DNA of 41,606 nucleotides from Deltaproteobacteria bacterium (GTDB lineage: Bacteria; Desulfobacterota; Syntrophobacteria; Syntrophobacterales; Syntrophobacteraceae), in contig JAJYDE010000035.1 of the NCBI GenBank assembly GCA_021777755.1, positions 1 to 41,606 of the forward strand, given 5' to 3'. Positions 1-41,606 of this stretch are shown piece after piece. The position numbers and the translations under genes were made by a program. The notes under the pieces were generated by a model that had not been told where the DNA came from, did not search any database, and saw nothing but the letters and a program-made list of their open reading frames with translations. How positions within the stretch are numbered: position 1 is the first letter of the stretch; every line of letters begins with the position of its first letter.

Positions 1-253
1 AACTCACACGCAATGGCCGCCTGGTTTTCGACTACTTGCGGATGACGAAAAATTCGTGCGGTGTTCTCAGTCTGTGAAGGAGAACAAATCAACCCTGCGC
101 GATTGCCCTGCCCGATTGCCCCCCCAAAAGTGTTCCTGTATAATTGATTTTTTGAAGGCAGAGAGTACGAAGGATCGAGCGTGGGGAGGTTCTTATTGCT
201 CCTCGCTTCCCGCTATCTGCTATTTGCTTCCTTCACGAAACGGAGGGCTATCG

Positions 254-1156
254 ATGGATGAGACCGGCGCGGGATGGTTGACCCGAATAATTGTCGATTT
301 CGTAGCGAACTCGTCTGAGAACTCTTTGCGGATGGAAACCGGCGAAAAGGCCTTCGACGAGGTCCTTGTGGGGTTTTCCTCCGGAAGCGATCCGCTCTAC
401 CAAACCTATAAGGAGGTGGTGGGGGAGGATCATTGGACCCCGCGGGAAGCCTTTTCGGTGAAATTTCCGGAGTCTCGCACAGAGCCCGAAGAGCTTGCGG
501 TTATCAGCTGGGTGCTTCCCCAGAGGGAGGCCACAAAGCAGGACAACCGAAAGGAAACATTTTATCCATCCAGGAGATGGGTGCAGGCGCGCTTCCCCGG
601 GGAGGAGTTCAACAACGCTCTTAGAAGACACGTCGTTGCCCGACTGGAGCTTCAAGGCATACAGGCGGTTGCGCCCCTGATACTTCCGGAATGGAAATGG
701 GTGAAATCGGAAAAATTTGTCTTCTCCTCCTACTGGTCCGAGCGCCACGCGGCCTATGCGGCGGGACTGGGGACCTTCGGCCTGTGTGACGGTCTTATTA
801 CCGCAAAGGGAAAAGCCCATCGAGCCGGCTCCGTTGTGGCAAAGCTAAGGGTCTCGCCTTCCCCCAGGCCCTACGAAGATCACCACGCCTATTGCCTCTT
901 TTTCTTCGACGGCTCATGCACCGGTTGCCGAAAGAGATGTCCGGTGGAGGCGATCACTGAAAAGGGCCACGACAAGGTCAAGTGTTGGGATCACGCGGGG
1001 GGGACCTGCGCCAAGTTCGTAAAGGAACATTACGGCTTCGACGGCTACGGGTGTGGACTCTGCCAGACGGGCGTACCCTGCGAATCGGGGATTCCACCCA
1101 AAATATTGAAAGCGATTGGACGGCTCCCGATGGTTGCACCGACCGGGAAAGTTTAG
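254..1156 (+). CDS. QueG/RdhA-related double [4Fe-4S] cluster protein
   Basis: A 300-residue soluble protein. The C-terminal third has two cysteine groups: CTGCRKRCP (CxxCxxxCP) near residue 220, and GCGLCQTGVPC near residue 270, with a further Cys in CWDH between them. This is the bis-[4Fe-4S] layout of epoxyqueuosine reductase and reductive dehalogenase-like proteins. The stretch around ERHAAYAAGLGTFG matches the conserved AGLG region that precedes the clusters in that family. Start chosen at ATG 254 because GGAGG lies at 242-246 just upstream; the frame stays open to the window edge but has no better start. The gene ends 20 bases before recD2, so the two are probably co-transcribed. True QueG also carries a DUF1730 domain that I cannot recognise here, so a different reductive role is possible. 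Substrate unknown. Confidence 0.72.
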   Translation: MDETGAGWLTRIIVDFVANSSENSLRMETGEKAFDEVLVGFSSGSDPLYQTYKEVVGEDHWTPREAFSVKFPESRTEPEELAVISWVLPQREATKQDNRKETFYPSRRWVQARFPGEEFNNALRRHVVARLELQGIQAVAPLILPEWKWVKSEKFVFSSYWSERHAAYAAGLGTFGLCDGLITAKGKAHRAGSVVAKLRVSPSPRPYEDHHAYCLFFFDGSCTGCRKRCPVEAITEKGHDKVKCWDHAGGTCAKFVKEHYGFDGYGCGLCQTGVPCESGIPPKILKAIGRLPMVAPTGKV

Positions 1157-1176
1157 AGAAAATCGACAGGATTTTC

Positions 1177-3366
1177 ATGCTCGCCGAGCTTCAGGGACAA
1201 ATCGAGAGGATCACCTTCTCCAACGAGGAAAACGGCTTCACCATAGCCAAGGTGAAAGTTCCGGGTCGCCAGGACCTTGTCTGCGTGGTCGGAAACCTCA
1301 TGGCCCCCGCTCCGGGCGAGATCCTGAGAATGCAGGGCGAATGGACCAGCCATCCCAAATTCGGCGAGCAGTTCAAGATCGCCTACTACAAATCGATGGT
1401 CCCGGCCACCGTCGCCGGGATTCAAAAATACCTGGGCTCGGGTCTTATCAAGGGGATCGGCCCTGTTATGGCCAAAAGGATCGTAAAAAAGTTCGGCGAA
1501 CAGACCCTCGAAGTCATAGAAGGCGAAGCGGAAAAGCTCTTCTCGGTTGAGGGCATCGGCGCCAAGCGCGTGCGGATGATACAAAAGGCCTGGGCCGATC
1601 AGAAAGAAATCCGCGATGTGATGATCTTTCTTCAAAGCCACGGGGTCGGTTCCGGATACGCAACGAAGATTTTCAAGCAGTACGGAAACGAAGCCATACG
1701 GGTTGTAACGGAAAATCCCTACAGGCTGGCGACCGACATTTTCGGGATCGGTTTTGTAACAGCCGACAGGATTGCCGAAAGACTGGGCTTTGCCAAGGAC
1801 TGCGAACTGAGGGCCGAGGCCGGTATTTTGTATGTCCTCCACGAACTCTCCGATGAGGGCCATGTCTACTACCCCTACGAACCGCTGACCGAGAAATGCA
1901 AAGAGGTCCTGGGCATCGATCGCGAGGTGATCGTAAAAGCCTTCGCAACCATTGCTTCAAACGAGCTGATCGTTATCGAAGATCTCAACGAGGAGCTGGA
2001 AAATTTTAAGGAAAACAATAAGGCAGTCTACCTTATAAAATTCCATATTTCGGAAACGAGCATCGCAAGACGCCTGGGAATTCTTCTCAATGGCCTGAAA
2101 TCGATCCGGTCCATAGATGCCGAAAAAGCGGTCGAATGGGTTCAGGAAAAACTCTCCATCACTCTTGCGGATAAGCAGGCCGAGGCGGTAAAAGCGGCCT
2201 GCGGCTCCAAGGTCATGGTGCTAACCGGCCGGCCGGGCACCGGAAAGACCACCATAATCAACTGCATCCTCAAGATTTACCAGGCGCTCGGCGTTAAAAT
2301 TCTTCTGGCCGCACCGACCGGAAGAGCCGCAAAACGGATGAGCGAAGCCACGGGCGGCGAGTCGAAGACCATCCACAGGCTGCTCGAATTCAGCCCCAAG
2401 ATGGCGGGCTTTCAGAAAAACGAGCAAAATCCCCTCGACTGCAATCTTTTGATCGTCGACGAGTTCTCCATGGTGGACTGCGTCTTGATGCACCATCTGC
2501 TCAAGGCCGTCCCCCCTCATGCCGCCCTCATCATGGTGGGCGATGTCAACCAGCTTCCTTCCGTGGGGGCCGGAAATGTCTTAAACGACATCATTTCTTC
2601 CCGAAGGGTCCCCGTTGTCGAGCTAAGCGAGATCTATCGCCAGGCCCGGCAGAGTTCGATCATCGTAAACGCCCACAAGATAAACAGCGGGATCGTTCCC
2701 TCCTTCAAGGCCTGCGATGGAGATTTGGACGATTTTTTCTTCATCCACAAGGAAGAACCCGAAGAGGTCGTGGAGATGATCCTTGAGTTGGTGACCCGCA
2801 GAATTCCGGATCGGTTCGGCTATGATCCCGTTGACGATATTCAGGTCCTTACCCCCATGCACCGAGGCGCGGTCGGAGCGGGAAACCTCAACTCCCGGCT
2901 CCAGGAGGCGTTAAATCCCTCGGCGGCCGGCGTAAACCGCTGGGGGCGCAGTTTTCGAGCGCGCGACAAGGTGATGCAGATCAAGAACAACTACGACAAG
3001 GAAGTTTTCAATGGCGACATAGGACGAATCACCGGAATCGACGAGGAAGCCCAGGAGCTGACGATCTCCTTCGACGGCCGGGAGGTGGACTATGACTTCG
3101 CCGACCTCGATGAGGTCGTACTTGCCTACGCGGTCTCCGTCCACAAGGCGCAAGGCTCGCAGTACCCGGTCGTGGTCATCCCCGTGCATACCCAGCACTA
3201 TATGCTCCTCGAGCGCAATTTGATCTACACGGGAATTACCCGGGGCCGAAAACTCGTCGTGCTGGTCGGAACCCCCAAGGCACTTGCAATAGCGGTGAAA
3301 AACAACAGGACTCTTAAACGCTACACGGGGCTCGCCGAGAGGCTTGCACCGGCAAGGAGGCGATGA
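1177..3366 (+). CDS. recD2: RecD2-type 5'-3' DNA helicase (RecD/TraA family)
   Basis: A 729-residue SF1B helicase, the usual size for RecD2, which works without RecBC in DNA repair and replication-fork processing. Residues 1-75 form the N-terminal OB-like region, followed by tandem helix-hairpin-helix motifs (GIGPVMAKRIVKKFG near 93, GIGAKRV near 126). Walker A is GRPGTGKTT at about 351-359, Walker B is LLIVDEFSMVD, and the C-terminal UvrD-like region carries VHKAQGSQYPVVVIPV and YTGITRGRK (motif VI). ATG 1177 was chosen: it gives the family-typical start MLAELQGQIERITF, while upstream starts run through the preceding gene. The ribosome site is weak (GACAGG). No RecB or RecC gene is visible nearby, as expected for RecD2. 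Confidence 0.93.
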   Translation: MLAELQGQIERITFSNEENGFTIAKVKVPGRQDLVCVVGNLMAPAPGEILRMQGEWTSHPKFGEQFKIAYYKSMVPATVAGIQKYLGSGLIKGIGPVMAKRIVKKFGEQTLEVIEGEAEKLFSVEGIGAKRVRMIQKAWADQKEIRDVMIFLQSHGVGSGYATKIFKQYGNEAIRVVTENPYRLATDIFGIGFVTADRIAERLGFAKDCELRAEAGILYVLHELSDEGHVYYPYEPLTEKCKEVLGIDREVIVKAFATIASNELIVIEDLNEELENFKENNKAVYLIKFHISETSIARRLGILLNGLKSIRSIDAEKAVEWVQEKLSITLADKQAEAVKAACGSKVMVLTGRPGTGKTTIINCILKIYQALGVKILLAAPTGRAAKRMSEATGGESKTIHRLLEFSPKMAGFQKNEQNPLDCNLLIVDEFSMVDCVLMHHLLKAVPPHAALIMVGDVNQLPSVGAGNVLNDIISSRRVPVVELSEIYRQARQSSIIVNAHKINSGIVPSFKACDGDLDDFFFIHKEEPEEVVEMILELVTRRIPDRFGYDPVDDIQVLTPMHRGAVGAGNLNSRLQEALNPSAAGVNRWGRSFRARDKVMQIKNNYDKEVFNGDIGRITGIDEEAQELTISFDGREVDYDFADLDEVVLAYAVSVHKAQGSQYPVVVIPVHTQHYMLLERNLIYTGITRGRKLVVLVGTPKALAIAVKNNRTLKRYTGLAERLAPARRR

Positions 3367-3394
3367 GGGCATTTCTTGAAAAAGACAGGCGGCT

Positions 3395-3712
3395 TCAACA
3401 GCCGGATATATTCACTGGTCTCCTGCCGGCTCCGCTGACATCTTCGGCATCAATTTTGACATGAGAGGATACTTCTTCCGGATGCTTTATTGATTCGACC
3501 GTCAGATCGATATCGAGGTCAGGCCAAAAGAGATGCTGTGGTTCCCCCGACGCAACATTGTGAATGGAGGATGGCGAGGCCGCTTCGAACCAAGGCAAAT
3601 CCCGAAACGGAAGTAAAAACTCCTCTTCGCCGATCAGCACCCCAAAACCGTGTTTTGAAATGTTGGTGACCTCAACTTCCGAAATGAGCGTCCCGAAATT
3701 TTTCGATTTCAT
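3395..3712 (-). CDS. DUF2442 domain protein
   Basis: A 105-residue protein. The stretch LLPFRDLPWF, then HLFWPDLDIDL and VESIKHPE matches the DUF2442 pattern (LPF-x-DFPWF ... L-x-WPDLDVDL-x-x-x-SI-x-x-PE). Start is ATG at 3712 on the minus strand; GAGGAG lies about 8 bases upstream, whereas a GTG start further upstream (3787) would add 25 unconserved residues. The family has no established enzymatic function and is often found in accessory DNA near toxin-antitoxin-like genes. Here it lies divergent to a VapBC pair. A short overlapping frame directly upstream is of doubtful status. Confidence 0.72.
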   Translation of the reverse strand: MKSKNFGTLISEVEVTNISKHGFGVLIGEEEFLLPFRDLPWFEAASPSSIHNVASGEPQHLFWPDLDIDLTVESIKHPEEVSSHVKIDAEDVSGAGRRPVNISGC

Positions 3713-3833
3713 CAACCTGCTCCTCGATAATCTTGTCGGGAAAGAGCACCCGGACCCGGAACTTGCCAGCCCGGGGCGAAACCTCACCGCATCGCTTCCA
3801 TTTCGGAGGTCTTGATTTCAACCATTACGATAA

Positions 3834-3852
3834 GTATAGTTCATGTGTATAC
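3834..3852. promoter_or_regulatory. Candidate operator upstream of vapBC (GTATA-N9-TATAC)
   Basis: Short inverted repeat GTATA/TATAC with a 9-base spacer, 27 bases before the antitoxin start. Antitoxins of this type usually autoregulate from such palindromes, so the position fits, but a 5-bp arm is weak evidence. Confidence 0.3.
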
Positions 3853-3879
3853 AAGAGGAGTAGAAGAAGGGGGTACCTC

Positions 3880-4119
3880 ATGGAAAGATCTTCCAGGAAG
3901 ATGAATTTCCTCATCGAGGAAACGATCTGCAGGGACCTGAGTGAAATAATTCCTCCCGGCAAGAGGAGTCACTTCGTCAACGAGGCTTTACGCAAGGAAC
4001 TGGAACATATCCGCAGGCAACTCGCAGTACGTAAGTTGATCGAGTCGTCGGCGGCGACAAAGAAGTTCTCCACGCGTGAGATGGTCGAGGAGTTGGCCGG
4101 AGACAGGAGCGGTCATTAG
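3880..4119 (+). CDS. VapB-like antitoxin
   Basis: A 79-residue acidic/basic protein immediately upstream of a PIN-domain toxin. It starts MERSSRKMNFLIEE, resembling an N-terminal DNA-binding strand and helix of ribbon-helix-helix type (KMNFLIEETICRDLSEII), followed by an alanine/glutamate/arginine-rich tail (LIESSAATKKF) that would wrap the toxin. ATG 3880 lies behind GAAGG in the preceding bases. The stop TAG directly abuts the toxin ATG, so translation is probably coupled. Function as antitoxin is inferred mainly from the partner and from size; the exact antitoxin fold family is uncertain. Confidence 0.68.
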   Translation: MERSSRKMNFLIEETICRDLSEIIPPGKRSHFVNEALRKELEHIRRQLAVRKLIESSAATKKFSTREMVEELAGDRSGH

Positions 4120-4536
4120 ATGGGGCGGCACGTGGTTGACGCATCGGTGATTCTCAAGTGGGTCCTCGGGGAGAAGCGGGAAGCCGAGTGGAACAAAGCA
4201 CTGGACCTGTTGAATGGCTGGGTGGAGGGACGCGTCGAGTTGCTGGCCCCAGATCTTTGGGTCTACGAGGTTGGAAACTTTCTTGGCAGGTGCCTGCCAG
4301 GGCAGGCGCGCGAAAAGATGGAGTTGCTCTTTAATCTCAAGTTTTCCAGCATCGCACTGACTGAAAACATGCTTCGCTTGTGCTTCCATTGGATGGCGGA
4401 AAATGGCGTAACCTTCTACGATGCCTCTTATCTGGCCGTGGCGGAGCAGACCAAAAGCATTTTGGTGACAGCGGACGAGAAGTTTGCGGAAAAGATGGGC
4501 CATCCGCAATCCATCCGTCTCCTGAAGGACCTTTGA
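4120..4536 (+). CDS. vapC: PIN-domain ribonuclease toxin, VapC family
   Basis: A 138-residue PIN domain, a Mg2+-dependent RNase of VapC type. The four acidic catalytic positions are visible: Asp7 (VVDASV), Glu50 (VYEVGN), Asp101 (TFYDASYLA) and Asp119 (VTADEKF). Length and motif spacing are normal, so the toxin looks intact. It begins at the base after the antitoxin stop codon and is convergent with the cupin gene 32 bases downstream. Likely target is tRNA or rRNA by family analogy; this cannot be told from sequence. Confidence 0.88.
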   Translation: MGRHVVDASVILKWVLGEKREAEWNKALDLLNGWVEGRVELLAPDLWVYEVGNFLGRCLPGQAREKMELLFNLKFSSIALTENMLRLCFHWMAENGVTFYDASYLAVAEQTKSILVTADEKFAEKMGHPQSIRLLKDL

Positions 4537-4568
4537 ACTCGCCTGTCCTGCCTGGACCCATGGAGTTC

Positions 4569-4997
4569 TCAGTGATGCGCCGCCTTTATTATCGTGAACG
4601 GCTTTCCCTTGACGCCCGCGTAGAAGACGATAATTTCGGCCGGCTCCTTACCCGGGTTGAAGCCATAATGCCAGGTGTTGACAACCTCGACGACGGGGTC
4701 CCCGGCCTTGAGGCGCAGCACCTTGCCTTCTTCCGTCCTGACGGTCAGCTCTCCTTTGAGAAGCACTCCGGCGTTGATGACCGGATGCTCATGGATTGGC
4801 AGCTCGCATCCGGGGGGAATGGTGATGCGCAGGATCGTGATCTGCGGCTGCCCGGCCGGATAGGCCGGCAGGAGCGCACCGTTCCAACTGGTCGTGGTCC
4901 TGACAAGCCGCACCGCCCTGCATCCGTGTGGTTGCGACCCCGGTGCGGCGGCGGGGAGCAGAAGTGTCAGAAACGCTGCGACAAGGATGTTTCTCAT
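4569..4997 (-). CDS. Secreted single-domain cupin protein
   Basis: A 142-residue protein with an N-terminal signal peptide (MRNILVAAFLTLLLPAAA, cleavage near residue 20), so it should act in the periplasm. The rest is one cupin barrel: motif 1 contains PIHEHP with the two metal-binding His plus the following GVLLKGELTV, and motif 2 contains AGDPVVEVVNTWHYG with the third His. It lies 161 bases downstream of the ion-channel gene on the same strand, a gap that allows but does not prove co-transcription. A small-ligand-binding or oxygenase role is possible; the substrate is unknown. Confidence 0.8.
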   Translation of the reverse strand: MRNILVAAFLTLLLPAAAPGSQPHGCRAVRLVRTTTSWNGALLPAYPAGQPQITILRITIPPGCELPIHEHPVINAGVLLKGELTVRTEEGKVLRLKAGDPVVEVVNTWHYGFNPGKEPAEIIVFYAGVKGKPFTIIKAAHH

Positions 4998-5158
4998 GAG
5001 CGAGTCCTCCGTTCCGGCAGGGCGGGAAAAAGACCGCCTGAAGATCGGCGATTGGTCGTTTTCGCCTTCATGTTCCTGAATCTTGTAGCGTCATTCTCCT
5101 TGCGGGCCCGAAAATATTTTTATCCGTCCGGAGCCGCCGAAAACACACTCATGGTTTG

Positions 5159-6202
5159 TCATCCCGCCCTGGCCGCCCTGATCACCATGTATCCATTTGT
5201 TCCGATAAATGTGATTGTCGCCAATGCCGCCGCCCGCAGGTCCATCTTCCGAAGCCGGCGCACGCTCACCCCCTTGGACAGCAAAACCCTGGCGAGCACT
5301 GCAAGGAATGCCGCGAACAGTATGTGGAGCAGGGTGACTATGTGCACTTTGTCGACCAGCGTCATCGTATCCCAAGTTCCCAGGGCGGAACTGGCCGCGC
5401 TCATGTTCATGACTGTTGCGAAAAGCGCTCCGGCCAGCAGGGTCATCCTCGAGTCCGAAAAGCCCTCACCTCCATCCATGTGGAGAAAGAAGCTCAGCAA
5501 GGTGAGCATGAATGAAATATAGGCTACCGCCGTCAGTTTGATATAGCTCATAATCTCCATTCGCCGAACTGTTATGCGGATTATGAGCCCGGCATACTTG
5601 CTGACCGAGCCCGACGACAAGGCCGGATCCCCGAAAGTCGACGAATGAACGACGGGATGGCTGATGATCTGAAAATCCGTGATTTTCCACCCGTCAAGCC
5701 GGAGCTCCTTGACATGGGTTGAATCCTTCGCGTCCGCTTCATATGTCAGGGCGCGGACGTCATCGACGCCTTCTTCAATGTGGATTTCGAGGTTGTGACT
5801 GTCGAAGGGAAAGTTCCGCAAATCCCAGTGATATCTGAATGTGCCGCATATTTTGCACTGCTCCCAACGCACGCCGCCTTTGACCTCCTCAGTGAAAAGG
5901 GAGGCGGAAGTTTTCTGCGCATTGGTGAATTCCATTGTTTGCAGAGGCTTTCGTTTGCTCCGCGGGGATGAATGGCTCCAGAGCCACATGTCGGCGCGGA
6001 AAGTGCGATTCGTGAAGTCGAAATCATGCAGGGCCATCAAATAGGCGCCGATAATGGAGTTCTCGGCCTTTTGCTTCGCAGCCGGCCCCGCTCCCGTGGC
6101 CCGACAGGCTGCGCCCCCTGAAAACAATGCAAGATAAATCACGATAACGGCTGAAATATTCAAATTTGCACGCCGATACCTCGCGGATCGCCCGGCTCTC
6201 AT
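5159..6202 (-). CDS. Prokaryotic pentameric ligand-gated ion channel (Cys-loop receptor family)
   Basis: A 347-residue protein with the pLGIC layout. Residues 1-40 look like a signal sequence. The extracellular beta domain (about 45-215) contains FRADMWLW near 68 and the family signature WDLRNFPFD at 126-134, the position of the Cys-loop region. Four membrane helices follow: M1 about 219-241, the pore-lining M2 about 250-272 (starting RMTLLAGALFATV), M3 about 282-308 and M4 about 321-341, with a short basic M3-M4 linker as in bacterial members. A Cys pair QCKICG lies at 116-119 before the signature. ATG 6202 was chosen because GAGGGGAG precedes it; a GTG at 6229 is the alternative. Ligand and ion selectivity cannot be read from sequence. 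Homologues include GLIC, ELIC and DeCLIC. Confidence 0.85.
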   Translation of the reverse strand: MRAGRSARYRRANLNISAVIVIYLALFSGGAACRATGAGPAAKQKAENSIIGAYLMALHDFDFTNRTFRADMWLWSHSSPRSKRKPLQTMEFTNAQKTSASLFTEEVKGGVRWEQCKICGTFRYHWDLRNFPFDSHNLEIHIEEGVDDVRALTYEADAKDSTHVKELRLDGWKITDFQIISHPVVHSSTFGDPALSSGSVSKYAGLIIRITVRRMEIMSYIKLTAVAYISFMLTLLSFFLHMDGGEGFSDSRMTLLAGALFATVMNMSAASSALGTWDTMTLVDKVHIVTLLHILFAAFLAVLARVLLSKGVSVRRLRKMDLRAAALATITFIGTNGYMVIRAARAG

Positions 6203-6338
6203 CTTCTCCCCTCTTCCCGATTCAATCACCTGGCTTTACGCCACCTCATCCGGTTCATTCTCCAATAATAGTCGGAAGGAACGGATGAATTCTTGAGGGG
6301 CTCCGAACCGTTTGAGCGACGATTTAAACGGAAAAACC

Positions 6339-6353
6339 GCCCGATCCGCGGGC
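6339..6353 (-). terminator. Weak hairpin plus T-run upstream of the channel gene
   Basis: Reading the minus strand, GCCCG and CGGGC pair around a 5-base loop and are followed by GGTTTTT. This is terminator-like but the stem is only 5 bp. It sits in the 280-base divergent region between the channel gene and mraZ; it might stop antisense transcripts or attenuate the channel gene. Confidence 0.25.
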
Positions 6354-6423
6354 TGAATCGACCGGTGAGCCCTGTTGAATGGGGGAGCAAGGAGGATTTT
6401 GAGTCTTCGGGCAAAAAAAACGC

Positions 6424-6452
6424 TTGACAAACGCAATAGGTGGGCCTACATG
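6424..6452 (+). promoter_or_regulatory. Sigma-70-like promoter of the dcw operon
   Basis: A perfect -35 TTGACA at 6424-6429 is followed after 17 bases by TACATG at 6447-6452 (4 of 6 matches to TATAAT). The predicted transcript would start near 6459, about 30 bases before the mraZ start and right at the first MraZ box. Confidence 0.68.
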
Positions 6453-6460
6453 CTGTCCAT

Positions 6461-6500
6461 GTGGAGAATTGTGGGAAAAAGGGGCAGGAAGTGGAACAGG
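6461..6500 (+). promoter_or_regulatory. MraZ-box array, four units at exact 10-bp spacing
   Basis: Units begin at 6461 (GTGGA), 6471 (GTGGG), 6481 (GGGGC) and 6491 (GTGGA), each separated by 5 bases. Established work on MraZ describes binding to direct TGGG-like repeats separated by about 5 bases upstream of mraZ. Here the array covers the predicted transcription start and the ribosome site, and the last unit contains the mraZ start codon, so bound MraZ could block both initiation and translation. A further TGGG occurs at 6441. Confidence 0.7.
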
Positions 6501-6958
6501 GTATCCTCGAATCACCCAAGTTTAGAGGTCGCTCAGCCGCCAAAATAGACGCCAAGGGGCGCCTGCGAATCCCCACAAAGTTCAGGGAAGTCTTGCAAAA
6601 GCATTATTCCGACGCTCTCTTTGTTTCCCGCATGGGGGACGCCCTAGTTGCTTATCCGCCCGAGAAGTGGAACGAGCTTGAAGCCAAGGCGGAGAATCTA
6701 TCCCAGGTTCATCCGGACCACCGCTCCTTTATAAGGCGGTTCATTTCGGGGGCGGAACTGTGCGAGTTCGATTCCCAGGGACGAATACTCATCCCGTCCA
6801 TGCTTCGTGAAGATGCCCGTCTGAACCAGGAGGTGGTCCTGGTGGGAATGCTAACCTGCTTCGAGATCTGGGACAAGACCGCTTATGAGGCCCAGGATGC
6901 GCAGGACAGGCAAAACGCGGCCAGGATAAATGAGAGTATGGCGAGCATCGGGATTTAG
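6491..6958 (+). CDS. mraZ: MraZ, transcriptional regulator of the dcw cluster
   Basis: A 155-residue protein with the two AbrB-like (SpoVT-AbrB) repeats of MraZ: DAKGRLRIPTKFREVL near 19-34 and DSQGRILIPSMLRE near 95-108. MraZ forms a ring that binds direct repeats in its own promoter and controls the operon. GTG 6491 was chosen: AGGGGCAGGAA precedes it, and earlier GTG codons (6440, 6461) fall in or before the predicted transcript start. Even so the N-terminus is about 9 residues longer than the usual MF-x-G start. It is the first gene of the operon; rsmH follows after one base. Confidence 0.93.
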   Translation: MEQGILESPKFRGRSAAKIDAKGRLRIPTKFREVLQKHYSDALFVSRMGDALVAYPPEKWNELEAKAENLSQVHPDHRSFIRRFISGAELCEFDSQGRILIPSMLREDARLNQEVVLVGMLTCFEIWDKTAYEAQDAQDRQNAARINESMASIGI

Positions 6959-6959
6959 C

Positions 6960-7913
6960 ATGGATAAAGATTCGGCGGTCCAACATATTCCCGTAATGCT
7001 CGAAGAGGTTGTCGAACTGCTCGGCTGCAAACCCGGAGGCATTTACGTCGACGGCACGCTCGGGGGGGGAGGATATACCAGGGCCATCCTGGAGGCGGGC
7101 GCATCGGTTGTGGTGGCAATGGACTGGGATGTCGAGGCCGTGGAGCGGGCCGGGAAGGCTTTGGGCGACTATGGCGAAAGACTCGTTTTGGAGAGGGCCG
7201 ACTTTGCCGATGTGGGCGGGGTGCTTTCAAAAAACGGGTTGGGCGAAGTTGACGGCGTGGTGGTCGATTTGGGGGTTTCGAGCTTTCAGATCGATGAAGC
7301 CCGGAGGGGCTTCAGCTTCACAAAGGAGGGGCCACTCGACATGCGTATGAACCGGCAATTGCCTCAAACGGCCGCGGACCTTGTGAACACGCTCCCGGAA
7401 GAAGAACTGGCGAACCTGATTTTCCGATACGGGGAGGAGAGGCGGTCGCGGAAGATAGCGCGCGCGGTCGTCGCGGCAAGAGCCAAAAAGCGCATCGACA
7501 ATACCCTGGAGCTGGCCGAACTGATAGCCTGGGCCGTCCCGCGGACTCGGGACACTTTGCGCATTCATCCGGCCACTCGCACTTTTCAAGCCCTGCGGAT
7601 AGCGGTCAACAGGGAACTGGAATCTCTGGAACGTTTCCTGCCCGAAGCCTTGGAGGTTCTAAGGCCCGGAGGGCGGCTGTGCGCGGTTTCATTTCATTCG
7701 CTGGAAGACAGGATCGTAAAGGGGGCGTTCAGGGAGTGGGCGCGGAGTTGTCGGTGCCCGCCCGAGCGGATTCTGTGCGAGTGTGAAGGCCGGCCCCTGG
7801 TGAGGCTGCTTACCAGGAAGGCCTTGCGCCCCGGGTCGGACGAGGTGGAAAGGAATCCCCGCGCGCGCAGCGCGAGATTGAGAGCCGTTCAGAAGTTGTC
7901 TCCGGTGCGGTAA
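6960..7913 (+). CDS. rsmH: 16S rRNA m4C1402 methyltransferase RsmH
   Basis: A 317-residue S-adenosylmethionine-dependent enzyme that N4-methylates C1402 in the 16S rRNA decoding centre. It begins with QHIPVMLEEVVELL and the SAM-binding DGTLGGGGYTRAIL, followed by VDLGVSSFQID and RRGFSF. The C-terminal signature ISFHSLEDR is present as VSFHSLEDRIVK. ATG 6960 lies one base after the mraZ stop, giving the canonical RsmH start; the ribosome site is weak, suggesting translational coupling. Also known as mraW. Position as second dcw gene is standard. Confidence 0.96.
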   Translation: MDKDSAVQHIPVMLEEVVELLGCKPGGIYVDGTLGGGGYTRAILEAGASVVVAMDWDVEAVERAGKALGDYGERLVLERADFADVGGVLSKNGLGEVDGVVVDLGVSSFQIDEARRGFSFTKEGPLDMRMNRQLPQTAADLVNTLPEEELANLIFRYGEERRSRKIARAVVAARAKKRIDNTLELAELIAWAVPRTRDTLRIHPATRTFQALRIAVNRELESLERFLPEALEVLRPGGRLCAVSFHSLEDRIVKGAFREWARSCRCPPERILCECEGRPLVRLLTRKALRPGSDEVERNPRARSARLRAVQKLSPVR

Positions 7914-7938
7914 ACCTCAAAATGCAAAGGCGTAAACC

Positions 7939-8151
7939 ATGAAGGCAGGTACCTCAAAGAAAAGGTTATCGAGAAACGGCTGCCCTTCGGCGCAATTTCT
8001 TCTCATGGGCGGCCTGACAAATTTTTGCGGACTCGAGGGATCGGTCGGGATGTCGAGGACCGGCATGGCGGGCGGCCCCGCGGGACGCGACCTTGAGCCG
8101 GACTTCTACAGCAGCGTTCCCGACCGGAGAAGATCGCAATGGGATATATGA
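7939..8151 (+). CDS. Small unrecognised reading frame between rsmH and ftsL
   Basis: A 70-residue frame that fills the 225-base gap between rsmH and ftsL and overlaps the ftsL start by 13 bases. AAAGG precedes ATG 7939 at fair spacing. I see no membrane helix, motif or family resemblance. It may be non-coding leader for ftsL. Included because the operon is otherwise tightly packed and this gap would be unusually long. Confidence 0.25.
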   Translation: MKAGTSKKRLSRNGCPSAQFLLMGGLTNFCGLEGSVGMSRTGMAGGPAGRDLEPDFYSSVPDRRRSQWDI

Positions 8152-8504
8152 GCAGGGCGAAATCAAACGCCCCGGTTGCCGGCCTCATGCTCGAAAGCGA
8201 CCCGGGGGTTCGGCAAAGCAGGCCGGCCAACGTCAGGATCGGGGCTTGGCTGGCATCGGCGATCGTTTTGGGGGCGGTCTTTGTCGTATGTGCCGTTTTC
8301 TATGTGTGGCTTTATGTGCAGCATGTCGAAAACGGCTATCAACTGTCGCAGATGTGCCGGGAGTGCGAACTTCTTAGCACGGTGCAACGCAAGCTCACCC
8401 TTGAGTGGACGCAGTTCCAGGACCCTCAATGGCTGGCGCAGATGGGCCGGGATCAATTCGGCCTGGCCCCGCCGGGGCCCGGGCAGAAGGTGGTGATGCA
8501 CTAG
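8139..8504 (+). CDS. ftsL: FtsL-like bitopic division protein
   Basis: A 121-residue single-pass membrane protein: a short basic and neutral cytoplasmic part (1-35), one hydrophobic helix at about 36-58 (WLASAIVLGAVFVVCAVFYVW), then a periplasmic coiled-coil-like stretch (VENGYQLSQMCRECELLSTVQRKL) and a conserved-type end with QDPQWLAQMGRDQFGLAPPGPGQ, the pattern of FtsL/DivIC-family proteins. It would join FtsQ and FtsB to activate FtsW/FtsI. Sequence identity in this family is always low, so the call rests on topology, the coiled coil, and the position between rsmH and ftsI. ATG 8139 follows GGAGAA. Two Cys in the coiled coil are unusual. Confidence 0.8.
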   Translation: MGYMSRAKSNAPVAGLMLESDPGVRQSRPANVRIGAWLASAIVLGAVFVVCAVFYVWLYVQHVENGYQLSQMCRECELLSTVQRKLTLEWTQFQDPQWLAQMGRDQFGLAPPGPGQKVVMH

Positions 8505-8549
8505 AGGGTTTAAACCGTAAACAGGGCGCGGACAGTCCGGGAGAAAAAG

Positions 8550-10535
8550 ATGGAAAGGCGCGAGGAGCGAAAGTCGTTGAACTCCCGATACTGTACGTGT
8601 CGCACGCTTTTCCAGTTTGCAGTCATCGGCTGCCTGTGCGCCATTGTGGTCAAAGCCTTCACCATCCAGGTAATCCAGCACGCCCTTTGGGTGCGCAGGG
8701 CCAATGCCTGCCTGGACACCAAATTCATGCTTCCCGCATATCGAGGCACGATTTACGATCGGAAGGGCCGGGTACTGGCCTACTCGGTCCCCCAACTCTC
8801 GCTCTACGCTTTCGGCTCTCAGGTGAAAAACCCGGCAAAAACCGCGGCGCTCTTAAGTCCTATTTTGGATGAGCCCTCGGGCGCAATCGCAAAACAACTC
8901 ACCTCGACCAGGCGCTTCGTCTGGATAAAGCGTCAACTGACCGACCAGCAGGCAAACAGCATCGAGAAGCTAAAAGAGCCGGGCCTTAATCTGACCAGCG
9001 AATACAAGCGGTTCTATCCCTACCGGCAGGTGGGCGGCCAGGTTATAGGGGTTGTAAATATCGATGGAATCGGCATCGAGGGGGTGGAGAAATCTTTTGA
9101 CAAGGTGCTGCGAAGCAAGGCGGTACCCGTGTGCGCGTTAAGGGACGGGGGGCGCAGGATGTTGTGGCTGAGCGATTCCGCGCCCCCCGAGCCTGCCGAG
9201 AGCCGCGGTGTGAAGCTCTCCCTTGACACCTTCATCCAATACGTCACGGAAAGCGAGCTTCAAAAGGCGGCGCAAAAATACCAGGCCAAACAGGCCGAGG
9301 CGATCGTCATGGATGTTAAGACCCGCGAGGTGCTCGCCATGGCGAACTGGCCCTTTTTCGACCCCAACATCACTGCTGAAAAGAAGGGGGCCGGGGAGGA
9401 CGCGGCCAGAAATCACTGTGTTTCGGATTCGTTCGAGCCCGGGTCGACCTTCAAGATATTTCTGATGAGCGCCGCCATCGACCAGAAAATATTTCACGAA
9501 TTCAACAGCATCTATTGCGAAAACGGCCGCTGCAAGCTGGCCGGCCACTTCATAAAGGATGTTCACCCTCACGGATGGCTCACTTTGCAGGAAGTGTTGA
9601 AATTTTCGAGCAATATCGGGGCGGCCAAGATTGCCCTCACCCTGGGGGCCACAAGGTTTGACAGCTACATTCACGCCTTCGGGTTCGGCTCCGTTACGGG
9701 GATCGACCTGCCGGGAGAATTCAAAGGGCTGCTGCGGCCCCTCAAGAACTGGAGACCCATCGATTTGGCCGTTACGGGCTTCGGGCAAAGCATCGGAGTC
9801 ACCCCGATTCAGCTCGAAAACGCGGTTGCCGTGGTGGCGGGCGGGGGGCTGCGCGGTTCTCCGATAATCGTTGAGGGCATCCTCGATCCGCGGGGGGCAA
9901 ATACCCGGCAATTCCACTCGCTCGACGCCATGAGGATCACGAGAAAGGCGACAGCCAGCGTGGTTCGTGATATGATGGAAACCGTAACTCAGCAAGGAGG
10001 CACAGGGGTCGAAGCGGTGCCCGACGGCTACATCGTGGCGGGCAAGACCGGAACGGCCCAGGTAATGGACAAGCAGACAAAACGTTACTCGACTACAAAT
10101 TACACGGCGGTTTTTACCGGGTTCGTCCCGGCCGATCATCCCAGACTGGTCATTACGGTAATCGTCCACGATCCCCAAGGCTCCATCTACGGAGGGGTGG
10201 TCGCGGGGCCCGTATTCCGAAACATTGCCGCCACAGTGCTGCCCTACCTTGGCGTCATGCCTTCCCGGCCCGGTTTGCAGCCCGCGGTGAACGTTCGCGA
10301 GGCAAAAAACAAATCGGGCCATGCAAAAAAAATCCTGACGAAAAAAACCGTTGTGTTCAAAAGAGCAGCCGACAGGAAGAAACCCCGGGTTCAATCGGTG
10401 TTTGGAAAGGTTACCAAGGGAGCTGTCGGGCCGCATGAGGGCAAAATTCGTCCGGCTCGTCCAAACGGGCGCACCGGTGAGGGCAAGTATTCGTTAAAAG
10501 TGACCAAACCTCAGGCAGCGGTCTATCAGGAATGA
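8550..10535 (+). CDS. ftsI: Penicillin-binding protein FtsI (PBP3), septal transpeptidase
   Basis: A 661-residue class B PBP. A signal-anchor helix at about 20-40 is followed by the RGTIYDRKGRVLA motif of the dimerisation domain (65-77) and the transpeptidase domain: SxxK at Ser299-Lys302 (GSTFK), SSN at 353-355 and KTG at 499-501. It cross-links septal peptidoglycan together with FtsW. ATG 8550 follows GGGAG. The stop overlaps the murE start (ATGA). Odd point: after the transpeptidase domain ends near residue 570 there is a tail of about 90 residues, strongly enriched in Lys and Arg, which is not a PASTA domain and is longer than usual for FtsI. Confidence 0.95.
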   Translation: MERREERKSLNSRYCTCRTLFQFAVIGCLCAIVVKAFTIQVIQHALWVRRANACLDTKFMLPAYRGTIYDRKGRVLAYSVPQLSLYAFGSQVKNPAKTAALLSPILDEPSGAIAKQLTSTRRFVWIKRQLTDQQANSIEKLKEPGLNLTSEYKRFYPYRQVGGQVIGVVNIDGIGIEGVEKSFDKVLRSKAVPVCALRDGGRRMLWLSDSAPPEPAESRGVKLSLDTFIQYVTESELQKAAQKYQAKQAEAIVMDVKTREVLAMANWPFFDPNITAEKKGAGEDAARNHCVSDSFEPGSTFKIFLMSAAIDQKIFHEFNSIYCENGRCKLAGHFIKDVHPHGWLTLQEVLKFSSNIGAAKIALTLGATRFDSYIHAFGFGSVTGIDLPGEFKGLLRPLKNWRPIDLAVTGFGQSIGVTPIQLENAVAVVAGGGLRGSPIIVEGILDPRGANTRQFHSLDAMRITRKATASVVRDMMETVTQQGGTGVEAVPDGYIVAGKTGTAQVMDKQTKRYSTTNYTAVFTGFVPADHPRLVITVIVHDPQGSIYGGVVAGPVFRNIAATVLPYLGVMPSRPGLQPAVNVREAKNKSGHAKKILTKKTVVFKRAADRKKPRVQSVFGKVTKGAVGPHEGKIRPARPNGRTGEGKYSLKVTKPQAAVYQE

Positions 10536-12085
10536 AAACGCTCGAAAAACTCATCGAAGGTTTGGATGTAATCGGTCCCGTGGAGGGCGCGGACAGGGAG
10601 ATATCGGGCGTATGCTACGACTCCCGGCGCGCGGGGAAAGGCAGTCTTTTCGTCTGCGTTCCCGGAACCCGCACCGACGGGCACGAATTCATCCGGGACG
10701 CGGTGGAGCGCGGAGCGGTGGCCGTGGTTGCCAGGGAGGAAAAACCATCGAGCCTCGACACGGGATTTGTGCGCGTTCGTGACTCGCGTGCGGCCCTGGC
10801 CGCCATTGCGGCCAATTTTTTCGACCGGCCCGCCTCGAAACTTCAACTCATCGGGATAACGGGAACCAACGGCAAGACCACGACATCGCTTCTGATCGAA
10901 TCCATTCTGCGCAGCGCCGGCGCCAGCCCCGGAGTTCTTGGCACCATCGCCTACAGGTGGGCGGGTGAGGAAATTGCGGCCCCCATGACCACGCCCGAGT
11001 CCCTCGACCTGCAGGCGCTTTTTTCCCGGATGGTAACCGACGGGGTTTCTCACGTGGTCATGGAGGTCTCCTCTCATGCCCTGGCTCTTGGCAGAATAGC
11101 CGGATGCGAGTTCAAAACCGGCGTTTTCACCAATCTTTCGCAGGACCATCTGGATTTTCATTCCGATATGGAAGATTATTTCGCGGCCAAAAAGCTTCTT
11201 TTTTCCTCCCATCTGAGCCCGAGCATTTCCTCGGCGGTTGTCAACCTCGATGATCAATACGGGGGCAGGATAATCGAAAACGGCTCATGCCGCGCCGCAA
11301 GGGTTCTCGGTTACTCGGAAAAGCCCGCCTCGCAGGCTACTTTTAGAAAAGGGGTCCAAGCCGTTTTTGCAGAAGAGGTCCGCTTCAGTTCTTCAGGCAT
11401 CATCGCCAGAGTGCGGACCCCCGAGGGAACTGTGCAAATCGATTCCCGGCTGCTAGGCAAACTCAATCTCCAAAATATCCTGGCCGCGATCGGCGCGGGG
11501 ATTTCCCTGGGAATCGAGCCCGGGGACATCGAAGAGGGCATAAGGAGGCTTTCGCGTGTGGACGGGCGCCTTGAGCCCGTTTGCCTTCCCGAGGGTTGCG
11601 GCTTCCAGGTGGTTGTCGATTACGCCCACACTCCGGACGCCATGCAAAAGGCCCTTTCCTGTCTTCGGGAAATGACGGAAAAAAAGCTTATCGCGGTATT
11701 TGGCTGCGGAGGGGACCGCGACAGGCAAAAGCGGCCGATCATGGGAAAAGTGGCCGGGGAGCAGGCCGACCTTGTGATCATCACCAGCGACAATCCCCGC
11801 TCGGAGCCGCCCGAAGCGATCCTGGACCAAATCGAGGAAGGGGTGAAACGGGCCGGTATTGCGCTGCTTTCGCCTTCCACGATGGCCGGGGCGCTCAAGG
11901 GCTACACGAGGCAAATCGACAGGCGCAAGGCCATCGAGCTTGCCCTGGCCCTGGCCGGTCCCGGAGACATGGTTTTTATAGGCGGCAAGGGCCACGAAAC
12001 CTATCAGATAATCGGTTCGACAAGACATTCTTTCGACGACCGGCAGGTGGTGAGGGAATACTTTGGAGGGGGGATCTCGCAATGA
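10532..12085 (+). CDS. murE: UDP-N-acetylmuramyl-tripeptide synthetase MurE (meso-DAP type)
   Basis: A 517-residue cytoplasmic Mur ligase adding the third residue of the stem peptide. N-terminal UDP-binding domain (1-105), then the ATP loop GITGTNGKTTTS starting near 108, the central EVSSHALALGR segment, and the C-terminal domain. The amino-acid selectivity motif reads DNPR at residues 420-423, which in the family goes with meso-diaminopimelate rather than lysine, as expected in a Gram-negative. ATG overlaps the ftsI stop as ATGA, and the stop overlaps murF in the same way, indicating translational coupling. Confidence 0.96.
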   Translation: MKTLEKLIEGLDVIGPVEGADREISGVCYDSRRAGKGSLFVCVPGTRTDGHEFIRDAVERGAVAVVAREEKPSSLDTGFVRVRDSRAALAAIAANFFDRPASKLQLIGITGTNGKTTTSLLIESILRSAGASPGVLGTIAYRWAGEEIAAPMTTPESLDLQALFSRMVTDGVSHVVMEVSSHALALGRIAGCEFKTGVFTNLSQDHLDFHSDMEDYFAAKKLLFSSHLSPSISSAVVNLDDQYGGRIIENGSCRAARVLGYSEKPASQATFRKGVQAVFAEEVRFSSSGIIARVRTPEGTVQIDSRLLGKLNLQNILAAIGAGISLGIEPGDIEEGIRRLSRVDGRLEPVCLPEGCGFQVVVDYAHTPDAMQKALSCLREMTEKKLIAVFGCGGDRDRQKRPIMGKVAGEQADLVIITSDNPRSEPPEAILDQIEEGVKRAGIALLSPSTMAGALKGYTRQIDRRKAIELALALAGPGDMVFIGGKGHETYQIIGSTRHSFDDRQVVREYFGGGISQ

Positions 12086-13500
12086 CCGGTGAACCGCGCA
12101 TGATCGGGACCGTGGAAAGGCTGGCCGCGGACGCCGGCGGAAGAGTGCTCCGCGGAGACCTCGGGAGCGCGGTCCGGGCGGTTTGCACGGATACCCGCCA
12201 TATCGAGCCGCAAGACTGTTTTCTCGCTTTGCGGGGTGAAAACCACGACGGCCACGCTTTCGTTTCGGAGGCTTTAAGGAAGGGGGCGGGGGCGGTGATC
12301 GTATCGGAGGAGGTCGGTCTTCCCCCGGGTTCTTCCGCGGCGGTCATAAAGGTCGAAGACACCCTTTTCGCCCTGGGCGAACTGGCGAGGCGCCGCCGCA
12401 TGAGGTTCGACATCCCGGTGATAGCCGTTTCGGGCAGCAACGGCAAAACCAGCACCAAGGAGATGGCTGCGGCGATTTTGAGCCGGACTCGCGGGGTGCT
12501 CAAAAACACGGGCAATTTCAACAATTTGATCGGTTTGCCCCTTACACTGCTCGCTCTTGGCGCGGAACATGAGGTGGCCGTTGTGGAAATGGGGATAAAC
12601 GTTCCGGGGGAAATGGAGCGACTGGCGCGGATAGGCTCCCCCACCGTGGGAGTTATCACCAATATCCATGCGGCTCACCTGGAAGGGCTCGAATCGATCG
12701 AGCGCATCCTGGAGGAAAAGGCAAAGCTGTGGCAGGCGCTTGGTCCGCAAGGACTCGCGGTGGTAAATCTTGACGACCCGATGCTTTGCCGGTTTGCTGA
12801 AGGGATAAAGGCCCGCAAGATAACCTTTTCGTGTTCGAACTCGGCCGCGGACGTGTCGATTTCTTCCCGGATCGAAGTCCGCCGGGGCAAGACCATGTTC
12901 CGGATAAAGGCCGCTGGAGTCGAAATACCAGTCCTTCTTCCGGTAATGGGCGAGCACTACGCTCGAAACGCCCTGGCCGCAACGGCGGCCGCTCTTGGCG
13001 CCGGGGCGCGGGCGGCGGATGTCGAGCCGGGTCTTGCGAGCTTTGCGCCGGTGGCTCAAAGGATGCGCTGCCTGCAGTTGGATGATGGCGGGGTCCTGGT
13101 CGACGATACCTATAACGCCAATCCCGGTTCCATGATTGCCGCCCTCCAGGCGGTCACCGCGGCAAAGTCGGACAGCCCCTTTGTTGCGGTCCTGGGGGAG
13201 ATGCGCGAACTCGGCCCGAAAAGCGCTCTTCTCCATTTCGAAGTGGGGAGGGCTTTTGGCGCGGCGAAGCCGGCCCGGCTGATCGCCCTGGGGGCCACGG
13301 GCGAGGAGTTCTTAAAAGGTGCCCGGTGTGCGGGGCTGGATGAATCGCTTTGCTTTCATGCCGCCGATCATGACCAGGCGGCCGATTACCTGGGGCGGAC
13401 CGTTCCCGCCGGGGCGTGGATCCTGGTCAAGGGCTCCCGTCTTATGGCCATGGAAAAAATCGTTCAAAGGATCAGCGAAGACCGGGGAATGAAGAATTGA
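12082..13500 (+). CDS. murF: UDP-MurNAc-tripeptide:D-alanyl-D-alanine ligase MurF
   Basis: A 472-residue Mur ligase completing the pentapeptide precursor. The ATP loop is AVSGSNGKTSTKEM near residue 117, followed by NTGNFNNLIGLPLTLL, which is diagnostic for MurF, and VDDTYNANPGSM in the C-terminal part. ATG 12082 overlaps the murE stop, with GGAGGGGGG a few bases upstream. The stop overlaps the TTG start of murD (TTGA). mraY, which normally follows murF, is not present: no base separates the two Mur ligase genes. Confidence 0.96.
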   Translation: MTGEPRMIGTVERLAADAGGRVLRGDLGSAVRAVCTDTRHIEPQDCFLALRGENHDGHAFVSEALRKGAGAVIVSEEVGLPPGSSAAVIKVEDTLFALGELARRRRMRFDIPVIAVSGSNGKTSTKEMAAAILSRTRGVLKNTGNFNNLIGLPLTLLALGAEHEVAVVEMGINVPGEMERLARIGSPTVGVITNIHAAHLEGLESIERILEEKAKLWQALGPQGLAVVNLDDPMLCRFAEGIKARKITFSCSNSAADVSISSRIEVRRGKTMFRIKAAGVEIPVLLPVMGEHYARNALAATAAALGAGARAADVEPGLASFAPVAQRMRCLQLDDGGVLVDDTYNANPGSMIAALQAVTAAKSDSPFVAVLGEMRELGPKSALLHFEVGRAFGAAKPARLIALGATGEEFLKGARCAGLDESLCFHAADHDQAADYLGRTVPAGAWILVKGSRLMAMEKIVQRISEDRGMKN

Positions 13501-14867
13501 GGCAAAAGGGACGTTCGAAAACTCTGGTCGTCGGCCTCGGGGCTTCGGGGTGCGCGGTCTGCGAGTTGCTTTTGAGCCGGGGGGCTCAAGTGGTGGCAAC
13601 CGACCTGCGTTCGCCATCCGAATTTGGCGGCGCGCTTGATCCAATCGAACGTGCCGGGGCGCAACTGCGCCTTGGCGGCCACGACCTGGAAGATTTTCTA
13701 AACGCCGAAAGCATTATCCTCAGCCCCGGCGTTCCTCTGGACATGGAGCCCCTGGCCCGGGCCCGAAGCCGGGGAATAGAGATCCTGGGCGAACTCGAGT
13801 GGGCCTGGCGCCAGGTGAGTCTGCCCACGGTGGCCGTAACCGGGGCCAACGGAAAAACAACCACTACCGCCCTGATCGGCGAAATGTTCAAACAGGCCGG
13901 AAGGCGTGCTTTCGTGGGCGGCAACATCGGTACGCCCCTCAGCCGCTGGATTGTTTCCGGGGAGAAAGCGGACGTGCTGGTGCTGGAAGTGAGCAGTTTC
14001 CAGCTGGATACCGCTTCGAGCTTCCGCCCGGATGTGGCCGTGTTGCTAAACGTTACCGAAGATCACCTGGACCGGTACCCGAGTTTTGAAGCCTATGCGG
14101 ATTCCAAGCTCTCGATTTTCGCCAGGCAAGGCGGGGCGGATTTTGCGATCATAAACGGGGCGGATCCTGTTTGCGTAAGGCGTGCAGGGGAAATTCCCGG
14201 AAAACTCCTCCGGTTTGGCGCAACGAGCCCAGCGGCAAACGCGGCGCTTTCGGGTTCCACGGTGAGACTCAACATCCCGGGCATGGCCGACATGGAGATC
14301 AGCCTTGAAAAAGCCCGACTTCACGGTGCGCACAACCGCGAAAACATCATGGCCGCCTGTCTTGCCGCCGGGTGTGCGGGAATCGGCCCCGAGGCGATGC
14401 AGGCCGCGGTGGACGCCTTCGAAGGCTTTGCCCACCGGTTCCAGCGGGTTGGCAGCTGGAAGGGAATCGATTTCTACGATGACTCGAAGGCCACCAACGT
14501 GGGGGCCGTGGTAAAGGCTCTGGAAGGCCTCGAGGGGCCCGTGCTGCTGCTTCTGGGTGGAAGGGACAAGCTCGGGGCCTACGAACCGCTTCTTGCTCCC
14601 CTGGCCGCCCGGGGCAAAAGGGTTTTCGCCTTCGGGGAGGCCGGACCAAAAATTTACGATTGTCTGCGCGCCTGCGTCCCGGCGGGGCTCTATCCGGATC
14701 TCGCCTCGGCTTTCCGCGATGCGGTGGCCCGGGCGGCGCCCGGAGACGTTGTGCTTCTCTCTCCGGCCTGCGCCTCCTTCGATCAGTATCGGAGCTACGC
14801 GCACCGGGGGGACCATTTCAGGCAACTGGTCGCCGAACTGGGGGATTTTCAATTCAGGCAACAGTGA
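13497..14867 (+). CDS. murD: UDP-N-acetylmuramoylalanine:D-glutamate ligase MurD
   Basis: A 456-residue Mur ligase adding D-glutamate. It opens with a Rossmann-like TLVVGLGASGCAVCELL segment, then the ATP loop VTGANGKTTTTALIGEM, LEVSSFQL, and HRFQRVGSWKGIDFYDDSKATN, the MurD signature. The start is taken as TTG 13497, which overlaps the murF stop and is preceded by GGGGAATGAAGAA; no ATG in this frame gives a sensible N-terminus. It lies directly behind murF, so mraY has been lost or never entered this position. ftsW follows after 9 bases. Confidence 0.95.
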   Translation: MRQKGRSKTLVVGLGASGCAVCELLLSRGAQVVATDLRSPSEFGGALDPIERAGAQLRLGGHDLEDFLNAESIILSPGVPLDMEPLARARSRGIEILGELEWAWRQVSLPTVAVTGANGKTTTTALIGEMFKQAGRRAFVGGNIGTPLSRWIVSGEKADVLVLEVSSFQLDTASSFRPDVAVLLNVTEDHLDRYPSFEAYADSKLSIFARQGGADFAIINGADPVCVRRAGEIPGKLLRFGATSPAANAALSGSTVRLNIPGMADMEISLEKARLHGAHNRENIMAACLAAGCAGIGPEAMQAAVDAFEGFAHRFQRVGSWKGIDFYDDSKATNVGAVVKALEGLEGPVLLLLGGRDKLGAYEPLLAPLAARGKRVFAFGEAGPKIYDCLRACVPAGLYPDLASAFRDAVARAAPGDVVLLSPACASFDQYRSYAHRGDHFRQLVAELGDFQFRQQ

Positions 14868-14876
14868 GGGGTTACA

Positions 14877-16055
14877 TTGTCTAGAACAGCCTCGGATGCG
14901 CCAATGGGCGCGCTGGAAAACCCGAAGGACAGACTTCGCTACTGGAAGCCTCTTCCTTTGCATGTCCAGTTGTGGGTCGAGGTGTCCCTTCTGATCGCCT
15001 TCGGCCTGATCATGGTCTACAGCGCCAGCTCCATCCCGGCGCTCAAGAAGTTTTCGGATTCGAGCTATTACCTCAAACGGGAGCTTTTTTGCATCGCGAT
15101 CGGCTTTTCACTCATGTTCACCTTGAGCCGGGTCCCCTACCGCTCTTTTAAAAAGTACTCCGGCCCGCTCATGCTGACCATGCTTGCCATGTTGACGGTG
15201 GTCCTGATTCCGGGCGTGGGGGTCAAGATAAACCATGCACGGCGCTGGCTGCGAGTCGGCCCGCTGCATATTCAGCCCGCCGAGTATGCGAAGGTGGTCT
15301 GGGTTTTGTTTCTGAGTTCGGCTCTTGTCAGAAAGCAGGAGCGCATCAAGCAGCCCCGGGTCAGCTTCTGGCCCTATCTGATCCTTTGCGGGGTCTTCTG
15401 CGTCCTTTTGCTCAAAGAACCGGACTTTGGCACCGTCTTCATGTTCGTTCTTCTTATGGTCATCATGATGGCCGTTACCGGGGTGCCCTTCCGCTGTTTT
15501 TTCCTCATGGCCCCTTTTGGCGCCTTCGCCTTTTACAGGATGGTCTTCCGGGTGCCTTACCGTCTCAAGCGCTGGGAGGCCTTTCTAAATCCGTGGGTCG
15601 ATCCGCTCTATTCGGGCTACCAGCTGATACAGGGATGGATTGCGGTCGGCTCGGGAGGCCTTTGGGGCAAAGGGCTGGGCGCGGGACAGGAAAAACTTCT
15701 CTATCTGCCCGAGTCCTACACCGATTTCATCCTGGCCGTGATCGGGGAGGAATTGGGCTTTCTGGGCATCCTTTTGACCTGCGTGCTTTTCCTCTTTCTT
15801 TTTCTAACCGGCCTTGGAATCTCAAGGGACGCTCCCGATTATTTCGGAAGCACGCTTGCGATGGGGCTGACCATGCTCATTTCGCTCGAAGCTCTGCTCA
15901 ACATGGGGGTTGTGCTCGGACTTGTGCCCACAAAGGGAACGGCCCTTCCCTTCATCTCCTATGGAGGCAGCGCCTTTGTCGCCAGTTGCATCGCCGCGGG
16001 AATGCTCTTGAGCATTGCCGGAAGCTGTGAAAAACGAGCCGATAATTTTGATTGA
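14877..16055 (+). CDS. ftsW: Peptidoglycan glycosyltransferase FtsW (SEDS family)
   Basis: A 392-residue polytopic membrane protein with about ten hydrophobic helices, polymerising lipid II at the septum with FtsI. Typical stretches include GLIMVYSASS near the first helix, HARRWLRVGPLHIQPAEYAKV, LLKEPDFGT, the extracellular SGYQLIQGWIAVGSGGLWGKGLG loop, and the C-terminal LPFISYGGSA. TTG 14877 was chosen because GAGGGG precedes it at 7 bases; ATG 14904 is the alternative. The stop lies inside the upstream extension of the murC frame, leaving no room for murG, which normally sits between ftsW and murC. Confidence 0.95.
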   Translation: MSRTASDAPMGALENPKDRLRYWKPLPLHVQLWVEVSLLIAFGLIMVYSASSIPALKKFSDSSYYLKRELFCIAIGFSLMFTLSRVPYRSFKKYSGPLMLTMLAMLTVVLIPGVGVKINHARRWLRVGPLHIQPAEYAKVVWVLFLSSALVRKQERIKQPRVSFWPYLILCGVFCVLLLKEPDFGTVFMFVLLMVIMMAVTGVPFRCFFLMAPFGAFAFYRMVFRVPYRLKRWEAFLNPWVDPLYSGYQLIQGWIAVGSGGLWGKGLGAGQEKLLYLPESYTDFILAVIGEELGFLGILLTCVLFLFLFLTGLGISRDAPDYFGSTLAMGLTMLISLEALLNMGVVLGLVPTKGTALPFISYGGSAFVASCIAAGMLLSIAGSCEKRADNFD

Positions 16056-16093
16056 ATCTCCTTGGCAATGAGTACTCGGAAAACGAAGATATT

Positions 16094-17476
16094 ATGTTCA
16101 AACGTTATCAACATATTCATTTTATAGGAATCGGCGGGATCGGGATGAGCGGGATAGCCGAGTTGCTTCTCAATCTCGGATACCAGGTGAGCGGGTCCGA
16201 CCAGAGATTGTCGGAGATAACCGCAAGGCTTGGCGCCCTGGGCGCGGTTGTCTGTTGCGGCCACGATCCGGCAAACCTTGCGGGCGCCGATGTCGTAGTG
16301 ACCTCATCGGCCATCTCGGAAGACAACCCCGAGCTGCAGGCGGCCCGAAGGCTTCCCAAGGTCCCCGTCATACGGCGCGCGGAGATGCTGGCCGAACTGA
16401 TGCGCCTGAAGTATTCGGTCCTGGTGGCCGGGGCCCACGGCAAAACCACCACGACCTCGATGGCCTCCACCGTGCTGGCCCGCGGAGGCCTCGACCCCAC
16501 GGTGGTCATCGGAGGAAAGCTAAACGCCTGGGGCACCAATGCAAAACTTGGAACCGGGGAGTTCATGGTGGCCGAAGCCGATGAGAGCGACGGCACATTC
16601 CTGCTTTTGCCCCCGACGATCGCCGTGGTGACAAACATCGATCTGGAACACCTCGACTTCTACCGCGACATTGAGCACATTCGCGACACCTTCCTGCGCT
16701 TCATCAATAAGGTCCCGTTTTACGGCCAGGCGATACTCTGCCTTGAGGACGAAAACATCCAGGCGATTTTGCCGCGTGTCGAGAAAAGATTTGTGACCTA
16801 CGGATTTTCCTCTCAGGCCGATTTCCAGGCAAGGCAGGTCGAAAACCGCGGTCTTTGCAGCACCTTTCGGGTTTTTCATCAAATGCGCGAACTGGGCGAA
16901 ATGGAGATCCGCATTCCCGGTCGCCACAATGTGCTAAATGCCCTTGCCTGCGTTGCGGTGGCCCATGAACTCGAGATTGCCTGGCCGGCCGTGCAGGCGG
17001 GGCTGCGCGATATGACCGGCGTCCAGCGCAGGTTTCAGATAAAGGGCGAAGCCGGGGGCGTTCTGGTCCTCGACGACTACGGCCATCACCCGACGGAAAT
17101 AAGGGCCGTACTGGAGGCCCTGGCCGGCTGTTATCCCGACCGACGTCGCATAATAGCCTTTCAGCCGCACCGTTACAGCCGCACCAAGGCCCTGCTCGAA
17201 CAGTTCGCCAGGTGTTTTTACGACTGTGACGTTCTGCTGGTTTCCGAAATCTATCCGGCCAGCGAAAAGCCAATCCCGGGCATAACCGGCCTCGGCCTGG
17301 CCGAGCAAATCGCGGCCCACGGGCACCACGAACTCCATTTTTGCCCGACTTTTGAAGAAATGGGCGAAAAGTTGAAGAGCCTGGTAAGGCCGGGAGACGT
17401 CGTTATGACCCTCGGGGCCGGAAGCATCTTCCAGGTTGGCGAAGCGCTCCTGGAAAGCCTCGGGGCGAAGGCTTGA
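16094..17476 (+). CDS. murC: UDP-N-acetylmuramate:L-alanine ligase MurC
   Basis: A 460-residue Mur ligase catalysing the first peptide addition. It opens with HIHFIGIGGIGMSGIAELL, the UDP-MurNAc-binding Rossmann motif, then the ATP loop AGAHGKTTTTSM near 113, the EADESDGTFL motif, and DDYGHHPTEI in the C-terminal domain. ATG 16094 was chosen to give the family-standard N-terminus; GGAAAACGAAG lies upstream. The same frame is open back to a TTG at 16052 that overlaps the ftsW stop, an alternative coupled start adding 14 residues. murB follows after 31 bases. Confidence 0.95.
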   Translation: MFKRYQHIHFIGIGGIGMSGIAELLLNLGYQVSGSDQRLSEITARLGALGAVVCCGHDPANLAGADVVVTSSAISEDNPELQAARRLPKVPVIRRAEMLAELMRLKYSVLVAGAHGKTTTTSMASTVLARGGLDPTVVIGGKLNAWGTNAKLGTGEFMVAEADESDGTFLLLPPTIAVVTNIDLEHLDFYRDIEHIRDTFLRFINKVPFYGQAILCLEDENIQAILPRVEKRFVTYGFSSQADFQARQVENRGLCSTFRVFHQMRELGEMEIRIPGRHNVLNALACVAVAHELEIAWPAVQAGLRDMTGVQRRFQIKGEAGGVLVLDDYGHHPTEIRAVLEALAGCYPDRRRIIAFQPHRYSRTKALLEQFARCFYDCDVLLVSEIYPASEKPIPGITGLGLAEQIAAHGHHELHFCPTFEEMGEKLKSLVRPGDVVMTLGAGSIFQVGEALLESLGAKA

Positions 17477-17507
17477 AAAGCTCGATCGACACGGTGCATG
17501 GAAGAAG

Positions 17508-18446
17508 ATGATGAACTCGAAGCTTCGCGCTCTTGAATCGATTCCGGATGTTGAAATCCGAAGAGACGAGCCGCTTGCCCGGCACACCACCTTCCGGGTC
17601 GGAGGGCCGGTGGGGATGCTTGCCCGCCCGCGAAGCCAAGGAGCGCTTTTTGCTCTTCTGGACTCCGCCAGCCACCTGGGGGTGCCCTTCGCCATACTCG
17701 GTGAGGGCAGTAACGTCCTTGCTCCCGACGAGCCCCTGGAAATGATGGTCATTGAGCTTCACCTGGCCTGCGGTGGCTTGATCCCCGGCAGCCGAACCGA
17801 GCACGGCAAACTTCTCTACGCCGGGGCCGGAGCCAGGCTGCGCGACCTGGTGGGTTTTTGCATAAAAAACGGTCTCCAAGGACTCGAAGCACTTGCCGGG
17901 GTGCCCGCGACCGTGGGCGGAGCACTCTTTATGAACGCCTCGACTTCCTGGGGGGCGATTTCGGATCGCCTGGTACAAATCGATCTGCTGGACAGCCAGG
18001 GGGTAAAGCGCTCTTTTCGCCGGGAGCAACTGAGCCCCGGCTATCGCACCATGGGCCTTCCGGAAGACTGTGTCATTCTTGGCGGGTGCTTTGAACTCGA
18101 TTCTTGCGCGGCGGCCGTGCTCGAAGAGCGGGTGGAAACGATCCTGGAAAAACGCAGAAAGACCCAGCCCCTGCGCTATCCTTCGGCCGGTTCGGTTTTC
18201 AAAAACCCCCCGGGCCTGTTCGCCGGAGCCCTGATTGAAAAAGCGGGGCTCAAAGGCCACCGGATAAATGACGCCCAGATTTCGGAAAAACATGCCAACT
18301 GGATCGTCAATCGCGGTACGGCCACGGCCAAGGATGTTTTGGAACTGATGGACAGAGCGGAAAATGCGGTTTTCGGAACTTTTGGCGTGCGTTTGGAGCG
18401 AGAAATTCGTATACTTACACAAATATGTAGAAACCCGGCCAAATGA
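17508..18446 (+). CDS. murB: UDP-N-acetylenolpyruvoylglucosamine reductase MurB
   Basis: A 312-residue FAD enzyme that reduces UDP-GlcNAc-enolpyruvate to UDP-MurNAc with NADPH. FAD-binding motifs are ARHTTFRVGG near 24 and GEGSNVL; the second half carries GVPATVGGALFMNAS and the catalytic-region PSAGSVFKNP, then INDAQISEKHANWIVN. The compact length fits the shorter (type II) MurB class. ATG 17508 is preceded by GGAAGAAG; the next codon is also ATG. The stop overlaps the ftsQ start (ATGA). Confidence 0.94.
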   Translation: MMNSKLRALESIPDVEIRRDEPLARHTTFRVGGPVGMLARPRSQGALFALLDSASHLGVPFAILGEGSNVLAPDEPLEMMVIELHLACGGLIPGSRTEHGKLLYAGAGARLRDLVGFCIKNGLQGLEALAGVPATVGGALFMNASTSWGAISDRLVQIDLLDSQGVKRSFRREQLSPGYRTMGLPEDCVILGGCFELDSCAAAVLEERVETILEKRRKTQPLRYPSAGSVFKNPPGLFAGALIEKAGLKGHRINDAQISEKHANWIVNRGTATAKDVLELMDRAENAVFGTFGVRLEREIRILTQICRNPAK

Positions 18447-19321
18447 TAAAATCCAAGAAATTGAGAAGAAATAAGTACCAGGAGAGTGTGGGTGACCGCT
18501 TTAAAGGTAAATTAGGCCCTTTTCGCCACTTCTTTTCACTTTTCTTGTGGTTTGGCTTTGTCCTCGTTCTCGGCGCGTGCCTCTCGCGGCTCTACTGCGA
18601 GTTAGTGAGCGGGCGATGGTTCAAGGTGGAGCAAATCGATATCAGCGGGCTTAAAAAACTCGACCGGACCGAGGTCCTGGACGCCATGGGCCTCAGGAGG
18701 GGGCAAAGCGCCCTGGAGATTGATCCTCTGCGAGTAGCGGGCCGGCTGGAAAGGCTTCCTTTGGTCCGAAGCGCCTCGGTAAAGCTGGACTGGAAGGGGC
18801 GCGTCGCGGCAAGCATAGTCGAGCGCAGGCCGGTTGCCGTTTTACAGTGCGGAGGGCGACAAATGCTTATGGACTCCAGGGGTTTGCTTTTCGGCGAGGC
18901 GGGCTCGGCTGAAAAGAACTTGCCGCCCCTCATGACCGGTTTTTGCGATTCGAGCGCCAAAACGGGCGACTCGATTTCCCCCGAGAGTCTGGAGCACATC
19001 AGTGAACTGCTTTCGGCCGTGGATGGTTCCAAATGGCTTTCGAGGTCGGCCATCGACGAATGCCGGTGGACCCGGGACGGGTTCACTCTGACTTTGGGGC
19101 AGAAGGCGGTTCCGGTAAACTTTGGCAAACAGGGTTTTGATGGCAAGCTCGCAAAGCTTCGAAACGTGATCAATACGCTTAATGACCGGGGATGGGCCGA
19201 TCGGGTGACCCGGATCGATCTCGACTATCACGGCAGAGCATATTTGGAGGGAGAGTTCCCTGTTCCCGAACCGGCCCGGGGAACGCAAAACGGCCGGGCT
19301 GATCAGCATCACAGAGGCTGA
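18443..19321 (+). CDS. ftsQ: Cell division protein FtsQ
   Basis: A 292-residue bitopic protein. A basic cytoplasmic tail (1-30) precedes one membrane helix at about 31-52 (FSLFLWFGFVLVLGACL). The periplasmic POTRA domain begins at FKVEQIDISGLKKLDRTEVL and is followed by the FtsQ domain with TRIDLDYHGRAYLE near the C-terminus. It scaffolds FtsL/FtsB into the divisome. ATG overlaps the murB stop. Position immediately before ftsA is standard; no ddl gene is found between murB and ftsQ. Confidence 0.9.
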   Translation: MIKSKKLRRNKYQESVGDRFKGKLGPFRHFFSLFLWFGFVLVLGACLSRLYCELVSGRWFKVEQIDISGLKKLDRTEVLDAMGLRRGQSALEIDPLRVAGRLERLPLVRSASVKLDWKGRVAASIVERRPVAVLQCGGRQMLMDSRGLLFGEAGSAEKNLPPLMTGFCDSSAKTGDSISPESLEHISELLSAVDGSKWLSRSAIDECRWTRDGFTLTLGQKAVPVNFGKQGFDGKLAKLRNVINTLNDRGWADRVTRIDLDYHGRAYLEGEFPVPEPARGTQNGRADQHHRG

Positions 19322-19389
19322 AGCAGGGGGGGGCAAAAAAGCTTCCGATCCTTGCTCCATCCTCACCGCTTTTTTTGAAAGGTATCCCC

Positions 19390-20613
19390 ATGGGGAAAAG
19401 AGAGGAACTGATCGTCGGTTTGGACCTCGGCACCACCAAGGTCTGCGCCGTGGTCGGAGAAGTCACCGGTGAGGGAATAGATATCGTGGGTGTTGGGACC
19501 TATCCTTCGGCGGGGTTGCGGGGAGGAGTGGTCGTAAACATCGATCAGACGGTAAACTCGATCAAAAAAGCGGTCGAAGAAGCCGAGCTTATGGCCGGGT
19601 GCGAAATCTCCTCGGTTTTTGCCGGGGTGGCGGGCACTCACGTCCAAAGTCTTAACAGCCACGGAGTCATCGCCATAAAGAGCCGCGAGGTTACCTCCCC
19701 GGATGTGATGAGGGTCCTCGACGCGGCCAAAACGATCGCCCTTCCCTTCGACAGGCAGATACTCCATGTTTTGCCGCAGCAATATATCGTGGATGACCAG
19801 GACGGCATTCACCATCCGATCGGAATGGCCGGAGTGCGCCTGGAAGCCAGGGTGCACATCATCACGGCCATGACGAGCGCGGTTCAAAATATCGTCAAAT
19901 GCTGCGAAAGGGCCCGTCTTCATGTCCAGGACGTGGTTCTCGAGTCTATTGCCTCAAGCGGAGCCGTGCTCGACGCCGACGAAAAGCAGCTGGGTGTGGC
20001 CCTGATCGATATCGGCGGGGGAACCAGTGAAATAGCGGTCTTTCAAAATAACGGGATCAGGTATTCGACGGTGGTCGGCCTCGGGGGAAATCATATCACT
20101 TCGGACATCTCGGTGGGGCTGCGATGCGCAATGGACGAAGCCGAAAAGATCAAGAAAAAGTACGGCTCCGCCCTGATCGAAGCGGTCGACCAGCAGGAGG
20201 TCATCGAGGTGGGTTCGGTTGGCGGTCAGAAGCCGCGCCAGCTTGCCCAGTCGATTCTTACACAGATTATCGAAGCGCGGGTCAAGGAAACCTTGGACAT
20301 TATCGAGTGGGAACTGGTCAGATCGGGCTTGATCGAATCCCTGCACGCCGGGGTGGTATTGACCGGGGGCGTTTCGCTTCTGCCCGGAATTCGCGAACTG
20401 GCTGAAAAAGTGTTCGACTTGCCGGTGAGAATCGGGGTGCCCTCCAATTTCGGCGGGCTGGGAGATGTGGTGAAAAACCCGATTTACTCCACGGCAACGG
20501 GTCTTTTGCTCTACGGAAAAGAGCACGGCGGCGGGACTGCCATGCGCGATTCAAGGAGCAAGATGGTACCCGTTTGGGAAACCGTAAAACGTTGGTGGAA
20601 GGAATTTTGGTAA
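19390..20613 (+). CDS. ftsA: Cell division protein FtsA
   Basis: A 407-residue actin-family ATPase tethering FtsZ to the membrane. Phosphate loops VGLDLGTTKVCAVVGE near 8 and LIDIGGGTSEIAVF near 205, adenosine motif VVLTGGVSLLPGI near 323. The last residues (VWETVKRWWKEFW) form the amphipathic membrane-targeting helix expected of FtsA, so the C-terminus is complete. ATG 19390 is preceded by GAAAGG at good spacing; a TTG five codons upstream is less likely. A 68-base gap separates it from ftsQ. Confidence 0.96.
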   Translation: MGKREELIVGLDLGTTKVCAVVGEVTGEGIDIVGVGTYPSAGLRGGVVVNIDQTVNSIKKAVEEAELMAGCEISSVFAGVAGTHVQSLNSHGVIAIKSREVTSPDVMRVLDAAKTIALPFDRQILHVLPQQYIVDDQDGIHHPIGMAGVRLEARVHIITAMTSAVQNIVKCCERARLHVQDVVLESIASSGAVLDADEKQLGVALIDIGGGTSEIAVFQNNGIRYSTVVGLGGNHITSDISVGLRCAMDEAEKIKKKYGSALIEAVDQQEVIEVGSVGGQKPRQLAQSILTQIIEARVKETLDIIEWELVRSGLIESLHAGVVLTGGVSLLPGIRELAEKVFDLPVRIGVPSNFGGLGDVVKNPIYSTATGLLLYGKEHGGGTAMRDSRSKMVPVWETVKRWWKEFW

Positions 20614-20616
20614 TGT

Positions 20617-20645
20617 GCGGCTTTGCCCGGCGAGGGGCCGGCCGC
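20617..20645 (+). other. Intercistronic hairpin between ftsA and ftsZ
   Basis: Arms GCGGC (20617-20621) and GCCGC (20641-20645) enclose a second pairing of GCCC with GGGC. It sits in the 65-base ftsA-ftsZ gap without a T-run, so it is not a terminator. It might stabilise or process the ftsZ part of the message. Confidence 0.35.
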
Positions 20646-20678
20646 TTTGAATCTTAGAGCTTTTCAGGCGGAGATGTT

Positions 20679-21971
20679 ATGGCAAGGAAAGCGACCAAAA
20701 AGGGGGCTCTCAGTATGGAACAGACGACGATGGAAAATACCGGAGTCAGCAGCAGGGCAAAAATTGCCGTTCTGGGAATAGGGGGAGGCGGGGGCAACGC
20801 CATTAACAACATGATCATGGCGGGGCTGGAAGGCGTCAACTTCATTGCCGCCAACACCGACTGGCAGGTGCTGGAAAGAAACCTTGCGCCCAAAAAGATT
20901 CAGCTCGGGACCAACCTCACCCGGGGCCTGGGCGCGGGAGGTCTTCCCGAGATGGGGGCCAAGGCCACCCAGGAGGACATCGACAAAATCCGCGAAGCGG
21001 TAAACGGCAGCGATATGGTCTTCATCACCGCGGGGCTGGGCGGGGGAACGGGGACCGGCGGGGCGCCCATCGCGGCCCAGATCTGCAAGGAGATCGGCGC
21101 GCTTACCGTGGCGGTTGTAACCAAGCCCTTTCAGGTCGAGGGAAAGGTGCGTCTGCGCCATGCCGAAGACGGCCTCAAAACCTTGCAGGATACCGTCGAT
21201 ACCCTGATCACCATCCCCAACAATCGCCTCCTCTGTCTTGCCGACAAGCGCTCAACCTTCCTCGAAATGATAAAGAGGGCCGACGACGTTTTGCTTTACG
21301 CCGTCAAGGGCATTTCCGACCTGATCATCAAACAGGGCTATATCAACGTCGATTTTAACGATGTGAAAACCGTGATGGGCGAGATGGGGCTGGCCCTTAT
21401 GGGCACGGGAGTCGGACGGGGCGAAAACCGGGCCGCCCAGGCCGTCCAGCAGGCAATTTCGAGCCCGCTGCTGGAAGACGTCTCCATTCACGGCGCGCGG
21501 GCCGCCCTCATAAACATCTCCGCGGGTCCCGACCTGGGCATGCACGAATTCGAAGAGGCCCTCTCGATCATTCAAAAAGAGGTCAACGACGAGGCCAATA
21601 TCATCCTTGGCATGGTGATAGATGAGAAGATGGAGGATGAGATTCGGGTGACGGTGATCGCCACGGGCATTGGCAAAGTGGCCCGGGCAAAAGCGGTCGA
21701 GCAGCCCGTTGTAAGGCCGATTCGAAGGATGAGGCCCGAGATTGCCGCCCAGGCGATCGACTACGAAGTCCTCCAGGTACCCCCCGGCGTGCGGCAAAGA
21801 CTTCCCGTGAAGGATTTCGCGCAGTCGATCGATGAAATCGAACCCGATATGGATCTGCAGCAGCCGGCCCAGAAAAAAAGGACTCTTCTGCAGATGATTA
21901 CCCGCACCGGCCGAAGTCATGAGGAAGAAGACCTGAGCATCCCCACCTTCATTAGACGCCAGGCGGATTAG
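20679..21971 (+). CDS. ftsZ: Cell division GTPase FtsZ
   Basis: A 430-residue tubulin-like GTPase forming the Z ring. Nucleotide motifs are GIGGGGGNAINNM near 32, NTDWQVL, and the tubulin signature GGGTGTGGAP near 127, with catalytic-loop residues NVDFNDVKTVM. A linker of about 60 residues precedes the conserved C-terminal peptide DLSIPTFIRRQ, which binds FtsA. ATG 20679 follows GGCGGAG; this gives about 25 residues before the usual start of the core, and ATG codons at 20715 and 20730 could also serve. The last gene of the dcw operon. Confidence 0.97.
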   Translation: MARKATKKGALSMEQTTMENTGVSSRAKIAVLGIGGGGGNAINNMIMAGLEGVNFIAANTDWQVLERNLAPKKIQLGTNLTRGLGAGGLPEMGAKATQEDIDKIREAVNGSDMVFITAGLGGGTGTGGAPIAAQICKEIGALTVAVVTKPFQVEGKVRLRHAEDGLKTLQDTVDTLITIPNNRLLCLADKRSTFLEMIKRADDVLLYAVKGISDLIIKQGYINVDFNDVKTVMGEMGLALMGTGVGRGENRAAQAVQQAISSPLLEDVSIHGARAALINISAGPDLGMHEFEEALSIIQKEVNDEANIILGMVIDEKMEDEIRVTVIATGIGKVARAKAVEQPVVRPIRRMRPEIAAQAIDYEVLQVPPGVRQRLPVKDFAQSIDEIEPDMDLQQPAQKKRTLLQMITRTGRSHEEEDLSIPTFIRRQAD

Positions 21972-21980
21972 CATCCGTTT

Positions 21981-22015
21981 CCGACTGCGATTCGAGCCGT
22001 TCGAATCGCAGTCGG
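21981..22015. terminator. Perfect 15-bp hairpin between ftsZ and the convergent MMPL gene
   Basis: The arms 21981-21995 and 22001-22015 are perfect inverted copies (CCGACTGCGATTCGA and its complement) around a 5-base loop, 9 bases after the ftsZ stop. Only a short T-stretch follows about 15 bases later. It lies between two convergent genes, so it probably ends or protects both transcripts. Confidence 0.75.
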
Positions 22016-22047
22016 GAGGTTGGCCGGGTTTTCTTCACTTGCTTTTC

Positions 22048-24339
22048 TCAGCGAATCTTGCGCTTTGCCTGCGGGTTCCACGCCACCTCCCGGATGCCCC
22101 CGGCCGGTACGGTCGGGCAACGCCGGTTGCCCCTTCCAAACAGAAAATCGGGTGCCCACCAGTTCCAGTCCCCGAGTAAGCGCATGGTGGCCGGCACAAG
22201 GAGGCATCGCACCACGGTCGCGTCCACCACAACGGCTATGCCCATTCCTATTCCCATCTCTTTTACGGCCGTAATATCGGCGAACCCGAAGGCGAAGAGC
22301 ACCAAGGCCATTATGGCCGCGGCCCCGGTGATGGTGCGGCCGGTTTGCTCCAGCCCCGCGGCCACGGCGCGGGTGTTGTCGCACGACTTGCCGTATTCCT
22401 CGCGCACACTGCTCAGCAGCAGCACCTCATAGTCCATGGAGAGGCCAAACAGGACGCAAAACATGATTATGGGAGTCATTGCCTCTATCGGCCCCGGGGT
22501 GAAATGCAGAAGCCAGGCCAGATGGCCCTCCTGGAAAATCCAGACCAGCGCCCCGTAGGAAGCGCTAAGCGAGAGTACATTGACGAAGACCGCCTTTAGC
22601 GGGAGCAAAACGGATCGAAGCAGCGGCAGGAGCACCAGATAGGTTGCAAGCACCGTGATCCCGATCACCAGAGGCGAGTTTTTGCCGACCGTGGCGATGA
22701 AATCGGCTCGAACAGCGCTCGAGCCGGTTACCATGAGTTGCCCGCCAACCGGAGGATGCGACTCGCGGATCAGCCGGACCAGGGCGAAGGACTTGGAGCT
22801 CGCCTCGGGCAAAGATGTTTGAGCCACAAGCATGACGATGTCCCGCCCGACCATCTTGCGCAGAATTTGCCGCACACCGCCCGGCAGGGGAGCCATGGGC
22901 GGGGCGTACATTTGCACATACAGCTTGCGGGTAATGGACGGATCGAGGTCCACGATGCTTTTGACCTCGTTTACCCCGGGAAGTTTGGCCAGCCAGCGGC
23001 TAAGAGCGTAGATGCGCTCGATGTGGTCCACGCTTAGCGGTGAGTAACTTTTCGGATACCGGATGATTACGATGACGGGGTTGGTATCGATTTTGTCAAA
23101 TTGGCCGTGCAACAACGCCGCGCCCCGACGGGATTCGGCCGTAAGGGGCAGCCCCGCGGCCGCTTCGGCGCCAAGCCGGATATGGATCAGCGGAAGCCCG
23201 AGCAAAATGAGAAAAAGCGAGGCCGCAAGCAGCACCTTCCACGGGTGGGCCATGACCGTGGTGGCCAGGCGGTGCCAGAACCGGGCGCTGCGGCTCGATT
23301 GGGCTCCGGTCGTAAACGGCAGTTTCAAAGAGTCCACCCCGGGGCCCAAAACAGCGAGTAAACCCGGAAGGAAGGTCATCGCGTAAGCCACCGAGAGCAC
23401 GACCACAATGGTTCCCGCCAGCCCCATCGAGCCAACATGACTCAACCCCAGAAACATCATGCTTAAAAGCCCCACCGCGACCGCGGTTCCCGAGAAAAGA
23501 ACGGCGCGTCCTGTGGTGGCCAGCGTATGGGCAAGCGCATCGGCTACCGAGCCGGTTCCGACCTGCCTGCGAAACCGGCTGAGGATGAAGAGCGAGTAGT
23601 CTATTGCCACACCCAGGCCCACCATTACGACGACGTTTCTAGCAAACCCCAAAACGGGGGTGATCTGTGCAAGCAGGAGCATGCAGGCTATGCCGGCGGT
23701 TACCGCGAGAAGTCCCGCGGCAAGCGGCAGCACGGCTCCCACCAAAGAGCCGAACACGAAAACAAGAAGCAGCCCTACAAGGGGCAGGACCCTCATTTCA
23801 GCCTGTTTTGCATCGTTTTCGGTCAAAACGTTTATATCGTAAGTTTCGGGCAATGCTCCGAAAGCCACCACCGCCAGTTTGTCGCAATGAACCATTGCGC
23901 GCAGCGCGGGGTAGATTTTCATCGCCAGGGTGGTCTCATCGGCGCGGTAATCCTTGATTTGCACGTTAACGATGGTACTGTGCCCGTCCTTTGAAATGTG
24001 GTGAGAATCCACCTTGGCCTTGTCGAAAGCTGTGCTCACGGATTTGACGCGCGGGTCGCCGCGAAGAGGTTCCACCGCCTGCTCGACCAGGGCCTTGAAC
24101 TGTGGTTCACCGGCCGTTAGAGTCGGGCTTGTCAAGATTAGCCCGAAGGAAGGCATGGAAGGAGGTAGCTGCTTTTTGATGAGATCCATCGCCCGCATGG
24201 ACTGGCTTTGGACCGGGACGATCTCCGTGATGAGATGCCCCCCCCTTTGCGCCAGCCAGGCCGCGGGAATCAGCGAAAGGGCCGAGAGGATTACCACCCA
24301 CCATCGGAAACGGTAAACCCATCGGCCCCAGGAGGCCAA
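22048..24339 (-). CDS. MMPL/RND-family lipid transporter
   Basis: A 763-residue inner-membrane RND-type pump with about 12 helices: one near the N-terminus, a periplasmic domain (about 35-195), five helices, a second periplasmic domain, and the last five. Typical MMPL stretches are GLGVAIDYSLFILSRFR, the second-half equivalent GLSMDYEVLLLSSVREEY, and the C-terminal LLVPATMRLLGDWNWWAP. Such proteins export lipids or hydrophobic compounds. It starts at TTG 24339 with GGGAAG upstream, 37 bases after mlaC; a TAG blocks an extension. Pairing with an MlaC-like protein recalls the hopanoid-associated HpnM/HpnN pair, but it is shorter than HpnN and no hopanoid gene is nearby. Substrate unknown. Confidence 0.85.
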   Translation of the reverse strand: MASWGRWVYRFRWWVVILSALSLIPAAWLAQRGGHLITEIVPVQSQSMRAMDLIKKQLPPSMPSFGLILTSPTLTAGEPQFKALVEQAVEPLRGDPRVKSVSTAFDKAKVDSHHISKDGHSTIVNVQIKDYRADETTLAMKIYPALRAMVHCDKLAVVAFGALPETYDINVLTENDAKQAEMRVLPLVGLLLVFVFGSLVGAVLPLAAGLLAVTAGIACMLLLAQITPVLGFARNVVVMVGLGVAIDYSLFILSRFRRQVGTGSVADALAHTLATTGRAVLFSGTAVAVGLLSMMFLGLSHVGSMGLAGTIVVVLSVAYAMTFLPGLLAVLGPGVDSLKLPFTTGAQSSRSARFWHRLATTVMAHPWKVLLAASLFLILLGLPLIHIRLGAEAAAGLPLTAESRRGAALLHGQFDKIDTNPVIVIIRYPKSYSPLSVDHIERIYALSRWLAKLPGVNEVKSIVDLDPSITRKLYVQMYAPPMAPLPGGVRQILRKMVGRDIVMLVAQTSLPEASSKSFALVRLIRESHPPVGGQLMVTGSSAVRADFIATVGKNSPLVIGITVLATYLVLLPLLRSVLLPLKAVFVNVLSLSASYGALVWIFQEGHLAWLLHFTPGPIEAMTPIIMFCVLFGLSMDYEVLLLSSVREEYGKSCDNTRAVAAGLEQTGRTITGAAAIMALVLFAFGFADITAVKEMGIGMGIAVVVDATVVRCLLVPATMRLLGDWNWWAPDFLFGRGNRRCPTVPAGGIREVAWNPQAKRKIR

Positions 24340-24376
24340 AAGGGACTTCCCGCCCTTTCGTCGTTTTTGCCTGTGA

Positions 24377-25003
24377 TCAGCTATGGTCGCCTACCTTGGC
24401 GCGCAGCATCCCCAGCAGGGTATCAAAGGAATTGTTGGCCAAAATCGAGGAGATCTGCGCCCGGTAGTTGTCGTCGTAGCTTATCCCCTCGACAACCACG
24501 TCGTAGACTTTCCAGCCGCCCCCCTCCTTTCTCAATCGATATTCGATCGGCACACTTTCACCGCTGGAGATGAAATGAGTCTTCACGGAGGCAAAATTTC
24601 CGTTGATGGTCTGGCCATCATAGACGATCTTCTGGTCATGATAGTTCTCCATCCGGTCGACATAGGTATTGAAAAGCAGCTTCTTGAAAAGCCCGGCAAA
24701 TGTCTGACGCTTCCGGGGGCTCAGTTGTTTCCAGGGATGGCCGAGGGCCATTTTCGCCATTTCATCAAAATCGAAATAGTTGCTGACGATCGCGAGGACC
24801 TCCCCTTCTCTTTGCCGCAAAGAAGGTGCCCGGCCCGTTTCAGACTGGCGCAAAATCGTGAGCACCTTTTCCGTACCGTTTTGGATAAGCGCCATGGGGC
24901 CCGCGGCGGTTGCCAGGCTCCATTGCGGCAGGGTGAGTAAAACCAGCAGGATCATCGATTCCACAATAAGTCTTTTTGCATTCCATCTCGACATCACCGG
25001 CAT
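24377..25003 (-). CDS. MlaC/Ttg2D-family periplasmic phospholipid-binding protein
   Basis: A 208-residue secreted protein. The N-terminus has a signal peptide (LIVESMILLVLLTLPQWSLATA). The body shows the MlaC pattern: IVSNYFDFDEMAKMALGHPWKQLSPRKRQ followed by FKKLLFNTYVDRME and WKVYDVVVEGISYDDNYRAQISSIL, ending shortly after. MlaC shuttles phospholipid across the periplasm between MlaFEDB and MlaA, none of which is in this window. Here it heads a two-gene unit with an MMPL pump, so lipid delivery to or from that pump is inferred. GGAGG lies close to ATG 25003; ATG 24994 three codons later is equally plausible. Confidence 0.87.
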   Translation of the reverse strand: MPVMSRWNAKRLIVESMILLVLLTLPQWSLATAAGPMALIQNGTEKVLTILRQSETGRAPSLRQREGEVLAIVSNYFDFDEMAKMALGHPWKQLSPRKRQTFAGLFKKLLFNTYVDRMENYHDQKIVYDGQTINGNFASVKTHFISSGESVPIEYRLRKEGGGWKVYDVVVEGISYDDNYRAQISSILANNSFDTLLGMLRAKVGDHS

Positions 25004-25095
25004 TTCCTCCGCAGATTTTCATAAATATAATGATGCCAATAAGGATAATCACCGGGAGCGGCTCAAAACAGCCGGGCTCGACAGGCTTTTTGGGG

Positions 25096-25122
25096 TTGAC
25101 TCGAAAGGATTATGTGTATAGG
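25096..25122 (+). promoter_or_regulatory. Possible marR promoter
   Basis: TTGACT at 25096-25101 with TATAGG 15 bases downstream (25117-25122). The spacer is short, so this is a tentative call; it would place the transcript start just before the leader hairpin. Confidence 0.3.
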
Positions 25123-25135
25123 CAAGGATGAAACC

Positions 25136-25186
25136 GCCGTCCATCCGGTGGGACATCCGGCTCGAGCCCTTCGGGGGATGGACGGC
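25136..25186. promoter_or_regulatory. Large inverted repeat in the marR leader
   Basis: Arms 25136-25146 and 25176-25186 are perfect 11-bp complements (GCCGTCCATCC), enclosing 29 bases that contain the 10-bp palindrome GGCTCGAGCC. It lies 40 bases before the marR start in the divergent region with mlaC. It could be an operator for MarR or an RNA structure in the leader; no T-run follows. Confidence 0.6.
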
Positions 25187-25226
25187 AAAACGAGCAGCCT
25201 TGGAGCTTAAACGGGAACTGGAATAA

Positions 25227-25721
25227 ATGACGGATAACCGCGGAATACTCGACCAGCAAAGATGCCTGGAGATCGTGCGCAGTTGCGCATGCTATAATTT
25301 GCGCAGGGCGGCCCGCGCCACCACCCGGCTCTACGACGATTTCCTCAAACCCAGCGGCCTGAGGACCACTCAGTACTCGGTCCTTATGGCGGCCAAATTG
25401 CTGGGACCACTCACATTGACAAAACTTGCGGAAATGATCGTCGCCGAGCGAACAACCCTCACTCGGAACCTGACCGTTCTCGAAAAGAAGGGATTGGTGC
25501 TGATCGAACCGGGCGAGGACCGCAGAGAACGCCTGGTGAGCCTTACCGAAAAGGGCGAGGAGGCGCTGATAGGGGCCATACCCATGTGGGAAGCGGCCCA
25601 GGGCTGTGTCGAGCAGGGACTTGGCGGCGAGCGTGTAAGCGGCCTTCTGGGGCACCTGTCGGCCATCATTTCGATTTGCCGCGCTCCAAAATGTCCCCTC
25701 CATGATCCCCCCGAAGCATGA
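25227..25721 (+). CDS. MarR-family transcriptional regulator
   Basis: A 164-residue winged-helix regulator. The DNA-binding core reads YSVLMAAKLLGPLTLTKLAEMIVAERTTLTRNLTVLEKKGLVLIE with the wing EDRRERLVSLTEKG (about 50-112), flanked by dimerisation helices. MarR proteins usually repress a neighbouring or divergent operon and release DNA on ligand binding or oxidation. It is divergent from mlaC-MMPL and upstream of the bamB-like operon, so either could be its target. Cys residues near the N-terminus (CLEIVRSCACY) and at the C-terminus (CRAPKCP) are more than usual and could sense redox; this is inference. No ribosome site stands out for ATG 25227 beyond GGAA. Confidence 0.88.
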   Translation: MTDNRGILDQQRCLEIVRSCACYNLRRAARATTRLYDDFLKPSGLRTTQYSVLMAAKLLGPLTLTKLAEMIVAERTTLTRNLTVLEKKGLVLIEPGEDRRERLVSLTEKGEEALIGAIPMWEAAQGCVEQGLGGERVSGLLGHLSAIISICRAPKCPLHDPPEA

Positions 25722-25786
25722 TACGGCATGCCTTTGCGCTTCGAGGGCCGAATTTCCCGTTATGCGCCCTCCGCAACAATTTGCAC

Positions 25787-25814
25787 TTGACTAAAAAAAG
25801 GGCTGCTATATGAT
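25787..25814 (+). promoter_or_regulatory. Promoter of the bamB-like operon
   Basis: TTGACT at 25787-25792, 16-base spacer, TATGAT at 25809-25814. Both hexamers are near consensus. An inverted repeat GCTA-TATTG-TAGC at 25824-25836 lies just after the predicted start point, and GCTATAT occurs twice (25806 region and 25824 region), which could be a repressor site. Confidence 0.6.
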
Positions 25815-25868
25815 TACGATGCAGCTATATTGTAGCGGTTTTTTGGTTGGCAACGGGAGGCACAGGGC

Positions 25869-27866
25869 ATGAGATACGCCGAGACGGGATACAATCTGGA
25901 AATCGATTTGACCACGGGAAGCATCGAGCGGGTGGAAACCGATCCGAAGCAGACCGAACTTCACCTGGGAGGTCTTGGCACAAGCGTCAAGATTCATTGG
26001 GACAGGGTGGGCCCGGAGGTAAAAGCCTTCGATGCCGAAAACCTGTTGATATTCAGCACCGGTCTTTTGTGCGGCACTCCGGCCGTTAGCGCCAACCGGA
26101 CCCTTGTGAGCTTCATCTCTCCCCAGACCGACATATTGGCCTATCCGATGATGGGAGGATTCTGGTCGTCGGAATTAAAGTATGCGGGCTACGACAAAGT
26201 GATTATTCGGGGAAAGTCCCCGAGGCTCGTCTACCTGTGGATACACAATGACGAGGTGGAGATCCGGGACGCAACGCATCTTCGGGGCCAAGGGGCGATT
26301 GCAACCCAGGAGCTGATACGGGAAGAGTTGAACGAGCCCAAAGCCCAGGTGGCGGCGATCGGGCTGGCGGGTGAGAACCGGGTTTTCGTCGCCTCCATCG
26401 AGCAGGCGCGCTCGAGTTCCTCGCGGGGCGGGGGCGGGGCCGTAATGGGGGACAAGGGGCTCAAAGCCATAGCCGTTCGCGGAACAAAGGACGTTAATCT
26501 TGCCAGGGGGGCCGAGTTCATGCTCCATGTGCAGGATTTGAAAAAATTCATAAAACACCGCAACGAAAATCCGATCCAGGAAGTCATGCCGATTCTTTCG
26601 GGCATCGGTTCTCCGCAGATGATGAAACACATCGACGAGAAGTGGCACACCGAGAGTTTTGCCTGGGGAAACGCGCGTCAACGCAGAAAAGACTTCTGGA
26701 CCGAGGAGGTCGAAAAGAGCTGGACAAAGAGTCAGACGAGCGCGATAAAGCGGTTCATAAGCTGCTTTAACTGCCCGCAACAGTGCGGGGCCTTGATTTG
26801 CCACGAAGGCGTACCGCCCTACATGATGAAATGCTTCTCAAAGCTTACCTATGCGATGGCGGCCTATGTGGACGACCTGGATTTTTCCTGGAAGATCTGC
26901 AAGAAGGCCTTCGAATACGGTCTGGACTCATTTTCGACCCCGCAGATATTGGCTTTCGCGGTTGAACTCCACGAAGCCGGGATATTTACCGATGCGGACT
27001 TCGAGGGGTGTCCAACCGATAAGGAAGGCAGATTCTTCTGGCTCCTGGACCGGGTCGCCCGACGGGAGGGAATAGGAGACTACCTGGCCGACGGCACCTA
27101 CTGGGCGGCCAAAAGGATCGGCAAGGGGGCGGAGGCCTTCGATCACAACACGACCAAAAAGCACGAGCAGATGAACATAAAGCTGGGGATGCTCGACCCG
27201 CTCTATTTTTTGATGTTTGCAACCAACGAGAAGATCAGCATCACCCAGATCGAGGGGAACTGGCCTCAAGCGCCCTTTGTCACCAAGGAGGCGCGGGAGT
27301 CGTTTGTGGCCGACTGGCCGCAGCTGCCCGATGAGAAATTCAAGAAATATTTCCTCGATTGGGAACCGCGCGGCGAATTTTCAAACCCCTATTACCCCAC
27401 GCCCGAAATTTCGAGCGAAATCGTCGACTGGATGGAAATGCTTCACAACATCGACGACGCGCTCGGGCTGTGCGCCGGGATGGGCTCCTTTTGCTTCAAA
27501 CCCCCCTATCATATACACAATTATCCCAAATTCATTTCCTCGGCCACCGGAATGGCTGTCGATGAAGAGGCACTTAAAAAAATAGTCAACAGAAACCGGA
27601 ATTTGCACCGGGCGTTCAACAATCGAAGAGGGATGAGCAGGGCTGATGAGAAACCGCCTCAAGATCACTGGAAACACCGCTTTCCGGAGCTCGAGGAGCA
27701 ACTTCTTACAACCTATTACGCCTTCAAGGGATGGAATTACGACGGAATTCCCACAAGGCCAAGACTCCATGAACTCGATTTGGATTATGTCGCCGACGAT
27801 CTGGAAAAAAGAGGGATTTTAAAAGGTGGCGAAGATAAAAAAGACGATCAAGACAATCAAGGTTGA
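25869..27866 (+). CDS. BamB-like tungsten enzyme, class II benzoyl-CoA reductase active-site subunit family (AOR superfamily)
   Basis: A 665-residue aldehyde:ferredoxin oxidoreductase-superfamily protein, full length, and from its N-terminus (MRYAETGYNLEIDL) onward very like BamB. Family features: LHLGGLG in the N-terminal pterin domain, ASIEQARSSSSRGGGGAVMGDKGLKA, iron-sulfur ligands Cys299, Cys302, Cys306 (CxxCxxxC) with a distant Cys535, and Cys322 in KCFSKLTY. From memory, Cys322 is the tungsten ligand and His260 an active-site residue in Geobacter BamB; both positions match here. Known function: ATP-independent reduction of benzoyl-CoA to a dienoyl-CoA with BamC and BamDEFGHI. GGGAGG precedes ATG 25869. 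bamD-I are not in the window, so a relative acting on another aromatic or alicyclic acyl-CoA is possible. Confidence 0.85.
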   Translation: MRYAETGYNLEIDLTTGSIERVETDPKQTELHLGGLGTSVKIHWDRVGPEVKAFDAENLLIFSTGLLCGTPAVSANRTLVSFISPQTDILAYPMMGGFWSSELKYAGYDKVIIRGKSPRLVYLWIHNDEVEIRDATHLRGQGAIATQELIREELNEPKAQVAAIGLAGENRVFVASIEQARSSSSRGGGGAVMGDKGLKAIAVRGTKDVNLARGAEFMLHVQDLKKFIKHRNENPIQEVMPILSGIGSPQMMKHIDEKWHTESFAWGNARQRRKDFWTEEVEKSWTKSQTSAIKRFISCFNCPQQCGALICHEGVPPYMMKCFSKLTYAMAAYVDDLDFSWKICKKAFEYGLDSFSTPQILAFAVELHEAGIFTDADFEGCPTDKEGRFFWLLDRVARREGIGDYLADGTYWAAKRIGKGAEAFDHNTTKKHEQMNIKLGMLDPLYFLMFATNEKISITQIEGNWPQAPFVTKEARESFVADWPQLPDEKFKKYFLDWEPRGEFSNPYYPTPEISSEIVDWMEMLHNIDDALGLCAGMGSFCFKPPYHIHNYPKFISSATGMAVDEEALKKIVNRNRNLHRAFNNRRGMSRADEKPPQDHWKHRFPELEEQLLTTYYAFKGWNYDGIPTRPRLHELDLDYVADDLEKRGILKGGEDKKDDQDNQG

Positions 27867-28374
27867 CGCCGACAAGTGCAACGGCTGCAGGGCGTGCGAG
27901 GTCGTTTGCTCGGCCTTTCACGCCGAGCCCAAATACAGCAGCGTAAATCCTGCGCGGTCCCGCATCCAGGTGGTCGTCCATCGCCTGCAGGACATCTGGC
28001 TGCCGGTGTTCGCCGGCGAATACACTCCGGCCGAATGCATGGGCAGGGACAAATACGTCATCGACGGCAAGGAATACGACGAGTGCGGTTTCTGTCGAGC
28101 GGCCTGTCCGTCCAGGACCATGTTCAAGGACCCCGACTCCGGTCTGCCGATCAAGTGCGACATGTGCGAAAGCGATCCGCCGCTGAGTGAGCCCAAGTGT
28201 GTCGAGGCGTGTCTCAATAACGTTTTGATCTACCAGGAAAGAGTCGAGGAGGTCGAGGAACAAACCGGGCAGGCCGAACTGCAAACAGGCCTCGAAGCGC
28301 TGGTGGACAAACATGGATTGCAGAAGCTCCTCGACGCCTTTGCCCTTATGGCCGAAAGGAGCAAGGACTTTTAA
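27826..28374 (+). CDS. BamC-like electron-transfer protein with three [4Fe-4S] clusters
   Basis: A 182-residue ferredoxin-type subunit. Cys groups: CNGCRACEVVC near 18-28, CGFCRAACP near 86-94, CDMC near 108-111 and CVEAC near 125-129, giving enough ligands for three [4Fe-4S] clusters. The segments SSVNPARSRIQVVVHRL and GEYTPAECMGRDKYVIDGKEYDEC match BamC closely. It would pass electrons into the tungsten subunit encoded just before it. Translation starts at GTG 27826, 41 bases inside the bamB-like gene, behind GAGGG, so the two are translationally coupled. A glutamate-rich stretch (RVEEVEEQTGQ) precedes the C-terminal helix. Confidence 0.85.
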   Translation: MAKIKKTIKTIKVDADKCNGCRACEVVCSAFHAEPKYSSVNPARSRIQVVVHRLQDIWLPVFAGEYTPAECMGRDKYVIDGKEYDECGFCRAACPSRTMFKDPDSGLPIKCDMCESDPPLSEPKCVEACLNNVLIYQERVEEVEEQTGQAELQTGLEALVDKHGLQKLLDAFALMAERSKDF

Positions 28375-28468
28375 CAAAGGCCTTCGGCGGAGGGCGGCCG
28401 GGGCGCCGCGGGCCGGAACCAATTCAACCCGTCGTGCTTGCAATTTTCAATCATGCGGAGGGTTTCCG

Positions 28469-29590
28469 ATGAGACGGCAAACGGAGAACGTCAAAAAGCT
28501 GAAGAGCATGTACTCTCTTGAAGACGGGCGGCTGAAAGGGCCTCCCGGCTGGGAGAAATTTCCTCTTTTCTGGTTTCTTCTGTTTTTGTCCTACAAATGC
28601 ACGCGACGGTGCAAGTTTTGTTACAGTTTCAACCAGATGAGCGATGACAAACCCTCCGAGATGGATGAAAACACTTTCAGCCGTCTATTGGATTGGATAC
28701 CTGAAGTCTGGCAGGCAAATAATGTGAAAGTCAATTCCATTGGCTTTCTGGGCGGAGAGCCGTTGCTGCGAACCGATCGCATCAAAAAAGTGATGGATTC
28801 GGTCTATAAAAATACTCGGGGTATGCAGGGTTATCTTTACACCAACGCGGATCTGATCGACTCGGTGAACTGGGACGACCTCGAGGACATCCAATGGATA
28901 TCCGTAAATATTACCGATATCGGTTTGGACGAGCTTGCAAGGCGAATGAACATCGTGCGAACAAGGTCCAATGTGATCAATCAAACGGTGGTGGCCACCC
29001 TGGATGATTTCAACCTGGAAAGAATTCTCGATGTTTCCCGCTTCGGTATCGAGAACGGCTACAGGCTGCGCTATTACAGGGATTTGTACAGAGGCAGGGA
29101 TCAGGAATACCATCGGAGGCTCAAGGCTCAATATCACCGGCTCTGCGATTTGCTCGAACAGTTTATCCAAAGAGGCCACGAGGTCCATACCACTTTTCTG
29201 CTCGATACCCTCGTGCCCTCGTGGGGCTACGAATTTTCCCCCTATCCCTGCGGCAGAAGGATTGCCAAGGTAAATCCCGACGGAACCATCGGGGCGTGCA
29301 TAAGAAACCAGAAGTTTACGACCGGGACCATATTCGACCCGAATCCTTTGGAAAAAATCGATTGCGGCACGTTTCATTACGAATTCAAAAGCGAAGAATG
29401 CAAGGCGTGCGCGGTCAAAAACGTCTGCCAGGGCGGCTGTCCGAACGACAGGCTGCTTTTGACCGGCAGCGTTTCGGGCAAATCGCTTATGTGCGATATC
29501 CACAAGGAGATCATCCCCAGGCTGCGGGAGCTGGACCGCTTGCAGGCTGGCGGGGCTGCGAGCCGCGGCGCGCCCCCCGCTCCCCTGTAG
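28469..29590 (+). CDS. Radical SAM protein with SPASM-like C-terminal cluster domain
   Basis: A 373-residue radical SAM enzyme. The SAM-cluster motif CTRRCKFC gives Cys44, Cys48, Cys51; FLGGEPLL near 93 is the GGEP SAM-binding motif. The C-terminal part has further Cys (YPCGRR, GACIRN, CKACAVKNVCQGGCP, LMCDIHK), the layout of a SPASM domain with auxiliary iron-sulfur clusters. Such proteins modify peptides or mature other enzymes. It follows the BamB/BamC-like pair by 94 bases on the same strand with GGAGGG before ATG 28469. No precursor-peptide gene is seen. Radical SAM proteins annotated as cofactor-modifying (Cmo) accompany aor in Pyrococcus, so a maturation role for the tungsten enzyme is a reasonable inference, not proof. 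Confidence 0.85.
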   Translation: MRRQTENVKKLKSMYSLEDGRLKGPPGWEKFPLFWFLLFLSYKCTRRCKFCYSFNQMSDDKPSEMDENTFSRLLDWIPEVWQANNVKVNSIGFLGGEPLLRTDRIKKVMDSVYKNTRGMQGYLYTNADLIDSVNWDDLEDIQWISVNITDIGLDELARRMNIVRTRSNVINQTVVATLDDFNLERILDVSRFGIENGYRLRYYRDLYRGRDQEYHRRLKAQYHRLCDLLEQFIQRGHEVHTTFLLDTLVPSWGYEFSPYPCGRRIAKVNPDGTIGACIRNQKFTTGTIFDPNPLEKIDCGTFHYEFKSEECKACAVKNVCQGGCPNDRLLLTGSVSGKSLMCDIHKEIIPRLRELDRLQAGGAASRGAPPAPL

Positions 29591-30072
29591 CGGATCGCAA
29601 TAATAACCGCCCGGCTCCGGAATGATCCGGATGCTCGATCGTAACGATTGGCAATACGCCGTCGCGCGCCTTCCCAAACCGGTACCGCGGCGGCCAACAT
29701 TTCATTTCGGAGTTCTTGCCCCCGGCCGGCCTGGTGCCGCCCTTGGAAATCATCCGCGGGCAAGTGCTTTGCCCCCCCCCTTTTTTCGGCGTGTTTTCCC
29801 GCAATTAAATACCATCTGTTTTGCAAAGCGTCCGGGAAAGTGTAGAATCGACTTTGCGGAGTTGGAGGCGGGGCTTTGAGTTTTTTCTGCAAGTAGAATG
29901 GGACGCGAAGATCGGGCGATAGTCTCGGCCAGGGATTGATGGATTTGAGGAAAGGCTCCGAGTAATTATTCAAGGATGCGCGGGAGGTTGCTCAAAGGGC
30001 GGCGCGGAAAAGATTCCAGGGACAACATTTACCGGAGGCATTCCCGGGCGGGAAATCCCCGGAAAACAATCC
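29591..30072. other. Non-coding stretch before the IS element
   Basis: About 480 bases without a convincing gene. It contains a C9-T6 homopolymer tract at 29772-29786 and a loose inverted pair GCAAAG/CTTTGC near 29821-29856. The short frames present have no recognisable motif. It may include the operon's 3' end and sequence disturbed by the insertion. Confidence 0.5.
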
Positions 30073-30090
30073 GCTTAAATAAAAACGGCT
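30073..30090 (+). repeat. Left terminal inverted repeat of the IS element
   Basis: GCTTAAATAAAAACGGCT; complementary to the right end with one mismatch (position 15). Confidence 0.8.
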
Positions 30091-30125
30091 TTACCTACTC
30101 TATTATTTAAAATATTATTAAGGCC

Positions 30126-31277
30126 ATGAACCCACAGTATCAAGACCACTGGGAAGTTTTGCTGCGGTTTTTGCCGGCGGGCTGGGAGGAAAAGGCGCTC
30201 GAGCTGGGGGCCTTGTCGCGCCGGCGAAAAATCGACTCGGCCCGGACCCTTTTGCGGGTTCTGTTGATCCATCTGGCAAACGGGATGTCGCTGCGCACGA
30301 CGGCCGCCTATGCGCACGAGGCCAAGCTTTGCAGCATAAACGACGCGGCGCTGCTTCACCGGCTGAAGGTCTCCGAGGACTGGCTGCACTGGATGTGCGC
30401 GCAGATGTTCGGGGCCATGAACGGGGGGGCGAGCGCCGGGGCGGTTTCGAGCCGATTGCAGCTCCGCGCGGTTGAGGGCGCCTTGATAAGCGAGCCCGGG
30501 GCCACGGGCAGCGACTGGCGGCTCCACTACTGCCTGAGGCTGCGCGGCCTGCGCTGCGACGCCTTCCGCATCACGGGACCCAAAACGGCCGAGAGCTTCC
30601 AGCACTTCGAGATCTCGCCGGACGATCTCCTGCTGGGGGACCGGCGCTTCTGCGGGGGCGGGGGCATCGCCCACGTGCTCCGGGGCGGAGGCCATGTCGT
30701 TGCGGAGCTAAGCGACTCCCGATTGCCCCTTTTCAGCCGGGACGGAAAACCCTTCCGGACGCTCGCGGAGCTTCGAGGGCTGAAGGCGCTGGGGTGCGGG
30801 GACTGGGATGTCTACTTTCAGCCCCCCGGGGGCAAGGAGTTCCAAAAGGGCCGTCTTTGCGCGATCAGAAAAACCGAACAGGCCGCCGAACTGAGCCGAA
30901 AACGGCTGAGGGCGGGTGCCGCGGGGCACCGGCACCCGATTTTGCCCGAGGCCCTCGAGCGGGCCGATTTCGTCTGCGTCTACACCACCGCAAGCCGCCG
31001 CCTGCTGAGGACAAGGGAGGTCCTGGAGCTCTACTGCGAGCGATGGCGAGCCGAACGGAGCCTCAAAAGGCTCGGGCGGACCATCGCGGTCGGCCACCTT
31101 CCCAAGCAAAACGAGGAGAGCTTCGTGGCCTGGCTCTACGGAAAGATGCTGGTCGCCATGCTGATGGAAAGGATGCGGAGGGAGGCCGAGGCCTTCTCGC
31201 CCTGGGGCTGTCCCATCCGGGGGCCTTGCGGCCCTGCCGGCGATTTTGAAACGTTAAGAAAAGTTGAGTTATTGTAG
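30126..31277 (+). CDS. IS4-family DDE transposase
   Basis: A 383-residue transposase. The region EPGATGSDWRLHY (123-135) and LLLGDRRFC (168-176, catalytic Asp172) are typical of IS4-family DDE enzymes, and YCERWRAE near the C-terminus gives the Y(2)R(3)E signature with the third acidic residue. The first catalytic position, normally Asp in the VDG/VDA context just before the EPGATG segment, reads VEG here (Glu117). The Lys seven residues after the catalytic Glu is a Gly. The frame is intact, so the element looks complete but may be weakly active or dead. ATG 30126; the message would start within the left end. The start context lacks a strong ribosome site, common for transposases. Confidence 0.85.
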   Translation: MNPQYQDHWEVLLRFLPAGWEEKALELGALSRRRKIDSARTLLRVLLIHLANGMSLRTTAAYAHEAKLCSINDAALLHRLKVSEDWLHWMCAQMFGAMNGGASAGAVSSRLQLRAVEGALISEPGATGSDWRLHYCLRLRGLRCDAFRITGPKTAESFQHFEISPDDLLLGDRRFCGGGGIAHVLRGGGHVVAELSDSRLPLFSRDGKPFRTLAELRGLKALGCGDWDVYFQPPGGKEFQKGRLCAIRKTEQAAELSRKRLRAGAAGHRHPILPEALERADFVCVYTTASRRLLRTREVLELYCERWRAERSLKRLGRTIAVGHLPKQNEESFVAWLYGKMLVAMLMERMRREAEAFSPWGCPIRGPCGPAGDFETLRKVELL

Positions 31278-31293
31278 CTGTTTTTATTTAAGC
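31276..31293 (-). repeat. Right terminal inverted repeat of the IS element
   Basis: AGCTGTTTTTATTTAAGC; reverse complement of the left end apart from one base; it begins inside the transposase stop codon. Confidence 0.8.
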
Positions 31294-31427
31294 CCTTTCC
31301 CCCGACATCCCCGACCCCTTCGCACCCGGACTCCTTTGGAGTTAGAACTTGCGCAATCCCATATCAAGTTGTACATTTTCCCTGCGCGCAAGGCGCGCCC
31401 GGATTTCCTTTTGGAGAGGTTCAACCA

Positions 31428-32663
31428 TTGAAAAATTCGACCGGTGTCTATCTGATCGGCGCACTGGGATCGATTGCCACGACTGTTGCGGCCGGGGTGA
31501 TGGCGCTTCGCGCCGGGCTTGGCGATACGACGGGGATGATCACTGCGACCTCGGTTTTTGAAGGGGTGGAGCTGGTGGAGACGCCCGACCTTGTCCTGGG
31601 GGGCTGCGATCTGCGCAAGGCGAGGTCTTCGAGGGGCAATCCCATAGAGCCTCGGGAAGTGACCGGAATAAGCCCCCGGATTTTAAAGGCGCTCAAGCGG
31701 GAGTTGGCGCAATACCGGGCGGGGATAGACCCCGGGGTCTCCTGCAATTGCGGAGAGGCCATAGAGGCTCTGGGCGGCTGCGCGGGGCGGGGCAAAGGCG
31801 GCCTGCGGAAGCAAATCGAGGCCATTCGCGCTCGGATCGCAAAATTCAGGCAAGACCGCGGACTCAAGACGGTCATCGTGGTAAATCTGGCATCCACCGA
31901 ACCGCCTTTGGAGCTCGAAGGCTGCCATCAAAGCCTCGGCAGGTTCGAAGAGGTTTTGGAGGCCAACCGCGGCGAGAAGGTGAGGGCCAGCACTCTATAT
32001 GCCTATGCCGCCATCGGGGAGGGCTGTCCATACATCAATTTCACTCCGTCCAACGCGGCGCTTTTCCCGGCCATGCTCGAGCTTGCCGAACGTAACCGGA
32101 CGCCGGTCATGGGAGATGACGGCAAGACGGGAGAAACCCTTGTCAAGAGCGCCCTTGCGCCCCTTTTCACCTGTAGAAATCTGGAAGTCATGAGTTGGAT
32201 GGGCTTTAACATCCTTGGCAATATGGACGGGCAGGTGCTCGACAACCCCGGCAATGTGCAATCCAAGATCAGGACCAAAGACGGGGTGCTCTCCAAAATT
32301 CTTGGCTACTCTCCCCACTCCAGGGTAAAGATCGACTATGTGCCCTCACTGGGCGACCAGAAGACCGCCTGGGATTTCATTCATTTCCGGGGCTTTCTGG
32401 GGGCGAAGATGTCGATGCAGTTCACCTGGCAGGGCTTTGATTCCATCCTTGCGGCCCCTCTTGTGCTGGATATGGTAAGGCTTGCGGAGCTGGCCAAACG
32501 GCGCGAAGAGGCGGGAATAATGCCCCATCTGGCAACTTTTTTCAAAGCGCCCATCGGTGCCGAGGTGCACAGCCTCCACGAACAGTTCGCAATGTTGGCC
32601 GAGTACGCGCAAGGGGCAAGACAAGCGCCCCGCACTCTCAGTGCGGCCGCCGCCCCTCAATGA
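31428..32663 (+). CDS. ino1: myo-Inositol-1-phosphate synthase
   Basis: A 411-residue NAD-dependent enzyme converting glucose 6-phosphate to inositol 1-phosphate. The N-terminal NAD motif reads VYLIGALGSIATTVAAG; other family stretches are NLASTEPP, NFTPSNAAL, GDDGKTGETLVKSALAP and GFNILGNMDGQVL, then KIDYVPSLGDQKTAWDFIHFRGFLG in the catalytic part. The start is TTG 31428, behind GGAGAGG at good spacing; no ATG fits. In bacteria the product feeds phosphatidylinositol, dialkyl-inositol phosphate solutes or inositol-based thiols. A TIM-barrel sugar isomerase-like gene follows after 42 bases, suggesting a two-gene unit. Confidence 0.93.
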   Translation: MKNSTGVYLIGALGSIATTVAAGVMALRAGLGDTTGMITATSVFEGVELVETPDLVLGGCDLRKARSSRGNPIEPREVTGISPRILKALKRELAQYRAGIDPGVSCNCGEAIEALGGCAGRGKGGLRKQIEAIRARIAKFRQDRGLKTVIVVNLASTEPPLELEGCHQSLGRFEEVLEANRGEKVRASTLYAYAAIGEGCPYINFTPSNAALFPAMLELAERNRTPVMGDDGKTGETLVKSALAPLFTCRNLEVMSWMGFNILGNMDGQVLDNPGNVQSKIRTKDGVLSKILGYSPHSRVKIDYVPSLGDQKTAWDFIHFRGFLGAKMSMQFTWQGFDSILAAPLVLDMVRLAELAKRREEAGIMPHLATFFKAPIGAEVHSLHEQFAMLAEYAQGARQAPRTLSAAAAPQ

Positions 32664-32705
32664 GGATCGCCTTTCAACCCCTCAAACCATCACGGGATGT
32701 TCGCA

Positions 32706-33557
32706 ATGAAACTCGCCTTCAGTTCCAACGGTTTTGCCCGCCACACCCTGCTTGAAACGATCCGTCTGCTGGCCGAGGCCGGCTATCACGGGGTGGAAAT
32801 AATGGCCGATGTCCCGCACGCCTATCCTCCCCAAGTCGGAGCGGCCGAGGTCGAGCAGATCCGATCGGCCCTGGACCGATACGGGATGGAGATTTCCAAC
32901 TTGAGTTCATTCATGCTCCGGGCCATAGGCGACATCTATCATCCGTCCTGGATCGAAGCCGATCCGGGGCTTCGAAGCAAGCGAATCGAGCACACCATGA
33001 ATTCGATCGAGCTGGCGCGCCAACTCGGGGCGAAGACGATTTCAACGGGCCCCGGAGGTCCCCTTGACGGAATTGAGCCTGAACGGGGGTTGGCGCTTTT
33101 TCTCGACGGTCTCCGGCAAATCGAGCCGCTTGCCCGCAGGAGGAACGTGAGGGTGCTGATCGAGCCCGAACCCGAGCTGATGATCGAAAACAGCTCTCAG
33201 TTCAAGGCCTTCTGTCAGCAACTGGATCCGCGGATTTTCGGATTGAACTTCGATATAGGTCATTTTTTCTGTGTGGGCGAAGACCCTGCCGAGCAGATTG
33301 TGGCGCTAAAGGATTATATCGGTCATTTCCATCTCGAAGACATTGGACGCTCGAGGGTGCATCACCACCTCCTGCCGGGAGACGGCGCAATTGATTTCCA
33401 GGCCGTCTTCGATGCCATGGAGAGGATCGGATACCGCGATTTTGTCACAGTGGAACTCTATACCTATGAGGATCGGCCGGTGGAAGCCGCCCGCCACGCA
33501 ATCGAATTCCTGCGAAGGTCCCCCTATGGAGCGCGTCATTTTTTCAGCCCGCGGTAA
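32706..33557 (+). CDS. Sugar phosphate isomerase/epimerase-like TIM-barrel protein
   Basis: A 283-residue protein of the xylose isomerase-like/AP endonuclease 2 TIM-barrel family. It starts KLAFSSNGFARHTLLETIRLLAEAGYHGVEI, and has the metal-site segments EPEPELMIEN, GLNFDIGHFF, HFHLEDIG and the late VELYTYEDRP, placing Glu, Asp, His and Glu ligands on successive strands. Relatives include inosose dehydratase IolE, IolI and EboE. ATG 32706 is preferred (GGGA upstream); ATG 32697 adds three residues. Its place after ino1 suggests an inositol- or inosose-linked substrate; the specific reaction is unknown. Confidence 0.82.
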   Translation: MKLAFSSNGFARHTLLETIRLLAEAGYHGVEIMADVPHAYPPQVGAAEVEQIRSALDRYGMEISNLSSFMLRAIGDIYHPSWIEADPGLRSKRIEHTMNSIELARQLGAKTISTGPGGPLDGIEPERGLALFLDGLRQIEPLARRRNVRVLIEPEPELMIENSSQFKAFCQQLDPRIFGLNFDIGHFFCVGEDPAEQIVALKDYIGHFHLEDIGRSRVHHHLLPGDGAIDFQAVFDAMERIGYRDFVTVELYTYEDRPVEAARHAIEFLRRSPYGARHFFSPR

Positions 33558-33962
33558 CAGCTGCCGGGCAGGTGGCAAGGCCGGCGCGCGACATTTATCC
33601 GGTGCGAAATCTTTACTGTCGCGGTCCGGGGCATGTCTTCCCGCGCCATGACCATGACTTCCTCGGGACGTTTGAACCTGGCGGGCTTGGTCTTGCTGTC
33701 GGTTCGCTCAGTTGCGGCTCGGGGGAATTTCCTGGCTGGAGCAACAGCCCTTCCGCCAGGCTCTTTCCCCCGCGCAATCCAATGAAAAAATTATGACTCC
33801 GGCACATTTTTCCGATACATTGCAAAACCGTGATGCTGCTGAAATCCAACGGCAATGTGCCGGCAATCTCCATGGTGTAAACGACGAGATGCGGAAGGCT
33901 TGGGCTTTCGAATTTTAGTCTGTGGCATCGGAAAATTCCACACGGCGGAGGGTGTTCGCAAG
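33558..33962. other. Intergenic stretch between the TIM-barrel gene and the TSUP gene
   Basis: About 400 bases. A loose inverted pair CCTGGC/GCCAGG lies near 33731-33761 and could be a weak terminator. No convincing gene. AAAAAATTATGACT near 33785 is AT-rich but I cannot assign a promoter. Confidence 0.4.
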
Positions 33963-34820
33963 ATGTTTCATTCAGTTTGGCCCGCCTATGCGGGGCTGGC
34001 GCTTTTAGGGTTCACCGTAGGCGGCTACGGCACTCTTGTTGGCGCGGGCGGGGGGTTCATGCTGATGCCCGTGCTGCTTCTCATCTATCCCCACAGGCCC
34101 GCGGCCGAAGTGGCTGCGATCTCGCTTGCCTGCATCCTCATCAATACGATTTCCGGCGGGATTGCCTTTGCCAAACAGGGCCGCATCGATTATAAATCCG
34201 CGCTTCTCTTTTCGATCACCATCATCCCGGGATCGATCCTGGGCTCGATGGCCACCAAATATGTTCCACGCTCCGATTTCGAAGGGGTTTTCGCGCTCTT
34301 TCTGATCGGCCTGTCGATCTTCATGTTCATGAAAAAAACCGAATCGCGCTCCAAAGCGGTCGAACACTCCAAAACGTGCGGCCATTCTTCCCGCTTTCGC
34401 AGACCGGTCGCCAAGACCCTTGACGGAATTGTTTTCGAATACGAATACAACCTGTTATGGGCAATGGTGATTTTCCTTTTTCTCGGCTTCGTGGTGAGCT
34501 TTCTGGGGATCGGGGGAGGCGCGCTGATAGTGCCGACGCTAATCTATCTGTTGGCTTTCCCCATCTTTATCGCCGCGGGCACGAGCACGCTCATTATCGC
34601 CATCGTGTGCTTCACCAGCACCGTGATGCACGCGGCGCTAGGATCCTTTCACCTGTTTGCGGTGATCCATATAATGGCCATAGGCAGCGGGATGGTTTTC
34701 GGGGCACAGGCGGGGGCGCACCTTTCCGCCAGGGTCAAGGGCGCGCTTATCGTCAAGTGCCTTGCCGCCGCGCTCGGGGCTGCCGGAATCAAGATGATTT
34801 TGGCCGCTTTGGCGATCTAG
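33963..34820 (+). CDS. TSUP (TauE/SafE) family membrane transporter
   Basis: A 285-residue integral membrane protein with about eight helices in two halves. Each half opens with a glycine-rich family motif: GYGTLVGAGGGFMLMPVLL near residue 20 and FVVSFLGIGGGALIVPTLIYLL near residue 177. The halves are joined by a cytoplasmic loop with charged residues and His (KTESRSKAVEHSKTCGH). Family members export sulfite, sulfoacetate or other sulfur or carboxylate anions; the substrate here is not known. ATG 33963; GGAGG is about 13 bases upstream, rather far. The end overlaps the convergent M16-like gene by 32 bases. Confidence 0.87.
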   Translation: MFHSVWPAYAGLALLGFTVGGYGTLVGAGGGFMLMPVLLLIYPHRPAAEVAAISLACILINTISGGIAFAKQGRIDYKSALLFSITIIPGSILGSMATKYVPRSDFEGVFALFLIGLSIFMFMKKTESRSKAVEHSKTCGHSSRFRRPVAKTLDGIVFEYEYNLLWAMVIFLFLGFVVSFLGIGGGALIVPTLIYLLAFPIFIAAGTSTLIIAIVCFTSTVMHAALGSFHLFAVIHIMAIGSGMVFGAQAGAHLSARVKGALIVKCLAAALGAAGIKMILAALAI

Positions 34821-36165
34821 CCGGTGCGGGGCCGTTTTTCCCGCCCTTTTTGGCCTTTTTGAGATCCGCCACAATCACCACCACATTGCGCGTCGAGAGA
34901 TATTTCAAGGCCGCCCGCTGGATATCCTCGGCGCTCACCGCATCGATCAAGTCGGGATACTTGGCAATGTCATCGGGGCCAAGTCGGTAAAATCGGGCTT
35001 CAGCCAGCCATTTCGCAAAATTGCCGGCAAGACCGTACTGAAGGGCGTATTCGCCTTTCAGGAACTCTTTGGCCGCTTTGAGTTCCTCATTTGAAACCGT
35101 TTCTGAGCCCAGCCTCCGGAATTCTTTCTGTACGAGGGCCGCAGCCTCTTTGGCCGAACCGTTTTCCGTCCGCAGAACAACCCGGAAGGCCCCCGCGTGT
35201 TCGTAGGCTTCCAGACCACTTCGGACCGAAACCGCCCCTTTTCCGGTACCGATCTTTTCCCGAAGGCGGCCTGGAAAATCTCCGGCTCCCAAAATCCGGT
35301 TCAACACCAAAAAGGGATAATAGTCGGGACCCGACCTTGGCGTGGCGCAACCGCCGACGATTATCGTCGCCCTGGAAACCGGTCTGTCGGCGACAAACCG
35401 TGTGGCCCCCTTGGTGCCGGGTGCCTTGAGAGGCTTTTTGGCAATCGGCCCGGCATTCCATTCGAGCAACTTTGGAATGACTCTGGCCCTTACTTCCTCG
35501 GGGGTAATATCGCCTCCGATCACCAGCACCGCGTTATTGGGCCGATAATAGGAATCGTAAAATTTCAAGATTTGCGCACGTGAGATTGCCGCAACCGATT
35601 GTACCCCGCCCCGAACCGAACCCGCATAAAGGCTGTTACGGAAAACCGCCTTGTCGAAAATCCTGTTTGCAAGTCTTGAGGGGTTGTCTTCATCTTCCCG
35701 GAGCCGCCCGATCATCTCGTCTTTTTCCTGATCCAACTCGTCATCGGGAAAAGCGGGATGTTCGATTATCTCGGCAAACAGGCCGATTGCCTCATCAAGA
35801 TTTTTTTTGAGCACTTGCATGTCGATTGTCACAAAATCCCTGGTGCAATCAACTCCGTAGGTGGCCCCGATGAAATCGAGCTTGCTGTTGATTTGATCGA
35901 ATGAAAAATACCGGGTCCCCAGAGAAAGCGAACTTGCGGTAATATTTGCAAGGCCCCCCGTGGCCGGCGGATCGAAAGACGAGCCGGCGGCGACCAAAAG
36001 TTCCATGGTGACCGCCGGGATGGAATGGTCCTGGAAAACCAGCAGCTTCAAATGGTTCGCCAATTCCCCCCTGGATACCGCGGGCATTGCCCGGCAAAAG
36101 GAAAAGGTCGGCAGGGCCAAAAGGGCCGCCAGGGCGAACACAAGTCCGGTTCTTTTCATCTTCAT
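34789..36165 (-). CDS. M16-family peptidase-like protein lacking the zinc motif (second of a pair)
   Basis: A 458-residue secreted protein with a signal peptide (LVFALAALLALPTFSFCRA). It has the two-half M16B architecture: first half with MELLVAAGSSFDPPATGGLANITASSL where active members have GLAHFLEHM, and the second half from about residue 250 (ATIIVGGCATPRSGPDYYPFLVLNRIL, FPGRLREKIG). The HxxEH box is NITAS (74-78), so it cannot bind zinc in the usual way. Inactive partners of this kind normally pair with an active M16 protein. It ends with a Lys/Pro-rich tail. ATG 36165 or ATG 36159 (AGAAGG upstream) may be used. 36 bases after the other M16 gene. Confidence 0.88.
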   Translation of the reverse strand: MKMKRTGLVFALAALLALPTFSFCRAMPAVSRGELANHLKLLVFQDHSIPAVTMELLVAAGSSFDPPATGGLANITASSLSLGTRYFSFDQINSKLDFIGATYGVDCTRDFVTIDMQVLKKNLDEAIGLFAEIIEHPAFPDDELDQEKDEMIGRLREDEDNPSRLANRIFDKAVFRNSLYAGSVRGGVQSVAAISRAQILKFYDSYYRPNNAVLVIGGDITPEEVRARVIPKLLEWNAGPIAKKPLKAPGTKGATRFVADRPVSRATIIVGGCATPRSGPDYYPFLVLNRILGAGDFPGRLREKIGTGKGAVSVRSGLEAYEHAGAFRVVLRTENGSAKEAAALVQKEFRRLGSETVSNEELKAAKEFLKGEYALQYGLAGNFAKWLAEARFYRLGPDDIAKYPDLIDAVSAEDIQRAALKYLSTRNVVVIVADLKKAKKGGKNGPAPARSPKRPKSS

Positions 36166-36201
36166 GGCCTTCTCTCACAAATCTGTGCCGGGGGTTTGGC
36201 T

Positions 36202-37554
36202 CTATTTGCTTCCCTTATCCGCTTTCGAGACCGCAAGCGGTGGAACAATCATCGCCACGGTGCGATTTTGCTCCGTAAAGTATTTGGCTGCAACGCGCTG
36301 AACATCCTGCGCCGTAACGCTTCGAATCGAGGGAATGTAGGCGCTTATGGAGGCCCAGTCGAAGGCCGTTTCATATTCGGCGAGCCTGCTCGCCATGGAA
36401 ATGATGGATTCGTGGTCGAAGACAAAGGAAGCCTCCAATTGGTTTTTGGCCTTTTGAAGCTCCAGGGCGCCGATGGGGGTTTTCCCCAGCGCTTCGAGTT
36501 CCTCGCAGAGCGCCTTTTCGACCTCGGGGGGTTTTTTCTCCAGCAGAAATGAGGAGCAAATATAGAAAAGGCCGGGATCCCGGGTTACCTGGTCATAATG
36601 GGCCGATGCATCGAGCACCACCGCATTCTGACGGATCAGGTCCTCGTAGAGCCGCGCGCTTTTGCCGGAGGAAAGAATAGCCTTTATGACCTCCAGCACG
36701 TAGCAGTCATCGCTTTTGAGATTGGGGACATGCCAGGCGACGATCATTCGTCCCGTCCGGGTCGGCCGCCTTACCACAACCGTTCTTTCGCCCCTCTGTG
36801 GAGGGTCTTCCATCAAAAAACGCGCCACGGGCTCTCCCGGCGGGATTTTCCCGAACGCCTCCTCGATCCGGGGCAAAAGCTTTTCTTTGCTGAAATCGCC
36901 CGTTACGACAATGAAGGCGTTGGCCGGGTCATAATATTTGGAATAAAAAGAGCTCACATCCCCCATGGTCAGTCTCCCTATGTCGTCGCTCCATCCCATG
37001 ACCGGCCAATGGTACGGCTCGGCTTGGAAGGCGGCGGCATGTAACTGTTCCATAAGATATGCGCCGGGATTGTCATCGATTCGCATGCGGCGCTCTTGGA
37101 GAGAAACCATTTTCTCTGTTCTGAAATCGCTTTCCCGGAGCTTGAGATTTTGCATCCGGTCGGCTTCAAACTTTATTGCGACCTCTAAGCTGGCGGAAGG
37201 AAGAATTTCGTAATAGCAAGTATAATCATGGGATGTGACCCCATATTCCGCGCCCCCCAACTGATGGATGGTCGCAATGAACTTTTCTCCGCTCATTTCG
37301 CCAACGCCCTTGAACATCATCTTCTCGACCATGCGTGCAAGCCCGGTTTTGCCCGTGGTGTCCTCCGCGGCCCCGATCTTGTACCAGACTTGGAAACAAA
37401 CGACGGGGGCCTTGTGATTTTCGAGCATGATGACTTTAAGACCGTTTGCGAGCCGGGCCTCGGACGCATTCTCGAACATTTCCGCCCCGGCCGGAGAAAA
37501 GGGCGGGGAAACGAAAACCAAAGTCGAAAGCAAAAGAATCAGCACCGCTTTCAA
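36202..37554 (-). CDS. M16-family peptidase-like protein with RxxEK in place of HxxEH (first of a pair)
   Basis: A 450-residue secreted protein. Start TTG 37554 is chosen because AGGAGG (37563-37568) lies 8 bases upstream and gives a clean signal peptide (KAVLILLLSTLVFVS, cleavage near 24); ATG 37605 would put 17 charged residues first. Sequence is otherwise typical M16B: WYKIGAAEDTTGKTGLA, MMFKG, EADRMQNL, a Glu at 154 where the third zinc ligand is expected, then FIVVTGDF and the second half. But the box GLAHxxEHM reads GLARMVEKM: His to Arg74 (CGC) and His to Lys78 (AAG), with Glu77 kept. Both zinc-binding His are therefore missing. Confidence 0.88.
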   Translation of the reverse strand: MKAVLILLLSTLVFVSPPFSPAGAEMFENASEARLANGLKVIMLENHKAPVVCFQVWYKIGAAEDTTGKTGLARMVEKMMFKGVGEMSGEKFIATIHQLGGAEYGVTSHDYTCYYEILPSASLEVAIKFEADRMQNLKLRESDFRTEKMVSLQERRMRIDDNPGAYLMEQLHAAAFQAEPYHWPVMGWSDDIGRLTMGDVSSFYSKYYDPANAFIVVTGDFSKEKLLPRIEEAFGKIPPGEPVARFLMEDPPQRGERTVVVRRPTRTGRMIVAWHVPNLKSDDCYVLEVIKAILSSGKSARLYEDLIRQNAVVLDASAHYDQVTRDPGLFYICSSFLLEKKPPEVEKALCEELEALGKTPIGALELQKAKNQLEASFVFDHESIISMASRLAEYETAFDWASISAYIPSIRSVTAQDVQRVAAKYFTEQNRTVAMIVPPLAVSKADKGSK

Positions 37555-37619
37555 AGCCGAAACCTCCTGATGGGCGACCGGGATCCGGTCGAGGGTGGAA
37601 AGCATTTCCTTTTCACTGT

Positions 37620-37625
37620 ATTATA
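37620..37625 (-). promoter_or_regulatory. Possible -10 box of the M16 pair
   Basis: TATAAT on the minus strand, about 65 bases before TTG 37554. No matching -35 is evident. It would start transcription near 37612, which also argues against ATG 37605 as start. Confidence 0.3.
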
Positions 37626-37678
37626 TTGAGCGGCGCAAGGCTTCTCCCTTCACTATTAACAAGACATGAGGAACTTGA

Positions 37679-38389
37679 ATGGCGGACATGGAACTCAGCA
37701 TGGAAGAGCTTGCTGAAAAAGACGGCAAGGAAGGCAGGCCCGTTTATATCGCCTACCGGGGCGGGGTCTATGATGTAAGCGGCAGCAAACTCTGGAAAAC
37801 GGGCACCCATATGAGGCGACATCCCTCGGGAAAGGACCTGACCGTCGATATCGGGGCCGCACCTCATGGACCGGAAGTCCTGGAAAGATATCCCCGGGTG
37901 GGGGTTGTCAAGCCCGCTCCCGCTGGCGAAAAAAAAACCTTTCTCGAGCCTGTTTTCCGGAAATTGCCCATGCTTCGAAGGCACCCCCACCCCATGAGCG
38001 TGCATTTCCCGATCGTGTTCATGCTCTCAGCGGCCGCTTTCACCCTCCTCTATCTCATTACGGGGAAGGCGTCCTATGATACAACCGCGTTTCAATGCCT
38101 TGCGGCCGGAGTGATCTTTACTCCGATCGTCATGCTGACCGGTTTTACCAGTTGGCTGGTAAACTACTCGGGCCGCTCCATGCGCCCGGTCAATATAAAG
38201 ATAGCCTTCTCCATCGTCATGCTTGCCGTTTCACTTACCGCCTTCATATGGCGCAAGACCTCCCCGGGAGTGCTCACCCATTTGGAGGGCGCCGGCCATG
38301 TCTACCTGTTGCTCATATTTTCACTGGTCCCCTTGGTCCTCGTGATCGGGTGGAACGGGGCAAAACTCACTTTCCCGATCGAAAAATAA
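37679..38389 (+). CDS. Cytochrome b5-like domain fused to a DUF2231 membrane domain
   Basis: A 236-residue protein. Residues 1-80 resemble the bacterial cytochrome b5-like heme/steroid-binding fold: MEELAEKDGKEGRPVYIAYRGGVYDVSGSKLWKTG, then HMRRHPSGKDLT and GAAPHG with His residues placed to bind heme. Residues 100-236 form a DUF2231-type membrane domain opening HPHPMSVHFPIVF and containing four hydrophobic helices. A redox or electron-transfer membrane role is inferred. ATG 37679 lies behind GAGGAA. It is divergent from the M16 pair and convergent with the SYLF gene 8 bases away. Confidence 0.82.
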   Translation: MADMELSMEELAEKDGKEGRPVYIAYRGGVYDVSGSKLWKTGTHMRRHPSGKDLTVDIGAAPHGPEVLERYPRVGVVKPAPAGEKKTFLEPVFRKLPMLRRHPHPMSVHFPIVFMLSAAAFTLLYLITGKASYDTTAFQCLAAGVIFTPIVMLTGFTSWLVNYSGRSMRPVNIKIAFSIVMLAVSLTAFIWRKTSPGVLTHLEGAGHVYLLLIFSLVPLVLVIGWNGAKLTFPIEK

Positions 38390-38397
38390 TCACCCGC

Positions 38398-39093
38398 TCA
38401 ATGCGAGGAATACCAGTCCAGCACCTCGTCGAGTTTCCTGGCAACCGGGGGAACGTTGATACCGGGATCGTGCAGAATTTGCGAAGGAAGCAGGCCCGGC
38501 TGGTTGTAAAAATCAGAGGTTGCGCCGTAGTCCATCTGGAGCACGGCCCCCTCGAAGGAAACGCCTCCAAAAAGCCCCCTGCTCCTGGAATAGGAAAGGA
38601 TTTCGGAACGTAGCAAAATGTCGGTGTCCGCATTGGCTTGTCTGCCAACGGGCCCTATGGCTATGGAAGCATCGGCGCCCAGGGTGATCCTGCCTTCATA
38701 TAATTTTTGAACGCTGCGAATGCTTTTAAATATCAGAACCCCGTCGGTGGACTGGACACCGGCCTGAAAGCCGAAACTGGCGCCAACGATATGAAAAAAA
38801 ACCGGATTACCCCACTTTCCGTATTGATCTTTTTCCACCACAATCCCCAGTCCATAATTTCCCGCCAGGAGAAAGCCGCCTTTGAGCATGTCGGGAAAAA
38901 TCGCGATCGCATGCGCCTGCTGCAACAGGAAGGGAGGGATCGCATTTTCCGGAATACTCATCATTTCTTCCAGTACGGCGATCGAGGCCTGGACTTTGGC
39001 ATCGGTGCTCACGCTGGCGCTCGCCGGGCCCCCGGAGAGGAGAAAAAAACCAAACATCATGGTTAAAGCGGCTAAGGCGCTTCTTCTGGCCAT
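38398..39093 (-). CDS. Secreted SYLF-domain (YSC84-like) lipid-binding protein
   Basis: A 231-residue protein with an N-terminal signal peptide (ALTMMFGFFLLSGGPASA). The body matches the SYLF/DUF500 domain: AHAIAIFPDMLKGGFLLAGNYGLGIVV, VGASFGFQAGVQSTDGVLIF, LGADASIAIGPVG and the late GLFGGVSFEGAVLQMD. SYLF domains bind phosphoinositides or other lipids in eukaryotes; in bacteria they are mostly periplasmic or outer-membrane proteins of unknown role. AGGGGAT precedes ATG 39093. The patatin-like gene upstream on the same strand is separated by a terminator. Confidence 0.9.
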   Translation of the reverse strand: MARRSALAALTMMFGFFLLSGGPASASVSTDAKVQASIAVLEEMMSIPENAIPPFLLQQAHAIAIFPDMLKGGFLLAGNYGLGIVVEKDQYGKWGNPVFFHIVGASFGFQAGVQSTDGVLIFKSIRSVQKLYEGRITLGADASIAIGPVGRQANADTDILLRSEILSYSRSRGLFGGVSFEGAVLQMDYGATSDFYNQPGLLPSQILHDPGINVPPVARKLDEVLDWYSSH

Positions 39094-39182
39094 CGGCTAT
39101 CCCCTTTCATACTCGGGTTGGTTTGACTGGTTTACGGTTTGAAGATGCGCTACTATCTCACAGTTGTGCGGTGTCTTGTCAA

Positions 39183-39232
39183 AGAAAAAAACGGCCAGGG
39201 GGATTGGTTTGTGCCCGCTCTTGTTCCCTGGC
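39183..39232 (-). terminator. Rho-independent terminator after the patatin-like gene
   Basis: On the minus strand GCCAGGG (39232-39226) pairs with CCCTGGC (39200-39194) and is followed by CGTTTTTTTC. It separates the patatin transcript from the SYLF gene. Confidence 0.68.
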
Positions 39233-39245
39233 GGGGTTTCGCGCC

Positions 39246-40199
39246 TCATTCGATCACCATGGGATGATTCCACCGGCCTTTGCGGCCGGGGTGAAGCGCT
39301 CCTCCCAACGTGAGGAGCCGACGCGAGCGCATTTTCCTTACAATGGTCGAAGCGTTTTGCTGGAAGGCTTCCTTTCCAGCCGCCATACAATGGTCCATTG
39401 CTGAAAAATCCGCCCAGGACATCTCACCCATCTCGGGGACGATCAAAACATCGGCGGCCGACTTCCGGTGCCTGGTAAGAAGAACGCGACTCATTTCATT
39501 GCACCTGAAAAGCACTTCCATGGCCGACCTGGGATCGGTGGTCATCGAGGGGATTTCCAGAGTTGCATCGACGGCCACAACGAAGTGGGCGCCCAGGGCG
39601 ACCGCGGGGGCAACCGGGACATTGTCCGCCCAACCCCCGTCGATCAGCGTGCGCCATCCCTTTTTAACCGGGGGAAAGATTCCGGGTATGGCGATGCTTG
39701 CGGCGATCGCGCGCCTCAAAGCCCCCCTTGTCAATACGACTTCCTCTCCGGTTTGCAAATCCATGGCCACTGCCGCAAACCTTACGGGCAGTTCCTCAAT
39801 GAGCACATCGGGAACCAATATCGACATCAACTCATCGAAATGCTCCTCGCCCACGAGGTCCATTCGAAACATGGTGCGCGTATAGAACCCGCCACGCCTG
39901 AAGAGCCATATGAAGCGGTTGAAAAAACCCTCGACGCCCGTAAAAGCGGCCCCCTCATCGACGGCATTCGCGGAGGCCTTGAGGAAAACCTTGCTTTCGA
40001 AAAGATTGCCGAAGGTTTTAAGGACCCCCGCCAAATTCCCGTAAAAGGCGTAGAGACCGCCCACAAGAGCCCCCATGCTCGTCCCGACTATCAAGTCGAA
40101 CTTCATATTTCTTTGCTCCATTTCCCGGAGCACTCCGAGGTGCGCCAGGCCTCGCGCAGAGCCCCCGCTAAGCACAAGAGCGGACTTGAACATGGACAC
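39246..40199 (-). CDS. Patatin-like phospholipase (RssA/YchK type)
   Basis: A 317-residue patatin-family serine acyl hydrolase. Visible: the oxyanion-hole GGSARG (12-17), the nucleophile elbow GTSMG with Ser41, and the catalytic Asp in DGG (Asp187, IDGGWADNVPV). No signal peptide, so cytoplasmic or membrane-associated. Length and motif order fit the RssA-like group. The start is GTG 40199, with AGGA upstream; ATG 40193 two codons later is equally possible. It is followed by a terminator. Likely a phospholipase or lysophospholipase; substrate unknown. Confidence 0.9.
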   Translation of the reverse strand: MSMFKSALVLSGGSARGLAHLGVLREMEQRNMKFDLIVGTSMGALVGGLYAFYGNLAGVLKTFGNLFESKVFLKASANAVDEGAAFTGVEGFFNRFIWLFRRGGFYTRTMFRMDLVGEEHFDELMSILVPDVLIEELPVRFAAVAMDLQTGEEVVLTRGALRRAIAASIAIPGIFPPVKKGWRTLIDGGWADNVPVAPAVALGAHFVVAVDATLEIPSMTTDPRSAMEVLFRCNEMSRVLLTRHRKSAADVLIVPEMGEMSWADFSAMDHCMAAGKEAFQQNASTIVRKMRSRRLLTLGGALHPGRKGRWNHPMVIE

Positions 40200-40336
40200 G
40201 GGACATCCTTTTAACGTATGGATAATTGCCGACCGACCGCCTGCCGGCCAACAGGGCGAAAAACATGTCTTATCCTGCTTCCCGTCAATATCACCGCCCT
40301 TGGCAATCCGTCAATAAGTTGCTTGCGCCAAACGTC

Positions 40337-40365
40337 TTGAGGTGCGGACAATATCCTTGTATAAA
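40337..40365 (+). promoter_or_regulatory. Promoter of the amidohydrolase gene
   Basis: TTGAGG at 40337-40342, 17-base spacer, TATAAA at 40360-40365. The leader would be about 110 bases and contains a small hairpin TGCGA/TCGCA near 40388-40404. Confidence 0.5.
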
Positions 40366-40483
40366 AAACCGACCGGTTGCTTTATTTTTGCGAGCGATCT
40401 TCGCACCTGCCTCGGGGGCGAGATTTTACGGGCGGCAGTTTCAGCGGAATCTTTCGTGGAGTTCATGAAGAAAGAGAGGCTTG

Positions 40484-41383
40484 ATGTTAAAACCCAATAT
40501 GCCATCAGTTAATGATCAGGAAGATACACAAGTTCCTGCCGGCTTTCCAGCCATCATTGATGCCCATGTTCATATTTTTCCGGGAAAGATTTTTTCCGCA
40601 ATATGGAAATGGTTTGATGAAAACGGATGGCACATTCGATATCAGATGACATCCTCCCGGGTGATTGAATTCCTTTTGTCTCACGGCGTCCAACATATCA
40701 TTGCCTTTCAATACGCTCATAAGCCCGGAATTGCAAATAAGTTGAACGAATACATGTTGGATAAATGCGCCGAGCATAGCAACAAGGTGACAGGGATGGC
40801 CACCATATATCCTGGTGAGGAAAATGCGATAGATATATTGCAAAATGCGTTTGCTTCAGGGCTGGAAGGTCTAAAATTACATGCACATGTTCAATGCTTC
40901 GATATGAATAGCGATGATATGATGCGTGTCTATGAGTGCTGTAGTGAATTCAATAAACCGATTGTAATGCATGTTGGAAGAGAACCGAAAAGCACCGCCT
41001 ACCTATGTGATCCACATAAGATATGTAGTGTTGACAAATTGGAGCATGTCTTACAGGATTTTCCTAACTTGAAAATCTGCGTCCCTCATTTGGGATTGGA
41101 TGAAACCGTGGCCTACCGGAAACTCATTGAAAAATATGACAATCTTTGGCTGGATACGACAATGGCTATTGCAGGATATTTTCCTCTCAAGGATAAAATC
41201 AACCTTGAGCATTACAGATCGGACAGAGTTATGTATGGCTCGGATTTTCCCAATATTCCATATGCCTGGGATAGAGAACTTAAAATATTGAAGAGGGCGA
41301 ATATCTCTCGCGATGTATTGGCAAAAATAACACATGAAAATGCAACCGAGTTTTTCAGCATAAAAGGTGGCTCTATCAGCTGA
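40484..41383 (+). CDS. Amidohydrolase-family (PF04909-like) metal-dependent hydrolase
   Basis: A 299-residue TIM-barrel protein of the amidohydrolase/ACMSD-like group: metal motif DAHVHIF (HxH) near residue 27, GLEGLKLHAHVQ, VMHVGREP with a ligand His, PHLGLDE, and late YGSDFPNIPY with the conserved Asp. Such enzymes hydrolyse or decarboxylate small cyclic or acyl compounds; the substrate cannot be told. ATG 40484 follows AGAGAGG; TTG 40481 is the alternative. The gene is AT-richer than its neighbours (24 of 60 bases GC in 40801-40860), with different codon choice, suggesting recent acquisition. Confidence 0.85.
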   Translation: MLKPNMPSVNDQEDTQVPAGFPAIIDAHVHIFPGKIFSAIWKWFDENGWHIRYQMTSSRVIEFLLSHGVQHIIAFQYAHKPGIANKLNEYMLDKCAEHSNKVTGMATIYPGEENAIDILQNAFASGLEGLKLHAHVQCFDMNSDDMMRVYECCSEFNKPIVMHVGREPKSTAYLCDPHKICSVDKLEHVLQDFPNLKICVPHLGLDETVAYRKLIEKYDNLWLDTTMAIAGYFPLKDKINLEHYRSDRVMYGSDFPNIPYAWDRELKILKRANISRDVLAKITHENATEFFSIKGGSIS

Positions 41384-41606
41384 AACAGGGACCGGCCAGG
41401 CGGCAATATCGTCTCATCGAAGGGCAAGACCCGCGGGTATTCGCGCAATCGCGACATTTGGACGACCACCCGGCCCGCTTCCTCCGAGCCATCAGGTGGA
41501 AAAAGAGGCCGGTCGAGGTTCTTCCCGCTCCCGGTTCGCCGCCCTTATCGAGAGCCCTCTTTTGTGGAAACCTCGCCACAGCAGTCCGGTAACGGCCACA
41601 CCCAGC
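41384..41606. other. Window end, no supported gene
   Basis: GC content rises again directly after the amidohydrolase stop. A minus-strand frame of 67 residues (41376-41579) overlaps the gene's end and has no recognisable motif. I see no terminator or attachment site. Confidence 0.4.

Follow-up and report, generated by a model that had tools for sequence, protein, structure and literature searches.

Among described systems, the locus analysed here lies closest to class II benzoyl-CoA reductase, a tungsten-dependent, ATP-independent enzyme of oxygen-free aromatic ring breakdown that converts benzoyl-CoA to cyclohexa-1,5-diene-1-carboxyl-CoA. The sole structure of this enzyme met in our PDB search is that of Geobacter metallireducens BamBC (4z3w), a protein of the clade hereafter termed clade A. 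Four BamB residues, Glu251, His255, Glu257 and His260, have been assigned to the Zn/proton relay and called invariant in BamB, and the tungsten ligand Cys322 is, outside BamB, shared with YdhV only (PMC12096430). Paralogues approximately 65% identical to the proven BamB, each present beside another BamB in the same organism, have been reported as BamB2 in G. metallireducens and BamB1 in Desulfococcus multivorans (PMC1924859, PMC5109826). The former and its partner BamC2 are Gmet_1802/1803, bamB2 lying near a molybdenum-cofactor gene (PMC1924859), while the authors of the D. multivorans study regarded the other paralogue, not BamB1, as the active subunit (PMC5109826). The portions of these two papers considered here make no mention of activity for a protein resembling the clade B described below, nor of a radical SAM (rSAM) partner of BamB2 or BamB1; a description of an rSAM partner of BamBC was likewise not found in the open-access literature searched.

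The stretch of 41,606 nucleotides analysed here (the window) carries a bamB-like, a bamC-like and a radical SAM/SPASM gene in one operon on one strand (table 1). As proposed in an earlier sequence-only reading, bamB and bamC overlap by 41 bases (27826-27866), and 94 bases separate the end of bamC from the likely rSAM ATG. The kinship of the first two genes to BamB and BamC is also upheld: window BamB contains the AOR/WOR fold domains PF02730 and PF01314 and is matched by 4z3w_A over residues 1-654 (1007 bits), and window BamC, with Fer4 domains, is matched by 4z3w_E (233 bits). The BamB-BamC-rSAM order is kept in four close relatives, where the BamC and rSAM matches lie 75 (L011), 78 (L012), 16 (L027) and 15 (L051) bases apart, compared with 98 in the window by the same measure.

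Table 1. Features of the operon and its upstream region in the window.
Feature	Coordinates	Strand	Basis
MarR-family regulator gene	25227..25721	+	PF01047, 35 bits
Sigma-70-like promoter match, TTGACT-16-TATGAT	25787..25814	+	consensus match only
Palindrome AGCTATATTGTAGC(G), candidate operator	25823..25837	.	conserved in window lineage
bamB-like gene (clade B), W-bis-metallopterin catalytic subunit, 665 aa	25869..27866	+	PDB match, alignment, tree
bamC-like gene, ferredoxin-type electron-transfer subunit, 182 aa, GTG start	27826..28374	+	4z3w_E, Fer4
Radical SAM/SPASM gene, 373 aa	28469..29590	+	PF04055, TIGR04085, ten invariant cysteines, fold match

The similarity to G. metallireducens BamB extends over the full length of that protein (653 aa), and the two systems share the pairing with BamC and the presence of bamDEFGHI in the genome. 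In the alignment, window BamB retains Cys322, Glu257 and His260, together with cysteines 299, 302 and 306, to which we presume an Fe-S role. In contrast, the window operon includes an rSAM gene, bamDEF and bamGHI lie on other contigs, BamB belongs to a separate clade, and Met replaces Glu at 251 and Ile replaces His at 255, with a His present at 254. Window BamB thus keeps two of the four residues of the published quartet and departs from that definition of a BamB. Since catalytic functions have been assigned to both replaced residues in the solved protein, there is room for another substrate.

For the phylogenetic comparison, loci were picked by similarity to window BamB; of 113 matching stretches, 108 coded for a relative, and 80 loci were retained, so the sample is enriched for clade B. 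In a quick tree with SH-aLRT support only, window BamB groups, as had been anticipated, not with the solved protein but in a sister clade of 80 rows, clade B, whose branch has an SH-aLRT of 100 and a length of 0.27. One of these, L161_1133, is placed on a long branch and its position is unsure. Row L088, whose gene is split over two reading frames, was partly used. Cys322 and His260 are invariant in all 80 clade-B rows. His255 occurs in none of them versus 23 of 27 A-core rows, and 21 of the 80, the window included, lack Glu251, versus 0 of 27; Asn527, Cys542 and His580 are among the residues fixed in clade B but not in A-core. Clade B probably corresponds to the published but uncharacterised paralogues BamB2 and BamB1. 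With 64% identity to G. metallireducens BamB (PMC5109826), D. multivorans BamB1 probably belongs to it, and we infer the same for Gmet_1802 from Geobacteraceae members of clade B with moeA beside bamC, such as L033, and from the published gene neighbourhood (PMC1924859).

The remaining pathway genes of the window genome bear on what this enzyme does. We found bamDEF on contig C44 (62-73% identity), bamG, bamH and bamI on C8 (50, 61 and 44%), and on C3 both bamA and bamQ (549 and 469 bits, against cut-offs of 464 and 339, respectively), a distribution that contradicts the suggestion of a self-contained enzyme. Nor does a distinction from a housekeeping benzoyl-CoA reductase find support in this genome, where the operon copy is the one intact BamB found and no class I pair was seen; thus, of the two things to be looked for, bamDEFGHI is present but a second intact bamB was not found. 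The only candidates for the latter were fragments of an AOR-type gene, 26-45% identical, clustered on C80 with a DVU_1553-type CoA ligase. Class I benzoyl-CoA reductase needs two PF06050-type subunits, and the genome gave a single PF06050 match.

We consider it fairly probable that the operon supplies the bacterium with the core of its own class II benzoyl-CoA reductase, a clade-B BamBC, together with an rSAM maturation factor. BamB would bind W-bis-metallopterin via Cys322 and reduce an aromatic acyl-CoA, most likely benzoyl-CoA, with electrons presumably reaching it through BamC from the BamDEFGHI encoded elsewhere in the genome. The principal alternative, put forward in the sequence-only reading, is that clade-B BamBC is a related acyl-CoA oxidoreductase acting on another aromatic or on cyclohexene/diene-carboxyl-CoA, and not a dearomatising reductase. 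The separate position of clade B and its residue differences speak for this, as does the hand tally in which 33 of 69 clade-B genomes in the set also carry an A-group BamB, two of these on long branches. Further, BamB1 of D. multivorans is reported on all aromatics and cyclohexane carboxylate, and BamB2 on benzoate and cinnamate only (PMC5109826). Yet a clade-A BamB was not found in the window genome or its four nearest relatives, and the window genome nonetheless holds bamDEFGHI, bamA and bamQ. Full bamDEFGHI sets also lie at several clade-B loci (e.g., L030, L044, L045, L084), and bamB2 of G. metallireducens is reported as benzoate-induced 23.6-fold, beside 36.4-fold for bamB (PMC1924859). 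On balance, we regard this alternative as unlikely.

The rSAM gene is a conserved and clade-specific neighbour of clade B, as had been supposed. It lies within 10 kb of BamB in 29 of 80 clade-B rows versus 0 of 55 other BamB rows (Fisher 4e-8, for rows that are not phylogenetically independent). Most non-B rows come from the same genomes, with flanks reaching at most 8.5 kb, compared with as much as 10 kb in most B rows, and many contigs end within the flank examined. One gene was fetched twice (L079_10001 = L188_18229), and counting it once gives 28 of 79; a single rSAM gene is common to L013 and L015. With BamB outside the proven clade and the rSAM gene a clade-specific neighbour, neither half of the outcome that the sequence-only reading had named against itself was found. 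The linkage recurs in both gene orders and in records from several phyla, and extends to full bam clusters, as rSAM-bamBCDEFGHI (L044) and bamDEFGHI-moeA-bamBC-rSAM (L084). An even sample of 395 genomes from the phylum has rSAM (E 1e-60) in three, each of which carries a BamB of 73% identity or more, while the 290 genomes that lack BamB (E 1e-150) gave no rSAM; by hand count, 12 of the 15 genomes with a BamB of at least 72% are without it. The divergence of rSAM follows that of BamB over 25 loci (Mantel r 0.59, reached in 0 of 5000 shuffles), the value for BamC and BamB over 21 loci being 0.59.

The association is not universal. In a whole-genome search that leaves out L017, L072 and L083, 35 of 69 clade-B genomes are without an intact rSAM by hand tally, including 7 of 7 Geobacteraceae-like genomes checked, and Desulfonema magnum retains no more than a broken copy, before bamB. 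Hence, some clade-B enzymes do without rSAM; many of the genomes are MAGs, so such absences are soft. The presence of clade A among clade-B genomes does not differ clearly with rSAM (13/34 vs 20/35, Fisher 0.15, counts by hand).

The rSAM protein itself matches PF04055 (31.7 bits, cut-off 29.5) and the SPASM model TIGR04085 (34 bits, cut-off 27). Its CX3CX2C motif (C44, C48, C51) and seven SPASM cysteines (C261, C277, C311, C314, C320, C324, C342) are invariant in all 33 members, giving the complete radical SAM plus seven-Cys SPASM pattern. By fold it comes closest to SPASM enzymes that mature peptides or proteins, with matches to CteB, the anaerobic sulfatase maturase (anSME), ChlB and PqqE (Foldseek TM by query 0.54-0.66). 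It shares both domains with these enzymes but is only 15-17% identical to them in structural alignments, and no adjacent precursor peptide was found. Among the 25 of 55 NCBIfam families listed, no named maturase family (PapB, anSME, PqqE, etc.) was matched above cut-off. Radical SAM genes also lie next to other tungsten oxidoreductase genes of the AOR/WOR family, as with cmo of Pyrococcus furiosus and with NCBIfam TIGR04317; TIGR04317 was not among the 20 NCBIfam families matched by any of the 33 members at E 1e-10.

Alongside the gene content, phylogeny, conserved residues and clade-specific gene linkage observed here, it is plausible that the rSAM is the operon's own maturase. Its role would most likely be that of a maturation factor, working in many relatives alongside a MoeA-type metal insertase and altering BamBC or its tungsten cofactor by radical chemistry. 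That it acts instead on a small metabolite or pathway intermediate is, in our view, quite improbable. Some SPASM/twitch enzymes do use small molecules, with MoaA and BtrN among the fold matches, and neither BamB nor BamC has a residue that clearly tracks rSAM, so neither points to a target: between 25 rSAM-adjacent and 42 rSAM-less rows the largest frequency difference in BamB is 0.47, at one position and not diagnostic, and in BamC it is 0.50 (22 vs 41 rows). Against this, peptide/protein maturases give the best matches in both sequence and fold, and in 31 of 33 cases the rSAM gene has bamB, bamC or a moeA-like metal-insertase gene next to it, the exceptions being L189 (Desulfosarcina cetonica), a two-frame copy beside a MoeA-like gene, and L185, whose neighbours are unrelated. 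A RiPP maturase or a chance passenger is highly improbable. In its favour, the closest NCBIfam model is the PapB ranthipeptide maturase, at 70.6 bits and far under its cut-off of 340. Against it, no unmasked small ORF within 3 kb on each side of rSAM is common to more than 3 of 33 neighbourhoods (bam genes and moeA being masked because large small-ORF families had earlier looked like bamB/bamC shadow ORFs), and the clade-B linkage recurs in both gene orders across several phyla.

If rSAM matures the enzyme, heterologous production of some clade-B enzymes would require it, and tungsten-enzyme assembly would gain an extra step. More specifically, we tentatively suggest, as a possibility that we hold with some doubt, that in rSAM-partnered clade-B enzymes the change is installed on the BamB or BamC polypeptide or on the W cofactor, and that in window-like lineages it serves an active site without Glu251 and His255; this would add an unrecognised maturation step to the anaerobic reduction of aromatic rings and set these enzymes apart from clade A. 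Many anaerobes carrying aromatic-degradation genes have clade B, which is the sole BamB found in some, often travelling with a moeA-like gene and rSAM, and it differs at residues given a catalytic role, whereas structural knowledge comes from clade A. Organisms with a clade-B BamB alone make the role of the second BamB testable. Cultured rSAM carriers with no BamB found outside clade B include Desulfocucumis palustris NAW-5 (L013/L015) and Pelotomaculum terephthalicicum JT (L045/L079), whereas Desulfoprunum benzoelyticum (L020) has a clade-A BamB as well.

Concerning expression, the single promoter proposed for the operon exists as a sequence match, yet the region has 7 matches of this kind against a mean of 3.2 in shuffles, only a roughly twofold excess. 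The MarR-family gene upstream is possibly the local regulator; a 78% identical MarR-family gene lies approximately 2 kb upstream of bamB in L051. In the mechanical ORF list the rSAM frame starts at 28313. Among the eight loci examined for the palindrome, it was not found within 400 bases upstream of bamB in L018, L084 and L014 and is present within that distance in all five of the window lineage (the window, L011, L012, L027 and L051), the window holding one match against 0.12 expected.

The operon is built as the sequence-only reading described it: bamB and bamC overlap by 41 bases, and the radical SAM/SPASM gene (rSAM) follows 94 bases later. The first product aligns with BamB of Geobacter metallireducens (PDB 4z3w) along its length (1007 bits), the second with chain E of that structure (233 bits), and the third protein carries a radical SAM domain and a SPASM match. 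All 33 rSAM orthologues compared keep the same ten cysteines, three in the CX3CX2C motif and seven in SPASM, and an AlphaFold model of the protein (mean pLDDT 75, pTM 0.80) finds its nearest folds in CteB, anaerobic sulfatase maturase, ChlB and PqqE. Directly behind a promoter-like match lies the palindrome AGCTATATTGTAGC, present upstream of bamB in all five members of the window lineage (the window and its nearest relatives L011, L012, L027 and L051); judged from sequence it is, with the MarR gene, a candidate operator. In the window and three close relatives, genes for an MlaC/HpnM-like protein and an MMPL-family exporter occupy the strand opposite to bamBC-rSAM, upstream of the operon. Downstream of rSAM, the window has an IS4-like transposase gene, whose 83.5 bits fall short of the 115 set as cut-off by NCBIfam.

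Coordinates of the operon, its flanks and related loci (L-numbers) from other genomes or the same genome
Feature	Locus	Position	Strand
MlaC/HpnM-like and MMPL exporter genes	window	22048-25003	-
MlaC/HpnM-like and MMPL exporter genes	L011	5679-8573	
MlaC/HpnM-like and MMPL exporter genes	L012	5495-8474	
MlaC/HpnM-like and MMPL exporter genes	L051	272-3454	
MarR gene	window	25227-25721	
Palindrome	window	25823	
bamB	window	25869-27866	+
bamC	window	27826-28374	+
rSAM	window	28469-29590	+
IS4-like transposase gene	window	30126-31277	+
AOR-type gene fragments (same genome, contig C80)	L091	2062-7702	
Broken rSAM, Desulfonema magnum	L023 (also L102, L105)	about 9209-9995	
BamB paralogues, Geobacter argillaceus	L176	from 8507; from 10465	
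BamB paralogues, Geobacter argillaceus	L122, L124, L126, L128		
Two BamBC pairs and bamDEFGHI cluster, Ramlibacter lithotrophicus	L078	6366-8815; 10001-20355	-; +

A BamB tree, built from 135 distinct rows together with the BamB of known structure (4z3w), places the window in a clade of 80 rows (clade B), whose branch has SH-aLRT 100 and length 0.27, and outside the clade of the proven enzyme (A-core, 27 rows with 4z3w); the other rows comprise 13 further A and 16 divergent sequences. The proposed separation from proven benzoyl-CoA reductases is thus recovered, and rSAM is a neighbour specific to clade B: it lies within 10 kb of 29 of the 80 clade-B rows versus none of the A-core (n=26, since 4z3w has no locus), other A (n=13) or divergent (n=16) rows (Fisher 4e-8, with rows that are not independent). 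Over the same distance MoeA accompanies 30/80 clade-B rows versus 1/55 others, the exception being a locus that also holds a clade-B gene, and BamD accompanies 28/80 versus 20/26 in A-core. Divergence of rSAM correlates with that of BamB (r 0.59 over 25 loci, 0/5000 shuffles); the corresponding values are 0.59 for BamC and BamB and 0.72 for BamC and rSAM (21 loci). The G. argillaceus genome carries four BamB paralogues on one contig, which between them represent A-core, clade B and the divergent group; two divergent ones are adjacent, and no substrate of the divergent ones is known to us. R. lithotrophicus, a betaproteobacterium, has two pairs of BamBC genes as well as a bamDEFGHI cluster; class II reductases are mostly reported from strict anaerobes.

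Neighbours were surveyed at 80 BamB loci drawn from named genomes, labelled as Desulfobacterota and other Deltaproteobacteria, Bacillota, Planctomycetota and Chloroflexota. At 24 of them a complete rSAM orthologue adjoins bamBC or lies close by, either before or after it (L015 shares the gene of L013). Clustering yielded BamD, BamE, BamF, BamG/H/I and a MoeA-like protein as other recurrent neighbours; the latter had MoeA_N and MoCF_biosynth in 8/8 scanned, and MoeA_C in one (E 1e-8). The 50 loci with no full rSAM in their flanks represent 49 genomes, of which 38 gave no rSAM match genome-wide at E 1e-10 or better. The 11 matches comprise nine full-length genes (62-70% identity), a two-frame copy in D. 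cetonica and, just upstream of bamB in D. magnum, a broken copy with in-frame stops, directly 5' of bamBC. Altogether, 31 of 33 rSAM genes lie within 1.4 kb of bamB, bamC or moeA, and by hand tally rSAM occurs in 34/69 clade-B genomes (one copy in two frames) and 0/4 genomes without clade B. In an even sample of 395 genomes of the window's phylum, BamB (E 1e-150) was found in 105 and rSAM (E 1e-60) in three, including the window's own, with BamB identities of 100, 74 and 73%; none of the 290 BamB-less genomes had rSAM at that threshold. BamB of 72% identity or more occurs in 15 of the 105, 12 of them without rSAM (hand count).

The assembly (4.2 Mb, 103 contigs, 95.8% complete), in which the window is contig C13, is a MAG, a kind of assembly that can miss genes. 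Asked whether it also holds bamDEFGHI and a second bamB, it supplied the former: BamD (69%), BamE (73%) and BamF (62%) together on contig C44, and BamG (50%), BamH (61%) and BamI (44%) on C8. BamB searches returned one intact BamB, the window's, C80 holding only BamB-like fragments (26-45% identity), and the four nearest relatives gave no clade-A BamB match at E 1e-60. Contig C3 encodes members of the 6-oxocyclohex-1-ene-1-carbonyl-CoA hydrolase (TIGR03200, 549 bits, cut-off 464) and 6-hydroxycyclohex-1-ene-1-carbonyl-CoA dehydrogenase (TIGR03201, 469 bits, cut-off 339) families. On this evidence the organism is apparently a degrader of benzoyl-CoA, with the window's BamB as its only one. A class I reductase is argued against by the single PF06050 protein found in the genome. 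The AOR-type fragments on C80, in more than one frame, belong to another kind of cluster, with genes beside them for a methyltransferase, a DVU_1553-family CoA ligase and a radical SAM protein that bears the HMPTM zinc ribbon.

Most likely, then, the operon would encode the core of a class II benzoyl-CoA reductase, which BamDEFGHI would feed, and rSAM would act as its maturation factor. The functional link between rSAM and clade-B BamBC has good support; rSAM is a putative maturase in view of its family, its position next to moeA at some loci and the absence of a gene for a peptide substrate. Many clade-B genomes have no rSAM, and the D. magnum copy is broken; both speak against a universal role in the clade.

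Clade B is probably the second BamB type of the literature (Gmet_1802, D. multivorans BamB1). Gmet_1802 (BamB2) is 66% identical to G. metallireducens BamB; next to its gene lie bamC2 and Gmet_1804, a putative molybdenum-cofactor gene, and benzoate induces bamB2 23.6-fold (PMC1924859). In D. multivorans, BamB1 and BamB2 are 64% and 79% identical to G. metallireducens BamB; from its tree position BamB2 was presumed by the authors of that study to be the active subunit, but they detected it only with benzoate and cinnamate, and BamB1 with every aromatic substrate and also cyclohexane carboxylate. They suggested, as a speculation, joint action of the two (PMC5109826). A 2026 classification assigns the reductase of G. 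metallireducens to WOR clade 62, and class IV enzymes, of its type, to clades 62 and 63 (PMC13328260). Among the best-ranked open-access papers on radical SAM proteins in connection with BamBC or tungsten oxidoreductases, most of them covered by title and opening of the abstract, we found none that describes the pairing of rSAM with BamBC; the nearest mention found is that paper's remark on WorS-like genes annotated SAM-like, set aside as most likely pterin-biosynthesis genes (PMC13328260).

Glu251, His255, Glu257 and His260 are described as the invariant Zn/proton-relay residues of BamB, Glu251 and His260 being the hydrophilic residues near the substrate ring (PMC12096430, a 2025 review). Comparison of rSAM-adjacent with rSAM-less rows gave no clear BamB residue tracking rSAM presence. 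Cys322, Glu257 and His260 are invariant across clade B. At position 255, 78/80 clade-B rows have Thr, Val or Ile, and His stands at 254 in 78/80 (also in 4/27 A-core and 7/13 other A rows). Glu251 is kept in 59/80, with Met in 12 (the window included), Ala in seven and Ser in two. Among the residues fixed in clade B and not in A-core are Asn527 (80/80 versus Tyr in 27/27), Cys542 (79/80 versus Pro in 26/27) and His580 (79/80).
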